A DNA stretch of 64,000 nucleotides from an uncultured Bacilli bacterium. Its GTDB lineage: Bacteria; Bacillota_I; Bacilli_A; RF39; UBA660. Within the stretch, counting starts at the first letter, position 1; each line of letters opens with the position of its first letter. The notes beneath the pieces were generated by a model. It searched no databases. It was not told the origin of the DNA and saw only the letters and a program-made list of their open reading frames with translations. Of this stretch, positions 1-64,000 are shown piece by piece. The DNA is taken from NCBI GenBank assembly GCA_947632085.1, contig CANRNY010000003.1, forward strand, positions 1 through 64,000, given 5' to 3'. Position numbers and translations under genes: made by a program.

Positions 1-67
1 TACCTAAATCTTCAGCACTTTTAAATACCATTAATCTTAAATTATCTTTTTCAACTAATTTTTTCAT
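1..67 (-). CDS. Partial CDS, N-terminus only (possibly ribose-phosphate pyrophosphokinase-like)
   Basis: Only the first 22 codons are in the window. The ATG at 67 follows a GGAGTAGGA ribosome binding site. The visible protein starts MKKLVEKDNLRLMVF and continues KSAEDLG. The pattern of a short strand followed by a residue stretch ending in DLG resembles the start of some long PRPP synthetase variants, but this is a weak guess from memory. The gene runs off the left edge on the minus strand. Confidence 0.4.
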   Translation of the reverse strand, partial: MKKLVEKDNLRLMVFKSAEDLG

Positions 68-263
68 TCCTACTCCTCATACTTTTCTTTTTTGTTAGAT
101 AAGATAAATCATCAACTCTATTATCACCAATCTTTCTATCTTTATATTACTTTATTAATCATTACATAATGATTATAGCACTTAAAAAAGCAAACGGATA
201 TGTTTAGTTTATAAAATTTTATTTTTTACATTTTATACTAATATTTATATTAATCTAATTGAA

Positions 264-291
264 GAAAAAAAAGTAAACAATAATTGTTTAC
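264..291 (-). terminator. Intrinsic terminator of the surface-protein gene
   Basis: A near-perfect inverted repeat at 273-291 (GTAAACAAT and ATTGTTTAC) is followed on the minus strand by a run of Ts (264-272). It lies directly after the stop codon of the gene ending at 297. Confidence 0.8.
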
Positions 292-296
292 CTCTT

Positions 297-1886
297 TTAA
301 TAATTATATTTAGTTTGTTTGCCTAAAATTACTTTTACTAATAATAATGAACTAATTAATGATATAAAACTTAAAATGATGTAAGTTTCAATGTTATCTA
401 TTGTATTAGGATTTTTTTCATTTTGATTATTATTTGATACAAGGTTTCCATTAGTATTATCATTTGTTGAATTTACTGTTTGCGCTAAGGCATAAGTACT
501 AAAATGATATGTAAAAAACTTAAGATATTTTTTATTGTTTAAATAAACAATTTCACCTTCTAATGTTTCACCAATACTTGCATCGTCTTTAATGTAATAT
601 ACTTTATGTTTAGAACCAACAATATAATCGTCACTTACAGGAACGTATACTTCAATACCACGATCTATTTTATTTATTATTGTATCATTTGAGTATGCAC
701 TTAATGTTATGTTAAAAGCTATATCTACTTTTAAATTATTTTTATTGAAAGCATCTTTAACATACTTTTTATTTTTTACATCTTGACCAGTTACTTTAGC
801 ATCTAATGGTACATCATAACTTGAAGTTTTAACATTAACACCGCTATTTTTATCAACTGATTCAATTATTACATCGTCTAGTTCTTCTTTTGAAACTTCA
901 AGAACACCAATCTCTATATTTTTACCATTAAAATTCATCGTAACAAAATATTCATTATAATCTGGATCTTTTTCTACGACTATATTACTAATTTGAACTT
1001 TGTTATTAAAATATTCTTTTAATCTTTTTTTGACTTTTTCCTTAATATTTCCAGGTTCATCTTTATCAACATATAGTAGTTTAATTGCATCAATTGATAT
1101 ATGTTTGGCAGCGTAAACAATTCCATTTTTAGAATATGTAATAAAGTACATTGCACCTTCAACACCTAATGCTGATCCGTAACCAGCATCAACGATTTGA
1201 ATTTCATCTAAATCAAAAGTCTCTAGGACCTTTTTTATCTCTTGATTATAATACAATAAATCTTTTGGGCATTCATAATCTGTATGATAAATTAAATTAA
1301 AATATGATAAACTATCTATTTTATAATCGTTTTTAAAAAGATTAATTTTGGAAAATGCTTTATCTATTTCCTTTTCATCATAATCAGTATTATAAATGAT
1401 TTTTACATCAATTGAATCTGTTTGGTATTTTCCTTCAGTTTCAGTAATATCACCACTTAAAGATGCTGTATTTTTTTCTTTTAAATAAAAAGAGATATCG
1501 TCATTATAAAGACCTTTCTTATTTAGATAGGCATCAAACATACTATGGTAGTAATTATCTTTACAATATCCAATTTGTTCATTTTGCCATTCTTCTTTTG
1601 ATTGCAATGTTTCACCGTGTTCTTGGTGATATTCAATATTTAAATTGAAGTTAGCAACATAATCTTCATAGTCTTCGGAAATAATAGGACAGAAATCATC
1701 AAAATGTTCTATCATTATATCTGGATCTATGTAGTTAACTTTTAAATAGTATGAGCCATCTTTATCGACTGATAAATATTTTTCTTTAAATGTATTAACT
1801 GCCTGAATAGCTTCTTCTTCAGTTAATGCATAAGTCATTGTTGGTACAAGAATCAATGAAATTAGAAATATTAATATTTTTTTCAC
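297..1886 (-). CDS. Secreted, probably sortase-anchored surface protein
   Basis: The 529-residue protein has an N-terminal signal peptide (hydrophobic stretch about residues 4-20, likely cut after TYA). Its C-terminus has an NPNTID motif, then a hydrophobic segment and a basic tail (KQTKYNY), the layout of a cell-wall sorting signal. Just before it is an HFSTYALA segment, often seen at the C-terminal end of Firmicutes wall proteins. The middle holds no domain I recognise. The start is GTG at 1886, behind AAAGGTG. A sortase gene lies about 24 kb away, and its neighbour carries a similar NPTTSD motif, so that sortase could serve both; this is inference. The gene is monocistronic, with its own promoter containing a poly-G tract and its own terminator. 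Confidence 0.75.
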   Translation of the reverse strand: MKKILIFLISLILVPTMTYALTEEEAIQAVNTFKEKYLSVDKDGSYYLKVNYIDPDIMIEHFDDFCPIISEDYEDYVANFNLNIEYHQEHGETLQSKEEWQNEQIGYCKDNYYHSMFDAYLNKKGLYNDDISFYLKEKNTASLSGDITETEGKYQTDSIDVKIIYNTDYDEKEIDKAFSKINLFKNDYKIDSLSYFNLIYHTDYECPKDLLYYNQEIKKVLETFDLDEIQIVDAGYGSALGVEGAMYFITYSKNGIVYAAKHISIDAIKLLYVDKDEPGNIKEKVKKRLKEYFNNKVQISNIVVEKDPDYNEYFVTMNFNGKNIEIGVLEVSKEELDDVIIESVDKNSGVNVKTSSYDVPLDAKVTGQDVKNKKYVKDAFNKNNLKVDIAFNITLSAYSNDTIINKIDRGIEVYVPVSDDYIVGSKHKVYYIKDDASIGETLEGEIVYLNNKKYLKFFTYHFSTYALAQTVNSTNDNTNGNLVSNNNQNEKNPNTIDNIETYIILSFISLISSLLLVKVILGKQTKYNY

Positions 1887-1945
1887 TTATATCACCTTTC
1901 TTTTTGAGCTTGTTTTTTACAAACTTTTTTTCCTTTCTACTTTTA

Positions 1946-1975
1946 AGTATACCCCCCCCGATTAGACGTAGTCAA
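1946..1975 (-). promoter_or_regulatory. Promoter with 8-G tract in the spacer (candidate phase-variable promoter)
   Basis: On the minus strand a TTGACT -35 (1970-1975) is separated by 18 bases from a TATACT -10 (1946-1951). Eight of those 18 bases are an uninterrupted G run (plus-strand Cs at 1952-1959). Loss of one G would give the optimal 17-base spacing. The promoter lies about 60 bases before the GTG start of the surface protein. No other run of this length of G or C was noticed in the window. Confidence 0.7.
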
Positions 1976-2009
1976 TAAAATTTCAATGTTAAAACAAAGT
2001 TAAAGATAG

Positions 2010-2034
2010 AAAAAAAGTAAACATATTCGTTTAC
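2010..2034 (-). terminator. Intrinsic terminator of rsgA
   Basis: A hairpin (GTAAACATATTCGTTTAC, 2017-2034) is followed on the minus strand by a seven-T run (2010-2016), just after the rsgA stop codon. Confidence 0.8.
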
Positions 2035-2055
2035 TTTTGATGATTAGTAATTGAA

Positions 2056-3042
2056 TTACTTCCTTTTTATTTCACTAATTATTTTATAATAACTTTCATA
2101 ACGCTTAAGATTTATAGATTTATTTAGTTCTTGTTTAATAGCACAACTTGATACTGGTTCATCATAATGAAGACAGTTATGGTACTTACATAAATTATTG
2201 TAGGGAATAAATTCTTTATAATAGTTTTTAATATCAGATATATTAAAATCTTTTAAGCTTAAACTTCTAATACCAGGAGTATCAATAATACCAGAATTAG
2301 AAGACCATATGTAGTATTTAGATGAGGTCGTTGTATGGCAACCTCTTTTGGTTTTATCACCGATATTATTAGTTTTTATTATATCATCTGCTAATAGATA
2401 ATTGGTAAGAGATGATTTACCAACGCCACTATTACCAACAAAGATACAAGTTTTATTTAGAAGTTTTTCTTGTAAGATATTTAATCCTTCTTTAGTTTTA
2501 GTAGATGTTTTAATCGTTTCATAACCTAACTTTTCGTAAAAACTTATTATTTTATCTTCTTTTGGGGTTGATAAGTCACATTTGTTAAAACAGATAAGAA
2601 ATGGAATATGACTATTTTCTAGAAGAATAATATAACGATCAATAAAGTTAGGATGGATGGGAGGATTATTTACAGCTACGACGATAACTGCTAAATCGAT
2701 ATTAACAGCTGTTATTTTATTATCACCTATACTATTTAATTTAGAACCATCATACTTATCACGACTTAAAATATTTTTTCTTTTAATAATATCAGTTATT
2801 TCGTTATTATTTAGAATTACTTTATCACCTGGGAAGATTAATTTATTTATAACATAGGGGAATTTTTTAGATAAAGTTACTTCTAAGATTTCATTATCTT
2901 TATAGACATAAGCATTATGATAGTTAGTTTCAATTACTAGAGCAAAATCTTTTGTTTCATTAATAAAATTAATTTTAATATTTTTTTCTTTTCTTGCTTT
3001 TTTTATATTTTCATATCTTTTATGATGGGTTATTTTAATCAC
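2056..3042 (-). CDS. rsgA: Ribosome small-subunit biogenesis GTPase RsgA
   Basis: RsgA is a circularly permuted GTPase acting late in 30S assembly. The 328-residue protein shows the permuted motif order: NKCD (G4) first, then GNSGVGKSS (G1), then DTPG (G3). A C-terminal zinc-binding knuckle follows (CKYHNCLHYDEPVSSC). The N-terminal ~90 residues would be the OB-fold part. The start is uncertain: the frame opens with GTG at 3042 almost on top of AAAGG, and no ATG lies nearby, so a non-ATG start a few codons downstream is possible. The gene has its own consensus-like promoter and a ~150-base leader with a 20-codon upstream ORF. Confidence 0.93.
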   Translation of the reverse strand: MIKITHHKRYENIKKARKEKNIKINFINETKDFALVIETNYHNAYVYKDNEILEVTLSKKFPYVINKLIFPGDKVILNNNEITDIIKRKNILSRDKYDGSKLNSIGDNKITAVNIDLAVIVVAVNNPPIHPNFIDRYIILLENSHIPFLICFNKCDLSTPKEDKIISFYEKLGYETIKTSTKTKEGLNILQEKLLNKTCIFVGNSGVGKSSLTNYLLADDIIKTNNIGDKTKRGCHTTTSSKYYIWSSNSGIIDTPGIRSLSLKDFNISDIKNYYKEFIPYNNLCKYHNCLHYDEPVSSCAIKQELNKSINLKRYESYYKIISEIKRK

Positions 3043-3066
3043 CTTTCTATTTTTTAAAATTAAAAG

Positions 3067-3180
3067 AACTTACTTTATAGTAAGTTTCACATAAAAGATA
3101 AGATAAATTAGTTATTATCCAGTGTGATTAACTTACTATAAAGATTTTTAATAATATTTATGTTTTTCATATAATCACAC
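3067..3180 (-). promoter_or_regulatory. rsgA leader with mutually exclusive hairpins
   Basis: Read on the minus strand there are three pairings. GTGTGATTA (3180-3172) pairs with TAATCACAC (3130-3122). CTTTATAGTAAGTT (3143-3130), inside the leader ORF, pairs with AACTTACTATAAAG (3086-3073). AACTTACT (3086-3079) pairs with AGTAAGTT (3074-3067). The last two compete for 3079-3086. No U-tract follows, so translational or antisense control is more likely than classical transcription attenuation. Confidence 0.5.
3108..3170 (-). CDS. Candidate 20-residue leader peptide upstream of rsgA
   Basis: The ATG at 3170 is preceded at 9 bases by AAAGGAG (3180-3186). The reading frame begins MKNINIIKNL, continues YSKLITLDNN and stops at 3108. 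It sits at the very start of the predicted rsgA transcript. Its second half (3130-3143) is complementary to a downstream segment (3073-3086), so translation of the leader could change the mRNA fold. The peptide has no recognisable family. A regulatory uORF is inferred from the ribosome binding site, position and overlapping hairpins. Confidence 0.5.
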   Translation of the reverse strand: MKNINIIKNLYSKLITLDNN

Positions 3181-3195
3181 TCCTTTGCTAATTAA

Positions 3196-3224
3196 ATCGT
3201 ACTATATTAGTTTTTATTTGTCAA
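3196..3224 (-). promoter_or_regulatory. Promoter of the rsgA leader
   Basis: A perfect TTGACA -35 (3219-3224), a 17-base spacer and a TACGAT -10 (3196-3201) lie on the minus strand. The predicted start near 3189 is only a few bases before the leader-peptide ribosome binding site. Confidence 0.6.
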
Positions 3225-3227
3225 TTT

Positions 3228-4124
3228 TTAACGATTAAAATACTTAATTGCTTTTTTAGAGAAAGATAAAGTTGGATTTAAATCGTTAATTCTATCTATA
3301 TCCATAAATTCATTAAGTAATTCTTCAACAGTATAATTTCCATCAAAGATAGATTGAATACGAGATATTATATATTCTTTAGTACTAGCACTACCATAGT
3401 AGTATTCTGAAAATAAATTGTATGCACGAACATCAGAGATAACATATTTAGAATCGATAAGAGCATCATCTTCACTTTTTAATAATCTTTTTTGATGATA
3501 TTCTTTTAATTCACGAGCTAAAGTTTCTATTTCGTAAATACGTCTTTTATCTTCAGTTCTTAATATTTTTTCACCTTTAGCTAAAAGTTCGGCGATTTGA
3601 AGTTCAATAAAGACACTTAGTACTTCTGAGTTATAGTATGAACCAATAGCACCATTTACGGAATCAACTTCAGCATGAGTTATTTCATGGGTATATGAAC
3701 AAGATGTTAATTCAGTTACAAGACTTGATAATTCGATACCAATAAAGGAAATGGGCGGATAAGTATCTTTAGAAAGTTCAGTTATTAAACCACCATAAAA
3801 GGCTTCATCAGTAACTGTTTTAGGTATAACAGGTAAAGCAAATGGACTTACCTTTTGACGTTTTACAAATTTTAAAAAACGAGTATTTAGAAGATATCTT
3901 AAAGATGGAACATCATGAAGTTTATAAAATGATGCAAAGAATTGTCTAGTATCTCTTAAAGCATCTTCTATTTGCATACGATGAATTTTACTAACTATTT
4001 GGTTTACTTCTAACTTACCAATATTAGAAGCGGTAATAATTAAATCAATTGTTGGTATATAAGGTTTTATTTCACTTATATAACCTCTTCTCTTTATTTG
4101 TTCATTGATTGATATTTCTGCCAT
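3228..4124 (-). CDS. Putative HExxH zinc metallopeptidase, paralogue 2 of a tandem pair
   Basis: I do not recognise the family. The 298-residue protein has no signal peptide or membrane segment. Residues 146-150 read HEITH, a zincin-type HExxH motif, inside YTHEITHAEVD. A glutamate at 167, 17 residues after the second histidine, is matched at the same spacing in the neighbour and could be the third zinc ligand. The protein is a diverged copy of the next gene upstream (4129-5001): both open with EQIK-RGY, and both share the HEITH block and a C-terminal helical region. The ATG at 4124 follows GGGGG. The two genes are 4 bases apart and form one operon. Peptidase activity is inferred from the motif only. 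Confidence 0.6.
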   Translation of the reverse strand: MAEISINEQIKRRGYISEIKPYIPTIDLIITASNIGKLEVNQIVSKIHRMQIEDALRDTRQFFASFYKLHDVPSLRYLLNTRFLKFVKRQKVSPFALPVIPKTVTDEAFYGGLITELSKDTYPPISFIGIELSSLVTELTSCSYTHEITHAEVDSVNGAIGSYYNSEVLSVFIELQIAELLAKGEKILRTEDKRRIYEIETLARELKEYHQKRLLKSEDDALIDSKYVISDVRAYNLFSEYYYGSASTKEYIISRIQSIFDGNYTVEELLNEFMDIDRINDLNPTLSFSKKAIKYFNR

Positions 4125-4128
4125 TATA

Positions 4129-5001
4129 TTAAATCCCCCTTAAATGACTTTTAAATAGTTCTTTATCAATGCTATTTTCATAAGTTATATTAAAATATGC
4201 TAATAAGTCTTCAACACTCATAAGATGGTTAAATACTCTTTGAATACCAACCATAATAGTTCGACGTAAATTTATATCACCTTCAATGTATTTATAAAAT
4301 AAGTGATAAGCTTTTAAAGTACTATGTAAGTATGAAGTACCTTCAAGTAGAATATCATGAATTTCAGGATTTGTAGTATCGTGATATTGATCTAACTCGG
4401 TAATTATTTCTTTTAATTCGCGTAAACGATAATAATCGTGAATTCTCATTAAATCTTTATTTAGACTTTCAGAGGCTTCAACTAGTTCAAGAAAAATACT
4501 TAAAAACTCAATATTATTATAATCATGAATAGAATCTGGTAGATGATTTAATTGAGTATGAGTTATTTCGTGAGTATAAGCAAGAGATGCTAATTCAGTT
4601 AAGTCTTTTGATAATTCTATCCAGCGATATTTTAAAGACGAACAAGCCTTAGCTTTGGTGTTAAAGATTAGAACTTCATGAGAACAACCATAAAATAAAT
4701 CAGTATCAGATATTGTTTTAACAGGAAGCTTAAAAGGATGAATACTACTAGATAGTTCGATAGAAAATGGAATATGACCTATTTTCTTTTCATAGGGAAC
4801 ATTATGTAAATTAAAATATTTTAATAGAAATGAACGACTATAATATAAGACTTCTTTTTTAGACATTTTTTTAATTTCTGTGTTTTCTTTTAGTAATGGC
4901 GTAATTAAAGATGATAGACTTAGTAGTTCTTTTGATGGACGTTTGATAACCGGTAATTCACTATATCCACGATGTTTAATTTGTTCGGCATAACTAGTCA
5001 T
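4129..5001 (-). CDS. Putative HExxH zinc metallopeptidase, paralogue 1 of a tandem pair
   Basis: The 290-residue predicted cytoplasmic protein is paralogous to the next gene. HEITH is at residues 144-148 (AYTHEITHTQL) and the aligned glutamate is at 165 (NNIEFLSIF), giving HExxH with a 16-residue gap to E. This is within the broad range of gluzincin peptidases but no named family is claimed. The start ATG at 5001 follows AAGGGGGC. It is the first gene of the pair and has a perfect consensus vegetative promoter just upstream, suggesting strong constitutive expression. Substrate and role are unknown. Confidence 0.6.
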   Translation of the reverse strand: MTSYAEQIKHRGYSELPVIKRPSKELLSLSSLITPLLKENTEIKKMSKKEVLYYSRSFLLKYFNLHNVPYEKKIGHIPFSIELSSSIHPFKLPVKTISDTDLFYGCSHEVLIFNTKAKACSSLKYRWIELSKDLTELASLAYTHEITHTQLNHLPDSIHDYNNIEFLSIFLELVEASESLNKDLMRIHDYYRLRELKEIITELDQYHDTTNPEIHDILLEGTSYLHSTLKAYHLFYKYIEGDINLRRTIMVGIQRVFNHLMSVEDLLAYFNITYENSIDKELFKSHLRGI

Positions 5002-5028
5002 AAAGATGCCCCCTTTTGACAGAAATTT

Positions 5029-5057
5029 ATTATAAGATATGCGATTTAATATGTCAA
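5029..5057 (-). promoter_or_regulatory. Perfect consensus vegetative promoter
   Basis: On the minus strand TTGACA (5052-5057), a 17-base spacer and TATAAT (5029-5034) all match the sigma-A consensus. It drives the HEITH gene pair. Its -35 shares bases with the T-run of the terminator of the preceding gene. Confidence 0.85.
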
Positions 5058-5086
5058 AAAAAGATGATTAATTTAAATAATCATCT
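5056..5086 (-). terminator. Intrinsic terminator overlapping a stop codon
   Basis: AGATGATTA and TAATCATCT arms (5062-5086) are followed by seven Ts (5056-5062) on the minus strand. The stem includes the stop codon of the gene ending at 5081. Confidence 0.75.
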
Positions 5087-5533
5087 GCTTTTTTTAATTA
5101 CTTCAATTTTATATTTACGAAGAGTAAATAAAGTTACCCTATTACCACAACTTGGACACTTAGCATGATTAATTCCTCTTTTATTTGGTAATGGTAATTT
5201 AAGAGTTGTCTTGCATTTAGGACATTTTTTATAAACATAGATTTTTCGATCACGATAATTACGAATTATGTTATTGAATGGTTTTCTAATTGTTTTAAGA
5301 AACTTTAAATATATTTTATTTTCTTTATAACGAGCACTTTTATTTTTAGAAAGTAAACGAAATAATATTATAATAAAAAATATGATAGGAATTAAATCTA
5401 AGATAAAAGTATGCGTAAATAAACTAATTATAAAAGTTATTAACCAAATAAATAGTAAAAGACGATTTAATTCATCGATAAAATATTTTAAAAGATCTTT
5501 GATGCTTGGTAAATTACCATTATTAAATGGCAT
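5081..5533 (-). CDS. Small membrane protein with C-terminal zinc ribbon
   Basis: The 150-residue protein has two adjacent hydrophobic segments (about residues 25-62). A basic stretch follows, then a zinc-ribbon pattern, CPKCKTTLKLPLP, with a second pair CPSCGNR about 20 residues later. Such proteins are widespread in Firmicutes without assigned function. The ATG at 5533 follows AAGG. It is the last gene of a run starting at 7580 or further upstream. Confidence 0.6.
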   Translation of the reverse strand: MPFNNGNLPSIKDLLKYFIDELNRLLLFIWLITFIISLFTHTFILDLIPIIFFIIILFRLLSKNKSARYKENKIYLKFLKTIRKPFNNIIRNYRDRKIYVYKKCPKCKTTLKLPLPNKRGINHAKCPSCGNRVTLFTLRKYKIEVIKKSR

Positions 5534-5548
5534 AAGTAACCTTCTTTC

Positions 5549-6100
5549 TTATCTTATTTTCTTTCCATTAGTGGTTAGATAATCAATATAGGAAATGAAA
5601 TCTATATTATATGGTGGTTTGGAGTATTCATAGATGGATAAAGTTTTTAGTTCTTCTTCATTTAAAAAGGCTTTGGCATAATTAATTTGATTTTGATAAG
5701 CAGTAGTTAATAGTTCTTTTAAAGTATTAAACTCATGAATGCCTCTGTTTAGACCATCAGCATGTTCAAAATGATAATATTTATTATTTTCTTCATAAAC
5801 TAAAAAGGTATGAGTTGGTCCTTGATTAGAATATGGAAGATTAAATATTAAGAAGTATGTTTTAAAAGGATAATTATGATTAGTAAACCATTCTCTTTCT
5901 AGTTCAACTTGATCAAAGCAATGTCCTAATTTAGTTTCTAATAAATGTTTAGGTGATGATAAAGTCCAAGAAAGAATGTTTTCATCAAAATCATTACCAC
6001 TACCAATAATTCTTTTATTATCAGGAGTAACAAAGCCATACTCAATTTCATCCATAAAAGTAAGTAATTCTTTGGGATTATTAATATCTTTATATTGCAT
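5549..6100 (-). CDS. Transglutaminase-like cysteine hydrolase domain protein
   Basis: The 183-residue protein has a cysteine in a GHCFDQVELER context, a histidine in PTHTFLVYE and an acidic or histidine pair in HFEHADG. That is the Cys-His-Asp order of the transglutaminase-like superfamily. No signal peptide is seen, so it is probably cytoplasmic. The ATG at 6100 follows GGGGATAA. The downstream gene begins 15 bases after its stop. The fold assignment is an inference from motif order; the substrate is unknown. Confidence 0.6.
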   Translation of the reverse strand: MQYKDINNPKELLTFMDEIEYGFVTPDNKRIIGSGNDFDENILSWTLSSPKHLLETKLGHCFDQVELEREWFTNHNYPFKTYFLIFNLPYSNQGPTHTFLVYEENNKYYHFEHADGLNRGIHEFNTLKELLTTAYQNQINYAKAFLNEEELKTLSIYEYSKPPYNIDFISYIDYLTTNGKKIR

Positions 6101-6109
6101 AATTATCCC

Positions 6110-6745
6110 CTACTTTATTTTTAAAAGACATTCAATATCAGGATTTAATAAAGATTTAAATTTTTCTCCGTCATCTATACTACCTACTATACTGCCATAA
6201 TGAGTAGGAATGACTGTTTGAGGTTTAATCGTATTTATTAAAGCAGCAGCTTCTTGATAGTCACAAGTAAATTTACCACCAATAGGAATAAGAGCGATAT
6301 CACATTTTACAGCTTGAGCTTCTGGTGTAACATCCGTATCACCAGAAATATAAAGACGTGTTTCGTCTAAAGTTATAATATAGCCAACATATTTATTATT
6401 TTTAGGATGAAATGGTTTATTTAAGTTATAACTAGGAATAGTTTCAATATCTAAGTCACTTATATTATAGGTCTCATTGGGATTAACACCTATTATTTGA
6501 TTAGAATTAACTATTTTATGACCTAATACTTGAGGGGCGATACTATCAGGAATAATAATTAAGGTATTATCTTTTTTGACTTTATTTATAGAATCATAAT
6601 CTAAATGATCATAATGGTCGTGGGTAATGAAGATAAGGTCAGCGTCATGACTTTCTTCAGTAATTTTAAAAGGATCAAAATAGATTATTTTGTCTGTTAC
6701 AATTTTAATACTACTTTGGGTATTAATATAAATATTATTTTTCAT
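6110..6745 (-). CDS. MBL-fold metal-dependent hydrolase
   Basis: The 211-residue protein has the metallo-beta-lactamase signature FITHDHYDHLDYDS, followed by YISGDTDVTPEA and a late IPTHYGS histidine, giving the usual set of metal ligands. It resembles the UPF0173/UlaG-like branch of broad-specificity hydrolases. I chose ATG at 6745 because GGAG lies 8 bases upstream. The longer frame from 6802 has no ribosome binding site and would run deep into the preceding gene. It overlaps the 3' end of the HD-domain gene by 11 bases, so the two are translationally coupled. Confidence 0.8.
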   Translation of the reverse strand: MKNNIYINTQSSIKIVTDKIIYFDPFKITEESHDADLIFITHDHYDHLDYDSINKVKKDNTLIIIPDSIAPQVLGHKIVNSNQIIGVNPNETYNISDLDIETIPSYNLNKPFHPKNNKYVGYIITLDETRLYISGDTDVTPEAQAVKCDIALIPIGGKFTCDYQEAAALINTIKPQTVIPTHYGSIVGSIDDGEKFKSLLNPDIECLLKIK

Positions 6746-7580
6746 TTTCTTTACTCCAATCTTCTTGAGGATTAAATCCGTGTTCTTTTTCCCATTTTTC
6801 ATGGTTTTGACGGGCAGTTCTTATAGCGTCATTATTTTTTATATGACAAGAACTTGCACCTTCGGTTATAAAAAAGTATTCTAAATTAAATTTATTAGCA
6901 AGTTTATTTACTTCTTGACATAGTAAACGAGCTCTATTTAATTCATATTCTTTTTCATTAATTTTATTTACTTTTAGATATTTTTTTTTAAATAATTTAT
7001 CATCGTATATTATTTTGTTTAAGTCTTTAAGATATTGTTCGTATTCAATATCATTAAAGTACATTTTATTTATGGCATAACCATTTTGACCGAATTTCTT
7101 TTGAAGATGTTGTTGAGATTCTTTGAGTATTTCAGTAAAAGAAAGTTCGGGATTACGATAGGAACGATAAGCATAAGTTCTTTTAAGGGGATCAATAACA
7201 TTAGTATTACGATCAGCTGATGAAATAATTTTACCATAGATTGAACGTGGTTCATTTTTATTTGAAGCTCGATGATCTTCAATAGCTTCAGCCATGATAG
7301 CTATTTCTTCGTTAGTAAACCATTTAAGAAGTTTTTTATCTTGTTTTAAGTATTCAGCAGATAATAGTTCATGATGTTCATGATCTTGATGATGAGCGAT
7401 ATCGTGATAATAAGCAATAGTATAAACCATATTTATATTAATATTTTCTACTTCTTTAGCGAATGTTAAACTACGACGAAGAACATAATTTATATGGTCC
7501 ATATTATGGCCCTCATCATTTTTATTATTCTCTTTACTGATATTCTTTTCTAAATATTCTTGTAATTCTTTATTAAGCAT
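6735..7580 (-). CDS. HD-domain phosphohydrolase with an extra C-terminal domain
   Basis: The 281-residue protein has an N-terminal HD domain: H in GHNMDHINYV, the HD pair in AYYHDIAHHQD, then EDHRAS and the SSADR aspartate near residue 127. HD proteins are metal-dependent phosphohydrolases or nucleotidases. After about residue 205 comes a distinct ~75-residue module (RARLLCQEVNKLANKF, then FFITEGASSCHI and HEKWEKEHGFNP). It looks like a separate small domain that I cannot name. The ATG at 7580 follows GAGATGA. The substrate is unknown. Confidence 0.75.
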   Translation of the reverse strand: MLNKELQEYLEKNISKENNKNDEGHNMDHINYVLRRSLTFAKEVENININMVYTIAYYHDIAHHQDHEHHELLSAEYLKQDKKLLKWFTNEEIAIMAEAIEDHRASNKNEPRSIYGKIISSADRNTNVIDPLKRTYAYRSYRNPELSFTEILKESQQHLQKKFGQNGYAINKMYFNDIEYEQYLKDLNKIIYDDKLFKKKYLKVNKINEKEYELNRARLLCQEVNKLANKFNLEYFFITEGASSCHIKNNDAIRTARQNHEKWEKEHGFNPQEDWSKENEK

Positions 7581-7634
7581 ACAATCATCTCTTTTGTATT
7601 ATACCATATTTTATTTTATTAAAAAAAAGAAATC

Positions 7635-8015
7635 CTATACTTCACTAAAAATAAAAGGATTTCCTTCTAATTGATTAGCTAATTCTTCATTAGAATAATG
7701 ATGTTCTAACTTATAATCTTCAATGTCAAAATCATCTAAATCTAAAAGATATGGATTAGAATCAAATAAAATATTTAAATCGTTTAAACCAAGTTCTAAT
7801 AATTTATTTATTAAGCCCACAACATCTTCTTTAGTACGAGATAGATAGTTAGGGTTACTTATTAAGATATTTTTAATCATTCGTTCATCACAATTAATTA
7901 AATATAAAATATCTATAAGAATATTTAATTCTGGTTCTTCTAGAATATTTTGGTTTAATTCTAACATACTTTTTATTTCTTCTTCGGTAATACCTAATTC
8001 AACTAACTTTTCCAT
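7635..8015 (-). CDS. Short helical-repeat protein resembling mTERF repeats
   Basis: The 126-residue protein is built of two to three repeats of the form LVELGITEEEIKSMLELNQ, each followed by a proline-containing turn (SNPNYL, SNPYLL). The pattern matches the larger neighbour upstream and resembles mTERF repeats. I chose ATG at 8015, with GGAG 6 bases upstream. The open frame extends to 8126 but the extra part has no ribosome binding site and lies inside the neighbour. It overlaps that gene by 17 bases. The function is unknown. Confidence 0.55.
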   Translation of the reverse strand: MEKLVELGITEEEIKSMLELNQNILEEPELNILIDILYLINCDERMIKNILISNPNYLSRTKEDVVGLINKLLELGLNDLNILFDSNPYLLDLDDFDIEDYKLEHHYSNEELANQLEGNPFIFSEV

Positions 8016-9231
8016 ATTTTTGCTCCTTATATTTGTTATAGTCGTATTTTTTGATAAGTTCACCTTTGGTAATATGAAAACGTTTTTTAAAATATGGTTC
8101 ATCACTAAATAGTAAGTAATAATCATCAGGAGTTGGGGTTAGATTTTGACTTTTTAAAAATTCATATCGAGCATAGGTAACACTTACACTTTGCATTAAT
8201 TGTTTAGGATCGTTAATAATAACGTCTTTTAAATTAACACTAATTAAATATTTTATTTTATCTTCGATGTTTTGTAAACTAAAACCAAACAAGCCAGGAA
8301 AAATTGTTAAGATATTTATAACTTGTTCTTCTGTTAAATCAAAAGCTATTAAGTCTTTTATACGTTTTTGCATACGAGTCTTTTTATAGGTATAAAGAGC
8401 GGGATGCATAAGAGTCATTCGAATAAGATTGTTAGATGAAAAACCTAAATTAACTAGTTCATCTAATTTATCTTTTAAGGTGAGATTGCTATAACCAAAT
8501 AAAGCAGGACTTTTATAAAATAATTTTAGAGCTTGTGCGCGAGTATATCCTAGTTTTTGAGTATCGCTTATTTTGGCTTCTAAAGTAGATTTGGTATGAC
8601 CTAAAACAGAAGGATTTAATTTAGCTATTTTATGCGCAGCTTTGGTATTATAACCAAGGCTTTCTAAGTCGATAAGGGTTTGGTTCATATTATCATAACC
8701 ATAAGCAAATAGTTTGGCGATGTTTTTAGTCATTTTAAGCATTTCTTTACGAGTAAAACCTAAAGAGATTATTTCTTTTTGACGAGTAGCAATCGTCTCT
8801 TTACTATAACTTAAGAGATTACCATTAGCGACGATCATTTTTAGAGCATCGCTTTTAGAATAACCAAGTTCTTTTAAATTAAATATTTTATCAGTGATAT
8901 TATTTTTAGATAGACAAAAGACTTCAGAAAAAGAAGTTATTAAGCGTAAAATATCTGAATCTTTGAAACCAAGAGCTTTTAAATCTTTTATTTTTTGTTC
9001 AAGATTAGTAAGAGCTAAGCCATAGATATTTGGGGCGAAACAAATCATTTTAATTATTGTCTCTTTAGGAATATTAAAGCTTTCTAAAAATAGATTATTT
9101 TCTTTAGCATGTTTTAAAATAGTATCTTCTTTACTACCTTGTTCAATTAGTGTTTTCTTTATAATCCTACTCTGCTCTTCATTATAGCCGTAAGTTAATA
9201 AATAGCTTATTAATTTAGAATCATCAGGCAT
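7999..9231 (-). CDS. Large helical-repeat (solenoid) protein resembling the mTERF family
   Basis: The 410-residue protein contains at least seven consecutive ~35-residue repeats from about residue 75 to 340. Each has the form of a helix ending LKxLGF/Y, a short turn, a second helix with xxALKM, then a phrase like PALFGYS or NGNLLSYS. Repeat length and the LGF..I..M...P.L...S pattern closely resemble mitochondrial transcription termination factor (mTERF) repeats. Those form a nucleic-acid-binding solenoid and are best known from eukaryotes. No signal peptide is present. Nucleic-acid binding is inferred; another alpha-solenoid family with similar period is possible. The ribosome binding site is weak (GAAAGTAGTG). 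Confidence 0.6.
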   Translation of the reverse strand: MPDDSKLISYLLTYGYNEEQSRIIKKTLIEQGSKEDTILKHAKENNLFLESFNIPKETIIKMICFAPNIYGLALTNLEQKIKDLKALGFKDSDILRLITSFSEVFCLSKNNITDKIFNLKELGYSKSDALKMIVANGNLLSYSKETIATRQKEIISLGFTRKEMLKMTKNIAKLFAYGYDNMNQTLIDLESLGYNTKAAHKIAKLNPSVLGHTKSTLEAKISDTQKLGYTRAQALKLFYKSPALFGYSNLTLKDKLDELVNLGFSSNNLIRMTLMHPALYTYKKTRMQKRIKDLIAFDLTEEQVINILTIFPGLFGFSLQNIEDKIKYLISVNLKDVIINDPKQLMQSVSVTYARYEFLKSQNLTPTPDDYYLLFSDEPYFKKRFHITKGELIKKYDYNKYKEQKYGKVS

Positions 9232-9268
9232 GATATCACTACTTTCTAAATATTTTAAAATATATTAA

Positions 9269-9910
9269 TTAGTCGACTTTAGTAAAATGGGTACGATCAG
9301 CACCGCATAAAGGGCAAACAAAATCAGCTGGTAATTCTTCATCAGTTTCGATAATATAACCACATAAGTCACAGACATATTTGTATTTACCAGTTGTTTT
9401 ACTTTCTTCAACTTCTTCATATGTTGGAGCTTTTTTAGGAGCTCTACCTTTTATTACTTCATGATAGTAGCGATAAGTCATTTCTACTTCATCATTATAT
9501 TTTTTGGTATCAATAACACGAGCAATAATAATGTCATGGGTTTTAGCATCAACAATATTTTCTACTTCACAAACTAGATAACCACATGTTCCTTCATTAA
9601 TTACTTTAATATTATCTACTACTTCATAATTATAATCTTTAAATTTATCAGTATCTTTAGATGAAGTAAAACCGAAAGTTGAGATAATATTAGGATTTAT
9701 TTTTTCGTTTATTATTGCCACAATAAATTTACGAGATTTTTTTATTATTTCACTAGTATAATTTTCTTTATTTAAACTAATTGATACTAATGGTCCTTCA
9801 CTAGTTATTTGAGTTAAAGTATTTATAACACAACCAGCGTCTATATCATTATCGTTACTACTTACAAGATATACACCATAACTAATATTTCTTAAGATTT
9901 TTGTTTCCAT
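9269..9910 (-). CDS. Flavin reductase-like protein fused to rubredoxin
   Basis: Residues 1-155 match the flavin reductase-like FMN-binding domain (start ILRNISYGVYLVSS, middle GPLVSISLNKENYTS, then RYYHEVIKGRAP). Residues ~170-213 are a rubredoxin domain with two CxxCG knuckles (CDLCGY and CPLCGAD) binding one iron. The order matches high-molecular-weight rubredoxins and flavoredoxin-type electron carriers, which hand electrons to oxygen- or NO-reducing flavoproteins in anaerobes. That suggests a role in oxidative-stress defence. The ATG at 9910 follows GGAGGAA. The repeat module R1 lies directly upstream. Confidence 0.88.
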   Translation of the reverse strand: METKILRNISYGVYLVSSNDNDIDAGCVINTLTQITSEGPLVSISLNKENYTSEIIKKSRKFIVAIINEKINPNIISTFGFTSSKDTDKFKDYNYEVVDNIKVINEGTCGYLVCEVENIVDAKTHDIIIARVIDTKKYNDEVEMTYRYYHEVIKGRAPKKAPTYEEVEESKTTGKYKYVCDLCGYIIETDEELPADFVCPLCGADRTHFTKVD

Positions 9911-10044
9911 AAATATTCCTCCATATATTGTTAATTATATCATAAAATTTTAGGTTTTTTTGTGTTTTATTTTGGGACAAAAAAATAGTTTTAAAGCTTT
10001 ATTTTTAGCTAAAAAACTATTTTAATTAAAAAGGTCATTTTTCC

Positions 10045-10073
10045 TTTACTTTAGCTAAAAATTGTACTAAATT
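10045..10073 (+). promoter_or_regulatory. Putative promoter of peptide mRNA, copy R1
   Basis: TTTACT (10045-10050), 17 bases, TAAATT (10068-10073). Each box matches 4 of 6 consensus positions. The arrangement is kept in all four copies (17, 18, 17 and 17 bases) while the spacer sequence varies. The predicted start near 10080 would place TGACACATTTG at the very 5' end of the mRNA. Confidence 0.5.
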
Positions 10074-10144
10074 AGAGCTTGACACATTTGGCAGATGCCT
10101 TTCCTTTAAGGGGTTTTGGATTAACTTCTAAAGGAGGCGGTTTT

Positions 10145-10222
10145 ATGATTAAATTAATAAACAATCTTATTAATATCATATTTCTACTTTTATTTGTAAT
10201 AATAGTTTTATTATTTAAATAA
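10145..10222 (+). CDS. 25-residue hydrophobic peptide, copy R1 (candidate type I toxin)
   Basis: The ATG has AAAGGAGG (10130-10137) 7 bases upstream, a very strong ribosome binding site. The peptide begins MIKLINNL, continues with an unbroken run of Ile, Leu, Phe and Val, and ends LLFK: a single membrane-spanning helix with a lysine at each end. Length and composition match membrane-acting type I toxins such as Ibs, Ldr, Fst or TxpA, but there is no clear sequence match. The upstream segment GCCTTTCCTTT (10097-10107) can pair with AAAGGAGGC and hide the ribosome binding site. Toxicity is inferred; a small membrane regulator of the adjacent kinase is the main alternative. Confidence 0.65.
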   Translation: MIKLINNLINIIFLLLFVIIVLLFK

Positions 10223-10325
10223 AAAAGGCATCTCTCTTATGCATTAGCTAAGAGCAGATGTCCTAACCACTTGGAAGGACATTTGGCAAACACAAATGTG
10301 TCATTTTTTATGACTTTCCTTCACT
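10220..10325 (-). ncRNA. Antisense small RNA, copy R1 (candidate antitoxin)
   Basis: On the minus strand an extended -10 (TGTTATACT, 10332-10340) predicts a start near 10325. About 100 bases on, a long hairpin (10263 to 10227) is followed by a T-rich tract (10226-10220), a good intrinsic terminator. The RNA is fully complementary to the 3' untranslated region and stop codon of the peptide mRNA (overlap about 90 bases). This is the convergent 3'-overlap layout of TxpA/RatA and BsrG/SR4. It starts about 40 bases after the histidine kinase 1 stop, so kinase read-through would also carry this sequence. Confidence 0.65.
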
Positions 10326-10363
10326 AGATTAAGTATAACATATTTTGTAATTTTTTTAAATAA

Positions 10364-11575
10364 CTATTTTAAATATTTAATAGTAAAAGTTGTTCCTTTA
10401 TTTAATTCTGATTGAACAGTTATGTAACCATTATTTTTCTCAATAATAGTTTTAGCTAAAGACAAACCAATTCCTATACTATCTTTATGAGAATTTTCGC
10501 CTTTATAAAATCTTTTAAAAATATTTTTTAAATCTTTTTTACTTATACCAGTTCCATAGTCAGTAATAATTATTTTAATAAATAAATCATTTGTTGTATA
10601 AGATATATCAATTTTTGAATTTTCATAGGAATGTTCAAGACAGTTTTTAATAATGTTAGTTAAAGCTTCAACTTGCCATTTATAGTCACAACAAATTATA
10701 GATGATTTAGAACCTTCAATATTTATTTTAATGTTTTTTAAATCACAAATAGCATCAACATTATTTACAACTTCAGCTAATATCTTACTTATTTTTACGT
10801 TTTCATTTTTATAAGTTATAGCGTTTGCATCAAATCTAGATAAAGTAAGAAGAGATTGAATTAAAAATGTAATATTACTTATTTTATGACGAATACTTAT
10901 TAAAAGATTATTTCTTTCTTTAGGAGTTAAATTTTTATTACTGATTAAGTTATCAAGCATTAGATTTATTGAAGTTAGTGGTGTCTTTATTTGGTGAGAA
11001 ATATCACTTAAAGATTCTTTTAGCAATTCTTTATCTTTTTTAGATAAACGTTCTTGTTCATTTAATGTAACAGCGGTTTTATATAATTCATTTTTTAGAA
11101 TTGATAATTCATCTTCGATATTACTGGTAATATTTAATGTATAATTCTTATTGTTTATTTCTTTTAAATAATCAGCTATGGCTTTGATATTTTTATTTTT
11201 ATGATATTGATATAGTTTTATTAAACTAATTGTAATTATAATAAAAGTAAATAGGATAAGAAAATTAGTAATAATTATTTTTTGGATAATTTTTTGATTA
11301 GCAATACTTATTGCATCGTTTTGTAGCTCTATACCATAATTAGATAAAACGTTTTGATTACTTAAGTCTTGTTTATTAATGATTTTAATAATTTCTTCTT
11401 CATTAAGGTCTGGATATTCTTTTTTTACATTATTAATAATGTGCGAAATAATAATATTTTCGTTTGTATTATATTCTTGTAAATATTTAATCGTGATTAA
11501 AGAATTTATAACTAATGTTATAAAAGAAAAGATAATTATAATAATATAAATTTTTTTAAATGCTTTATCTTTCAT
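10364..11575 (-). CDS. Sensor histidine kinase 1 (BceS/VanS-like size)
   Basis: The 403-residue protein has TM1 at ~8-30, a ~70-residue extracytoplasmic loop and TM2 at ~99-121. A linker leads to the DHp domain with phospho-accepting H194 (SDISHQIKTPLTS). The catalytic domain shows the N box (NIIKNCLEHS), DYGTGIS, FKRFYKG and GIGLSLAKTI. I chose ATG at 11575, overlapping the response-regulator stop by 11 bases; the second kinase has the identical junction. It is a close paralogue of the kinase at 13088-14299, from duplication of a repeat-kinase-regulator-repeat block. Association with large FtsX-type permeases suggests sensing of membrane- or wall-active compounds, but this is inference. Confidence 0.92.
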   Translation of the reverse strand: MKDKAFKKIYIIIIIFSFITLVINSLITIKYLQEYNTNENIIISHIINNVKKEYPDLNEEEIIKIINKQDLSNQNVLSNYGIELQNDAISIANQKIIQKIIITNFLILFTFIIITISLIKLYQYHKNKNIKAIADYLKEINNKNYTLNITSNIEDELSILKNELYKTAVTLNEQERLSKKDKELLKESLSDISHQIKTPLTSINLMLDNLISNKNLTPKERNNLLISIRHKISNITFLIQSLLTLSRFDANAITYKNENVKISKILAEVVNNVDAICDLKNIKINIEGSKSSIICCDYKWQVEALTNIIKNCLEHSYENSKIDISYTTNDLFIKIIITDYGTGISKKDLKNIFKRFYKGENSHKDSIGIGLSLAKTIIEKNNGYITVQSELNKGTTFTIKYLK

Positions 11576-12215
11576 CTGAATCAATCCTATAACCTATTCC
11601 TTTAAGAGTAACTATTATATCAGTTTGTAATTTCTCTCTTATTCTTTTTAAATAAACAGTAACAGTATTATCATTAACGTCATTACCAGTCCATTGCCAT
11701 ATATTATCAATAATCATTTCACGAGTAACAACTTTATTTAAATTAGTAAAAAGTAAGAGTAAAATTTTAAGTTCTAAGTTAGTTAATTTAATTTCGGTAT
11801 TATTTTTATATACAGTCATTTTATCAAGATTTAAAGTAATATCTTTTACTTTTATAATAGTATTTTTTTCTTGATGTAAGATTATTTTATTTAATCTAAG
11901 TAATAATTCTTTAGCATGAAAAGGTTTGGTTACATAGTCATCAGCACCTAGTTCTAAAGATTTAACAATCGTTTCTTCATCATCTTTAGCAGTAAGAAAA
12001 ATAGTAGGAAGATTTATTTTACTTATTTCTTTTTCATAATAATCTAGGCCATTACCATCTGGTAAAGTAATATCTAAAATAAGAGCATCATAATTATTAG
12101 ATAGATTTATTTCTTTAAGACAAGAAGCAGTATCAACTTGATAATTATTTTCTTTTAAAAATAAAGAAAGATTACTTGAGATATCATAATCATCTTCAAC
12201 AATTAATACTTTCAT
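11565..12215 (-). CDS. OmpR/PhoB-family response regulator 1
   Basis: The 216-residue protein has a receiver domain with acidic pocket (EDD at 7-9), phospho-acceptor D48 (LILDITLPDG), FLTAKDD and TKPF lysine. A C-terminal winged helix follows, containing LTNLELKILLLL and the recognition segment NTVTVYLKRIREKL. It acts with the kinase encoded immediately downstream. The ATG at 12215 follows GAGGAGGG. It is nearly identical to the regulator at 14289-14939, so cross-phosphorylation and shared targets are likely. Confidence 0.93.
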   Translation of the reverse strand: MKVLIVEDDYDISSNLSLFLKENNYQVDTASCLKEINLSNNYDALILDITLPDGNGLDYYEKEISKINLPTIFLTAKDDEETIVKSLELGADDYVTKPFHAKELLLRLNKIILHQEKNTIIKVKDITLNLDKMTVYKNNTEIKLTNLELKILLLLFTNLNKVVTREMIIDNIWQWTGNDVNDNTVTVYLKRIREKLQTDIIVTLKGIGYRIDSDER

Positions 12216-12425
12216 TTTAACCCTCCTCTACTTAATTTTTTACATTAATATTTATACTTAAAATATTATTTTAAACTGGCATTTTTAGCTAAAAAACTTT
12301 TTTAATTTAAATGGTCATTTTTGCTTTACTTTAGGAAAAATTTTGTACTAAATTAAAGCATGACACATTTGGCAGATGCCTTTCCTTTAAGGGGTTTTGG
12401 ATTAACTTCTAAAGGAGGCGGTTTT

Positions 12426-12503
12426 ATGATTAAATTAATAAACAATCTTATTAATATCATATTTCTACTTTTATTTGTAATAATAGTTTTATTATTTAAA
12501 TAA
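12426..12503 (+). CDS. 25-residue hydrophobic peptide, copy R2
   Basis: The peptide is identical to that of copy R1, with the same AAAGGAGG site 7 bases before the ATG. Promoter boxes are TTTACT (12325-12330) and TAAATT (12349-12354), spaced 18 bases. The 5' arm TGACACATTTG (12361-12371) and 3' arm CAAATGTGTCA (from 12576) are perfectly complementary. Confidence 0.65.
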   Translation: MIKLINNLINIIFLLLFVIIVLLFK

Positions 12504-12608
12504 AAAAGGCATCTCTCTTATGCATTAGCTAAGAGCAGATGTCCTAACCATACTGGAAGGACATTTGGTAAAAAACAAATGTGTCATTTTTTATGACTTT
12601 CCTTCACT
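12502..12608 (-). ncRNA. Antisense small RNA, copy R2
   Basis: Extended -10 TGTTATACT on the minus strand (12615-12623), predicted start near 12608. Terminator hairpin 12544 to 12508 followed by a T-run (12507-12502). It is complementary to the 3' end of the R2 peptide mRNA. Its start is preceded by R3 rather than by a protein gene. Confidence 0.6.
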
Positions 12609-12865
12609 AGATTAAGTATAACATATAACTTATTTATTTAGAATATTTAAGTTAATATAATCTTTTTGAAGTGAACTTTTTTACATTTTTTTTGACAACT
12701 AAAATATGATTTTAAAAGCTTATTTTTAGCGAAAAAACTATTTTAATTAAAAAGGCAAATTTTGCTTTACTTTAGGGATAATTTGTACTAAATTAGAACT
12801 TGACACATTTGGCAGGTGCCTTTCCTTTAAGGGGTTTTGGATTAACTTCTAAGGGAGGCGGTTTT

Positions 12866-12943
12866 ATGATTAAATTAATAAACAATCTTATTAATATCAT
12901 ATTTCTACTTTTATTTGTAATAATTATTATATTATTTAAATAA
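12866..12943 (+). CDS. 25-residue hydrophobic peptide, copy R3
   Basis: Differs from R1 and R2 only by Ile-Ile in place of Val-Leu near the C-terminus. The ribosome binding site is AAGGGAGG, and the upstream GCCTTTCCTTT can still pair with it through one G-U pair. Promoter boxes TTTACT (12766-12771) and TAAATT (12789-12794) are spaced 17 bases. Confidence 0.65.
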   Translation: MIKLINNLINIIFLLLFVIIIILFK

Positions 12944-13049
12944 AAAAAGGCATCTGTTATTAGCTTAGCTAATAGACAGATGTCCCAACAACATGGAAGG
13001 ACATTTGGCTAAAAACAAATGTGTCATTTTTTTATGACTTTCCTTCACT
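12942..13049 (-). ncRNA. Antisense small RNA, copy R3
   Basis: Extended -10 TGTTATACT on the minus strand (13056-13064), predicted start near 13049. Hairpin 12985 to 12949, then seven Ts (12948-12942). The promoter lies about 20 bases after the histidine kinase 2 stop codon at 13088. Confidence 0.6.
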
Positions 13050-13087
13050 AGATTAAGTATAACACATTTAGTATTTTTTTTAAATAA

Positions 13088-14299
13088 CTATTTTAAATAT
13101 TTAATAGTAAAAGTTGTTCCTTTATTTAATTCTGATTGAACAGTTATGTAACCATTATTTTTTTCGATGATTGTCTTAGCTAAAGATAAACCAATACCTA
13201 TACTATCTTTATGAGAATTTTCGCCTTTATAGAATCTTTTAAAAATATTTTTTAAATCTTTTTCACTCATACCTGTTCCATAATCTGTAATTACTATTTT
13301 AGTAAATAAATCATTGGTTGTATAAGATATATCAATCTTAGAATTTTCTTTGGAATGTTCAAGACAATTTTTTAATATATTAGTTAGGGCTTCGACTTGC
13401 CATTTACCATCACAATAAAGAGATATGGAATTAGATCCTTCAATATTAATTTTAATACTCTTTAAATCGCAAATAGCATCAACATTCCGTACAGCTTCGG
13501 CTAAGAGATTCCTTATTTTAATATTTTCATTTTTAAATGTAATGGCATTAGCATCAAACCTAGATAAAGTAAGTAAGGATTGAATTAAAAAGTTAATGTT
13601 ACTTATTTTATGACGAATATTAAGTAATAAAGTATCTTTTTCTTTGGCTGATAAGTTTTTATTTTCAATTAAATTATCAATCATTAAATTAATAGATGTT
13701 AATGGTGTTTTAATTTGATGAGAGATATCACTTAATGAATCTTTTAATAGTTCTTTATCTTTTTTAGATAATCTTTCTTTTTCATTTAGAGTAATAGCTG
13801 TTTTATAAAGTTCATTTTTTAATAAAGATAATTCATCTTCACTATTAGTAGTGATATTTAAAAGATAATTTTTGTTATTTATTTCCTTTAGATAATTAAG
13901 AATTTCTTGGATGTTTTTAGCTTTTTTTAACTGATATGCTTTGATAATTAAAACTATAATTAAAATAAAGGTTAGTAAAATACTGATATTATAAATAATT
14001 ATTTTTTTGGTTATTTTTTGATTAGCAAGACTTATTGATTCATTAGATAATTCAATACCATACTTAGAAACAATAGAAGAATTATCTAAATCTTCTTCAT
14101 TAAGAGTTTTTATGATATCTTCTTCTTGAAGATTAGGATATTCCTCTTTTATATTATTAATGATATTAGAAATAATTATGTTTTCATTAGTATTATATTT
14201 ATTTAATAAATTAATCGTTACTAAAGAGTTTATAACTAAAGTTATAAGGGAGACTAATCCAATAATTAAGATTGTTATTTTAAATGTTTTATCTTTCAT
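13088..14299 (-). CDS. Sensor histidine kinase 2
   Basis: The 403-residue paralogue of kinase 1 has the same length and layout: TM1, a ~70-residue outer loop, TM2, DHp histidine in SDISHQIKTPLTS, N box NILKNCLEHS, and DYGTGMS, FKRFYKG and GIGLSLAKTI motifs. The last ~60 residues are almost identical to kinase 1. The outer loop is somewhat more diverged, which would fit altered input. The ATG at 14299 overlaps the regulator stop by 11 bases. Module R3 follows its stop codon directly, so its mRNA probably ends at the R3 terminator. Confidence 0.92.
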   Translation of the reverse strand: MKDKTFKITILIIGLVSLITLVINSLVTINLLNKYNTNENIIISNIINNIKEEYPNLQEEDIIKTLNEEDLDNSSIVSKYGIELSNESISLANQKITKKIIIYNISILLTFILIIVLIIKAYQLKKAKNIQEILNYLKEINNKNYLLNITTNSEDELSLLKNELYKTAITLNEKERLSKKDKELLKDSLSDISHQIKTPLTSINLMIDNLIENKNLSAKEKDTLLLNIRHKISNINFLIQSLLTLSRFDANAITFKNENIKIRNLLAEAVRNVDAICDLKSIKINIEGSNSISLYCDGKWQVEALTNILKNCLEHSKENSKIDISYTTNDLFTKIVITDYGTGMSEKDLKNIFKRFYKGENSHKDSIGIGLSLAKTIIEKNNGYITVQSELNKGTTFTIKYLK

Positions 14300-14939
14300 C
14301 ACTATCAATCCTATAACCAATTCCTTTAAGAGTAATTATTATATCACTTTGCAGTTTTTCTCTAATTCTTTTTAAATAAACAGTAACAGTATTATCATTA
14401 ACATCATTACCAGTCCATTGCCAGATATTATCAATAATCGATTCACGAGTTACAACTTTATTTAAATTAGTAAAAAGTAATAAAAGGATTTTTAATTCTA
14501 AATTAGTTAATTTAATTTCAGTATTATTTTTATAGATAGTCATTTTATCTAGATTAAAAGTAATGTCTTTTACTTTAATAAAATTATTTTTCTCTTTACG
14601 AAGTATAATTTTATTTAATCTTAGTAATAATTCTTTGGCGTGAAATGGTTTTGTAATATAGTCATCAGCACCTAGTTCTAAAGATTTAACAATCGTCTCT
14701 TCATCATCCTTAGCTGTTAAGAAAATTGTTGGAATACCTACTCTACTTATTTCTTTTTCGTAGTAATTTAAACCATTTCCATCAGGTAAAGTTATATCTA
14801 AAATAAGAGCGTCATAATTATTAGATAGATTTATTTTTTTAAGACAAGAAGCAATATCAACTTCATAATTATTTTCTTTTAAAAATAAAGAAAGATTACT
14901 TGATATATCATAATCATCTTCGATGATTAATACTTTCAT
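14289..14939 (-). CDS. OmpR/PhoB-family response regulator 2
   Basis: The 216-residue regulator is nearly identical to regulator 1: D48 in LILDITLPDG, FLTAKDD, TKPF, and a winged-helix recognition part NTVTVYLKRIREKL that is unchanged. It is therefore likely to bind the same DNA sites. The ATG at 14939 follows GAGGAGGG. The permease/ATPase operon ends about 420 bases upstream, with module R4 between. Confidence 0.93.
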   Translation of the reverse strand: MKVLIIEDDYDISSNLSLFLKENNYEVDIASCLKKINLSNNYDALILDITLPDGNGLNYYEKEISRVGIPTIFLTAKDDEETIVKSLELGADDYITKPFHAKELLLRLNKIILRKEKNNFIKVKDITFNLDKMTIYKNNTEIKLTNLELKILLLLFTNLNKVVTRESIIDNIWQWTGNDVNDNTVTVYLKRIREKLQSDIIITLKGIGYRIDSDER

Positions 14940-15148
14940 TTTAACCCTCCTCTACTTAATTTTTTACATTAATATTTATGATTAAAATATTATTTTAAAT
15001 TGGCATTTTTAGCTAAAAAACTTTTTTTATTTAAATGGTCATTTTTGCTTTACTTTAGGGAAAATTTGTACTAAATTAGAGCTTGACACATTTGGCAGAT
15101 GCCTTTCCTTTATGGGGTTTTGGATTAACTTCTAAAGGATGCGGTTTT

Positions 15149-15226
15149 ATGATTGAATTAATAAATAAACTTATTAATATCATATTTCTACTTTTATTTG
15201 TAATAATTATTATATTATTTAAATAA
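15149..15226 (+). CDS. 25-residue hydrophobic peptide, copy R4 (weakened ribosome binding site)
   Basis: The peptide begins MIELINKL and ends ILFK, with the same hydrophobic core. The upstream site is AAAGGATGC, so translation should be weaker than in the other copies. Promoter boxes TTTACT (15049-15054) and TAAATT (15072-15077) are retained. Confidence 0.5.
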   Translation: MIELINKLINIIFLLLFVIIIILFK

Positions 15227-15328
15227 AAAAAGGCGTCTGTTTATTAGCTTAGCTAATAACAGATGTCCTTACACTGGAAGGACATTTGGAGAAAACAAAT
15301 GTGTCATTTTTTATGACTTTCCTTCACT
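15226..15328 (-). ncRNA. Antisense small RNA, copy R4
   Basis: A perfect TATAAT -10 on the minus strand (15335-15340) predicts a start near 15328. Hairpin 15268 to 15232 is followed by an A-run on the plus strand (T-run on the minus). It lies about 30 bases after the permease 1 stop and probably also ends the permease operon mRNA. Confidence 0.55.
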
Positions 15329-15358
15329 AAATTAATTATATCATAAAGATAAATTATT

Positions 15359-18106
15359 TTAAATATTTTCTTTACGAATTGTTTCGATAATATTTTGTTT
15401 TTTGGCTTTATCTAATGAATATTTTATAATAATAATTAAAATAACTATTATGGCAATTATCGCTATAATCATTGAAAAATATGGTAATTGATATGGAATT
15501 TCAGCTTTAGAATAAAAATTATAATCCATAAATTTATTATATATTACATAAGATAATAACCAACCTATAATTAAACCAATTACTAAAGATTTAATACCAA
15601 TAAAGATGCTTTCTAAACTAATCATTTTATTAAATTCTTTATTACTCATTCCAACGCTTTTTAACATAGCAAATTCTTTTTGACGCATTTCAATTGAAGT
15701 TGTTATGGTATTAAAAATATTAGTCATACTAATTAATAAAACAATAATTATAAAGCTATATAAAAAGATATTTATAACTATAATTGTTCCTTTTACATCT
15801 TTTAACTGCTGCTCGTAATTATTTAAATCATATATAGCACTAGGGCCTAAGATACTTTTTATTTCTTTTTCAGTTGTACTAGGATCTTTTGAATTTATAA
15901 AAATTCTATAGTCCTTAACAGTTGGATATAATTTATCAAATAATTCATCACTTAATATCAAAGCTGAATTATTTTGTTTGTCAAAATAAGAATTTAATCC
16001 TAAAGGTAATACTTTATTTTTTAGAGTCATATTTAGAATATGACCTATTTCTATGGGATAAGAAATAGTTAAATCTGTCGTTTCTGTTTCACAGTCAAAT
16101 TCATCCGGATAAATAGTCAACTTATCTCCGACGCCATAATCTAACTCATGATAATAATCTCTTACTTCTTTTTTTGTTTGAGGATTATATGATCTAAAAA
16201 CAATTGAATCAATAAGTATCGCTTTATCTTTCATATCTTCGTATTTTAAACCTAGTTTTTTAATATATCGTTTATATTCATCTTCACCGACTTTAAAAGC
16301 CATTATACTTTTACTATTATTAATACTATTGTTGCATTTATAATCCGAAAACATATAATCTTGATGATGATAATTTTCATAGTCTTTACTAACCGGATAA
16401 TTAATTACATATACCGAATATGTCGTAATATTTGAATATTCTTTAATCGAATCTAAAGCATATACCTCATCAATATTTTCCATTTCTGATTGCTCGATAC
16501 TTAACAACATATTATAATTAATATCATATTCACTTAAATAAGCATCATATAATAAATTTACAAAATACGATACAGAAATAAATAAAATAAGACAGATAAC
16601 TAAAGAAATAATTGTGGGACGATATTTTTTTCTATTTCTTCTTAAATTTTTATACGATATGTTACCTCCAACACCAAATAGTTTAGTTATTATAGATGGA
16701 ACTTTTAGACTACCCTTTTTCACCTTTATCTTTTCATTATTACGAATAGCTTCGATTGGATCTAATTTAGAAGCTTTAAACGCACTTTTTAAAGATGATA
16801 AGAAGACAGTTATAATACTAAGAAATATAGATAAAATAACAAATTCAATTGATACTTGAAAGATAATATTTGACTCATATACATCTTTTAAAACATTATT
16901 ATTAATTGTCAGTAATAGATAAGAAATACCATAACCAGCTAATAAACCTAAAGGGATACTTGCTAGACATAGTAATAAAGCTTCATAATAAATAGAATGT
17001 CTAATTTGTTTTTTAGTCGCTCCAATACTTGATAACATTCCATATTGACGGACTTTTTCGGTTACGGAAATATCAAAACTATTTTTAATACATAGAATAG
17101 AAGTTATGATAATGATTAGAGCAATTACCGCACAGATTGCCGCTATTGGTTTTAAATCCGTATTTTTAAGCCAATTAGTTTCAATCGTAATTAAATTCCC
17201 ATTATAATACGGAACATACTTAACTTCATTAAAGAAATCTTGATACTCTTTTTTAAAAGAATCCCTAAACTTAAATAAAATATCTTCACTTTTATTTAAA
17301 ATATCTTCATATATATTTAAATCATAATTAATAAGATTAGCTGTTACTTCATTTTGTTTTTTTAACCCCTTTTTGGTATATCTAACAAATAAATTATAAT
17401 TACCATTTAAATTATCTTCTTCAAGTTTAGTTAGATTTACATAACCACATATATCATCAAGTTTATTCGAAGACCTATTATAAATCCCAACAATTTTATA
17501 TGTTGTAGGTTTACGATTAATAATATTATAATCTATAATTGTTTCTTCTTCTGAATCAGGAATTACCCTAGCACCAGAAGCATTTAAATCATTAGCCAGT
17601 TTATAATCATCATAAAAATGCTCATCTTCTAAAGTACCTAAATCATAAGTTATTTCATCGCCAATTTTATATTTATGATCTTTATATATTGTTGCTCGTG
17701 AATCTAAAATAATTTCATGACTATTTTGCGGTAAACGACCACTTACTAATTCAATCCCTAAGTTATTAAAGGCATCTTCGGTTAAAGCTTTTACTTCAAT
17801 AAAATAAATATACTTACGTTCATCTAGATTATCAGTATAACCAAGATGCTTAGTTAAATAAATCTTTTCAATATTACGGTTTTCTTGAAAGTACTTTAAA
17901 TCCGTACTTGGTACATTTTCAAAGTAATAATGAAAATCGCCATAGTTTTCAATAGTATCTTCAGTCATAGTCGCTTTAAGACTACTAAAGATATTGGCAA
18001 CCGATGTAATTAAGGCAACTGATAAAATAATACCTAAAATAGTTACTCTAGTACGTTTTTTATTTAATTTTAAATTTTTTAGAGTAAGTTTATTTAATAA
18101 AGACAT
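15359..18106 (-). CDS. ABC transporter permease 1 (two FtsX domains)
   Basis: The 915-residue membrane protein begins MSLLNKLTLKNLKLNKKRTR, has TM1, a ~270-residue extracytoplasmic domain, and a first FtsX block (about 320-450, with SVTEKVRQYGMLSSIGATKKQI). A second TM plus a large outer domain and a C-terminal FtsX block (MRQKEFAMLKSVGMSNKEF) follow. Such double-FtsX permeases work with a MacB/BceA-type ATPase in peptide-antibiotic resistance or lipoprotein handling. I chose ATG at 18106 by analogy with the two paralogues and the TAGGTGA site. The ATPase gene immediately upstream is broken. Confidence 0.85.
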   Translation of the reverse strand: MSLLNKLTLKNLKLNKKRTRVTILGIILSVALITSVANIFSSLKATMTEDTIENYGDFHYYFENVPSTDLKYFQENRNIEKIYLTKHLGYTDNLDERKYIYFIEVKALTEDAFNNLGIELVSGRLPQNSHEIILDSRATIYKDHKYKIGDEITYDLGTLEDEHFYDDYKLANDLNASGARVIPDSEEETIIDYNIINRKPTTYKIVGIYNRSSNKLDDICGYVNLTKLEEDNLNGNYNLFVRYTKKGLKKQNEVTANLINYDLNIYEDILNKSEDILFKFRDSFKKEYQDFFNEVKYVPYYNGNLITIETNWLKNTDLKPIAAICAVIALIIIITSILCIKNSFDISVTEKVRQYGMLSSIGATKKQIRHSIYYEALLLCLASIPLGLLAGYGISYLLLTINNNVLKDVYESNIIFQVSIEFVILSIFLSIITVFLSSLKSAFKASKLDPIEAIRNNEKIKVKKGSLKVPSIITKLFGVGGNISYKNLRRNRKKYRPTIISLVICLILFISVSYFVNLLYDAYLSEYDINYNMLLSIEQSEMENIDEVYALDSIKEYSNITTYSVYVINYPVSKDYENYHHQDYMFSDYKCNNSINNSKSIMAFKVGEDEYKRYIKKLGLKYEDMKDKAILIDSIVFRSYNPQTKKEVRDYYHELDYGVGDKLTIYPDEFDCETETTDLTISYPIEIGHILNMTLKNKVLPLGLNSYFDKQNNSALILSDELFDKLYPTVKDYRIFINSKDPSTTEKEIKSILGPSAIYDLNNYEQQLKDVKGTIIVINIFLYSFIIIVLLISMTNIFNTITTSIEMRQKEFAMLKSVGMSNKEFNKMISLESIFIGIKSLVIGLIIGWLLSYVIYNKFMDYNFYSKAEIPYQLPYFSMIIAIIAIIVILIIIIKYSLDKAKKQNIIETIRKENI

Positions 18107-18107
18107 A

Positions 18108-18398
18108 TCACTCACCTACTAACAACCTTTTTACTATATGACTATATTCAAGTTTAATAACATGGTCGGTTGCATTCATATTATAAATATCTTCATCATC
18201 GATAAATACTTTACTATGTATAGAACAATTTACTCTACCAATTAAATGTAAGATAGTTGATTTGCTACTACCACAAGCACCAATAATATCAACAAACTCA
18301 CCTGTTTCAATATTAAAAAAATAATTATCTAAAGCTACTATTTTAGTATTCTCTTTACCATATGTTTTTATTAAATTTTCTACTTTTAAAATTTCCAT
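18108..18398 (-). pseudogene. Remnant of an ABC transporter ATPase (internal deletion)
   Basis: The 96-codon frame matches the intact ATPase at 21166-21837 over its first ~77 residues and then jumps to the last ~12 (VIKLEYSHIVK against IIKLEDGHIVK). The middle ~130 residues, with Q-loop, LSGGQ signature, Walker B and H-loop, are missing. The Walker A is also altered (GACGSSKST against GASGSGKST). It still has a start codon and its place between permeases 2 and 1, so it may be translated, but it cannot hydrolyse ATP. Confidence 0.88.
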
Positions 18399-18421
18399 AT
18401 ATAGTCTTCCTTTCTTAAAAT

Positions 18422-21154
18422 TTAGATATTTTCCTTACGAATGGTTTCGATAATATTTAAATTTTTATTTTTATTTAACGAATATTTCGTAATGAAATAA
18501 ACTAAAAGAATGATTACGATAATAGAAATGATGATAGATTGATATGGTAAAGCAAATGGTATTTCTACTCTAGAATAAGTATCATTATTAGCCATAAAGA
18601 AATCATATATTACGTAACTTAGATAGCAACCTATTGGAAGACCAAATAAAAGTGATTTTAGACCGATAAAAATACTTTCTAAACTAGTCATTTTATTAAA
18701 TTCTTTTTCAGTCATACCAATACTTTTTAACATGGCAAATTCCTTTTGTCTTATTTGCATACTTGTTGTTATCGTCGTAAAAATATTAGTAATACTAATT
18801 AATAAGACAATAACAAGAAAACTATATAAGAAAATATTAATAAAAATAATAATACTTTTTAAGTTTTTAACTTCTTGTTCATAGTTATATATACTATATG
18901 GTTCGTTTTGATTAAGAATTTTCTTTATTTCTTGCTCGGTTTGTGATGGATTAGTAGAATTTATATAAACTTCATATTCGTCATATTCTGTATATAATTT
19001 ATTAAATAGTTCATCACTTAAAATTAACGTAGATACATTTTCATCAATATCATATCCTAATGGATGAATGGGATTTTTAATTAAGATATTAGGAATAGCA
19101 CCTACTTCAATACTATAAGTATTAGTAATATTAAAATCTGGTTCATTACATAATATATCTTCGCTAGTAATAGTTATTTTGTCACCAACTTGATAAGCAA
19201 ACTTACGAAAAACTGAATAATTAAGATTATTAGAGTTATCATATTTACTATAAGTTATTTTGTCTAAAAAAATACCTTTATCTTTAAGATCATCATATTT
19301 TAAACCTAATTCTTTAAGATATCGTTTATATTCTTTGTCACCTAACTTAATAATATCAAGACCATTCCAATTGGAAATATGGTTATTACATGAAGGTAAA
19401 GTATAACCAGATTCTTTTAAGAACTTGCTATATTCATTATCAAGAGGAAAATTAATTACGTTTTGGTACACTATGGCAATACTTGAATATGAAGAGATTG
19501 ATTTTAAGTTATATACTTCATCTAGATTTGCTTGATTTGGATTATCAAGACTAAGTCTAATATTATGGTCATACTCATAATCACTTAAATTAGCAACATA
19601 AATGAGATTAATAAAATATGATAAAGAAATAAATAAGACTAGACAGATAACTAAGGAAATAATTATAGGACGATATTTCTTATTATTCCTTTTTAAATTT
19701 TTATAGGATATTTCACCAGTAACATTAAATATTTTGGTAATAAATGATGGTACTTTTAAACTTTGTTTTTTTATTTTTATTTCTTCACTATTACTGATTG
19801 CTTCAATTGGTTTTAAGAAAGATGCTTTAAAAGCACTTTTTAAAGATGATAAGAAAATAGTTATAAGACTTATAATAATAGAAATAATTATCATAATTGT
19901 TGATAAACTAAAAATTATTTTAAAATCATATATCTCCTTAAATAAATTATTAGCAATAGTAAGTAAGAGAAAAGAAAAGATGCAGCCAGTTAAAATACCT
20001 AAAGGAATAGATATAATACTTAAGATAAAAGATTCAAAATAGATAGTATATCTTATTTGTTTTTTAGTAGCACCGATACTAGATAACATACCATATTGTT
20101 TAATTTTTTCTGTAACTGATATATCAAAACTATTTTTTATACAAATAATAGAAGTTATGATAATAATAATTAGTACAATTAAACTAATAATAGTAATGGG
20201 TTTTAAATCACTATTATTTAACCAATTACTTTCGATGGATATTAGTTCATTATTATAACTAAATAAATATTTTATTTTGCTTAGAAAATTAGCACAATCA
20301 TCTTTATATGCTTGAGTATAAGAAATTTCAGGAGAATTGGATTTAGCAACAATACTTTTATATTCGCTAAGATTGGCATTGATTAATGTTGATGTTACTT
20401 CATCTTTTTTATTTAAACCTTGTTTATTATATTTTACAAATAAGTTGTAATTACCAGTTAAATTATTTTCATCTATTTTAGTTATATAAGTACGACCAAA
20501 CCAATCAAATAAATCATTATCAGATTCTTCATAAATACCAACGATTTTGTATGTATATGGTTTAGTATTAATAACATTAGGTTTATTTTCATAGTAGCTA
20601 TCTAAACTAAAACCACCACCAATACGATCAAAACCACGCTCAATATTATAGATATCGTAAAAATGAGGATCTTCTAAAGTACCTAAATCAAAGGTGATTG
20701 TATCCCCTACTTTATATTTTTGACCATTATAATTCGTTCCATTAGAAGGAATGATTATTTCGTTATTATTTTGTGGTAAATTGCCACTCGTTAGCTTAAT
20801 AGCTAGATTATTTAAAGATGAGTCGGTTAAACCTTTAACTTCAGCAAAATATAAGTAACGATCTTCTTTACCATTTAAAGTTGAATAACCGATAGTTTGC
20901 GTAAGATATGTATTTTCAATATAACGATTTTCTTTAAAGTATTTAATGTCAGTACTAGGAACATTTTCGAAGTAATAATGGTAATTGCCATACTTTTCAA
21001 TAATTCGATTGGTAATTGTTTCTTTAAAACTATAAAAGATATTAGCAACAGAGGTAATTAAAGCAACGGATAAAATAATACCAATAATTGTTACTCTAGT
21101 ACGTTTTTTATTTAATTTTAAATTTTTTATCGTAAGTTTATTTAATAAAGACAT
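18422..21154 (-). CDS. ABC transporter permease 2 (two FtsX domains)
   Basis: The 910-residue paralogue of permease 1 has the same start (MSLLNKLTIKNLKLNKKRTR), the first FtsX block with SVTEKIKQYGMLSSIGATKKQI, a large outer domain and a C-terminal FtsX block (MQIRQKEFAMLKSIGMTEKEF). Outer domains are more diverged between paralogues than the FtsX blocks, as expected if they bind different ligands. It starts 11 bases after the intact ATPase stop and is clearly co-transcribed with it. Confidence 0.87.
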   Translation of the reverse strand: MSLLNKLTIKNLKLNKKRTRVTIIGIILSVALITSVANIFYSFKETITNRIIEKYGNYHYYFENVPSTDIKYFKENRYIENTYLTQTIGYSTLNGKEDRYLYFAEVKGLTDSSLNNLAIKLTSGNLPQNNNEIIIPSNGTNYNGQKYKVGDTITFDLGTLEDPHFYDIYNIERGFDRIGGGFSLDSYYENKPNVINTKPYTYKIVGIYEESDNDLFDWFGRTYITKIDENNLTGNYNLFVKYNKQGLNKKDEVTSTLINANLSEYKSIVAKSNSPEISYTQAYKDDCANFLSKIKYLFSYNNELISIESNWLNNSDLKPITIISLIVLIIIIITSIICIKNSFDISVTEKIKQYGMLSSIGATKKQIRYTIYFESFILSIISIPLGILTGCIFSFLLLTIANNLFKEIYDFKIIFSLSTIMIIISIIISLITIFLSSLKSAFKASFLKPIEAISNSEEIKIKKQSLKVPSFITKIFNVTGEISYKNLKRNNKKYRPIIISLVICLVLFISLSYFINLIYVANLSDYEYDHNIRLSLDNPNQANLDEVYNLKSISSYSSIAIVYQNVINFPLDNEYSKFLKESGYTLPSCNNHISNWNGLDIIKLGDKEYKRYLKELGLKYDDLKDKGIFLDKITYSKYDNSNNLNYSVFRKFAYQVGDKITITSEDILCNEPDFNITNTYSIEVGAIPNILIKNPIHPLGYDIDENVSTLILSDELFNKLYTEYDEYEVYINSTNPSQTEQEIKKILNQNEPYSIYNYEQEVKNLKSIIIFINIFLYSFLVIVLLISITNIFTTITTSMQIRQKEFAMLKSIGMTEKEFNKMTSLESIFIGLKSLLFGLPIGCYLSYVIYDFFMANNDTYSRVEIPFALPYQSIIISIIVIILLVYFITKYSLNKNKNLNIIETIRKENI

Positions 21155-21165
21155 ATTATCACCTA

Positions 21166-21837
21166 CTAATCAGTTTTTACTATATGACCATCTTCAAGTT
21201 TAATAATACGATCGGCAGCAGATGCTAATTCTAAGTTATGAGTAATCATAATAATTGTTTGATTATATTTTTTATTAGATAGTTTAAGTAACTCAAGAAT
21301 TTCTTCTGAGGCTTTAGAATCTAGGTTACCGGTTGGTTCGTCAGCTAAGACAATAGCAGGATTAGTAATCATGGCACGACCAATAGATGTTCTTTGTTGT
21401 TGACCACCAGATAACTCATTAGGAAGATGCTTACGACGATCTTCTAAGCCTAAAGTTTTAAGTAAACTATCTAATTCTTTAGTATCAACTTTACGACCAT
21501 CTAATTCTAAAGGTAAAGTAATATTTTCTTCGACATTTAAAATAGGAATTAAGTTGTAAAACTGATAAATTAAACCAACTTGTCTTCTTCTAAAAATAGC
21601 TAGAGCATCATCATTCATGGCGTAGATATCTTCACCATCGATAAATACTTTACCACGAGTTGGACGATCTACCCCACCAATTAAATGTAATAGCGTTGAT
21701 TTACCACTACCAGATGCGCCGACGATAGCAATAAATTCACCTTTTTCGACAGTAAAAGATACATTATCTAAAGCTGTTACTTTAGTATCGCCTTTACCAT
21801 AAATTTTCGTTAAATTTTCTACTTTTAAAATTTCCAT
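21166..21837 (-). CDS. ABC transporter ATP-binding protein (BceA/MacB/LolD type)
   Basis: The 223-residue ATPase is complete: Walker A GASGSGKST (~40), Q-loop YQFYN, signature LSGGQQQR (~142), Walker B ILVLADEPTGNLD region (here IVLADEPTGNLD) and H-loop MITHN. It energises FtsX-type permeases in antimicrobial-peptide sensing or resistance modules. It lies between permeases 3 and 2. Since the second ATPase copy is broken, this one probably serves all three permeases. A good AAAGGAG site precedes the start. Confidence 0.93.
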   Translation of the reverse strand: MEILKVENLTKIYGKGDTKVTALDNVSFTVEKGEFIAIVGASGSGKSTLLHLIGGVDRPTRGKVFIDGEDIYAMNDDALAIFRRRQVGLIYQFYNLIPILNVEENITLPLELDGRKVDTKELDSLLKTLGLEDRRKHLPNELSGGQQQRTSIGRAMITNPAIVLADEPTGNLDSKASEEILELLKLSNKKYNQTIIMITHNLELASAADRIIKLEDGHIVKTD

Positions 21838-21861
21838 ATATATATTCTCCTTTCTTAAAAG

Positions 21862-24594
21862 TTAGATATTTTCATTACGAATTGTTTCGATGATATTTTG
21901 TTTATTTATTTTATTTATTGAATATTTCATAATAGATATTATTAATAATAAGACAACGATAGTTCCTGTAATAATAGCAAAGTAAGGCAAATTAAAGGTA
22001 ATTGTTAAATCGTTAGTATATTTAGAATAGTAATAATATATGACATATGATAATAGACATCCGAGTGGAAGACCGATTATTAAAGATTTAAAACCATAGA
22101 ATAAACTTTCTAAGCGAATCATTCGCTTAAATTCCTTATCAGTCATACCAATACTTTTTAACATAGCAAATTCTCTTTTACGTAGTTCCATACTTGTAGT
22201 GATAGTATTAAAGATATTAGTAATACCGATTAAGGCAATAACGGTGATGAAGCCATATAAGAAAATAGCTAGTAAAGTATATAAAGACATACGTTCACGA
22301 ATTCCTTCATTACTATTTATTAACATATAATCATCTTCTGAAAAATTACCTTGTAACATATTTTCAATATCGCTTTGTAGTTTATCAGGATTAGAAGAAT
22401 TAATGTATAAGTAATCATATACACCACTATTTTCACCATTTATTTTATTGTATTGTTCTTCACTAATGATAAGACGAGGTTTCATATTTCTTTTGGCAAT
22501 ACCAAAAGGTACTTCATCAGTTAACTTAGCAATTTTAAATTCGTATATTTCTTTTTCAGCTTCGGGATTACAATAAAATGATCCGGCACCAAAATATAGC
22601 TTTATCGTATCGCCTTCGTGGTAATCTAAATAAGGAATAATACTATTAATAACAGTTTTCTTTCCTTCATCATAGTATGAATCAGTAACATTATTTAAAA
22701 GAATTGCTTCATCTTTAACTTTATCATAATCAAGATTTAATTTTTTAAGATAATTTTTGTATTCTTCATCATTTACTTTAATTAAGCTTATACTTTCGCT
22801 ATATACTTTGTTTTCTTCAATTTCATCAGCTGGTTCGTTTCCCATATAACAATATTGGCTTCCTTTAAAATTCTTATTTATCTTATTAAATTCTTGACTA
22901 TATTTATAATCTTTAATATTTATAGACATTTCATAAGTACGAACATATTGATCAATATTATCAAGTTTTATAATACTATCTAAATATGATTCCTCGTTGC
23001 GATTATGATTAGAATTAAAATGGAAAGTAATATTATAATCAGCAATATTTAGTTGTTCATTAATAGTTTTAAAAGCTAAATTCATAAAGTAATATAGAGA
23101 TATGAAAATAGATAAACAAACAACGATAGATACAACTGTTGGACGATAATTTCTCTTATTACGTTTTAAGTTTTTATAAGATATAACGCCACCAATACCA
23201 AATATTTTATTAACTAATTTAGGAATTTTAAGTTTTTTGGCTTTTATTTTAAGTTCAGAACTATTACGAATAGCTTCAATTGGACTTATTTTAGCTGCTT
23301 TATGAGCACTACGCCATGATGATAAGAAAATAGTTATTAGACCAAGAATAATAGATAGTAAGATGGCATACCAAGATATGACATAGATAAATTTTATTGG
23401 ATATAAATCTTTTAAAAAGATATTAACAAGGACGATTAATATTGAAGAAGCGATTAAACCACAGATAATACCTAATGGAATAGCGATTAGACCAAGAATT
23501 AAACCTTCAGAATAAACACTTTTTTTGATTTGTTTTTTAGTAGCTCCGATACTTGAAAGCATTCCATATTGTCTTATTTTCTCTGTAAGTGATATATCAA
23601 AACTATTTTTAATACAAAAGACTGAAGCAACGATAATTATTATACAGACAATTACACTAGCTATAGCTAGAGCTTGTGTAGTTGGTTCAGCAAAATAATT
23701 ACTTTCAAGAGTAATAAGTTCGTTATTAGAATTAAATTCATATTTTCTTAATTTATTGTAAGTATCTTCAAGTTCTATTCTCTCTTCATGTTCTAAATCA
23801 ATTATGTAATCTATGTTTTCACATTTTAAATATAATTCTAAATCGACACCTAAAATATTAGCAACAACTTGATCTTTGTTGGCTAAAGAATCAGAGGTTA
23901 ATCTTGTATAAACATCAACGTTGGATGATAAATTATCTTCGTTTAAATAAGTGAAAAATGAATAACCAGGAGATGAGTATTCTTCAACGGCATAAGAAGG
24001 TCTTTCAATTATACCTACTACTTTATATTTCTTAGTAAAATTTTTTCCAAGGTGTTCTTCTTCAGGAGTATAAAATGCATCGATAGGTAATTTAATATTA
24101 TCTTCATTAAATAGACGATCACCGATATCTAAAGTTAATTCATCCCCTATCTTATAATCGACTAGGCCATTACTTTTTAAATGTTCAGGGATTACAATTT
24201 CGGTATCATTTTCTGGTAGTCGGCCATCTATTAGGGTAATTCCTAAGTTAGTAAAGGCTTTTTTTGAGAATGCTCGAAGTAAAATATATGGTTTATATTC
24301 ATTATTACTTTCTTTTAGAGGCGCATAACCTATGTAAGATGTTAAATAGAAATCTTCTAAAGCACGATTTTCTTTAAAATATTTAAAATCAGTAGCTGGT
24401 ACATCAGTAAAAACATAATGATAATTACCATATTGTTCAATAGTATAATTAATAATTGATGCTCTAGCACTAAAAAACATATTAGCAAGAGCTGTAATTA
24501 AGGCGACAGAAAGTATTATACCTATTACGGTAACAATTGATCTTTTTTTATTAAGTTTTATATTTCTAATAGTTAGTTTATTTAAAATCGACAT
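21862..24594 (-). CDS. ABC transporter permease 3 (two FtsX domains)
   Basis: The 910-residue, most diverged paralogue begins MSILNKLTIRNIKLNKKRS. It has the first FtsX block (SLTEKIRQYGMLSSIGATKKQI), an outer domain with its own cysteines (QYCYMG, FYCNPEAE), and a C-terminal FtsX block (MELRKREFAMLKSIGMTDKEF). I chose ATG at 24594 by alignment with the paralogues; the frame is open to 24621. It is the first gene of the operon permease 3, ATPase, permease 2, broken ATPase, permease 1. Confidence 0.85.
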   Translation of the reverse strand: MSILNKLTIRNIKLNKKRSIVTVIGIILSVALITALANMFFSARASIINYTIEQYGNYHYVFTDVPATDFKYFKENRALEDFYLTSYIGYAPLKESNNEYKPYILLRAFSKKAFTNLGITLIDGRLPENDTEIVIPEHLKSNGLVDYKIGDELTLDIGDRLFNEDNIKLPIDAFYTPEEEHLGKNFTKKYKVVGIIERPSYAVEEYSSPGYSFFTYLNEDNLSSNVDVYTRLTSDSLANKDQVVANILGVDLELYLKCENIDYIIDLEHEERIELEDTYNKLRKYEFNSNNELITLESNYFAEPTTQALAIASVIVCIIIIVASVFCIKNSFDISLTEKIRQYGMLSSIGATKKQIKKSVYSEGLILGLIAIPLGIICGLIASSILIVLVNIFLKDLYPIKFIYVISWYAILLSIILGLITIFLSSWRSAHKAAKISPIEAIRNSSELKIKAKKLKIPKLVNKIFGIGGVISYKNLKRNKRNYRPTVVSIVVCLSIFISLYYFMNLAFKTINEQLNIADYNITFHFNSNHNRNEESYLDSIIKLDNIDQYVRTYEMSINIKDYKYSQEFNKINKNFKGSQYCYMGNEPADEIEENKVYSESISLIKVNDEEYKNYLKKLNLDYDKVKDEAILLNNVTDSYYDEGKKTVINSIIPYLDYHEGDTIKLYFGAGSFYCNPEAEKEIYEFKIAKLTDEVPFGIAKRNMKPRLIISEEQYNKINGENSGVYDYLYINSSNPDKLQSDIENMLQGNFSEDDYMLINSNEGIRERMSLYTLLAIFLYGFITVIALIGITNIFNTITTSMELRKREFAMLKSIGMTDKEFKRMIRLESLFYGFKSLIIGLPLGCLLSYVIYYYYSKYTNDLTITFNLPYFAIITGTIVVLLLIISIMKYSINKINKQNIIETIRNENI

Positions 24595-24651
24595 ATAATA
24601 ATCAGCCTTTCTAAATATCATTATATGATATAAAAATGACTTTTAAATGAC

Positions 24652-24683
24652 AAAATAAAAAGAAGTTACTCTTTAGGAACTTC
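24652..24683 (-). terminator. Intrinsic terminator
   Basis: AGAAGTT and AACTTCT arms (24661-24683) are followed on the minus strand by a T-rich run. It overlaps the end of the gene at 24666 and separates it from the permease operon. Confidence 0.65.
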
Positions 24684-25388
24684 TTCATTTAATTTATTAG
24701 TTATTTCAATATAGTCATCATAGTACTCAGTACTATCAAAACTTATTGTACCATTTTTTATTGACCAGTGTTTAACATTAGTTTCTAGGAAAGTTAATGC
24801 TTCACTATAGATATCTAAACGATTATTAACTTTATTATATTTAGTTAGTAAATTTTCTTTTAATTCTTCATCATTTACTTCATCAGTTAATTCTAAATAG
24901 AATTTAATATAATAATTACTTAAGTTTTTATCTGCAACATAACTTAATTTAGTATCATCAATAGTTAAATAATTAATAAATAAAGTATAGTATTCATCGA
25001 TTTGAGCCTTAGTATTAGTTATACTATCTTTAGCTTTTAATAAGCTTTCTGAATCATTTTTTAGATTTTCACTTGATAAATAATTGTATTCATTTTCTTC
25101 ATCTAAAAGGAAAGTAATGTTCTTTAAATTACTGTATAAATCTTTATAATATAATTTGATACTATCTTCGACTTTACTATATTCGCCTTTGGTAATTACT
25201 CTTCTTTCTAGTAAAGCATTAATACTTTCATCATCGATATTAGAAGGAACAAAGACTTTAGTTACTTCTTTTACTTCGTTTCTTATTTGGCCTTCTTTTC
25301 TAAAATCGATAACTATTTTAATAGCAATACCAATAATAAGTAAAATTAAGATAAACACGATAAATATAATAACTTTTCTCTTATTCAT
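24666..25388 (-). CDS. Membrane-anchored protein of unknown function
   Basis: The 240-residue protein has one N-terminal membrane segment (about 5-27) with basic residues before it and a long, charged, probably helical extracytoplasmic part. No cysteines, sorting signal or family motif are visible. The ATG at 25388 follows AAAGGAG. It lies between the sortase and the permease operon. The family is not recognised. Confidence 0.5.
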   Translation of the reverse strand: MNKRKVIIFIVFILILLIIGIAIKIVIDFRKEGQIRNEVKEVTKVFVPSNIDDESINALLERRVITKGEYSKVEDSIKLYYKDLYSNLKNITFLLDEENEYNYLSSENLKNDSESLLKAKDSITNTKAQIDEYYTLFINYLTIDDTKLSYVADKNLSNYYIKFYLELTDEVNDEELKENLLTKYNKVNNRLDIYSEALTFLETNVKHWSIKNGTISFDSTEYYDDYIEITNKLNEEVPKE

Positions 25389-25471
25389 ATAAATCTCCTT
25401 TAATGCATTATAAGTATATCTATATATATTTTTAAAATCAATATTCTAATATCTTCTTTACAGATTTTGAC

Positions 25472-25503
25472 AAAAATATCTTACATAATATTTTATGTAA
25501 GAT
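25472..25503 (-). terminator. Intrinsic terminator of the sortase gene
   Basis: ATCTTACATAA and TTATGTAAGAT form an 11-bp stem (25478-25503), followed on the minus strand by a short T-run. It lies just after the sortase stop codon. Confidence 0.75.
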
Positions 25504-25505
25504 AA

Positions 25506-26219
25506 TTAATTTATTTCTTTCGCAACGATAATAATATATTTATCTTTGTATTTTTTAAAGTCAGAATGATAAGAACAAGTTTGAATAACTAAAATACGGT
25601 CTTCGGCACTTAATTCTGTATCTAAATTAAACCATGATTTATTTTTTAAACTGTTTAAATGATTAAGCCAGTCAGATGAATTTGAAAATTGAATATTCAT
25701 ATATGAGAAATCTTGGGCTTCAACAAAAACAGAGAATATTTCATAGATATGTTCTTTTTGATTAGTAATTATTTTGATTTCACGATTATTTTTGGCAAAT
25801 TCTTCATCATAGTATTTTTCTAATTTTTTAAATGGTGGATTTAAACTTTTAGAGTTATGACCAAAAATTAAAATTTTAGGTGATGTATCAATATCAACAC
25901 GATAATCTAAATATATAGAACCTATTCGATTCTTTTTTTTATAAATATCATGAGTTAGATAAAATTCATTATTACTTGATTTAACAACTGGTTCATTAAT
26001 ATCAGCATTAGGAATATTAATAATCCCTACAATATCAGTATTAGGATATTCTTGTTGTAAATCAATAGTCTTTTCTTCAGTTGATGGTGTTTCAGCAGGA
26101 GTTTCATTTAAATCGTTAGTTATAGCAGTTATATCGTTTGATTTATAAAAACTAGTAGCAAAGAGGAATAAGACAAAAGTAATTAATACTAAAATAAATA
26201 TTCTGGAAAATTTATTCAT
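25506..26219 (-). CDS. Sortase (class B-like) with an atypical C-terminal active-site region
   Basis: The 237-residue protein has an N-terminal membrane anchor (~7-23) and the sortase beta-barrel. Catalytic histidine is H121 in LIFGHNSKS and cysteine C215 in VIQTCSY. Class B features include the helix segment after the histidine (PPFKKLEKYYDEEF) and the C-terminal VAK. The arginine usually found six residues before VAK's lysine in SrtB (as in KRIVVVAK) is not there: the aligned residue is tyrosine (DKYIIIVAK) with lysines nearby. Two genes upstream lies a wall protein with an NPTTSD sorting motif, the likely substrate. Confidence 0.85.
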   Translation of the reverse strand: MNKFSRIFILVLITFVLFLFATSFYKSNDITAITNDLNETPAETPSTEEKTIDLQQEYPNTDIVGIINIPNADINEPVVKSSNNEFYLTHDIYKKKNRIGSIYLDYRVDIDTSPKILIFGHNSKSLNPPFKKLEKYYDEEFAKNNREIKIITNQKEHIYEIFSVFVEAQDFSYMNIQFSNSSDWLNHLNSLKNKSWFNLDTELSAEDRILVIQTCSYHSDFKKYKDKYIIIVAKEIN

Positions 26220-26304
26220 CTAATTCACCCTTTCCTTCAATAATATGTTACTTTATCAAAGGAAGTAAGTCAACAAATTATTTGCACTAAAAATAAAAGA
26301 TAAA

Positions 26305-26338
26305 AGAAAAAATTGATGATTTTTGATAGACAAAAATC
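26305..26338 (-). terminator. Probable terminator
   Basis: GATTTTTG (26318-26325) and CAAAAATC (26331-26338) form a short AT-rich stem, followed on the minus strand by CAATTTTTTC. It lies just after the stop codon of the gene at 26337. Confidence 0.5.
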
Positions 26339-26840
26339 AGATTACAGAATTGTAATTTAAATTAAAAGTTAATTCTAAATTTAGAGCTTCATATATTTTT
26401 TCTTTTTGAACGGGATAGTATATACGAACTTTAATCGTTTTTACTTCACCAGATTTAAGTAAATCATTTAATTCAATGTTTTTATCATCCAAATAAGTAA
26501 GAGAATAATCTAAGACGTTTTGATCGTTTTTAACAACTAAATTAATATCAGAAACTTTAGCATCTAATGTTCCATCATTAGATACATCTAAAGTAAATTC
26601 GTAAAATTCAGTTTCTTTATCAAATTCTAATTGTAAAAATACGGAATCTTTATTTAAGGAAATATTGCCATCTTTACTACCATTAGTTACTTTTAAATTA
26701 GAAAAATTAATATTCCACATATAACTTGGATCAAAAGATTGATGTCTTATTGTATGAATAAAATTTATTGTTAGTAGACTAAAGATAAAGATTATTGTTA
26801 AAATAATTAAACCTTCTAAAATATGAATTTGTTTTTTCAT
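26337..26840 (-). CDS. Membrane-anchored extracellular protein, probable beta-sandwich
   Basis: The 167-residue protein has one N-terminal membrane segment (about 8-30) and a ~130-residue outer domain. It contains FTLDVSNDGTLDAKVSDIN, a pattern seen in camelysin/TasA-like and related beta-sandwich surface proteins. No sorting signal is present at the C-terminus. It sits between the sortase and a sorting-signal protein, suggesting one surface-structure locus. The start is ATG 26840. The frame also has an ATG at 26849, which would place the ribosome binding site too close. Confidence 0.5.
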   Translation of the reverse strand: MKKQIHILEGLIILTIIFIFSLLTINFIHTIRHQSFDPSYMWNINFSNLKVTNGSKDGNISLNKDSVFLQLEFDKETEFYEFTLDVSNDGTLDAKVSDINLVVKNDQNVLDYSLTYLDDKNIELNDLLKSGEVKTIKVRIYYPVQKEKIYEALNLELTFNLNYNSVI

Positions 26841-26903
26841 AATCATCACTCTTAAGTGAATATTATACTAAATTATTAGGAATATACAAAGTAATTTTTT
26901 GGT

Positions 26904-26930
26904 AAAAAAAAGATTTGATTAATCAAATCT
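26904..26930 (-). terminator. Intrinsic terminator overlapping a stop codon
   Basis: The palindrome AGATTTGATTAATCAAATCT (26911-26930) is followed on the minus strand by seven Ts. It overlaps the stop codon of the wall protein at 26919. Confidence 0.7.
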
Positions 26931-27626
26931 CTTAACTTTTAAATGTAAACTTACAATTAATAAAGTAGATAAAACCCCTAAAGCAATTAAAGTTGGAACG
27001 ATGTAATCAGATGTTGTAGGGTTTTCTTTCTCACTACTTGGTTCATCTGGAGTTGGTTTTGCTGGTTCTTCAGGTTCTGGTTCTGGTTCAACAGGAGCTG
27101 GTAAAGTATTAGAAACATTATTAAAAGTGATTGAACTATCTTTAGATATTATACCAGTAATTGTAGATGTTTCAGCATCATTAATATAAACCTTATAGTT
27201 ACCTACTTCTTTTTGCGTAATTGTATAATTAGAATTTACAGGAATGTCAGTGAATGTTATAGTTTCATTACTCTTTAAAGTCATTATTGTTTCACCATTA
27301 GCGGCGAATACTTGATAGTCATCAGTTCCATCGGCTTTAATATATTTATGAGCACCACTTACTGTATCAATTTTTATTGTATATTCATATTCTAATTTAT
27401 TATTATCACTTTGTTTATTAGTAATAGTTAAAGTTACTAAAGGAGTTGCTTCTTCAAGGTAAGCTTCGAGATTGGTATCATCAACACTTAAACCATTAGA
27501 AACATTTTCTTCATCGATTAAATTTAAATACTCAACACTTTCTAAACTACGATTCATGTAATAATCAGCGATGACAAGAGTTATAGATAAGAGTATTACT
27601 ATCATATATATGAATTTTCTATCCAT
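26919..27626 (-). CDS. Sortase-anchored surface protein with pilin-like domain
   Basis: The 235-residue protein has an N-terminal membrane/signal segment and a ~110-residue domain ending with SNYTITQKEVGNYKVY and SITFNNVSN. That style is typical of streptococcal pilin isopeptide-linkage (FctA/Spy0128-like) or Cna-B domains. A Pro-Glu-rich stalk (PVEPEPEPEEP) follows, then the sorting motif NPTTSD, a hydrophobic helix and a basic tail (KVKRFD). The nearby sortase is the expected anchoring enzyme. The domain assignment comes from sequence style and is not certain. Confidence 0.72.
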   Translation of the reverse strand: MDRKFIYMIVILLSITLVIADYYMNRSLESVEYLNLIDEENVSNGLSVDDTNLEAYLEEATPLVTLTITNKQSDNNKLEYEYTIKIDTVSGAHKYIKADGTDDYQVFAANGETIMTLKSNETITFTDIPVNSNYTITQKEVGNYKVYINDAETSTITGIISKDSSITFNNVSNTLPAPVEPEPEPEEPAKPTPDEPSSEKENPTTSDYIVPTLIALGVLSTLLIVSLHLKVKRFD

Positions 27627-27719
27627 AGACTCACTACTTTCTATTATCTATATTATATAATTTTTATAAATTAATAGCAATCATATTTTTAGTATAGACA
27701 TTTTTTTACTTTACTATAC

Positions 27720-27756
27720 AAAAAAAAGAATATACAATGTATATCTTGTATATTCT
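27720..27756 (-). terminator. Intrinsic terminator of the ABC fusion gene
   Basis: AGAATATACAA and TTGTATATTCT (27727-27756) form an 11-bp stem followed on the minus strand by a T-run. It overlaps the stop codon at 27755. Confidence 0.75.
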
Positions 27757-30307
27757 ATTCAGTTCTTAAAGCAACTACTGGGTCTTTTTTAGAAGCTATT
27801 TTAGCAGGTATAAAGCCAGCAAAGACTGTTAAGAGAACACTTATAATAATTAAGATAATTGCACCACCAACTGGTAATTTAGCAATATTACTTATATTTA
27901 CTAAATGTTTAATGATGATACTAATTGGAATGTTAAGAAGAATAGTAACAACTATACCTAAGATGCCGGCAGTTAAACCTTCAATAAGGGTTTCAGCGTT
28001 AAAGACACGAGAAACATCTTTTTTAGAAGCACCAATAGCTCTTAAGATACCAATTTCTTTAGTTCTTTCAATAACAGAAATATAAGTGATAATAGCTATC
28101 ATAATTGATGATACGACTAAACTAATAGCAACGAAAGCAATTAAAACATCACTTATAACATTGACAATAGTTGAAACAGAACTCATCATTACCCCTACTA
28201 TATCAGTATAAGTTATTTGATCTTTTTCTTCTTTACCCTCGTTATAATCATCAATTATTTTAACGATTTCTTCTTTAGAATCAAAATCTTTAGGATAAAT
28301 TGATATAGCATCAGGATTTTCTAAATCAGCAATTCCTAGTTTAGTTAAATTTTCTTCATAACTAGATGTCATATTTTCCGTAATATTTTTAATATATTCA
28401 ATTTGTTCAGCTTCTGATAATTTCTGGAATGCTTGATATTGTTCTTTTGTAAATGATGATGGATCAAAATTACTATTAGTTGTAAATTCTTGGTTAGTTA
28501 AAACATTTATTTTAGGATTAGCAAGTTGTTCTTTAACGATTTTTTCTTCGTTAATACGATTTATTAATTGTTCCATTAATTCATGAGTATAACCGACCAT
28601 TCCTGGTGTACCACTACCAGTTATGGCTTCTTCATTTGGTTTTATAATACCAACTATTTTTATTTCTTCGGCATCTTTTAGTTTTTTCTTCATATAATCT
28701 TCATCAGATGATTTATTAACCCATATACTACCTACTTTTTCGTAATAATCAGTATTTAATAATAATTTAAATGAAGTATTAAGTAAGTCTTCTGTACTAT
28801 ATGAATGGTCTTCAAATTTAACTTCTTTACCTGTTGTCATATTAGTAAATTGTTCTTTTAAGTCGTCTTGGCTTAAAATACCTAGACTATATAGCGTATA
28901 ATCTGATATTTCATTATTATCAGTTACTTGTAATACAACTTCATTATATTTTTCTGGCCAATGACCATCTACTAAGTCATATTGTTGTTTTAAAAGATCT
29001 TCATTATCAATTAGTTCATAGAAGACATCATATGAAGACATATATGTACTATAAATACTAGACATACCTGATGTACCCATACCTAGAGCATCAAAAACAG
29101 TCGTAGGATTTACTTGAACAATATTATCTGGATCATTTTTATATAAATTCATTGTTACATTATAAGAATATTTTATTGAAGTAACATAATCGTTGATATT
29201 ACTTTGATCACTTTCTAAAAACTTTTTAAATGATTCTAAGTCATTTTTATCTACTTCTTGTGATAAGGTAGTAAATAAATCACCCATTATATTTAGGGAA
29301 TGAATTTTATCATCATTATATTCTTTTTCTTCTTGATTACCAGTCATATTTAAAATTAAAGATGACATATCAACAGATTCTTTTTGAATAGTTAATGGAT
29401 ACGAACTTAGAGTTTCTTCTTCAGTTTTATTGATATATTCTTGAATACCATTTGATAAAGAAAGAATTAAAGCAATACCAATTATACCAATAGAACCAGC
29501 AAAAGCAGTAAGGATTGTACGACCTTTTTTAGTCATTAAATTATTTAAGCTTAAAGATAAAGCGGTTTTAAAACTCATTTGAGTTTTTTTAGATTTATTC
29601 GTCTTCTCGACTAAAACCTCATCTTCACCATCAAATGGATTTGAATCATCAATTATTTCACCATCTAATAATTTAACTATTCTAGTTGAATAATTGACTG
29701 CTAATTCAGGATTATGAGTAACCATAATAACGAGTTTATCTTTAGCAATTTCTTTTAATAAATCTAAAACTTGTAAACTTGTTTCAGAATCTAGAGCACC
29801 AGTTGGTTCATCAGCTAGTAAGATATCAGGATCATTTACTAAAGCACGAGCAATCGCAATTCTTTGCATCTGACCACCAGACATTTGGTTAGGTTTTTTA
29901 TGCATTTGTTTTTCAAGACCAACTTTTTTTAGAACAGCAATACTTCTTTTTCTTCTTTCTTCTTTACCAACACCAGATAAAGTTAAAGCAAGTTCAACAT
30001 TTTGTAAAGCTGTTTGATGAGGAATTAAATTATAACTTTGAAAAACGAAACCAACACGATGGTTACGATATGTATCCCAATCACGATCAGTAAAGTCTTT
30101 AGTTGATACACCATTAATTATCAAGTCTCCACTTGTATATTCATCTAAGCCACCAACAATATTAAGTAAAGTTGTTTTACCACTACCACTTTGGCCTAAG
30201 ATAGATACGAATTCACTACGACGAAATTTGATATCTATTTTATTTAAAGCTTTTTGTTTAGTGCCAGCGACTTCATAGATTTTGGTAATCTTTTTTAATT
30301 CTAACAT
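27755..30307 (-). CDS. ABC transporter, fused ATPase and FtsX permease
   Basis: The 850-residue protein carries an N-terminal MacB/LolD-type ATPase (residues 1-230: GQSGSGKTT, MSGGQMQR, ILLADEPTGALD, MVTHN). A permease follows with TM1 (~265-287), a ~430-residue extracytoplasmic domain and three C-terminal TMs with an FtsX signature (VIERTKEIGILRAIGASKKDV). The outer domain is unusually long and acidic. It is an exporter or mechanotransmission-type transporter; the substrate cannot be read from the sequence. It is single-gene, with its own terminator. Confidence 0.9.
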   Translation of the reverse strand: MLELKKITKIYEVAGTKQKALNKIDIKFRRSEFVSILGQSGSGKTTLLNIVGGLDEYTSGDLIINGVSTKDFTDRDWDTYRNHRVGFVFQSYNLIPHQTALQNVELALTLSGVGKEERRKRSIAVLKKVGLEKQMHKKPNQMSGGQMQRIAIARALVNDPDILLADEPTGALDSETSLQVLDLLKEIAKDKLVIMVTHNPELAVNYSTRIVKLLDGEIIDDSNPFDGEDEVLVEKTNKSKKTQMSFKTALSLSLNNLMTKKGRTILTAFAGSIGIIGIALILSLSNGIQEYINKTEEETLSSYPLTIQKESVDMSSLILNMTGNQEEKEYNDDKIHSLNIMGDLFTTLSQEVDKNDLESFKKFLESDQSNINDYVTSIKYSYNVTMNLYKNDPDNIVQVNPTTVFDALGMGTSGMSSIYSTYMSSYDVFYELIDNEDLLKQQYDLVDGHWPEKYNEVVLQVTDNNEISDYTLYSLGILSQDDLKEQFTNMTTGKEVKFEDHSYSTEDLLNTSFKLLLNTDYYEKVGSIWVNKSSDEDYMKKKLKDAEEIKIVGIIKPNEEAITGSGTPGMVGYTHELMEQLINRINEEKIVKEQLANPKINVLTNQEFTTNSNFDPSSFTKEQYQAFQKLSEAEQIEYIKNITENMTSSYEENLTKLGIADLENPDAISIYPKDFDSKEEIVKIIDDYNEGKEEKDQITYTDIVGVMMSSVSTIVNVISDVLIAFVAISLVVSSIMIAIITYISVIERTKEIGILRAIGASKKDVSRVFNAETLIEGLTAGILGIVVTILLNIPISIIIKHLVNISNIAKLPVGGAIILIIISVLLTVFAGFIPAKIASKKDPVVALRTE

Positions 30308-30358
30308 AGCATCACTCTTTCTTTTTTATTAGAACACTTATATTATAATATAATTTTA

Positions 30359-31774
30359 TTATTTTTTTAACTTAAAATTAGTAAATAAGACAATTATTGG
30401 GAAAATTTCTAGACGACCAAGTAACATACCAATACTTAAAGTTATTTTTGATAAAGAACTAAAGCTATAAAAATCGCTAATATTAAAGCATAAACCGACG
30501 TTTGCAAATGTAGCAGCAACGGCATTAATTGTTGTTTCTAAAGAATAACCATCAAAACTAACTATTAGCATGATTAATAAGATTAAGATAAAGTAAAGAA
30601 ACATAAACGTACAAGTATTTTTTATAGTATCTTCATCAACTTTCTTATCTTCAAATGTTATAGTATAAACACTATTTGGATGGACTAATTTTAAGAAATC
30701 ACGTTTAATAACTTTAAAGACGATAATTAATCTAGTCATTTTAAAGCCACCACAGGTTGAACCGGCACAGGCACTAATTAACATTAAACAGATTAAAATT
30801 ATACGACTAGTAGTTGGTAAGATATTAATATCGCCGATACTAAAGCCAGTACTACTAATAATGGAACTTGTATGAAAGAAAATACTAGTAAAGGCTTCAA
30901 ATAAATTATTAAATAAATGATAACTATTAATTAAAATTATTATAATAGAACTAATAAAGATAATTAGATAAGTTTTTAATTCTTCGCTCTTTAGCGCATT
31001 TTTTATATCTTTCATTAAGATTAAGAAATAGATATTAAAATTAATACCAAAGAGGAACATAAAGATGGCAACGACATATTGATTGAAGGTTGAATATGTA
31101 GCTAGACTGGTATTTAGTGGTGCAAAACCACCTGTACCAGCAGTCGAAAAGGACGTTAAAATACTATTAAATAAGTCTAGACCACCAAATAGAAGTAATA
31201 TAATTTCTGTTAAAGTTAACGATAAATATATAAAATATAAATAAAATAAGGTTTTTTTAAGACTAGGTACTAATTTAGCAACACTTGGTCCTGGCATTTC
31301 AGCTTTTAAGACGTGCATTGATTTATCACTACTAGATAAAGGTATAATAGCCATAACAAAAGCTAAAACACCCATACCACCTAAGAAATGCATAAAACTA
31401 CGCCAGAATAAAATACTTTTATTTAAACTTTCAACATCACTAAAGATAGTAGCACCGGTAGTAGTAAGACCTGAAACTGCTTCAAAGAAGGAATTAACAA
31501 ATGATACGTGATGAGTAATCATAAAAGGTATAGCACTTAGAATACTTATAATAATCCAAGATAAAGCAACAATTATAAAGCCATCTTTAGCATAGATATT
31601 TTTTTTATTTATTTTAAGATTATTAAAGATTAAACCTAAGACTAAACTAATAGCTAAAGGAATTATAAAACCTTTTATGGGTTCGTGATAAATAAAACAG
31701 ACAAAGACAGGAAATAATAAAATAATGGAAAAACCAATTAATACTTTACCAATGTATTTTAAGATATTTTTCAT
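30359..31774 (-). CDS. trkH: Trk/Ktr potassium uptake membrane subunit
   Basis: The 471-residue membrane protein is of the TrkH/KtrB family, with repeated pore motifs such as SGLTTTGATIF, STAGTGGFAPL, SSIISSTGFS and ATFANVGLCF. The glycines are those of K+ selectivity loops. The C-terminal residues (LGRLEIFPIIVLF) are typical of the family. It forms the pore with the TrkA subunit encoded 3 bases upstream in the same operon. Confidence 0.93.
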   Translation of the reverse strand: MKNILKYIGKVLIGFSIILLFPVFVCFIYHEPIKGFIIPLAISLVLGLIFNNLKINKKNIYAKDGFIIVALSWIIISILSAIPFMITHHVSFVNSFFEAVSGLTTTGATIFSDVESLNKSILFWRSFMHFLGGMGVLAFVMAIIPLSSSDKSMHVLKAEMPGPSVAKLVPSLKKTLFYLYFIYLSLTLTEIILLLFGGLDLFNSILTSFSTAGTGGFAPLNTSLATYSTFNQYVVAIFMFLFGINFNIYFLILMKDIKNALKSEELKTYLIIFISSIIIILINSYHLFNNLFEAFTSIFFHTSSIISSTGFSIGDINILPTTSRIILICLMLISACAGSTCGGFKMTRLIIVFKVIKRDFLKLVHPNSVYTITFEDKKVDEDTIKNTCTFMFLYFILILLIMLIVSFDGYSLETTINAVAATFANVGLCFNISDFYSFSSLSKITLSIGMLLGRLEIFPIIVLFTNFKLKK

Positions 31775-31777
31775 ATT

Positions 31778-33133
31778 CTACTCCAAAATATCATTAATGT
31801 CTTTGACTTCAGTATCATTACTTACAATAATAATAACTGTATCATTAACTTTTATCTCATCATTACCACCAGGGAAAATAATATTTTTACCACGAAGAAT
31901 AGCAGCGATTAAAACACCATCTTTAAATTTTAATTCCTTTAATTTACTATTAGAATATTCAAAGTCTTTATGAATTTTAAATTCTAATATAGAAAAATTA
32001 TCGTCGTCTAACTTATATATTGATTCAGAATTACTCTCTTCACTATTTTGCATAGCTTTAATATATCTTAAGATTTGATTTGAAGCGATTTTATGGGGAG
32101 TTATTACCGTACTTATTTTAGCTTGTTCTACTACACCGTCTAAATCAATATGATTAACTTTAGTAATTATTTTAGGTATATTTAGACGAGAAGCAAACAT
32201 TGAATAAACTATATTTTCTTCATCGATACTATTTAAGGAAATAAAGGCATCACATTTTTCAATCCCTTCTTCATATAAAAGGTTTTGATCAGATACATCA
32301 CCATTAATAATTAAGACTTTAGGTAGAACTTCGCTTAAGAATTTACATCTTTCAGGATCAATTTCAACTAGTTTAACATCGATACCCATATCACATAATA
32401 AACGAGATAGATAAATAGCTGTATTAGAACCACCACTTATCATAACCTTTTTAGTTTTACGCGCAATAAGATTAGCATATTTTAAAAATTCATTTATATC
32501 TTTAGGAGTACCAGTAATAAATATTTTATCATTAGTTTGAATTTTTAAATTACCTTTAGGAATAATTAATTTATCGTTTCTTTTGATAGCACAAAAAATA
32601 ATATTATAATTTAATTTTTGGGCAAGATTATGAATTGTTTGACTAACTAAAATACTATTTTCTTCGACGATAAGAGAAATCATTTCAATACGTCCTTTAA
32701 AGAAAGTAGTAACATCTAAGGCACTAGGAATGCTTAAGATTCTAGCAATATATTCAGCAGTCATACGTTCAGGATTGATAGACATAGAAAGACCTAGTTC
32801 TTCTTTTAAAATATTAATAGAACTTGAATATTCAGGAGTACGAATACGAGCAATAGTCTTCTTAGCACCGAGTTTCTTGCCTAAAAGAGAACACATAACA
32901 TTTTGTTCATCTTTTTCCATAACACTAATTAAGATATCGCATTCAGCGATACCAGCTTCTTCTAAGACATTAGAATCTAAACCATTACCTATTATATAAT
33001 TAACATCTTCATTATTAATAATATCTTGCGTTTTTAAAAAATCTTTATCAATTAGAGTTACTTCATTATCAGCAACTAAGCTTTTAGCTAAGTATTCACC
33101 TAATTTACCTATTCCCACAATTATTATCTTCAT
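31778..33133 (-). CDS. trkA: Trk system potassium uptake regulatory subunit TrkA
   Basis: The 451-residue cytoplasmic protein has two RCK units, each with a Rossmann NAD-binding fold (IIIVGIGKLGEYLAKSL at the N-terminus, VMISGGSNTAIYLSRLL near 230) and a TrkA_C domain. It gates the TrkH channel in response to nucleotides. It is the first gene of the trkA-trkH operon and is divergent from map. Confidence 0.94.
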   Translation of the reverse strand: MKIIIVGIGKLGEYLAKSLVADNEVTLIDKDFLKTQDIINNEDVNYIIGNGLDSNVLEEAGIAECDILISVMEKDEQNVMCSLLGKKLGAKKTIARIRTPEYSSSINILKEELGLSMSINPERMTAEYIARILSIPSALDVTTFFKGRIEMISLIVEENSILVSQTIHNLAQKLNYNIIFCAIKRNDKLIIPKGNLKIQTNDKIFITGTPKDINEFLKYANLIARKTKKVMISGGSNTAIYLSRLLCDMGIDVKLVEIDPERCKFLSEVLPKVLIINGDVSDQNLLYEEGIEKCDAFISLNSIDEENIVYSMFASRLNIPKIITKVNHIDLDGVVEQAKISTVITPHKIASNQILRYIKAMQNSEESNSESIYKLDDDNFSILEFKIHKDFEYSNSKLKELKFKDGVLIAAILRGKNIIFPGGNDEIKVNDTVIIIVSNDTEVKDINDILE

Positions 33134-33206
33134 ATAAATTCACCTAGTCCATTATATCATTTTTTAATTTTTTAAGCACTATAAATACTCTATTATATGT
33201 ATATTG

Positions 33207-33215
33207 TGCTATAAT
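33207..33215 (+). promoter_or_regulatory. Extended -10 promoter of map
   Basis: TGCTATAAT carries a perfect TATAAT with the TGn extension. No good -35 is seen at the usual distance. It lies 25 bases before the map start codon. Confidence 0.65.
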
Positions 33216-33239
33216 ACTAAAGGAATTGGAGGTTCAAAG

Positions 33240-34022
33240 ATGATTGTTACAAGAACGGAAGATGAAATTAATAAATTAAGAGAAGCTGGAAGGATTGTTG
33301 GTCTTACACATAAGTATTTACAACAATTTATTAAACCAGGAATTAGTACAAAGGAATTAGATCGTTTAGCTAAAAAGTTTATTGAAAGTAAAGGTTGTAC
33401 TTGTTCTTTTGAAGGATTGTATGGATTTCCAGGAAGTATTTGTATAAGTCTTAATAATGAAGTAGTACATGGGATTCCTTCACATCGTAAATTAAAAGAA
33501 GGAGATATTGTAAAGTTAGATATTGGAGCTTGTTACCAAGGATATCATGGAGATTCTGCTTGGAGTTATATTGTTGGGAAGCCAAAATGTAAAAAAGATG
33601 AAGAATTACTTAAATGGACTGAAGAAGCTTTAATGAAAGGTCTTGAAGCAATTCATGATGGTTGTACGACGGGAGATATTGGACATGCGGTATTTAAAAC
33701 AGCTCGTAAATATAATTTAGGAGTTGTTAGAGAGTTAGTTGGGCATGGTGTTGGCGATAAAGTGCATATGGAACCAGATGTACCTAATTATGGAACAGAA
33801 AAAAAGGGCCCTACTTTACATACCGGAAATGTTATTGCCGTAGAACCAATGTTAAATTTAGGAACTGCGGATATTTATATGTTGGATGATAATTGGACGA
33901 TTTGTACAGATGATGATAAAAATAGTGCCCATTTTGAACATACCGTTTTGGTTACTGATCAAGGATATGAAATATTAACAAGACGTGATGTAGAATTAGA
34001 TCCGGAAGATATTGTAAATTAA
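33240..34022 (+). CDS. map: Methionine aminopeptidase, type I
   Basis: The 260-residue enzyme removes the initiator methionine. Metal ligands are visible: D in KLDIGACYQGYHGD (two aspartates), H in ELVGHGVGDKVH, E in AVEPML and E in HFEHTVLV. I chose ATG at 33240 with GGAGG 7 bases upstream; the frame is open 12 codons further without a site. It is one of few plus-strand genes, divergent from trkA and convergent with the sigma factor gene, and ends at a bidirectional terminator. Confidence 0.95.
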   Translation: MIVTRTEDEINKLREAGRIVGLTHKYLQQFIKPGISTKELDRLAKKFIESKGCTCSFEGLYGFPGSICISLNNEVVHGIPSHRKLKEGDIVKLDIGACYQGYHGDSAWSYIVGKPKCKKDEELLKWTEEALMKGLEAIHDGCTTGDIGHAVFKTARKYNLGVVRELVGHGVGDKVHMEPDVPNYGTEKKGPTLHTGNVIAVEPMLNLGTADIYMLDDNWTICTDDDKNSAHFEHTVLVTDQGYEILTRRDVELDPEDIVN

Positions 34023-34051
34023 AAAGATGTAATACTTAATTACATCTTTTT
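34021..34051. terminator. Bidirectional terminator between map and the sigma factor gene
   Basis: AGATGTAAT and ATTACATCT arms (34025-34047) are flanked by an A-run on the left and a T-run on the right, so it can end transcripts from both converging genes. Confidence 0.85.
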
Positions 34052-35194
34052 TAGTTCTTCTTTGTCTAAATCAATAATTTCATAGTTATTAATAATACTA
34101 GTTATGAATTCTTCAGAGAAACCAACATTCCAGCTATAGTACTTATTATCAAAAATAACTGGGAAGATTGAACTTTCATTTAATTCGACAATAATACTTT
34201 TTATACTACTACCACTATTTAAACGTTCATGAATCATAGTTGATAATTGATTTAATAAATTAATCGCTTTAGTTAAATCTTCCATTGTCCAATCAATATT
34301 AAATTGCATTTTAATAAATGAGATAATAGCAGAATATGAAAGATTTCTTTTTAACAATTGAATTAAATAAATATATACTTTATTTTTTACTTCAATATAA
34401 ATGCTAGTTTTACTAGGACGGTTTACATCAGCTGTTGGTTCATAAAATGCTTTTAGTTTACGGGTATGAAGTGGATGTCTTAAATGACGAATGGCACGAG
34501 CTTCAGTGTCTCTTACTACTTCAAGGCTAATATTTAGCTTTTTAGCTGTTTCTTCACGAGAATGAGCAATACCATCTTTTAAACCAAAACGAAGATTTAA
34601 GACTTCTCTTTCACGTTCTGGTAAGGTATTTATCGCCGTAGCAATTTCTTTTTGTAAAAGATGATAATCAGCGATATCAGCTAAATTTTCATCAACCTTT
34701 ATTGATGTTTGATCTTCTACTTCATCAATTGCTTCATAATCTTCTAAAGTCATAGGCATTTCATAACGTGGATTATAAGAATACATAGTATCTTCAGCAA
34801 CTAATGAAGATGGTAAATCATCAGTAAAAGAAGCTTTGGAAGATGATTTTTTGACATAGTTATTCCAACTAATACCAATCATTTCTTTAAAATATCTTTG
34901 AATATTATGTTTAATAGAACGAATGGCATAAGAAGCAAAGGAAAAACCTTTTTGATAATCATAATTATTAATGGCGATTACTAAACCTTCTAAGCCATAC
35001 ATTTTAGCTTCATCTTGAGGAATTGGTGTATCACTAAAATATGTTTGAAGACACCAATCGACTAAATAAATATTATCTTGAACTAATTGTTCTCTAATTT
35101 TTTCATATTCCTTTGTAAAAGATTTATCAGCTTTTAAAAGGGCTAACTTTTTAAATTGTTCAGTAAAATCTTTTGGGACTAATTCTTCGGCCAT
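34040..35194 (-). CDS. Sigma-70 family protein with an additional C-terminal domain
   Basis: The 384-residue protein has region 2 at about residues 40-110 (DEAKMYGLEGLVIAINNYDY then GFSFASYAIRSIKHNIQRYF). Region 4 is at ~195-250 (INTLPEREREVLNLRFGL, and the helix-turn-helix SREETAKKLNISLEVVRDTEAR). Region 3 is reduced to an acidic linker. The last ~130 residues are an extension unlike usual sigma factors. The order fits an alternative sigma factor, not the housekeeping one. The ATG at 35194 follows GGAGGGG. The promoter class it reads cannot be inferred. Confidence 0.82.
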   Translation of the reverse strand: MAEELVPKDFTEQFKKLALLKADKSFTKEYEKIREQLVQDNIYLVDWCLQTYFSDTPIPQDEAKMYGLEGLVIAINNYDYQKGFSFASYAIRSIKHNIQRYFKEMIGISWNNYVKKSSSKASFTDDLPSSLVAEDTMYSYNPRYEMPMTLEDYEAIDEVEDQTSIKVDENLADIADYHLLQKEIATAINTLPEREREVLNLRFGLKDGIAHSREETAKKLNISLEVVRDTEARAIRHLRHPLHTRKLKAFYEPTADVNRPSKTSIYIEVKNKVYIYLIQLLKRNLSYSAIISFIKMQFNIDWTMEDLTKAINLLNQLSTMIHERLNSGSSIKSIIVELNESSIFPVIFDNKYYSWNVGFSEEFITSIINNYEIIDLDKEELKKM

Positions 35195-35266
35195 ATAAAA
35201 ACCCCTCCTACTAGGGTTTATCATATCAATTTTTTAGCAAATAAGCAAGTTTTACGAATGTCTTCT

Positions 35267-37366
35267 TTATTTGAAATTAGCTTTTAAAAGATTAGCTTTT
35301 TCATCGTAGGAATAATCAGTAACATTCCCATTACCTTTTAATTCGTATTTAACATTTATTAACTTACATAAAGTAGTAACTTCGTTATAACTCCACCCTT
35401 TTATATTAGGCATTGAATATGAAGTACTATTAGTTACTAAAAAGACTTTATTACCGATTAAAACTGTTTTACCAGAGATAGGATACTGATTTATTATGTA
35501 TTTACCAGTACCTAATTTAACAATATCTAAATTTAATTTTTTTAATTTTTCTTCAACAATACTATATTCTTGATTAATGTAATTATCGACAGTAATAATT
35601 TTACTTTCATCGACTTTTTCAATTGATTTAGAAATATTTTTATATTTAGCTATTTCTTCAACAATATTAGTAACCATTTTAGCATAGTCTTTATAATCAC
35701 CAACAAATTTTTTAGCTGAAACATAGATAATATATTGAGGATCTTCATATGGGAAGACACCAGCAAAACTACGAATATAATCGTATTTACCTGATAGATA
35801 TCTACCATCAGGACCAGCTATTTGGGCAGTACCTGTTTTACCAGCTATAACAATATTATCATTACGATAATTACGTGCATCAGTACGACCACTATAGACA
35901 ACATCATACATTAAAGATAACATTTTATCGATGTTTTCTTTAGAAGCTTTTTGACCTAGTTTAGTGACTTGATGTTGGTATGTAACTTCACCAGTATCAC
36001 TATTAACTACTTTTTCAACGATATATGGTTGAATTTCCATACCTTCATTAGCTAGGATAGTTAAAGCTTGAAGGTTTTGGATTGGAGTTGTTGTTATACC
36101 TTGACCGAATGAGGCAGTAGCGACTTCAGTTCGATATGTTATATCGATATCACCAGTTCCTTCATTTGGTAAAGTAATACCTGTTTTACGACCAAATCCT
36201 AAATTAGAATAGAAATTATATAGTTTTTCACGACCTAAATCTTTAGCTAAGTAAGTAGCAGCAACGTTAGATGAGTAAGAAAAACCAACATCAAAAGTTA
36301 TGGTACCCCAACCACGACCACCATTAAAGTCTTGAATGACAGCATCATCAACGGTTACTTTACCTGATTTATATTTTTTACTACCATCATATTTACCAGC
36401 TTCCATTGAAGCAAGAAAGGAAAAGATTTTCATAGTACTACCAGGTTCATATTGATAAGAGGTTAAAGGATTTAAATATGAATCGATATCTAGTTTATTT
36501 AAATTAAAACTTGGATTAGAGCTGGTAGCAAGAATAGCACCAGTTTTGGCATCCATAACGGAAACTGTTAACCAATCCATTTTGTTGTTTTTAACAAATT
36601 CTTTAACACCATTTTCGACATATAATTGAATATTACTATCAATAGTTAAATAGATATCTTCACCAGCTTCTGCAGGTTCAGTAATGGTTGTAACGTTAGG
36701 TAATGTATAACCATAAGCATCTTTTTGATATATTGTGTAGCCGTCTTTACCTTGTAATTCTTCATCGTAATAAGCTTCAATACCCATTTTACCAGTTATT
36801 GGGGCATCAGCATTATTTGGATCACGTGAAGCAAAACCAATGATATATGGAGCGAAAGTACTTAGTGGATAATATCTTTTTGAACTTTCAACAAAGTCGA
36901 TACCTGGTAAATGAAGAGCTTCGATTTGTTTTTTGACTAAAGATGAAATATCACGACCACCAGGACCTAATTCAACTTGGTAAGCATCACGATTAAGAAG
37001 TTTTAAAAGTGTATCAACGTCCATTTTTAAAATAGGTGCTAGAGCTTCAGCGGTTTTTTGCTTGTCGATAACATGTTGGGGATTATCATCATCTTTGGTA
37101 CGTGTTGGTGATAAATACGCAATTACAGTATAAGCATTAACATTTTGGGCAAGTATTTCACCATCAATTGAATAAATACTTCCCCTTTTCGCTTGGAGGA
37201 TTTCCGTTTCAGTATTTCGATTTTCAACAAAAGCGGTTAAATCGATACCATCAGTTGTTTTAGCCATTGAAACGAAAGATAATTTTATAACAATAGCAAA
37301 AAAAGAAAAAACTAACACAATAAAAATCCAGCGACTGACATTTATTGTATTGTTTTTTCTTTTCAT
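35267..37366 (-). CDS. Class B penicillin-binding protein with PASTA repeats (FtsI/SpoVD type)
   Basis: The 699-residue transpeptidase has an N-terminal membrane anchor (~14-34), dimerisation domain, and transpeptidase domain with SxxK (GSTMK), SxN (SSNVA) and KTG (AGKTGTAQ). Two C-terminal PASTA repeats follow (from ~575), ending NLLKANFK. It makes septal or spore-cortex peptidoglycan cross-links. Its place after ftsL in the mraZ cluster fits PbpB (division) or SpoVD (sporulation), which sequence alone cannot separate. The ATG at 37366 has GGAG 9 bases upstream. Confidence 0.92.
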   Translation of the reverse strand: MKRKNNTINVSRWIFIVLVFSFFAIVIKLSFVSMAKTTDGIDLTAFVENRNTETEILQAKRGSIYSIDGEILAQNVNAYTVIAYLSPTRTKDDDNPQHVIDKQKTAEALAPILKMDVDTLLKLLNRDAYQVELGPGGRDISSLVKKQIEALHLPGIDFVESSKRYYPLSTFAPYIIGFASRDPNNADAPITGKMGIEAYYDEELQGKDGYTIYQKDAYGYTLPNVTTITEPAEAGEDIYLTIDSNIQLYVENGVKEFVKNNKMDWLTVSVMDAKTGAILATSSNPSFNLNKLDIDSYLNPLTSYQYEPGSTMKIFSFLASMEAGKYDGSKKYKSGKVTVDDAVIQDFNGGRGWGTITFDVGFSYSSNVAATYLAKDLGREKLYNFYSNLGFGRKTGITLPNEGTGDIDITYRTEVATASFGQGITTTPIQNLQALTILANEGMEIQPYIVEKVVNSDTGEVTYQHQVTKLGQKASKENIDKMLSLMYDVVYSGRTDARNYRNDNIVIAGKTGTAQIAGPDGRYLSGKYDYIRSFAGVFPYEDPQYIIYVSAKKFVGDYKDYAKMVTNIVEEIAKYKNISKSIEKVDESKIITVDNYINQEYSIVEEKLKKLNLDIVKLGTGKYIINQYPISGKTVLIGNKVFLVTNSTSYSMPNIKGWSYNEVTTLCKLINVKYELKGNGNVTDYSYDEKANLLKANFK

Positions 37367-37384
37367 AGTCATTAACTCCTTGTA

Positions 37385-37690
37385 TTATTCACTAGTAACT
37401 ACTTTAATATTACTATTTTCATAAGTAAGACCATTTTCAGTAGCAATTACTTGAATTTTATCTAGAGATGCTAACTCACTAATTTCCATTTTTAAGCCAT
37501 CGTTAATACTCTCTTGGTCTTTTATTTTACTTTTAGTTTGTTCTAAAGCGATATTACTAGATGATAGTATAGCTTTAGTATAAACGTTACAAACAGGAAT
37601 TGCAAGCAATATGAAAATGATTGTAAAGTAGATTGCTCTTTCTCCTTGAAGTATTCTTTTAATTTTAGATGGACGTTTTTTATTTTTGGC
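37385..37690 (-). CDS. ftsL: FtsL-like division protein
   Basis: The 101-residue bitopic protein has a basic N-terminus (MAKNKKRPSKIKR), one TM (about 20-40) and a coiled-coil outer part (EQTKSKIKDQESINDGLKME). Sequence conservation in FtsL is low; the call rests on topology and its place between rsmH and the PBP gene. The ATG at 37690 follows AAAGGA. The frame extends upstream into rsmH without a site. Confidence 0.8.
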   Translation of the reverse strand, partial: AKNKKRPSKIKRILQGERAIYFTIIFILLAIPVCNVYTKAILSSSNIALEQTKSKIKDQESINDGLKMEISELASLDKIQVIATENGLTYENSNIKVVTSE

Positions 37691-37697
37691 CATACTA

Positions 37698-38621
37698 TCA
37701 AATCCTTTCAACAATTCGTAGTTTTGCACTTTTACTACGTGAATTTTCATTTAATTCTTCGGCACTTGGTAAAATTGGTTTTTTATTAACGAGTTTTAGT
37801 TTAAGTTGATACTCTTGTGGTATTTCAGGTAGACCTTTAACTAATTCGTCAATATCACTTTCTTTTTTGAATATCTGTTTTACGATACGATCTTCTAAGG
37901 AATGAAAAGTAATTACAGATATTCGACCATTTTTATTTAATAAATCTATTGCATCAGGTAGGGCGCTATTTAAAACAGTTAATTCACTATTTACTTCAAT
38001 TCTTATCGCTTGAAAGATTTGTCTTTCAGGATGATATTTATTAAAGTATTTAGCACCGACAGCTGATTCAATAATTTTTACTAATTCTTTGGTTGTTTTA
38101 ATTTCTTTAGTTAGTCTTTCACTAACTATTTTTTTAGCAATAAACTTAGACATTTTTTCTTCACCATAGATAAAGAAAATATTACTAAGTTTTTCGATAC
38201 TATATGTATTTATAATATCTTTGGCAGTTATCGTGCTTGAACGGTCCATACGCATATCTAATGGAGCATCAGTCATAAAGGTAAATCCACGGTCTTTATC
38301 ATCGATTTGTGGACTAGATAAACCTAAATCGAAAAGTATACCATCGACTTTTTCAACCCCTAATTCAAGCATTTTCTCTTTTATATGAACAAAGTTGGAA
38401 TGGATAATTGTAAAGTTATTACTTATCTTAGATAATCTTTCTTCGGAATAATTTATAGCTTCGATGTCTTGATCAAAAGCATATAGGTGTCCAGTAGTTA
38501 ATCTTTTTAATATTTCACTACTATGGCCACCATAGCCTAAGGTTGCATCAATATAGATTCCTTCAGGTTTAATATTTAAGCCATCGATTGACTCTTTTAA
38601 AAGAACACTATAATGTTTCAT
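37698..38621 (-). CDS. rsmH: 16S rRNA (cytosine-1402-N4)-methyltransferase RsmH
   Basis: The 307-residue SAM-dependent enzyme (MraW) has the motifs [34 protein letters not shown] and [17 protein letters not shown]. The ATG at 38621 has AGGAAG 7 bases upstream; a GTG three codons earlier is possible. It overlaps the end of mraZ by 14 bases, showing translational coupling in the mraZ operon. Confidence 0.96.
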
Positions 38622-39054
38622 CAAAGGCACTTCCTATAAATAAATTTTCAGCTATATCTTCAATAGTACTTTGATTTTCTAAGAAGAAATTATTCCATCC
38701 TTCTTCGGACCATATCTCGATTCGGTCGTTTGCGCCGATAATTACACATTCTTTAGTAATATCGGCGTAACTAACCAATGGGGAGGTAATGTTAATTCGA
38801 CCTTGACGATCAAATTCACATTCAGTGGCACCAGAAAAGAAGAATCTGTCGAATGTACGGACGTCTTTTTTGGTAAAAGGTAGAGTTTTTAATTTGGCAA
38901 CTGTTTTATTCCATTCAGTTTCAGAATACACATATAAGCATCTTTCTAAACCACGAGTAATAATGAACTTATCACCGAGTTCAGAACGAAATTTGGCAGG
39001 AATTATAAGTCGTCCTTTATCATCAATATTATGATGATATTCGCCCATGAACAT
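38608..39054 (-). CDS. mraZ: Transcriptional regulator MraZ
   Basis: The 148-residue protein has two AbrB-like SpoVT/MraZ halves: [22 protein letters not shown] at the start, and [18 protein letters not shown] near 80-100. MraZ binds spaced repeats in its own promoter and controls the division/cell-wall cluster. I chose ATG at 39054 after GGGGG, giving the classical MFMGEY start. Three 10-bp-spaced repeats lie just upstream. Confidence 0.96.
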
Positions 39055-39065
39055 TTTAAAATCCC

Positions 39066-39090
39066 CCACTTTCCTCCACAATGTACCACT
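39066..39090 (-). promoter_or_regulatory. MraZ operator: three pentamer repeats at 10-bp spacing
   Basis: On the minus strand AGTGG (39086-39090), TGTGG (39076-39080) and AGTGG (39066-39070) are spaced exactly 10 bases, ending 11 bases before the mraZ ATG. Spaced GTGG/TGGG repeats are the known recognition pattern of MraZ. A further AGTGG lies at 39119-39123, out of phase. Confidence 0.75.
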
Positions 39091-39193
39091 GTCTACAATA
39101 ATAATACTTTAAATTACCCCACTTGTAAATGTTTTTTAGGAATTGAGAAAAGTAGTAAATGTCAATTTACGTAAAGTAAGAAAGCAAATAAAA

Positions 39194-39211
39194 AAGCAGA
39201 TTGCTCTGCTT
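39194..39211 (-). terminator. Intrinsic terminator of the ddl operon
   Basis: AAGCAGA and TCTGCTT arms with a TTGC loop are followed on the minus strand by a T-run. It overlaps the last bases before the ddl stop at 39213. Confidence 0.8.
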
Positions 39212-39212
39212 C

Positions 39213-40418
39213 TTACATCATTTTTCCTTTGGCACCTTTAGCACCTTTTGTTCCATCGAAGGTACTTAAAACATTAGATTCAAAACTAGTTACTTTCTTT
39301 TTAGATTGTTTGTATTCTTTTATAGCGCCTTTGATTAATTCATCAAGTAGCTTAGGATACTTCTTCCCTTTTGGAGTAAAGAAGAAGAAAGCTAAACAAC
39401 CAGGAATAGTATTTGGCTCATTAACATAAGCTTTTTTAGCTTTTGTATCGATTAAAAAGTCAAATCTTGTTACTCCACTTAGATTTAAACACCTAAAGGC
39501 TTCTTTGGAATATTTGTATATTTGCTCTTCTAAGTCTTTATCTAATTTGGCTGGTATTTTAAAACCACCAGTACTAATCTTTCCACCCTCTTGGTTTTTA
39601 GCACCGCCTTTTTTACCACCGCTTTTACCTAAATATTTATCTTCAAAAGTTAGGAAGTCGTTATCAGTTAACATTTCACCAATCAAAGAACATTCCATAT
39701 CTTCGTAGTTTCCAACAACAGCACAATCAACTTCTTTTAAATTATCAATCATTTTTTCAACGATTATTTTTTGATCGTATTTAATAGCTTCTTCAATAGC
39801 AGTTTTAACTTCTTTTTCATTTTTAGCGACTTCAATACCAACACTACTACCTAGACGAGCTGGTTTAACAATAACAGGATAACCTAAGGCTTTGATATCT
39901 TTTAGATATTTATCTTCATCTGTTTGATATTCACTATCATAGAACCAAAGATAATCAACAACAGGAATACCTGAGGCGGCCATTACTTGTTTTTGAACGA
40001 CTTTATCTTGACCAATTGAAGCACCTAACATACTTGGTCCAACATATGGAATACCTAAAGTTTCTAAATAACCAGCTAATGAACCATCTTCGACGCCTTT
40101 ACCATGAACAATAGGAAAAGCAACATCAATAGTATCAACTATTCCTTTGAATAAACCTCTTTTCTTTTGTAAGACAAAAGAATTATCACGTTTAGTTAAA
40201 GTAACTTCTTTAGTTACATAACCTATTGTACTTAAGTCTTTGTAAGTAGACATACTTCTTAGGGCTTGTCCTGTATACCAATTATGATCTTTACTAATAT
40301 AAATTGGGATGACTTGGTATTTGGATGAGTCAATATAATTCATCGCTTGGACAGCAGTGATGATACTTACTTCATGTTCAACTGTTTCACCACCAAAAAT
40401 AACTCCAACTTTTAACAT
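39213..40418 (-). CDS. ddl: D-alanine--D-alanine ligase with Gly/Lys-rich omega-loop insertion
   Basis: The 401-residue ATP-grasp ligase makes D-Ala-D-Ala for the cell wall. Motifs: GGETVEHEVS (N-domain), FPIVHGKGVEDGSLAGYLE, VKPARLGSSVGI, DFLIDTKAKKAYVNEPNT and IPG. The KY of EDKY (260-262) in the omega loop fits D-Ala rather than D-lactate use. It is unusually long: residues ~264-285 are a Gly/Lys-rich insert, and the C-terminus ends in a Gly/Lys/Ala tail (GAKGAKGKMM). The ATG at 40418 follows AAGGAG. murF is 12 bases upstream in the same operon. Confidence 0.93.
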   Translation of the reverse strand: MLKVGVIFGGETVEHEVSIITAVQAMNYIDSSKYQVIPIYISKDHNWYTGQALRSMSTYKDLSTIGYVTKEVTLTKRDNSFVLQKKRGLFKGIVDTIDVAFPIVHGKGVEDGSLAGYLETLGIPYVGPSMLGASIGQDKVVQKQVMAASGIPVVDYLWFYDSEYQTDEDKYLKDIKALGYPVIVKPARLGSSVGIEVAKNEKEVKTAIEEAIKYDQKIIVEKMIDNLKEVDCAVVGNYEDMECSLIGEMLTDNDFLTFEDKYLGKSGGKKGGAKNQEGGKISTGGFKIPAKLDKDLEEQIYKYSKEAFRCLNLSGVTRFDFLIDTKAKKAYVNEPNTIPGCLAFFFFTPKGKKYPKLLDELIKGAIKEYKQSKKKVTSFESNVLSTFDGTKGAKGAKGKMM

Positions 40419-40430
40419 TTTTATCACTCC

Positions 40431-42032
40431 TTATTTTTCATTAAATGAATCTGGTAAGTCATTTTCTAATAATGCATATGTTTCTTGATCTTTTAATTTC
40501 ATCATTAAAGGGAAAGCATCCATAACATCATTTAAAATATGAATGTGTTCGTTTGGAAATTTTCCTTTCATTAAACCTTCATATATCGGTTTAGTTTTTT
40601 CGGCACCAATAAGAATTACTTCATCGACTTTGCTAATACTTATCTCTAAGCCAAATTCACGATTTACTTCTTCTTCTTTAGGACCGACTTCAATCATTCC
40701 AGGAGTTACAATGATATGTTTACCTGGCATCATACTTAGAACTTCTAAAGCCATTTTACAACCCATAGGATTAGAATTGTAAGCATCATCTATTAAATTT
40801 ATATCATAATATTTACTCATTGATAAGCGATGTTCGATTGGAGCAATCATTTTAACCGCTTTTTGTAAATCACTTATTTTCATACCAAGAGCTTTACCAA
40901 GAGCAATTCCTCCTAAGATATTATAGATATTATTACGACCTAATAGTTTAGTATTAAATTCATATTCTTTTTTATCATCTTTAAATTTAACATTAAATTT
41001 AGTACCTTTATAAGTTAGTTCTAAGTCTTTAGCATAGCAATCAACTTTATGATTATCAATACCAATCCAAATAATTTGGCAATCGTTTTTGAGATGATAA
41101 CTTAATTGTTTTTCATCATCACCATTTAGAATACCAATACCATCAGATGGTAATGATTCAATTAGTTCAAATTTAGTATGTTGGATAGCTTCTTCAGAAC
41201 CAAAGGTTTCTAAGTGTGCTAAACCAATACGAGTTAAGATACCATATTTAGGTTTAACTAAGTCGCATAGTTCTTTAATTTCACCACTTTTGCAAGCGCC
41301 CATTTCGGCGATAAAATAATCATTATATTTATCTAAGTAATTATTAATCGTAATCATTAAACCAAATGGTGTATTATAGTTTTGTGGTGTTTTATAAACA
41401 TTATATTTAGCACTTAAGATATCATAGACAATATTTTTAGTACTAGTTTTACCATAACTACCAGTAATACCTATAACTTCCATATTAGTCATACTAGCTA
41501 GTTTGTTTTTAGCTTGTTTTTCAAAGTGAAGACCAACTAGTCTTTCAACAGGACGATTAATAAAGTTAGCTAAAATTAAAATGAAGTAATTAATAAATGA
41601 TAAGATACCTAAAATAAGGTAATAAATACTTTGATATTCTTCATCATAAGTTATACAAATTATAATAATTGGTATTAGATAAATAAGGGAGTTTGTTATA
41701 ATTAGTCTTTCAATACGAGCAGTATACTTTAAGGGGAGCTTAGCTACTTCTTTACGACGATTACTAATAAAGACGTAAGTTAAGAATAAGCATATTATGA
41801 TAAATAAATATGGTGAAAGACCATTTAAAGTATCATTAAAGATTGTTAAAAGAAAGATAAAGAATAATAGGTTTAAATTAAGAAAATTATCTTTATAATT
41901 TTTTAAAATCCATTTTATATAACGATAGCCGCGATTATAGCGATTTTGTTGAAGCATATGAAGACTTCGCGTACTAATAATACTTATATGAACGAAATAA
42001 ATTACTAAAGATAAAATAAATAATAAACTCAT
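40431..42032 (-). CDS. MurF-like UDP-MurNAc-tripeptide--D-Ala-D-Ala ligase with N-terminal membrane domain
   Basis: The 533-residue protein has about five membrane segments in its first 160 residues (~2-20, 53-66, 73-90, 113-128, 137-157). A Mur ligase core follows: P-loop GITGSYGKTST at ~188-198, NYNTPFGLMITI, a DDAYNSNP segment and PGMIEVG. The usual soluble MurF N-terminal substrate domain is missing or replaced by the membrane part. Position next to ddl supports MurF function, since Ddl supplies its dipeptide substrate. Another Mur-type ligase specificity cannot be excluded. Confidence 0.85.
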   Translation of the reverse strand: MSLLFILSLVIYFVHISIISTRSLHMLQQNRYNRGYRYIKWILKNYKDNFLNLNLLFFIFLLTIFNDTLNGLSPYLFIIICLFLTYVFISNRRKEVAKLPLKYTARIERLIITNSLIYLIPIIIICITYDEEYQSIYYLILGILSFINYFILILANFINRPVERLVGLHFEKQAKNKLASMTNMEVIGITGSYGKTSTKNIVYDILSAKYNVYKTPQNYNTPFGLMITINNYLDKYNDYFIAEMGACKSGEIKELCDLVKPKYGILTRIGLAHLETFGSEEAIQHTKFELIESLPSDGIGILNGDDEKQLSYHLKNDCQIIWIGIDNHKVDCYAKDLELTYKGTKFNVKFKDDKKEYEFNTKLLGRNNIYNILGGIALGKALGMKISDLQKAVKMIAPIEHRLSMSKYYDINLIDDAYNSNPMGCKMALEVLSMMPGKHIIVTPGMIEVGPKEEEVNREFGLEISISKVDEVILIGAEKTKPIYEGLMKGKFPNEHIHILNDVMDAFPLMMKLKDQETYALLENDLPDSFNEK

Positions 42033-42044
42033 AGAATCACTTCC

Positions 42045-42773
42045 TTATTTTATAAATGATTTAATAATGGAATTAGTTTGTGCAAGTCTTTCTAGGTAAG
42101 CATAATGGGTACAACCATTATATACTGTTAAACCACTATCAGGGATAATTCTTTCTAATTCATAAGCATCTTCTACAGGTACAGCTTCATCTTTATCACC
42201 CCAAATAATAAAGGTTGGACATTTTATCTTTTTAGCAGCTTCAGTTAAATCAGTATTTACATGTTTTACAAGAATATCACGCATGATTGGTGAAGCATTT
42301 TTATAATCAGTTGAACCGATGTGTTTTTTCATTTTATCAGCAAGATTACTCATACCAGGAATTTTTTTAACTTGTTTTAACATACGCATTTTCATTGATG
42401 GTTTTTTTATTTTAACTTTAAAAGGGCTTGATAAAAGAATTAAACGATTTACAGGATATTTAGAAGCGTATAAAATACATAGTTTACCACCAAAAGAATG
42501 ACCAATTAAGTTTGGCTTTGTAATTTTTAAAGAATCAATTAAAGCTTTAATCATTTCAACGTAATCATCTAAAGTCCAGGCCTCTTCTGGTTCATCTGAA
42601 GCACCAAAACCAGGAAGATCAAGAATAATAAGACGATGAGTATCCGTAAATGGTTTAGCAATTGGTTCCATCATCTCGATATTTTGACCCCAACCATGAA
42701 GATAGATTATTGGTGTTTTATCTTTGGTACCAAAATCTTTATAATTGACTTTAATATCTTTGTATTTAAACAT
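42045..42773 (-). CDS. Alpha/beta hydrolase
   Basis: The 242-residue cytoplasmic hydrolase has an oxyanion HGW segment (YLHGWGQN), nucleophile elbow GHSFGG, acid in WGDKDEAVP and histidine in GCTHYAYLE. The catalytic triad is complete. The substrate is unknown; the family includes esterases and C-C hydrolases. It lies 12 bases upstream of murF and is probably co-transcribed with murF and ddl. Confidence 0.85.
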   Translation of the reverse strand: MFKYKDIKVNYKDFGTKDKTPIIYLHGWGQNIEMMEPIAKPFTDTHRLIILDLPGFGASDEPEEAWTLDDYVEMIKALIDSLKITKPNLIGHSFGGKLCILYASKYPVNRLILLSSPFKVKIKKPSMKMRMLKQVKKIPGMSNLADKMKKHIGSTDYKNASPIMRDILVKHVNTDLTEAAKKIKCPTFIIWGDKDEAVPVEDAYELERIIPDSGLTVYNGCTHYAYLERLAQTNSIIKSFIK

Positions 42774-42902
42774 CTAGATCACCTTGTTAATTTCTATGAG
42801 AGCTATTGCTCCTTTATACATAATATTTTATCACACATACGCAAAGTTGGTATTAATTTGCATTATTTTGACAATTTTTTTTGACAATAATTAATTATTC
42901 GT

Positions 42903-42929
42903 AAAAAAAAAAGAGCTAATTTAAGCTCT
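42903..42929 (-). terminator. Intrinsic terminator of efp
   Basis: AGAGCT and AGCTCT arms (42912-42929) are followed on the minus strand by nine Ts. The stem overlaps the efp stop codon. Confidence 0.85.
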
Positions 42930-43487
42930 ACTTGAATATTTACCATCAAGAGTAGATACGATAATCTTTTCTCCTTCAGTTATAAATAATGGAACTTTTA
43001 CAACATAACCATTTTCTAATACTGCATCTTTTTGCGCATTATTAGTAGTATTACCTTTAACAGCTTCTGTTGTTTCAGCAACAACATATTCAACTTTTTC
43101 TGGTAATGTTACGCCGATAATTTCGCCTTGATAAAAATCAATTTGAACTTCCATATTTTCTTTTAGGAATTTCTTTTCTTCAACTAATTTATCTTCAGTG
43201 ATTTCAATTTGTTCATATGTTTCATTATCCATGAAGACATATCCAGTACCACTATTATATAAATAAGCCATTTTCTTTTTATCAACATGAGCTTTTTCTA
43301 CTTTAACACTACTATTAATTGTTTCTTCAATAATAGTACCTGTTCTTAAGTTACGCATTTTAACTTTCATGAAAGCAGCACCTTTACCAGGTTTAACATG
43401 TTGGAAACTTTGTACTAAATATAGTTTACCATCATAAATGATAGTCATTCCATTTTTAATATCATTAATATTTATTAAGCCGTTCAT
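42921..43487 (-). CDS. efp: Translation elongation factor P
   Basis: The 188-residue, three-domain protein relieves ribosome stalling at proline runs. The N-terminal KOW-like domain has the loop VKPGKGAAF, with the tip lysine that is the usual modification site. The C-terminal OB domain ends VSTLDGKYSSRA. Its length is normal. The ATG at 43487 follows GAGGGTG. rpmG is 16 bases upstream. Confidence 0.96.
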   Translation of the reverse strand: MNGLININDIKNGMTIIYDGKLYLVQSFQHVKPGKGAAFMKVKMRNLRTGTIIEETINSSVKVEKAHVDKKKMAYLYNSGTGYVFMDNETYEQIEITEDKLVEEKKFLKENMEVQIDFYQGEIIGVTLPEKVEYVVAETTEAVKGNTTNNAQKDAVLENGYVVKVPLFITEGEKIIVSTLDGKYSSRA

Positions 43488-43503
43488 TTTTACACCCTCT
43501 TAA

Positions 43504-43668
43504 CTATTTCTTTTCTTTATGAACAGTTGATTTATTACACCACTTACAATATTTTTTGATTTCTAATTTATCTGTTGTATTCTTTTTGTTTTTTTGTGTA
43601 ACATAGTTTTCATGTTTACATTCAGTACAAACTAGAGTAATATTAGGTCTATTTTCATTTTTTGCCAT
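43504..43668 (-). CDS. rpmG: 50S ribosomal protein L33
   Basis: The 54-residue protein has two cysteine pairs, CTEC near residue 14 and CKWC near 41, of the zinc-binding (C+) form of L33. The start is [13 protein letters not shown], with [12 protein letters not shown] between the pairs. The ATG at 43668 follows GGAGGG at 7 bases. It lies between the PBP gene and efp. Confidence 0.95.
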
Positions 43669-43715
43669 AGTACTGCCCTCCTTTTTTAATCCGTTCCTAT
43701 TGTATCATATATTTT

Positions 43716-45605
43716 TTATTTTTCAAATACTAATTTACTTACTTCTTGAGAAATATAGCGATTTATCGGTGCAATATAACGTTCTTTATCATTATTATAT
43801 GATATATTGGGACTCATTACGACAATTGAATACTTAGGATTATCATATGGAGCGAACATAGCATAGGTTTGATTAATCGTCGTTATATCTTTGTTATAGA
43901 CGACTTCAGCTGTTCCAGTTTTACCAGCTGGTTTATATATTTTATCAGTATACCCACGACCTGTTCCATTATAAACAACTTCTTTAAAGCCTTCTTTGAT
44001 ACGAGGGAAATTAGAAGATACTTCATTTAATAATTTAGGTTCATAGGTATAGATTACTTTATCTTTGTTTTTAACTTCTTTTAAGTAATGAAGAGCATAA
44101 CGTTTACCATCTGTTGCAATCGTATTAATATAATTAGATAGTTCTAATGGTGTATAAGTATCATACTGACCAATACTTAGATTAAGTAATAAATCGGGAG
44201 CAATTGTACTACCTTTAATACCAGTTGATTCATTTTCTAAATCTATACCGGTACTAGCACCTAAACCAAAAGATGAAAAAACATTACGATAAGTATTAAA
44301 TTCTTTTTCAGTAACTTTTAATTTCATATTGTAGTGATATTTTTGACCAGTAAGTTTAATAGCTGTCATAAATTGATAGTAGTTACTAGAAGTTTTTAAA
44401 GCTGTAATGTCATCAATACGACCTAAACGACGATAAGAACATTTAGTAGGCACTTGATATAATTTAACGCAGGAATCGGTTATTTTTTGGCCAATATCGA
44501 TTAAATTGTTTTGATAACCAACTGTATGGGATGCGCCTTTTACTACTGAACCAACAGCGAATGATGAAGTTAAGAGATTGGTTGTAACATCATAGTAATC
44601 ATCTTTTATTTTATTGATACCAGTACTAGCTATTATTTCCCCAGTATTAGGGTTACTTACAATAACATATGAAGTATTAAAGTATTTAGTGTATTTATAG
44701 TTAGAGGATTTCGCTAAATAGGTTTTTATTATTTTATTTATCTTAAGTTGTAAATCAATATCAATGCTTAAATAAATATCATTACCTTGTTTAGATGAAC
44801 TAATTAGGGTTAAAGTATTATCATCATTTACCAAGTACTTAGCTTTCTCCCCTTTTAAATATTCATCATATTCTTTTTCTAAGTAACTTAGACCAACAGT
44901 ATCATTTAAAGAATAACCTAGTTTTAAATAATAATCTCTATTTTCTTTATCGATTGGACCTACTTTCCCATAAATATCATTTAAAGTATCGTATAAATAT
45001 ATACGTTTAGTTGTATACTCACATGTAAGACCATCAATATTTTTTTCATTAACTAAGGCACATACTTTAGCAGAAACATCACTAGCAATAATCTTACTAT
45101 CATAGTAATAACCATTATTAAGTAGATAATATAAATAGATCGTTTGTTTTTCTTCTTTAGTATAATTTAAAAGATCATCTAACCGACTTTTCTTTAGTTC
45201 TTCGACTTCAGAGGTAGTTAATTTTCTTCTTGAATATAATTCTTGTTCTTCTTTAGTTAGTAAATTATCAGTATTGTTAGTTTTTAAATAGTAATCTTTT
45301 TGTTCATCAATGGATGCTTCTTTAACATCATCTAAAATAGTTAAAAGAGTTTTAGCAACATTTAAAGTATCAATATTATCTAAATTATGATAAACAATCG
45401 TATTTATACCCTTATTATCAACTAAAACTTTACCATTACGATCTAAGATTCTACCACGTGGGGCGTTAAGACCATAAACTATTTTATTAGTGGCATTTAA
45501 ATATTTTTCGTAGTAATAATCATGTTTATAAAAAGATAAATAAGAATAGCGAAAGATGGTTATGGCAATTAAAAGAAAGATAAGAATATAATAGATTTTT
45601 TTCAT
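43716..45605 (-). CDS. Class B penicillin-binding protein 2 (elongation or spore type)
   Basis: The 629-residue protein has an N-terminal anchor and NAPRGRILDRNGKVL, the typical class B opening. SxxK is in SVVK (VGSVVKGAS), SxN in SSNYYQ and KTG in AGKTGTAEV. There are no PASTA repeats, unlike the PBP in the mraZ cluster. A long insert with two cysteines (VCALVNEKNIDGLTCEYTTKR) lies in the N-terminal module. The ATG at 45605 follows AGGTGAG; the open frame from 45647 lacks a site. It is divergent from the small gene at 45668. Confidence 0.9.
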   Translation of the reverse strand: MKKIYYILIFLLIAITIFRYSYLSFYKHDYYYEKYLNATNKIVYGLNAPRGRILDRNGKVLVDNKGINTIVYHNLDNIDTLNVAKTLLTILDDVKEASIDEQKDYYLKTNNTDNLLTKEEQELYSRRKLTTSEVEELKKSRLDDLLNYTKEEKQTIYLYYLLNNGYYYDSKIIASDVSAKVCALVNEKNIDGLTCEYTTKRIYLYDTLNDIYGKVGPIDKENRDYYLKLGYSLNDTVGLSYLEKEYDEYLKGEKAKYLVNDDNTLTLISSSKQGNDIYLSIDIDLQLKINKIIKTYLAKSSNYKYTKYFNTSYVIVSNPNTGEIIASTGINKIKDDYYDVTTNLLTSSFAVGSVVKGASHTVGYQNNLIDIGQKITDSCVKLYQVPTKCSYRRLGRIDDITALKTSSNYYQFMTAIKLTGQKYHYNMKLKVTEKEFNTYRNVFSSFGLGASTGIDLENESTGIKGSTIAPDLLLNLSIGQYDTYTPLELSNYINTIATDGKRYALHYLKEVKNKDKVIYTYEPKLLNEVSSNFPRIKEGFKEVVYNGTGRGYTDKIYKPAGKTGTAEVVYNKDITTINQTYAMFAPYDNPKYSIVVMSPNISYNNDKERYIAPINRYISQEVSKLVFEK

Positions 45606-45667
45606 AAACTCACCTATTATTAGTATTAAAAAATATTTATTTATCATACAATATTATAGGTGATTAG

Positions 45668-45928
45668 ATGTTTGGATTAATTGAAAGATATATAAATAAT
45701 TTAACGATTCATGATTTAAATAATTTAGCGATAACAAAGGAAATATATTTAAGTCAAGAAGAATTAGAATTTTCTTATGATTTTGTTAAAAAGAATTGGC
45801 AAAATGTATTAGCAAATCATGGTGTTTTTGATGTTGATAAATATAAAGAACATTATAGTGAAGAAAATTTTATGAAGATTAAAAAGTTAATTAAAGAATA
45901 TTCGATTAAATATGGTAATTATTTATAA
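45668..45928 (+). CDS. Small helical cytoplasmic protein (weakly DUF2624/YqfT-like)
   Basis: The 86-residue, all-helical protein has no membrane segment. Phrases such as TIHDLNNLAITKEIYLSQEE and VFDVDKYKE resemble the small Firmicutes family DUF2624, but the match is from memory and weak. The ATG has AGGTGAT 5 bases upstream. It is divergent from the PBP gene with only 62 bases between start codons. It ends at a bidirectional terminator. Confidence 0.5.
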   Translation: MFGLIERYINNLTIHDLNNLAITKEIYLSQEELEFSYDFVKKNWQNVLANHGVFDVDKYKEHYSEENFMKIKKLIKEYSIKYGNYL

Positions 45929-45958
45929 AAAATGATTAGAGTCTAATCATTTTTTGTT
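45929..45958. terminator. Bidirectional terminator
   Basis: AATGATTAGA and TCTAATCATT arms (45931-45951) are flanked by A- and T-runs between the converging 86-residue gene and rarA. Confidence 0.85.
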
Positions 45959-45963
45959 TGATA

Positions 45964-47280
45964 CTATTTTAAATTTTTCTTAATTTGTTCAATACGAGCT
46001 AACTCTTCTTTAATACCTTTTTCTTTACCAATATTAGATGGATGATAATATTTTTTATCTTTTAATTCATCAGGTAGACATTGCATATTAGTTATTTTGT
46101 TTTCAGTATTATGGGCATACTGATAGTTAGCACCATAGCCTAGTTCACCATCTAATTTAGTAACGGCATTACGTAAATCAAGTGGGACTTTAACATCAGC
46201 TGTGGCAAGTGCATCTTTTTTCACTGTTTCATAAGCAGTATATAAGGAATTTGATTTAGGTGAAACACTTAAGTAAACAACAGCTTGAGCAAGGTTAACA
46301 TTGCATTCTGGCATACCATTATAATGGGCTGCTTCATATGCAGCAGTTGCTTGAACTAAGGCACTAGGATTAGCTAGACCAATATCTTCTGAGGCAAAAC
46401 GAATTAAACGACGAGCAACATATAAAGGATCTTCACCCGCTTCTAACATACGAGCTAGGTAGTATAAGGCAGCATCAGGATCACTATTACGCATTGATTT
46501 ATGTAAAGCGGAAATTAAATTATAATGTTCTTCACCTTTTTTATCGTATAAAAAAGTTTTTTTATTAACCATTTTAGAAATTAAAGATTTAGTTATTTCT
46601 TTTTTATTAGCTTTAGTTGGGGTGATATTTAAAATATTTTCTAAGGTATTTAAGGCGTTTCTAGCATCACCATTACTTAAGGTAGCAATTGCATTTAAAG
46701 CATCATCTTTAATAGTTATTTTTATTTTAGAATTTTCATTTTCTTTAGTAATAGCGTTAGTTAAAACTTTTTTAATATCATCTTCTGATAAACTATTTAA
46801 GACATAGACTTTAGTTCTAGATAGTAAAGCGCTATTTACTTCAAATGAAGGATTTTCCGTAGTGGCGCCAATAAGAATGATATCGCCATTTTCAACATAT
46901 GGAAGGAAGGCATCTTGTTGAGCTTTATTAAAGCGATGAATTTCATCAACAAAAAGAATTGTTCTTCTACCACTGGCTTTATTAAAATCAGCCTCAGTAA
47001 TTATTTCTTTGATATCTTTGACACCAGCAGTAACAGCACTTAATTGTTTAAAGACTGAGTTAGTTTTATTAGCAATGATTTTAGCAAGTGTTGTTTTACC
47101 TACACCTGGAGGTCCCCAAAAAATCATTGAAGTTACTAAGTCATTTTCAATCATTTCACGTAATGGTGAATTTGGTCCTACAACTTCTTCTTGACCAATG
47201 AAGTCATCTAAAGACTTAGGACGCATTTTTTCAGCTAATGGTTTATATACTTCATCTATTTCACTAAATAAATTATCCAT
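45964..47280 (-). CDS. rarA: Replication-associated recombination protein RarA (MgsA)
   Basis: The 438-residue AAA+ ATPase acts at stalled replication forks. It has Walker [13 protein letters not shown], Walker [13 protein letters not shown], sensor ATTENPSF and ALLSRTKVY. The C-terminal tetramerisation half follows ([34 protein letters not shown]). The ATG at 47280 follows GGGTG; a longer frame to 47289 is less likely. Confidence 0.95.
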
Positions 47281-47345
47281 AATCATCACCCTTAATTAAA
47301 ATTATTATATCATAATACATTTGTTTGTGTATATAATTATTAAAA

Positions 47346-47367
47346 AAGAAGTAATTTCTTACTTCTT
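47346..47367 (-). terminator. Intrinsic terminator of nfo
   Basis: AAGAAGTAA and TTACTTCTT arms with a TTTC loop are followed on the minus strand by a T-run. It overlaps the nfo stop codon. Confidence 0.75.
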
Positions 47368-48270
47368 GTAATAAGCTCTTATTTTGTTTCTAAAGTCTGG
47401 ATCAAACTCTTGCTTACGAATCATTTCAATTTCAAAACGATATGGTGGATAAATGCGTTCTTTATCATCATCACTTTCACCAATATAAGGCGTTTCTAAG
47501 ATTTTAGGAATATTAGCTAGTTTTTCATGATAAATTATTTTAATTAAATTATCAAAACCAATATTACCGATACCAATATTTTCGTGACGATCTTTGTGTG
47601 AACCTAAAACATTTTTAGAATCATTAATATGAATACATCCTATTTTATCTAGACCAATCTTAGTATCAAATTCAGCTAAGAATGAATCGATATCACTTAT
47701 ATCATAACCACCATCAAATAAATGACAGGTATCTAAGCATACACCTATTTGTTCTTGACGATTAGTATTTTTGACAAGATAAGCTATTTCATCTAATGTA
47801 CAACCACATTCACTACCCTTACCTGCCATAGTTTCCAGTAAGATTTTACATTTAGTAGTACCATCTAAAATAATATTTAGGGCTTCAACAATATTATCTA
47901 AGCCTTCTTCTTTAGTAATACCAACAGCATTACCTGGATGTAAAACCATCTTTGTGATATGCATTTCATCACATCTTTTTAATTCATTACGAATAAAATT
48001 AATACTAAACTCGTATTTAGAAGGATCTTTTTTACTACCTAAATTAACAATATATGGTGCATGACATATAACATTATTAATATCGATATTATTGTCTTTC
48101 ATCAGAGTTAGAGCTTCATTAATATATTTTTCATCAATATCTTTTCTAATTGTATTAGTTGGAGCGCCAGTATAAAACATAAAAGTATTGGCATTATAAC
48201 TTAATGCTTCTTTTAAAGAACCTAAGATTTGATCTTTACCAAAAGAAACATGACTACCTATTATTAACAT
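47359..48270 (-). CDS. nfo: Endonuclease IV (AP endonuclease)
   Basis: The 303-residue TIM-barrel enzyme cuts abasic sites in base-excision repair. Metal-ligand motifs are in order: GSHVSF, VICHAPYIVNLGS, VLHPGN, LLETMAGKGSECG, CLDTCHLFDGGYDI, CIHINDSKN, GSHKDRHENIG and LETPY near the end. Length and motifs are normal. Confidence 0.96.
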   Translation of the reverse strand: MLIIGSHVSFGKDQILGSLKEALSYNANTFMFYTGAPTNTIRKDIDEKYINEALTLMKDNNIDINNVICHAPYIVNLGSKKDPSKYEFSINFIRNELKRCDEMHITKMVLHPGNAVGITKEEGLDNIVEALNIILDGTTKCKILLETMAGKGSECGCTLDEIAYLVKNTNRQEQIGVCLDTCHLFDGGYDISDIDSFLAEFDTKIGLDKIGCIHINDSKNVLGSHKDRHENIGIGNIGFDNLIKIIYHEKLANIPKILETPYIGESDDDKERIYPPYRFEIEMIRKQEFDPDFRNKIRAYYKK

Positions 48271-48309
48271 TTAAATCACCTAAGTAAGATTATACCAAAA
48301 AATAACTTA

Positions 48310-48885
48310 TTATTCTATCTTTTCACTTAGACATTTATTTTCGTATTCTTTTAAAGCGGAACCATTAGCAGTACCACCTTTATCACCACTAGTTCCAGTA
48401 AACTTTTTACGAACATTATAAGCAAATTTTTCGTCTTTGAATTTAGTTATTCCACTATTTATTTTTAAGTCTTCTAATTTTGAAGAGTCATAACCATCAA
48501 TTACATAGTTTTTATCAGTTAACCAAATACTATAATATAAATTATCGCCTTTTTCTTCAACGACAACATAACCATCCCAATTATCATATGTTTTAGTTGT
48601 AAATTCATTATTAACAAGGCCTTCTAAAGTAATACACATTCCTTTACTATCACCATCTTTACTTGTAACAATATATTCGGAATTGTTAAGATGAGAGTAG
48701 TAATTATAAGCTATTTTGGCATCTTCAATAATAGACTTAGCTTCGTTTTTTAAATTGATTGCTTTTTGATTACTTGTTGCTAATGTAACAATAGTTAAAC
48801 CACCAGTTATAAAAATTGCTACAAGGACAATCATACATAAAATTTCTAGTCTTGAAAAAGTTAATTTATCTTTATATTTATCCAT
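48310..48885 (-). CDS. Type IV pilin-like protein
   Basis: The 191-residue protein has a short basic N-terminus (MDKYKDKL) then FSRLEILCMIVLVAIF, a hydrophobic helix with glutamate at position 5 from the Phe. This matches type IV pilins (F-T-L-I-E-L). The usual glycine before the Phe is threonine here. The rest is a globular outer domain with two cysteines (CITLEG and NKCLSE) and a Gly-rich stretch (GTSGDKGGTANG). No pilus assembly genes are in the window. It could be a minor pilin or only a similarly anchored protein. Confidence 0.55.
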   Translation of the reverse strand: MDKYKDKLTFSRLEILCMIVLVAIFITGGLTIVTLATSNQKAINLKNEAKSIIEDAKIAYNYYSHLNNSEYIVTSKDGDSKGMCITLEGLVNNEFTTKTYDNWDGYVVVEEKGDNLYYSIWLTDKNYVIDGYDSSKLEDLKINSGITKFKDEKFAYNVRKKFTGTSGDKGGTANGSALKEYENKCLSEKIE

Positions 48886-48940
48886 ATTATCACCTTATAT
48901 TCTATAAATATTTTAATATAAAGATAAAGAAAATACAATA

Positions 48941-49159
48941 TTATTCTAAGGTACTAATAATGCTACTAATTACACCCATATCATCAATTATATTGGAAAC
49001 TTTATCAGTTAAACGCAAGTTATATTTTTCTTTGATTATTTTTTTAAATTCTTTATAAAAAGCTGGATTACGATTTAAATCTTTGATAAATGATGAATTT
49101 TCTTTTAAATATTCAAGCATTTTATCTTTTTGTAAATTATCTAACACTACTCTTTCCAT
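48941..49159 (-). CDS. ylbE: YlbE-like protein
   Basis: The 72-residue helical protein (MERVVLDNLQKDKMLEYLKE, then NPAFYKEF and YNLRLTDKVSNI) matches the pattern of the YlbE-like family of spore-forming Bacilli. The ATG at 49159 is 1 base after the ylbD stop, with GGTGAT as the ribosome binding site. An upstream in-frame start at 49195 lies inside ylbD and is less likely. The ylbD-ylbE order agrees with Bacillus. Its function is not known. Confidence 0.72.
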   Translation of the reverse strand: MERVVLDNLQKDKMLEYLKENSSFIKDLNRNPAFYKEFKKIIKEKYNLRLTDKVSNIIDDMGVISSIISTLE

Positions 49160-49160
49160 A

Positions 49161-49496
49161 TTAATCACCAAAGAATTTAGATAGTGGTCGTGCAATATTA
49201 GGTTTAATGTTATTGTTTATATTTTCGGTAGTTTTGGTAGCAAGTTCACTAAAGATATCTAGGGCTTTTTGAGCATTTTCAATATGTTTTTGTAAGGAAT
49301 CAGGATCAAATTTTTCCATATAATCAGAGATTTTTTTGGTCTTTGGTTGATTTGTGTATTTACTCCAAACGCTTTCATCTTCACCATATAAATCATATAG
49401 TTCGTAGAATTTTTGCCAGGTCATTTCGTTATTAGCAACATAGGTAGCTAGTTCTGGTTTAGATTTAACAAATTCTTTAAATTGTTCTTTAGACAT
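49161..49496 (-). CDS. ylbD: YlbD-like spore coat protein
   Basis: The 111-residue protein starts MSKEQFKEFVKSKPELATYV, continues MTWQKFYELYDLYGEDESVW and has a helical charged C-terminus. This matches the YlbD coat-protein family (QFKEFV...P...W..FYE...GE.....W), a mother-cell-deposited spore coat component in Bacillus. Its ribosome binding site lies in the 3' arm of a hairpin formed with the parC trailer. Confidence 0.75.
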   Translation of the reverse strand: MSKEQFKEFVKSKPELATYVANNEMTWQKFYELYDLYGEDESVWSKYTNQPKTKKISDYMEKFDPDSLQKHIENAQKALDIFSELATKTTENINNNIKPNIARPLSKFFGD

Positions 49497-49535
49497 AAAA
49501 AATCACCTATTAAATTGTATGTTTAATAAGTGATT
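49497..49535 (-). promoter_or_regulatory. Terminator-like hairpin that sequesters the ylbD ribosome binding site
   Basis: In minus-strand RNA, AATCACTTATTAAA (49535-49522) and TTTAATAGGTGATT (49514-49501) pair over 14 positions, one of them G-U. Six Ts (49502-49497) follow and end at the ylbD ATG. The 3' arm contains AGGTGAT, the ylbD ribosome binding site. The element can end parC transcripts and also blocks ylbD translation. Confidence 0.7.
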
Positions 49536-49542
49536 TATTTGA

Positions 49543-52086
49543 CTATAATTTAAAGTCATCGATGAAGTCTTCAATAGTTAATTCTTCTGGTTCATCTAAT
49601 TTTACGGGTTCTGAACTTTCTTTAGTATTTTCTTTAGCAGAAGCAGAATTTTCGTTTATTTCTAATTTACGTTCAACTACTTCAGCTACTTTGAAAGTAT
49701 CTTCAAGAGGAGTTCGACAAATAGCACTTCCCGTGGAAGCTAAATCCATTATTGGTAGTTCAGAAGCTTTTATTTCTTTAAATTCACCATCAGTTTTAAG
49801 ACCAATGACATCACGAATATTAACAGCTAGAGCATTAATAATCTCATAAGTTGTAGATTTAACTTTTTTAATTAAAGTACTACCTTTTTTAGCACGAGTC
49901 ATTTGTTCTAATTCACTAATTTTAATACGTTTTGAAGTACTCTTATTAGTGAAGACGGCAATATATTCATCATAGCTTTCAGGTGATAGACAAGTCATTA
50001 CTTCATCATCTTTAACATTTATTCCTTTAACACCTGAGGCTTTAGCACCTACGATTGGAATTTCATTACTATCAATATTTACATAACGACCAGTCTTAGT
50101 AATATATATTGCACGACCATTGTCTTGACAGACAGATACTAATTCATCACCATCTTTTAATTTCATAGCATTAATTGGTTTAGTATAACGACTGACAATT
50201 AAGTCTTCTAAATTAGTACGTTTAGTAATACCATTTCGAGTTGTCATAATAACATTAGTCTTTTTATTATCTAAGATCATAGCGAAAATTATTTTTTCTT
50301 CAGCACCTATTTGAATTAAATTACTAATGTGTTTACCTAATTCTTTCCATTTAGTTTCAACTATTTCATGAACTGGAACATATAAGTAATGACCAAGATT
50401 AGTAAACATTAGTAAGGTATCTAATGTTGTAGTACTATAAATACCTCTTATAAAGTCACCAGGTTTTAAAGCAGTTGGTTCGCTTGAAGCATTAACATAT
50501 GACTTAAGAGGAATACGTTTGACATAGCCATCATTAGTAGCAACAACAATAACATTTTCTTTAGCAATCATATCTTTAGCATCAATCTTAATTTCCACTA
50601 CTTCATCGCGAATTTCGGTACGACGTGGATTAGCAAATTCTTTTTTAACTTCGCTAATTTCAGCTTTCATTTGACGTTTTAAGATATTTTCGTCATTAAG
50701 AATTGAATTTAAGAATTCAATCATACGCTCTAAATCGCTTTTTTCACCTAATAACTGATTTATATCTGTATTTGATAAACGATATAGTTGCATTGTAACA
50801 ATTGCCGTTGCTTGTTCTTCAGTAAAGGCAAATTCTTTTACTAAGTTAACAATACAATCAGCTTTATTTTTAGAAGCACGAATTGTTTTAATTACTTCGT
50901 CTAAGACATCGATGGCTTTTAGTAAACCTTCGACAATATGTAAACGAGCTTTAGCATGTTCTAAATCAAAACGAGTACGTCTTAAGATAACATCTTTTTG
51001 ATGAGCAATAAACGCATCTAAGATTTCTAAAATTCCAACTTGTTTTGGTCTTCTGTTAACAATTGCAACCATATTGAAGTTGTAATTTATTTGTAATTCA
51101 GTATTTTTAAGTAAATAGTTTAAGATTAGTTCAGCATTGGCTTCTTTTTTTAGTTCAATAACTATTTTAGCCATATGTTCTTTATCAGAAACATCAATGA
51201 CATCAACAATACCATCGACTTTTTTATCAATTTTTATATCTTCGATTTTTTTTCGTAGTTGTTCTTTTAAGACATCATATGGTATTTCATGAATGATTAT
51301 TTGATGAACACCACGATCTTTAACGATTTCAGTTTTAGCTTTAACAACTACTTTACCACGACCAGTAGAATAAGCTTCTAATAAGCCATTTTTGCCTTCA
51401 ACTACACCACCGGTAGGAAAGTCAGGGCCTTTAATAATATTTAAAATGGTATCTAATCGACAATTTGGGTTATCAATACGATGAATAGTCGCATCAATTA
51501 CTTCTCCTAGGTTGTGAGGAGGAATATTAGTTGCATAACCAGCAGAAATACCTGTTGAACCATTAACTAAAAGGTTCGGGAAATTAGCTGGTAAGACAGT
51601 TGGTTCTAAGTCTTCATCACTATAGTTTAATGTCATTTCAACGGCGTTACGATTGATATCTTTAAGCATTATTTGAGCTAGTTTAGTAAGTCTAGTCTCT
51701 GTATAACGATAAGCAGCTGGCCCATCACCATCTATTGAACCATTGTTACCATGAATATCAATAAATGGTTCACGCATTTTCCAAGCTTGAGACATGTAAA
51801 TCATTGCCCCATAAATACTTGAATCGCCATGAGGGTGATATTTACCCATAACATCACCAACAGCTTTAGCGCATTTACGATATGGACGATCAAAAGTGTT
51901 TTTGTCTTCCCACATTGTATATAAAATACGACGTTGAACTGGTTTTAAACCATCACGAACATCAGGTAAGGCACGATCTTGAATAATACTTTTAGAGTAT
52001 CTACCAAAACGATCACCCATAATGTCTTCTAAAGTATAATCGTAGATTTTTTCAATGATTGTCTTCTCTTCTTTTGCTTTTGCCAT
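49543..52086 (-). CDS. parC: DNA topoisomerase IV subunit A
   Basis: The 847-residue subunit breaks and rejoins DNA in chromosome decatenation. Catalytic Tyr128 is in AAYRYTETRL. The quinolone pocket reads GKYHPHGDSSIYGAM: Ser89 is kept, while the acidic residue normally four places on is Gly93. The C-terminal beta-pinwheel has ParC-like blades (RAKKGSTLIKKVKS) and no GyrA-box QRRGGKG, so ParC rather than GyrA. The C-terminus is long and acidic. It starts 6 bases after parE. Confidence 0.93.
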   Translation of the reverse strand: MAKAKEEKTIIEKIYDYTLEDIMGDRFGRYSKSIIQDRALPDVRDGLKPVQRRILYTMWEDKNTFDRPYRKCAKAVGDVMGKYHPHGDSSIYGAMIYMSQAWKMREPFIDIHGNNGSIDGDGPAAYRYTETRLTKLAQIMLKDINRNAVEMTLNYSDEDLEPTVLPANFPNLLVNGSTGISAGYATNIPPHNLGEVIDATIHRIDNPNCRLDTILNIIKGPDFPTGGVVEGKNGLLEAYSTGRGKVVVKAKTEIVKDRGVHQIIIHEIPYDVLKEQLRKKIEDIKIDKKVDGIVDVIDVSDKEHMAKIVIELKKEANAELILNYLLKNTELQINYNFNMVAIVNRRPKQVGILEILDAFIAHQKDVILRRTRFDLEHAKARLHIVEGLLKAIDVLDEVIKTIRASKNKADCIVNLVKEFAFTEEQATAIVTMQLYRLSNTDINQLLGEKSDLERMIEFLNSILNDENILKRQMKAEISEVKKEFANPRRTEIRDEVVEIKIDAKDMIAKENVIVVATNDGYVKRIPLKSYVNASSEPTALKPGDFIRGIYSTTTLDTLLMFTNLGHYLYVPVHEIVETKWKELGKHISNLIQIGAEEKIIFAMILDNKKTNVIMTTRNGITKRTNLEDLIVSRYTKPINAMKLKDGDELVSVCQDNGRAIYITKTGRYVNIDSNEIPIVGAKASGVKGINVKDDEVMTCLSPESYDEYIAVFTNKSTSKRIKISELEQMTRAKKGSTLIKKVKSTTYEIINALAVNIRDVIGLKTDGEFKEIKASELPIMDLASTGSAICRTPLEDTFKVAEVVERKLEINENSASAKENTKESSEPVKLDEPEELTIEDFIDDFKL

Positions 52087-52092
52087 CTTTGA

Positions 52093-54012
52093 TTACCTCC
52101 TAAAGTCGTCTTCTAATGTGAAATCAACATTTTCATTTATCCATTCTTTACGTGGTTCTACTTTATCACCCATTAGAACAGATACTCTTTTTTCAGCTAA
52201 AGCAGCATCAGTAATGCTAACTTTAATTAAACTTCTTGTCGCAGGATTCATTGTTGTTTCATATAATTCATCAGCATCCATCTCACCAAGTCCTTTAAAT
52301 CTTTGAACTTTATAAGATTGTTTGATTGTTTTCTTTTTTTCTTCTAATTCTTCATCAGTTGCAACGTATTCTTTATATTTACCATAATCAATAGCATATA
52401 AAGGGGGATTAGCAATATATAGCATTCCAGCTTCAATTAATGGACGCATAAAACGATAGAAGAATGTTAGAAGAAGAATTTGGATATGAGCGCCATCATC
52501 ATCGGCATCGGTCATAATAATTACTTTACCATAATTAGATTCTGATGGATCGAAATCATTACCTATACCAGCACCAATAGCATATGTTAAGGTATTTAAT
52601 TCTTCATTACTATGAATATCATTACTAGAAGCTTTTTCGCAGTTTAATACTTTACCTCTTAAAGGAAGGATAGCTTGAGTTTCACGATTACGACCAGTTT
52701 TAGCAGAACCACCGGCTGAATCTCCTTCGACTAAGAATAATTCAGATATCGCAGTATTTTTACCAGTCGCTTTAGCAAGTTTACCACTTAAGATTTTATC
52801 TTTCTTTTCTTTACCCTTACCTTGACGAGCTGCTTCACGAGCTTTACGGGCTGCTTCACGAGCAACTTTACTACGTGAGGCTTTTTCAACGATGGTAACA
52901 GCTATTTCACGATTTTCTTCTAGGAAGAATTTCATATTTTCATAAGTTATTTGCTCAGTTACTGTACGAGCTTCAGGTGTTCCTAATTTACCTTTAGTTT
53001 GACCTTCGAATTGTAATAAATTTTCTGGTACTTTAAGATTAATTACAGCACTTAAACCTTCGCGAACATCAGATCCTTCAAAGGAAGCATCTTTACTTTT
53101 TAAGATATTATTTTCTTTAGCATATTCGTTGAAAGCTTTAGTAATACCAGATTTAAATCCAGTTTCATGAGAACCACCATCACTAGTTTTAACATTATTA
53201 ACAAAACTTAAAATATTTTCGTTATAGCCTTCTTGATATTGAAGAGCAATATCAACTTCGATTCCCTGTTTAATACCATTAAAGTTGATTACTTTGTGAA
53301 GGGTTGTTTTGCCTTCATTTATATATTCAACAAAATTAATTAAACCGGCTTCATAATGATATTTAACATTACGATTATCTTCTTCATCTTCAACTTCAAT
53401 AGTTATACCAGAAAGAAGAAAAGCACTTTCCTGCATTCGCTCAGTAATAGTTGTAAATGAAAAATTAGTTGATTTAAAAATCTCAGGATCTGGTAAGAAT
53501 GTTACTGTTGTACCTGTACGATTAGTAGTACCGATTTTTTTTAGAGGTTCTTTAACGTGACCACCATTTTCAAAGGTAATACTATGAACAGCACCATCAC
53601 GATAAATAACAACATTCATCCATTTAGATAAGGCGTTTACAACAGAAGCACCTACTCCATGTAGACCACCAGATACTTTATAACTACCCTCTTCGAATTT
53701 ACCACCAGCATGAAGTATTGTATATATTACTTCAGGAGTTGTATGACCACTTTCATGCATTCCAGTTGGAACACCACGACCATGATCTTCAACAGTTATA
53801 GAGCCATCTTTATTTAAAGTGATTTTAATATAATCGCCATAACCATTAATACTTTCGTCTATTGCATTATCAACAATTTCCCATACTAAATGATGAAGGC
53901 CTCTTTTATCCGTTGAACCAATATACATACCTGGTCTTTTACGAACGGCATCCAATCCTTCAAGGATTTTTATTGATGTTGCATCATATTCTTTGTTTTT
54001 TACTGTTGTCAT
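52093..54012 (-). CDS. parE: DNA topoisomerase IV subunit B
   Basis: The 639-residue GHKL ATPase has DAVRKRPGMYIGSTDKRGLHH, EIVDNAIDES, GRGVPTGMH and GGLHGVGASVVNALS. The Toprim part has ELFLVEGDSAGGSAK, MTDADDDGAHI and QRFKGLGEMDADELYETTM. It pairs with parC downstream. ParE rather than GyrB is preferred from the neighbour and the late motif RVSVLMGDKVEPRKEWI. Confidence 0.94.
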   Translation of the reverse strand: MTTVKNKEYDATSIKILEGLDAVRKRPGMYIGSTDKRGLHHLVWEIVDNAIDESINGYGDYIKITLNKDGSITVEDHGRGVPTGMHESGHTTPEVIYTILHAGGKFEEGSYKVSGGLHGVGASVVNALSKWMNVVIYRDGAVHSITFENGGHVKEPLKKIGTTNRTGTTVTFLPDPEIFKSTNFSFTTITERMQESAFLLSGITIEVEDEEDNRNVKYHYEAGLINFVEYINEGKTTLHKVINFNGIKQGIEVDIALQYQEGYNENILSFVNNVKTSDGGSHETGFKSGITKAFNEYAKENNILKSKDASFEGSDVREGLSAVINLKVPENLLQFEGQTKGKLGTPEARTVTEQITYENMKFFLEENREIAVTIVEKASRSKVAREAARKAREAARQGKGKEKKDKILSGKLAKATGKNTAISELFLVEGDSAGGSAKTGRNRETQAILPLRGKVLNCEKASSNDIHSNEELNTLTYAIGAGIGNDFDPSESNYGKVIIMTDADDDGAHIQILLLTFFYRFMRPLIEAGMLYIANPPLYAIDYGKYKEYVATDEELEEKKKTIKQSYKVQRFKGLGEMDADELYETTMNPATRSLIKVSITDAALAEKRVSVLMGDKVEPRKEWINENVDFTLEDDFRR

Positions 54013-54051
54013 TTAATTCACCATAGTTAGTATATCATAAATGGCAAGCAA

Positions 54052-54084
54052 AAAAAAAGAGCTTTGACAGTTTATAATGTCAAA
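54052..54084 (-). terminator. Intrinsic terminator
   Basis: TTTGACA (54063-54069) and TGTCAAA (54078-54084) form a stem followed on the minus strand by TCTTTTTTTT. It ends the transcript of the gene at 54109 before parE. Confidence 0.7.
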
Positions 54085-54108
54085 TAACTCCCATATTTTC
54101 GGACTTTT

Positions 54109-54645
54109 TTAGAATTCGTCATCATCTAAAAAATGTAGTTTATCATCATCTATTTTTTCTTCAACAGGTTCTTTTTTACTTTTAAAAATTTCTTTTTTAT
54201 CAACATCGTGTGTTACAATCTTTTCTGGTTCATCAGCTACTGGTGATAAGACTGCTGTATCTTCAATAATATTAATATCTAAAATCTTAACTGGTTTGGT
54301 TGATTCACTTAGTGAACTTTGGGCAGTTGTTCGAACTTCAACCTCTTGTTCTTTTTGAATTTCTTCTTCGAAATTCTTTTTAAATTCCTCTAAGTTTTTA
54401 GTTAAAACAGGCATTTCAAAAGTAACATCTTCCTTAACAGGAGGTGTTTCAGTTTTAGGTTCAAAAGTAATATCCTTAATATCTTCTTCTTTAACTTTTT
54501 TAGGCTCTTTAGCTTTTTTGGCATCTTTCATACCTAAAAGTAGGACAATAATAAATAGTATAACTAAAATAATGATAGCAATAACTAAAATTTTAGTAAA
54601 ATAATCATTTTCAAATATTTTATCAATAATACTGAGTATATCCAT
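54109..54645 (-). CDS. Bitopic membrane protein with long acidic cytoplasmic tail
   Basis: The 178-residue protein has an N-terminal membrane segment (about 17-40: ILVIAIIILVILFIIVLLLG) and a highly charged, low-complexity tail with many Lys/Glu, ending DDKLHFLDDDEF. The family is not recognised. The topology resembles some division or cytoskeletal anchors (EzrA/ZipA-like in general layout only), but there is no sequence support. The ATG at 54645 follows GAGGTG. Confidence 0.55.
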   Translation of the reverse strand: MDILSIIDKIFENDYFTKILVIAIIILVILFIIVLLLGMKDAKKAKEPKKVKEEDIKDITFEPKTETPPVKEDVTFEMPVLTKNLEEFKKNFEEEIQKEQEVEVRTTAQSSLSESTKPVKILDINIIEDTAVLSPVADEPEKIVTHDVDKKEIFKSKKEPVEEKIDDDKLHFLDDDEF

Positions 54646-54713
54646 AATCGCACCTCTTATTATTCTATATAATAAGAATACCATAAATATACTTATTATG
54701 ACAATATTATTTA

Positions 54714-54744
54714 GAAAAAAAACAACTTAATTTTTTAAGTTGTT
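54714..54744 (-). terminator. Intrinsic terminator of yneF
   Basis: AACAACTTAA and TTAAGTTGTT (54721-54744) form a 10-bp stem with TTTT loop, followed by a T-run on the minus strand. It overlaps the yneF stop. Confidence 0.85.
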
Positions 54745-54961
54745 AACGATATTTATTCATTTGTTGCATTATTTGTCTTACTTGTTTTTGACTAGGTTTT
54801 CTACCCATTCCACTCATCATAGCTTCAATCATCTTTTCATTGATTGGTGGATTCTCTTCTAATTGCTTTTTAAAAATATGGCGAGCAACCATAAAGCCAA
54901 TTATTAAACCAACGATTAAGCCAAAACAAACTTGCAAAATATCAATAACTAATGGTGGCAT
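54743..54961 (-). CDS. yneF: UPF0154 family small membrane protein (YneF)
   Basis: The 72-residue protein has one N-terminal membrane segment (~8-28, GLIVGLIIGFMVARHIF) and a soluble part (NPPINEKMIEAMMSGMGRKPSQKQVRQIM). This is the hallmark of UPF0154/YneF, found in nearly all Bacilli including Mollicutes. Its function is unknown. It lies next to the sirA-like gene, as in Bacillus. Confidence 0.92.
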   Translation of the reverse strand: MPPLVIDILQVCFGLIVGLIIGFMVARHIFKKQLEENPPINEKMIEAMMSGMGRKPSQKQVRQIMQQMNKYR

Positions 54962-55020
54962 TATAACACACTCCTTTGTACGATTATTTTACTAAATATT
55001 TAAAGTTTTAACAAGAGTTA

Positions 55021-55431
55021 TTATAGTTCTTCGAGCCAAAAATAATCTTTATTAATAAAATCACAGACAAATAAATGATCTTTGGGGAAGATAATTTTAA
55101 GAAATGATGGTATTTCTTTAGTTGATTTAAGATAGAGATAAGATTTATTAATGATTAATTTAGTTTTTTCGTTAGTAAAATAATCATATATCATATGAGT
55201 ATAGTTTATTTTACTATAATTATCTTTATTTTTATAATGTTCGTATAAATTATTATCTAATTTATCTTTATTAAAGTAATCTCTTATTTGACTAAAGAAA
55301 TTATAAGCAATACGAACTTGATCATTATTTAAATAATATATATTTTCTAAGACTTTATAAAGATTATAGGGAGAATCTTTAGTTAAGTTAGAATATGGTT
55401 CTTTTATTTTAAAAACATAATATGTACGCAT
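55021..55431 (-). CDS. sirA: SirA-like sporulation inhibitor of replication
   Basis: The 136-residue protein starts MRTYYVFKIKEPYSNL, similar to the MERHYYTYLIKEEFAN style of Bacillus SirA, and ends HLFVCDFINKDYFWLEEL (compare CFLAFDFNSQRYGWLNP). Conserved order with tkt upstream and yneF downstream, as in B. subtilis, supports the call. SirA binds DnaA domain I and blocks replication initiation at sporulation onset. The ribosome binding site is inside a 12-bp hairpin. Confidence 0.72.
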   Translation of the reverse strand: MRTYYVFKIKEPYSNLTKDSPYNLYKVLENIYYLNNDQVRIAYNFFSQIRDYFNKDKLDNNLYEHYKNKDNYSKINYTHMIYDYFTNEKTKLIINKSYLYLKSTKEIPSFLKIIFPKDHLFVCDFINKDYFWLEEL

Positions 55432-55436
55432 AATAA

Positions 55437-55469
55437 ATCACCAATAAGAATATAACGCTTATTGGTGAT
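55437..55469 (-). promoter_or_regulatory. Perfect 12-bp hairpin sequestering the sirA ribosome binding site
   Basis: In minus-strand RNA ATCACCAATAAG (55469-55458) pairs perfectly with CTTATTGGTGAT (55448-55437). The 3' arm includes GGTGAT, the only ribosome binding site for the ATG at 55431. The tract after it (TTATT) is poor as a terminator, so translational control or processing is more likely. Confidence 0.7.
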
Positions 55470-55483
55470 GAATTTTGACGAAT

Positions 55484-57469
55484 TTAATTACCTCTTACAT
55501 TTTCTTCAATTTTATTCATAATAGAATCGTAATCGAAGCCAACTTTCTTTAAGACATCTTCTTTTTTGCCACTATAACCAAATGTATCGATACCAATTGC
55601 ACAATTAGGAGAAGCAAAACGATACCAAGGAAGAGTTGCTCCTGCTTCAATGGTAAAGACTTTGGTATTTGGAGGAATAATAGTATCTTGATATTCTTTA
55701 CTTTGAGCTAGGAATAATTCCATAGAAGGCATAGATACTAATCTAGTATCAATTCCTTTACTTCTTAGTTCTTCACTTATTAAGTAAGTTGTAGTTAAAT
55801 CGATACCGGTACTTATTAAGACAGCATCAAGTCTTTGATTTTCTTTACGAACAATATAAGCTCCTTTTTTGACTGATTCACCACTTGTTCCATCTAGAAT
55901 ATGGGCTTCTTCTTTAGATAAAACTAATGCGACAGGTCTTTTATTAGCTAAGATATAATCCCAACAACCTATTACTTCGTTAATATCGGCAGGACGAAGA
56001 ACTATTAAATTAGGAGTAGTTCTTAACATAGCTAGTTGTTCGATTGGTTCATGAGTTGGTCCATCTTGACCGACGGTTACTGAGTCATGAGTAAAGATAT
56101 AAGTAACAGGAAGATTCATTAAAGCACTCATACGAATCGCTGGTTTTAAGTAATCAGAAAAGACAAGGAATGTTGAACCAAATACTCTAAAGCCAGATAA
56201 AGCAATACCATTTAGGATAGAACCCATAGCATGTTCTCTAACACCAAAATTGATATTACGACCAATACGATCTTTTTTACTGAAATCGATTTCTTTAAGT
56301 AAACCAGTATGACATGAAGTTGATAAGTCGGCACTTCCACCTAAAAATAATTTGTTACGATCACTAATAATATTCATCATTTTTGAATTAGATTCACGTA
56401 GTTCTTCACTATAATTATTTTGAATTTTAAAGTTAGCACTACTAAATGGAATATTAACATCGCCAGTTTCAATGAAATCTAATAATTTCTTTAAAGATTC
56501 TGATGGATTACTATTTTTTATGCTTTCAAAATAATTCTTCCAACTCTTATAGTTTTGTTCTGTACGATTTTTAATATTTTCACGAACATATTTAACGGCA
56601 TTTTCGGTAATTTCCATAGTATTAGTAGCGATATTATATTTTTTACGAATATTAATCATATCATCTTTACTTAATGGTTTACCATGAACTAAGTTTTTAC
56701 CTTCATAATAAGAACCACGACCAATAACAGTTTTTATTTCAATTAAGGTTGGTTTTTTATTAATTTTAGCACGAGTAATAGCTTTATCTATTTCACGAAT
56801 ATCATTACCTTCGGGAACATAGTCAACTTCCCAACCTAAAGTAATAAATTTTTGAACAATATTTTCTGTATTAGCTTTTTTTAATTCACCATCTAAAGTA
56901 ACATCATTAGAATCGTATAATACAATTAGATTATCTAGAGCTAAATTACCAGCTAATGAAGCGGCTTCGTTAGCAACGCCTTCCATTAGGTCGCCATCAC
57001 CTACTAAAGCATAAACATAGTAATTAATTAATTTTTGTTTAGGTACTTCTTCTTCAACTAAAGTAGCTAAATATTTTTCAGCAATTGCCATACCTACGGC
57101 ATTAGCAAAACCTTGACCTAAAGGACCGGTTGAAGTTTCAACACCTGGAGTTATACCATATTCAGGATGACCAGGGGTTTTAGAATCAATTTTACGGAAA
57201 TCAACTAAATCGTCAATCGAAATATCGTATCCAGCCATAAAAAGCATCGCATATAATAAAGCTGAACCATGGCCAGCACTCATAACAAAACGATCACGAT
57301 TTGGCCATTTAGGATCACTAGGATAAATATTTAAATTATCAACATAGGTCGAAAAGATTATAGGAGCAGCACCTAGACAAATACCAGGATGACCGCTTTT
57401 AGCGTAGGAAATCATATCGACACTTAGAATTCTTAAACTATTTAATGAATGAGTTGCATCAGGGTTCAT
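55484..57469 (-). CDS. tkt: Transketolase
   Basis: The 661-residue thiamine diphosphate enzyme of the pentose phosphate pathway has GHPGICLGAAPI, AGHGSALLY, TGPLGQGFANAVGMA, ThDP motif GDGDLMEGVANEAA with NDVTLDG, FGVREHAMG, HDSVTVGQDGPTHEPIEQL and the C-terminal TFGYSG. All are typical and the length is normal. The downstream neighbours are sirA and yneF. Confidence 0.96.
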   Translation of the reverse strand: MNPDATHSLNSLRILSVDMISYAKSGHPGICLGAAPIIFSTYVDNLNIYPSDPKWPNRDRFVMSAGHGSALLYAMLFMAGYDISIDDLVDFRKIDSKTPGHPEYGITPGVETSTGPLGQGFANAVGMAIAEKYLATLVEEEVPKQKLINYYVYALVGDGDLMEGVANEAASLAGNLALDNLIVLYDSNDVTLDGELKKANTENIVQKFITLGWEVDYVPEGNDIREIDKAITRAKINKKPTLIEIKTVIGRGSYYEGKNLVHGKPLSKDDMINIRKKYNIATNTMEITENAVKYVRENIKNRTEQNYKSWKNYFESIKNSNPSESLKKLLDFIETGDVNIPFSSANFKIQNNYSEELRESNSKMMNIISDRNKLFLGGSADLSTSCHTGLLKEIDFSKKDRIGRNINFGVREHAMGSILNGIALSGFRVFGSTFLVFSDYLKPAIRMSALMNLPVTYIFTHDSVTVGQDGPTHEPIEQLAMLRTTPNLIVLRPADINEVIGCWDYILANKRPVALVLSKEEAHILDGTSGESVKKGAYIVRKENQRLDAVLISTGIDLTTTYLISEELRSKGIDTRLVSMPSMELFLAQSKEYQDTIIPPNTKVFTIEAGATLPWYRFASPNCAIGIDTFGYSGKKEDVLKKVGFDYDSIMNKIEENVRGN

Positions 57470-57521
57470 AACATCACTCTCCTATTCTTAATTATATCAA
57501 TTTTTTATTATTAGTAAATAG

Positions 57522-57547
57522 AAAAAAGGAAGTAATTTACTTACTTC
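57522..57547 (-). terminator. Intrinsic terminator
   Basis: GAAGTAA and TTACTTC arms (57529-57547) are followed on the minus strand by a six-T run, just after the glycosyltransferase stop. Confidence 0.65.
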
Positions 57548-58680
57548 TCTTTTAAGTGTTTTATTGCAACGGCATAAAGTTTTTCCATAGCTTTATCATT
57601 AGTATTAGAAGCCATATTTTTTTTCATTTGTTCTATAATACTAGGATTTTCAGCTACTTTTTGCATAAATTTATTAAACATATAAGATGTTCTAAAACGT
57701 TTACCATAACCATGTTTTTCAAAATATTTTATATTACCTACTTCTTGACCACCACTACAGTTAATCATAATAACTGGTTTTTTAAAATATAAACTTTCTG
57801 TTGTTTGAGCGCCACCAGGTTTAGAGACAACAAAATCACAGATTTGTAATAATTCTGGAACGTTATTAACAAAGCCAAGAGTTTTAATATTTTTTACATC
57901 ATATTCTTTAATCCATTTATCAACTTTTTCTTTAGCAGCTTGATTTTTACCAGCGACATAAATAAAGTCGATTGGGAGATTATTTTTAATAATTTTACGA
58001 ATATATGGTAATGAATGAGTACCACCGTTTCCACCACCGCCGAAGAATAGACAGATTGGACGTGAGCCATCAAAACCATATTTTTCGGTAGCTTTTATTA
58101 CATCAAAATCAACACTAGTAGTTGGATGGATAGGAATACCATAAGGTTTAATAATGTTTCTTTTAACACCCTTTTTGACTAGGTAGTTAACTTCGTCTTT
58201 ATCACCAACGAAAATAGCTTGTTCATTTTTATATCCTCTAAGCCATAAGGAATGAGCTTCATAATCAGTAACAACTGTTATAAGTTTAGAATTAATAACA
58301 CCTTTACGATTATAATATTCAATTAAACTACTACCAAAAAAGTGCGTTGAAATAGTCATATCAGGATTAAAATCACTAATAATTTTTTTCATTCGTTTAT
58401 TTTTAAATAAGCCTAAACTAGTATGATTAGCAATAGCAGCACTTATCTTAGTATCAAAGATATCGTAAATTAATGACCAACCCATTGGGAACTTTAATAA
58501 AAAAAAGTCAGTAACCTTTTGACTCAAACTACCCATTATAGGCATAGAATATTTTAATATATCTATCGCAAGAATCTCTAATTCAGGATCTTGTTTTTTA
58601 AAATAACTTTGAATATATTCGGCAATTGCGCGATGACCGTTACCATACATTGCATAAGTTAGTAAAATTCTTTTCTTCAT
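57541..58680 (-). CDS. GT28-type glycosyltransferase (UgtP/MGDG-synthase-like)
   Basis: The 379-residue protein has the N-terminal motif ILLTYAMYGNGHRAIAEYI and middle TVVTDYEAHSLWLRG. The C-terminal donor site has CLFFGGGGNGGTHSLPYI and CDFVVSKPGGAQTTESLYFKKPVIM, as in MGDG synthases and UgtP diacylglycerol glucosyltransferases. It probably makes glycolipid anchors for the membrane or lipoteichoic acid. Exact sugar and number of transfers cannot be told. It is a single gene with its own terminator. Confidence 0.85.
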   Translation of the reverse strand: MKKRILLTYAMYGNGHRAIAEYIQSYFKKQDPELEILAIDILKYSMPIMGSLSQKVTDFFLLKFPMGWSLIYDIFDTKISAAIANHTSLGLFKNKRMKKIISDFNPDMTISTHFFGSSLIEYYNRKGVINSKLITVVTDYEAHSLWLRGYKNEQAIFVGDKDEVNYLVKKGVKRNIIKPYGIPIHPTTSVDFDVIKATEKYGFDGSRPICLFFGGGGNGGTHSLPYIRKIIKNNLPIDFIYVAGKNQAAKEKVDKWIKEYDVKNIKTLGFVNNVPELLQICDFVVSKPGGAQTTESLYFKKPVIMINCSGGQEVGNIKYFEKHGYGKRFRTSYMFNKFMQKVAENPSIIEQMKKNMASNTNDKAMEKLYAVAIKHLKEK

Positions 58681-58731
58681 ACAATAACCTCTTATGTTGA
58701 TTATACACTAAAAAATTCTTTTTTAAAATAG

Positions 58732-58754
58732 AAAAAATATCAGTTGCCTGATAT
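58732..58754 (-). terminator. Intrinsic terminator of the SOS small gene
   Basis: ATATCAG and CTGATAT arms with TTGC loop (58737-58754) are followed on the minus strand by six Ts. Confidence 0.75.
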
Positions 58755-58891
58755 TAATCCCTTAATGAAGCAATATTTTGATTACTATTAACGACCTCCA
58801 TACGGGCATCAATAGCAATAACACCTAGTATTAAAACTAGATAAAAAACGATAATTCCTGCCACGTTCTTTATTGTTTCACTATTTTTCAT
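58754..58891 (-). CDS. SOS-controlled 45-residue membrane protein (YneA/SosA-like role suspected)
   Basis: The ATG at 58891 has AAAGGAG 8 bases upstream. The peptide starts MKNSETIKN, has one membrane segment (~10-27, VAGIIVFYLVLILGVIAI) and a short polar tail ending NIASLRD. It is divergent from lexA, and its promoter contains a LexA-like box. In Bacillus and Staphylococcus the gene divergent from lexA encodes a small membrane-bound SOS division inhibitor (YneA, SosA). This protein is much shorter than YneA and lacks LysM, so an equivalent role is inferred from position and topology only. Confidence 0.7.
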   Translation of the reverse strand: MKNSETIKNVAGIIVFYLVLILGVIAIDARMEVVNSNQNIASLRD

Positions 58892-58916
58892 TTCCCTCAC
58901 TCCTTTTACCATCTCT

Positions 58917-58945
58917 ATCATATTACAGACATTTGTTCGTGTCAA
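58917..58945 (-). promoter_or_regulatory. Promoter of the SOS small gene
   Basis: On the minus strand TTGACA (58940-58945), 17 bases, TATGAT (58917-58922). The LexA-like box at 58926-58939 fills the spacer, so bound LexA would block RNA polymerase. Confidence 0.8.
58926..58939. promoter_or_regulatory. LexA (SOS) box 1
   Basis: CAGACATTTGTTCG matches 11 of 14 positions of the Bacillus-type box CGAACATATGTTCG. It lies within the small-gene promoter. Confidence 0.75.
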
Positions 58946-58954
58946 TATCAAAAT

Positions 58955-58968
58955 TAAACATTTGTTTG
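58955..58968. promoter_or_regulatory. LexA (SOS) box 2
   Basis: TAAACATTTGTTTG shares the ACATTTGTTYG core with boxes 1 and 3. It lies 29 bases from box 1, upstream of the small-gene -35. Confidence 0.65.
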
Positions 58969-59035
58969 TATTTTGACAAATTTTATTTACACCACGATTT
59001 TTAAATTTAAAAAATATATTATAAAAGTCTAAATA

Positions 59036-59049
59036 AAAACATTTGTTTG
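59036..59049. promoter_or_regulatory. LexA (SOS) box 3
   Basis: AAAACATTTGTTTG overlaps the lexA -35 (TTGACT), positioned for autorepression. Confidence 0.75.
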
Positions 59050-59075
59050 ACTTACTACTCTTTTTATGGTATTAT
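59047..59075 (+). promoter_or_regulatory. lexA promoter
   Basis: TTGACT (59047-59052), 17-base spacer, TATTAT (59070-59075) with a TGn extension. LexA box 3 overlaps the -35. Confidence 0.8.
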
Positions 59076-59093
59076 GATGATGGAGGTTAAAAT

Positions 59094-59714
59094 ATGGAAA
59101 AGAATATTACAAAAAGACAAGAAGATGTTCTTAACTATATTAAAAAATACGTTGTTGATCATGGATATCCACCTTCAACAAGAGAAATTGGTGCCGCTCT
59201 TGGTTTATCTTCCCCTGCAACCGTTCATTCACACTTAAAAAAATTAGAAGATGCAGGATGTATTCGTAAAACTGATTCAAAGTTTAGAACAATTGAGATT
59301 GTTGGAGAAAATGAATATGCTAAAAAGAACGAAGAATTAGTTAAAGTACCATTACTTGGTAAAGTTGCTTGTGGTAATCCAATAGAAGCTATTGAAAATC
59401 CTGATGATTGGTTTACATTACCAGCGAGTTTAATTCCGGCTAAAGAAACGATTTTTACTTTAGAAGCTAGTGGAGAATCAATGATTAACAAAGGTATTTA
59501 TGATGGAGATATAGTTATAGTACAAAAACAAAGTGTTGCACGTAATGGGGAAATGGTTGTCGCAATGACTCCTGAAGGCGAAGTTACTTTAAAAACTTTC
59601 TATAAAGAAAAGGATCATATTAGATTACAACCAGAAAATGATACAATGAGCCCTATTATATTAGATAGTTGTACTATTTTAGGTAAAGCTATTGGTTTGT
59701 ATCGTAGTTTATAA
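59094..59714 (+). CDS. lexA: SOS repressor LexA with a Cys-Gly cleavage site
   Basis: The 206-residue repressor has an N-terminal winged helix (KRQEDVLNYIKKYV, YPPSTREIGAALGL, SPATVHSHLKKLE) and a C-terminal S24 autoprotease. The serine is S129 in SGESM and the lysine K167 in GEVTLKTFY. The self-cleavage dipeptide is C93-G94 (KVACGNPIEA) rather than the usual Ala-Gly; UmuD also uses Cys-Gly. The ATG follows GGAGG. The promoter is overlapped by a LexA box. Confidence 0.95.
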   Translation: MEKNITKRQEDVLNYIKKYVVDHGYPPSTREIGAALGLSSPATVHSHLKKLEDAGCIRKTDSKFRTIEIVGENEYAKKNEELVKVPLLGKVACGNPIEAIENPDDWFTLPASLIPAKETIFTLEASGESMINKGIYDGDIVIVQKQSVARNGEMVVAMTPEGEVTLKTFYKEKDHIRLQPENDTMSPIILDSCTILGKAIGLYRSL

Positions 59715-59735
59715 AAAAGGAAGAAGAAGAAGAAA

Positions 59736-59774
59736 CAAAAAAAGATTCAATCAATCGATTGAATCTTTTTTGTT
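59736..59774. terminator. Bidirectional terminator between lexA and the rhomboid gene
   Basis: AGATTCAATC and GATTGAATCT arms (59743-59766) are flanked by A- and T-runs. Confidence 0.85.
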
Positions 59775-60951
59775 ATCTAATAAAGAAGATATATGATGCA
59801 AGAGCGACACAATAAATGATTAAACAAATAACACCATTTACTCTTTCAAATGTTTTTGATTTACCGTCAACACCTACAGCCATTGTAGCAAAAATACCAC
59901 CTATTAAACCACCAATATGACAGAAGTTATCAATACTTTGAGCCATACCACCAATTAATAAGTTGATAAGAATAACAGGTATGATTTGTCTTCTTAGGGC
60001 ATCACCAAGATATGTACGATAGTGATAACCAAAATATAGTAGAGAACCAGCTAAACCAAAGATAGCACCTGATGCTCCTACAGCGATGATATTAGTTTGC
60101 ATAGTAGCAGCAGATAATAAACTACCACAAATACCACTAGCTAAGAAAATAAATAAGTATTTAGCTTTGCCCATAAAGGTTTCAATTTGACGTCCTAAGA
60201 TATTTAAAGAATACATATTAACTAATAAATGGACTATAGAAACATGTAAAAACATAGAAGTAAATAAACGCCATATCTCACCATTTTTGACAAGATTAAT
60301 ATTATTTCCACCCATTGTTTCAAGAATGTGAGCAACATAGGAATTATCTAAACCAGAAAAGAAGTTACTACCACCCTTGATACAAGTTAGTAAAAATAAT
60401 AAAACACAAATAGCGATAAGAACATAAGTTATAACAATCTTTTTAGGACGGAATGTTCGTTCATATAAAGTATTTTCTCTTTCGGTTTTTTGATTTATAT
60501 CTTTAGTAACATTTAAAATTAATTCAACACCACTAGTATCTTTTAAAAGCTTTTCATTAATATTTGGGAATGCTTCTAAGATACCTTCATTAGTTATATT
60601 AAGATTATTACCATCTAAAGAAACTGGTTTAATATGTTTAGTTTCTTCTAACTTTAAATCTTCATTAACATCAAGTAAAATATTTAAAGTATTAACATTA
60701 AAAGAAAAAGTCTTCTTTTTTATTTGTTTAACAATACTTTCGATTTTATAATTATCATATTCTAATTGTTCTTTATTAAAAATATTATTAGAATTAATAC
60801 GAACAATACGATATGGTCCGTCGGAGTTTTCTAACCATATTTCATCTTTAACACCATTTACAACAATAGGATTATAATTCCCTTCAGTTATAAAATAATG
60901 AACTAATTTCATAATTATTTCATCTTTGGTGTTCATTACAATTGTACTCAT
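59773..60951 (-). CDS. Rhomboid family intramembrane serine protease
   Basis: The 392-residue protein has an N-terminal cytoplasmic domain (~1-165) and a membrane domain with six or seven TMs. Motifs: SMFLHVSIVHLLVNMYSLNILGRQIE, catalytic serine in GASGAIFGLAGS and catalytic histidine in CHIGGLIGG. Layout resembles Bacillus GluP (YqgP), which has a long N-terminal domain and acts in membrane-protein quality control. It is a single gene and its substrates are unknown. Confidence 0.92.
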   Translation of the reverse strand: MSTIVMNTKDEIIMKLVHYFITEGNYNPIVVNGVKDEIWLENSDGPYRIVRINSNNIFNKEQLEYDNYKIESIVKQIKKKTFSFNVNTLNILLDVNEDLKLEETKHIKPVSLDGNNLNITNEGILEAFPNINEKLLKDTSGVELILNVTKDINQKTERENTLYERTFRPKKIVITYVLIAICVLLFLLTCIKGGSNFFSGLDNSYVAHILETMGGNNINLVKNGEIWRLFTSMFLHVSIVHLLVNMYSLNILGRQIETFMGKAKYLFIFLASGICGSLLSAATMQTNIIAVGASGAIFGLAGSLLYFGYHYRTYLGDALRRQIIPVILINLLIGGMAQSIDNFCHIGGLIGGIFATMAVGVDGKSKTFERVNGVICLIIYCVALASYIFFIR

Positions 60952-61096
60952 AAAATTCCTCCTATTTATAATTTTATTATAAATTTTATAACTCGTAAAG
61001 CTTAATCGATATCATAGCTGTTAAGTAATAAAATTGCAAGTAATTTCATTCATAGTTTTAGTTTATTATTAATAAAATGAACTATGAGGTGAAATA

Positions 61097-61432
61097 ATGA
61101 TTTATATCTTAGTTATTTTATATGTTGTCGTTTTACTTTTATTATCTTTTTTATTCTGTCATATTATATATGAGAAGAAAATGAAAAATGACTTGTTCTT
61201 TTTTGTAATATCGAATTTTATTCTTTCTTTTTCTTTTTTATTATTCTTCTTTTACTATAAAGATTATTTATTTAGTTTAATTAATATTTTTTTCTTACTT
61301 ATTAATACGATCTTTTTAAGTTTTGAAATAAGAATGACTTATGATAAGTATAAATTATTTTCAATGCCCTATTTAATTTATATCGTATTTATATTTTATC
61401 TTATTTTTGATTTGTTTCTAATGAATCTATAA
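61097..61432 (+). CDS. Small polytopic membrane protein
   Basis: The 111-residue, very hydrophobic protein has three to four membrane segments and few charged residues. The ATG follows GAGGTGAAATA. It is not recognised. Its last 32 bases overlap the end of the convergent rluD gene. Confidence 0.55.
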   Translation: MIYILVILYVVVLLLLSFLFCHIIYEKKMKNDLFFFVISNFILSFSFLLFFFYYKDYLFSLINIFFLLINTIFLSFEIRMTYDKYKLFSMPYLIYIVFIFYLIFDLFLMNL

Positions 61433-62306
61433 AATCTTGAAAGTATTTTGGTAAAGGACATTCGAAATGAAGATGTTCTTTTGTTATAGGATGAATAAAA
61501 TCTATTTTAGATGAATGTAAGAATTGGCCGAATTCGGTAGCAGGTTTGGTATTATATACAGGATCATTATATATTGGATAACCAATATACTGCATATGTA
61601 CTCTAATTTGGTGGGTACGACCAGTTTTTAAGATTAAACTAACTAAGGTATAGCCTTTATATCTTTTTAAAACTTTCATATTAGTAATAGCTTCTTTAGA
61701 ATTAGTAGCAATGACAGCCATTTTCTTGCGGTCTTTTGGATCACGACCGATTGGCGCATCAATAGTAGCTGATTCATGAGGAAATTCACCACATAATAAA
61801 GCAATATATTCACGTTTAATATTATTATGAGCTTTAAAGTAATCAGATAATATAGCATGAGTTTTATTATTTTTAGCAACTAGTAATAAACCTGATGTAT
61901 CTTTATCAATTCGATGAACGATACCTGGTCTTTCTTCTCCATTAAGATTACTAAGATTATCAGTATAATACATTAAACCATTCACTAAAGTATTATCGTA
62001 ATTACCACTACCAGGATGAACTACTAAACCACTAGGTTTATTAATAACCATTAAATCTGCATCTTCATAGACAATATCAAGTTTCATTGGCGTTGGAGTT
62101 ATATCAACGTCAGCGACGAAATTATCGGCAAGTTCAATCTCATCATTACTTCTTACTTTATAAGAAGCTTTTTCGTGTTTTGTATTAACAGTAATACAAT
62201 TACTATCTAACATTTTAGATATTAAAGTACGTGAATAATCAGTTTTACTTACTAGATACTTGTCTAGTCTTTCGTTTTCCTCTTCTTGGCTCACTGTTAT
62301 CTTCAT
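61401..62306 (-). CDS. rluD: Ribosomal large-subunit pseudouridine synthase (RluD family)
   Basis: The 301-residue protein has an N-terminal S4 domain (ENERLDKYLVSKTDYSRTLISKML) and a catalytic domain with VHRIDKDTSGLLLVAK, whose aspartate is the nucleophile, and GRTHQIRVHM. It follows lspA as in Bacillus (ylyB), with a 62-base overlap of reading frames. Confidence 0.93.
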   Translation of the reverse strand: MKITVSQEEENERLDKYLVSKTDYSRTLISKMLDSNCITVNTKHEKASYKVRSNDEIELADNFVADVDITPTPMKLDIVYEDADLMVINKPSGLVVHPGSGNYDNTLVNGLMYYTDNLSNLNGEERPGIVHRIDKDTSGLLLVAKNNKTHAILSDYFKAHNNIKREYIALLCGEFPHESATIDAPIGRDPKDRKKMAVIATNSKEAITNMKVLKRYKGYTLVSLILKTGRTHQIRVHMQYIGYPIYNDPVYNTKPATEFGQFLHSSKIDFIHPITKEHLHFECPLPKYFQDFIDSLETNQK

Positions 62307-62757
62307 TTACATCTTCCCCTTTAAAAACAGCATATATCAATAAAATGACACCTATTACAATCGCAATATCGGCGATGTTAAATACTGGGTAATCATATTT
62401 AAAAATATAAAAATCAAGAAAATCTCTAACATAACCAAAAATAATACGATCAATTAGATTTCCAGCTAAACCACCGATTAAAAAACCAAATGCTAGATTG
62501 TTGCGTTTGTTCTTTTGAAAACAAAATATAAAATGATAGATTAAAACAATAGCAATTAATGTTCCAATAATTATGATACTTTTGAAATTATCAAAAAGTC
62601 CCCAAGCAGCACCATAGTTATGACATAAAGTCAGATAAAAAAAATGAGGAATAACACAAATACTAGTATTTAGTTTTAACCATACAGTTGCCATTATCTT
62701 AGCTATTTGATCTAGTGCTAAAATGATTGTTGCAATTATTAAGATTTTCTTATTCAT
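62245..62757 (-). CDS. lspA: Lipoprotein signal peptidase
   Basis: The 170-residue, four-TM aspartyl protease removes lipoprotein signal peptides. Catalytic motifs: GNLIDRIIFGYVRDFLDF and FNIADIAIVIG, with the two active aspartates in NxxD and FNxAD; NYGAAWGLF is also conserved. The C-terminus has an extra basic tail (RRGKRKTRQVSSK) that overlaps the rluD start. The ATG at 62757 follows GAGGTGG. Confidence 0.95.
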   Translation of the reverse strand: MNKKILIIATIILALDQIAKIMATVWLKLNTSICVIPHFFYLTLCHNYGAAWGLFDNFKSIIIIGTLIAIVLIYHFIFCFQKNKRNNLAFGFLIGGLAGNLIDRIIFGYVRDFLDFYIFKYDYPVFNIADIAIVIGVILLIYAVFKGEDVNEDNSEPRRGKRKTRQVSSK

Positions 62758-62789
62758 TTTGGCCACCTCATATCTCATATTGTATTATA

Positions 62790-63014
62790 TCATAAATTAA
62801 CTAAAATTACATCTTCACCAATTTTAGATATATCGTCAAATGAAACTTTAGTATCTTCTGTGGAAACAATAAATTTACGAAATGTTTTTTTCTCTTCGAT
62901 TATAAGATATATAATACGACCTTGACTATTTATTTCGGCATCAACAATACGCCCTATTTTACGTCCATCTTTAATGCTTATTATATCTTTACTTTGTAAA
63001 TCAGATAAAAACAT
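62790..63014 (-). CDS. ylmC: YlmC/YmxH family PRC-barrel protein
   Basis: The 74-residue protein has a single PRC-barrel-like domain: LQSKDIISIKDGRKIGRIVD then GRIIYLIIEE and DISKIGEDVILV. The family accompanies sporulation genes; in Bacillus ylmC follows sigG, as here. The exact role is unknown. Confidence 0.88.
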   Translation of the reverse strand: MFLSDLQSKDIISIKDGRKIGRIVDAEINSQGRIIYLIIEEKKTFRKFIVSTEDTKVSFDDISKIGEDVILVNL

Positions 63015-63044
63015 ATAACCACCTTATTAATTATATGTTTTATT

Positions 63045-63818
63045 TTATTTCACTAGTCGTTTAATATTTTCTAAGGCCGTTTTTTCGATACGTGATACTT
63101 GAGCTTGGGAGATATTTAATTCTTCGCTTAATTCGGTTTGAGTTTTACCAATGATATAACGGCTATAAATGATTTTACGTTCACGGGATTTTAATTTATT
63201 TAAGGCTTTTCTTAGTAAAAGAAGAGTTTCACGGTCATATTCAGGAGTTGGGGTGGCGATTTGATCTAGTAGATAGATGGTATCACCACCATCATTATAG
63301 ATGGGAGTGTGAATACTTATAGGTTCTTTTAAAGAGGTTAAGGCGTATGAAATAAAGTATTCTTCAATACCAAGTTCTTTAGCTATTTCACTATTAGATG
63401 GTTCTTGGCCATAGGTATTATAGTATTTTTCTTTATAAGCTAAGATTTTATAAGCGATATCTTTAGTACTACGGCTTACTCTAATCGGGGTTTCATCACG
63501 AAAAGCTCTTAAGATTTCACCTTTTATTAGAAAAACAGCATAGGTACTAAAGCAGACATTAAGACTTAAATCAAAGTTATCAATAGCTTTTATTAAACCA
63601 ATACAGCCGATTTGAAACATATCATTTATATTGTTAGCAGTTGTTTTAAAACGTTTTAAAATACTTAAAACTAATTTTAAGTTACCTTCTACTAGTTTAT
63701 CTTTTGCTTCTTTACTACCATTTTTCATTGCAATAAATAGTTCAGTCATTTCTTCGTTACTTAAAGTTTTTAAAGTGCTAGTATTAATACCAGGTATTTC
63801 GACTTTACGATTGTACAT
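63045..63818 (-). CDS. sigG: Sporulation sigma factor SigG (late forespore)
   Basis: The 257-residue protein starts with a SigG-type N-terminus, KVEIPGINTSTLKTLSNEEM (compare KVEICGVDTSKLPVLKNEEM). It continues VEGNLKLVLSILKRF, DMFQIGCIGLIKAIDNFD, TPIRVSRSTKDIAYK, IYNDGGDTIYLLDQI and ISQAQVSRIEKTALENIKR. It directs late forespore transcription. SigF is the close alternative, but the N-terminus and downstream ylmC favour SigG. A strong AAAGGAG site precedes the ATG at 63818. Confidence 0.92.
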   Translation of the reverse strand: MYNRKVEIPGINTSTLKTLSNEEMTELFIAMKNGSKEAKDKLVEGNLKLVLSILKRFKTTANNINDMFQIGCIGLIKAIDNFDLSLNVCFSTYAVFLIKGEILRAFRDETPIRVSRSTKDIAYKILAYKEKYYNTYGQEPSNSEIAKELGIEEYFISYALTSLKEPISIHTPIYNDGGDTIYLLDQIATPTPEYDRETLLLLRKALNKLKSRERKIIYSRYIIGKTQTELSEELNISQAQVSRIEKTALENIKRLVK

Positions 63819-63862
63819 AAAAAAACTCCTTTCACCTTTATATAGGTTAAAAAGGAATTTTT

Positions 63863-64000
63863 TTATTCATATTTATTTTCATAAAATTCTTCAAAGATAT
63901 CAAGAAGATATTCTTTGCGAGCAATTGTATTTTTCCAATCTTCAGGAATCAATTCATCACCATAGAGAATGCCAGATAAACCACCAGTTATAGCACCGAT
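63863..64000 (-). CDS. ADP-ribosylglycohydrolase family protein (C-terminal part)
   Basis: Only the last 45 codons are in the window. They read IGAITGGLSGILYG then DELIPEDWKNTIARKEYL and LDIFEEFYENKYE. The Gly-rich IGAITGGLAGxxYG followed by IPxxW is the C-terminal signature of DraG/ARH-type ADP-ribosylglycohydrolases, which remove ADP-ribose from proteins. The gene continues beyond the right edge; its stop is at 63863-63865. Confidence 0.8.
   Translation of the reverse strand: MGAITGGLSGILYGDELIPEDWKNTIARKEYLLDIFEEFYENKYE

Follow-up and report, generated by a model that had tools for sequence, protein, structure and literature searches.

Why does an AT-rich genome keep a run of eight Gs between the two core elements of a promoter, and what might the run do there? 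The question arises from a single site in a 64,000-nucleotide stretch of DNA from an uncultured Bacilli bacterium (hereafter the window). An initial annotation had described the site as TTGACT, an 18-base spacer with eight Gs and TATACT, and this is confirmed by direct reading of the minus strand from 1975 to 1946. It covered this one site, for which it proposed phase variation through spacer length; our main finding is a genome-wide set of promoters of the same design. We propose that the G8 tract acts as a contingency locus within a promoter spacer, where slippage would tune the transcription of a surface-protein gene, and that this genome has 18 or more promoters built in this way. We give this reading a probability of about 0.86.

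The promoter, its gene and their surroundings

The -35-like hexamer TTGACT (1970..1975, minus strand, read directly) matches TTGACA at five of six positions. It is followed by the spacer ACGTCTAATC+GGGGGGGG (1952..1969, minus), whose total of 18 bases is within a few bases of 17, and by the -10-like hexamer TATACT (1946..1951, minus). The G8 tract (1952..1959, minus) abuts the -10 element and is the proposed site of slippage. No other G/C run in the window reaches six, the next longest in the 64 kb being of five. The two hexamers match at 10 of 12 positions. Such hexamers alone are no evidence, because AT-rich DNA gives as many when shuffled: pairs of promoter-like hexamers in the window were not above chance (24 sites, against 24.5 in shuffles). 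It is the G8 tract and its placement that exceed chance.

The promoter lies 60 bases upstream of a gene encoding a 529-residue protein with a signal peptide (MKKILIFLISLILVPTMTYA), which begins with GTG at 1886 (297..1886, minus). A ribosome-binding-site-like sequence, GAAAGGTG, is placed at 1893..1900 (minus) from its spacing to this GTG. Hairpins followed by T runs are found at both ends of the unit. One (GTAAACAATTATTGTTTAC..., 262..291, minus) is a likely terminator 3' of the gene. The other (AAAAGTAAAC...GTTTACTTTTTTT, 2007..2038, minus, inverted repeat arms at 2013-2022/2029-2038) stands between the promoter and the upstream neighbour, an RsgA-like GTPase (2056..3042, minus; PF03193, E 6.3e-49), and likely isolates the gene from rsgA; a terminator scan based on G+C did not pick it up. 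Hence, transcription from the G8 promoter probably covers this gene only. At higher coordinates, also on the minus strand, are two tandem paralogous genes (3228-4124 and 4129-5001) of about 295 residues, whose THEITH motif is reminiscent of a metalloprotease site; of the two, the first has no Pfam match.

The protein ends in an NPNTID motif, a hydrophobic segment and a basic tail (300..413, minus), recognised by inspection, and the genome encodes four sortase domains above the cut-off. The elements expected of a sortase substrate (Pro/Thr motif, hydrophobic segment, positive tail, sortase in the genome) are thus all present, and together with the signal peptide they point to a predicted location at the cell surface. 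The protein matches no Pfam or NCBIfam model, including the curated LPxTG-type ones, and for this reason we call its tail sorting-like only. Among 69 genomes searched, two others of the same family encode distant relatives of its C-terminal part, and no close orthologue of the gene was found.

Long G runs in the genome and in its relatives

The initial annotation regarded an 8-G run as striking in so AT-rich a genome, and the genome bears this out. In its 1.71 Mb, pattern searches, on which all genome statistics rest, found 22 distinct runs of at least eight Gs on either strand, where a first-order Markov model fitted to the dinucleotides of the window expects 0.75. As many as 18 of these 22 runs lie between -35-like and -10-like hexamers. 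The -35 of these tract promoters is TTGACA in 13 cases, TTGACT in one, TTGCTT in three and a weaker TTGTTG in one, while the -10 starts with TA straight after the tract. The pattern GGGGGGGGTATA has 14 sites in this genome and none in the reversed control.

Three other runs, of G8 or G9, are in the coding frames of envelope-related genes (contigs C9 at 50727, C9 at 70007 and C13 at 43577; L202, L203 and L206). A YfhO-like membrane protein reads through its tract, whereas a DUF6020 protein and an acyltransferase-3 are frameshifted, which would match the pattern of translational phase variation. The remaining run, a G8 preceded by GGGA (contig 17, 43078; L208), precedes a cold-shock-like gene, and its contig ends 77 bases away; neither a promoter nor a reading frame explains it. 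Two G5 versions of tract promoters (C3:84265-84287 and C1:55242) are possibly contracted or locked alleles. Contig ends close to tracts, which might betray mixed populations, were in excess (5 against 1.4 expected among the matches listed), but we did not use this because repeated promoters break assemblies too.

What do these promoters control? An xPxTxD motif, a hydrophobic stretch and a basic tail end the protein of the first gene in 12 of the 18 cases, so that the window protein shares its NPNTID-type tail with 11 other tract-controlled proteins. The other products include an O-antigen-ligase-like protein, an SPFH protein and small membrane proteins. Judging from these predicted products, tract promoters seem to serve mostly secreted proteins of sortase-anchored type.

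The same design recurs in relatives. The pattern GGGGGGGGTATA gave 43 matches against one in the reversed control (117 genomes), and TTGACAN{6,14}GGGGGGTA gave 76 against one (146 genomes), in 17 of the 146 genomes and mostly in the window's own family. A scan of genomes of named species returned at least 118 stretches among the matches listed, many from uncultured gut Bacilli and Clostridia of animals; also among the matches listed were Streptococcus, Streptobacillus, Selenomonadaceae, Spirochaetes and Saccharibacteria. Poly-G promoters with TTGACA were then counted in 50 of these genomes, reaching 39 in uncultured Bacilli bacterium Lapin-017 bin44 (G148; L094 and others) and 21 in Streptobacillus notomytis (G172; L093, L168), with no match in the reversed control of these 50; the genomes were chosen because each had a match, and therefore information comes only from counts higher than one and from the empty control. 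Several Streptococcus genomes carry a surface-protein promoter of this design (L127 7619-7645, L273, L276, L147, L175, L274), and we take the protein behind it to be PspA-like. In one genome (G038; L034, L047) a palindrome, GACCGAAAGGTC, made up of hexamer and spacer, lies beside the tract, which makes the assignment of the -35 uncertain, and G7 and G8 copies stand in tandem genes. We considered a phage origin of the promoters and rejected it, since the promoter pattern had two matches in 2.9 million viral contigs.

Tract length, spacing and competing explanations

If these tracts slip, their lengths should differ between otherwise identical promoters, and they do. Promoters with identical 5' flanks carry 9, 10, 11, 11 and 13 Gs in one genome (G026), 11, 12 and 13 in a second (G024), and 9 (three times) or 10 (five times) in a third (G031); further promoters with the same flanks differ in G number in G028, G122 and G041. 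Overall the tracts range from 7 to 13. Orthologues differ too: of two promoters whose proteins are 90% identical, that of the window genome has G8 and that of a sister species G9, and two of the streptococcal genomes with the PspA-like protein have G8 and G9 between 150 identical bases on each side. In another orthologous pair (71% identity; L009 and L048) the G8 is kept and the upstream flank has diverged. All these numbers are assembled consensus lengths, in any one of which a single-base homopolymer error is possible.

The spacer as a whole has a modal length of 18-19 and is mostly of 15-20 bases across relatives. The length of the tract is anticorrelated with that of the rest of the spacer, both among 63 distinct promoters (rho -0.74) and among the medians of 17 genomes (rho -0.57, p 0.016), as computed on a set collected with a loose, less constrained pattern; the anticorrelation in a first, tighter collection was set aside as a consequence of the search pattern. 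In one genome (G118) 3-4 bases separate the tract from the -35 and 6-7 separate it from the -10, and the whole spacer measures 18-21. Tract-free promoters of the lineage show a weak peak at a spacer of 17 (13 sites at 17). Compensation within the spacer, the placement in G118 and this weak peak together indicate that what is conserved is how far apart the hexamers stand. The proposal that the loss of one G would give the window promoter the optimal spacing of 17 is consistent with the peak, and the assembled spacer of 18, one G over the usual optimum, fits it. Recurrence, length differences between identical flanks and compensation within the spacer thus support the idea of a candidate promoter that varies in phase through spacer length.

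Within the spacer, the tracts nearly always abut the -10 and most adjoin its first T. They are always of G on the non-template strand: no spacer C tract on that strand was found in 146 genomes, whereas 33 matches with G tracts were listed by a similar but somewhat looser search. This strand rule is not predicted by spacer length alone. Loss of mismatch repair, which we considered as a cause of the tracts, was rejected, since MutL is present in the window genome and in most of the family. The strand rule and the presence of MutL both weigh somewhat against a reading by slippage and spacing.

Could the tracts be something other than switches? They might be a fixed binding site for the regulator of a surface-protein regulon, their length being irrelevant. 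The constant strand, the position at the -10 and the shared class of genes are what one would expect of a regulon, but lengths of 7 to 13 that differ between copies with the same flanks are not, nor is a spacer whose parts compensate and, in G118, let the tract shift within it; similar tracts inside genes moreover cause frameshifts. We find this explanation unlikely. Nor do the data sit well with tracts that are static, i.e. a mutational by-product or the fruit of chance, and do no switching. A T placed after a G run is especially prone to become a G, such GnT hotspots extending G runs (PMC12344412), and the tracts adjoin the T of the -10, which suggests that biased mutation may help build them. 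Yet a by-product would not put 18 of the 22 runs between promoter hexamers or hold the total spacing, and would not keep the tract in orthologous promoters with diverged flanks, as between L009 and L048. This makes purely static tracts very unlikely.

An error of sequencing or assembly in homopolymers is more improbable still. The assembly is a draft, and its homopolymer counts may be off by one, but the tract recurs in many independent assemblies, including those of cultured streptococci and of Streptobacillus, so that only single-base lengths are open to error. Finally, phase variation might occur by inversion of the promoter instead of slippage. Inversion is common for surface genes of gut bacteria, but no suitable flanking inverted repeats were found around this promoter: perfect arms are only 10-11 nt long and AT-rich, and one of them is the terminator, which leaves inversion scarcely credible.

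Under the preferred reading, i.e. slippage in a contingency locus, a sigma-A type promoter would hold the G8 tract in its spacer, and slipped-strand replication would add or remove single Gs. The distance between -35 and -10 would thereby become 17, 18, 19 and so on, and the transcription of the surface-protein gene would become stronger or weaker. With 18 or more promoters so designed, most of them serving surface-type proteins, a population might then carry many combinations of expressed surface proteins. The benefit could be evasion of host immunity or of phages, or changed adhesion.

A probable switch of a known kind in new lineages

Promoters with homopolymeric or other repeats are known in several pathogens, and the closest to ours seem to be two. 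In the porA promoter of Neisseria meningitidis, a poly-G tract between the -35 and the -10 sets their spacing and hence transcription, as summarised in PMC7864442, which also presents porA as a major surface protein; the promoter of the window has its tract in the same place, with a predicted effect on transcription and a predicted surface protein as its product. In Treponema pallidum, transcription of tp0126, an OmpW homologue, is best when the poly-G brings the distance to 17, and the poly-G lengths of tp0126 and of tpr genes vary within isolates (PMC7864442). Here too the tract is in the promoter spacer. By analogy, we regard porA and tp0126 as the exact parallels. The initial annotation had cited porA, opc and Haemophilus fimbrial promoters, and the last two are loose parallels: the opc tract of Neisseria is described as taking in the -35 instead of sitting in the spacer (PMC7864442), and the shared divergent promoter of hifA and hifB in Haemophilus influenzae has TA dinucleotide repeats (PMC7911514). 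In the latter the number of repeats also alters promoter spacing, but the unit is a dinucleotide and the promoter serves two divergent genes.

Two other systems share part of the design. The core promoter of fetA in Neisseria contains a homopolymer, a poly-C giving graded expression that is not phase-variable at 6C and is phase-variable at 8C or more (PMC13293289), but its C is on the non-template strand, where the spacers of our 146 genomes are free of C tracts. In Streptococcus pyogenes, an indel of one base in the intergenic poly-T of R28/Spy1337 changes the transcript level of a surface protein (PMC7098570). Here, too, the bacterium belongs to the Bacillota and the product is a surface protein (a predicted one in the window), but the T tract is a single locus between divergent genes, and a mechanism through the spacing of promoter elements is not established there.

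In the literature searched, which was mostly open-access, no Bacilli or Clostridia turned up with poly-G spacer promoters described as a set across the genome. One might speculate further that we are looking at a lineage-wide system, in which a single, interchangeable switch, a poly-G spacer with G always on the non-template strand, serves most of the surface proteins anchored by sortase. We hold this to be rather doubtful. If it were true, the strand of the G would matter beyond spacing, be it through the GnT mutational bias or an effect on RNA polymerase, and the set would evolve together in uncultured Bacilli as well as in other Bacillota. Our main reading has a consequence of its own: uncultured gut bacteria may have a surface that is a random, heritable mosaic. 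The cultured streptococci with the same design offer a tractable system for this idea.

The mechanism is thus known; what appears to be new is its scale, the uniformity of its design and the lineages concerned. The meningococcus is Gram-negative and has few promoters of the porA kind among some 40 phase-variable genes (PMC13293289), whereas the set described here is a uniform one of 18. The treponemal proteins are those of a spirochaete outer membrane, and few of their promoters have the tract strictly in the spacer. Switching by spacer tracts has so far been known for few genes, those of Neisseria and Treponema; in this genome, promoter spacers are where long G runs are mainly used.
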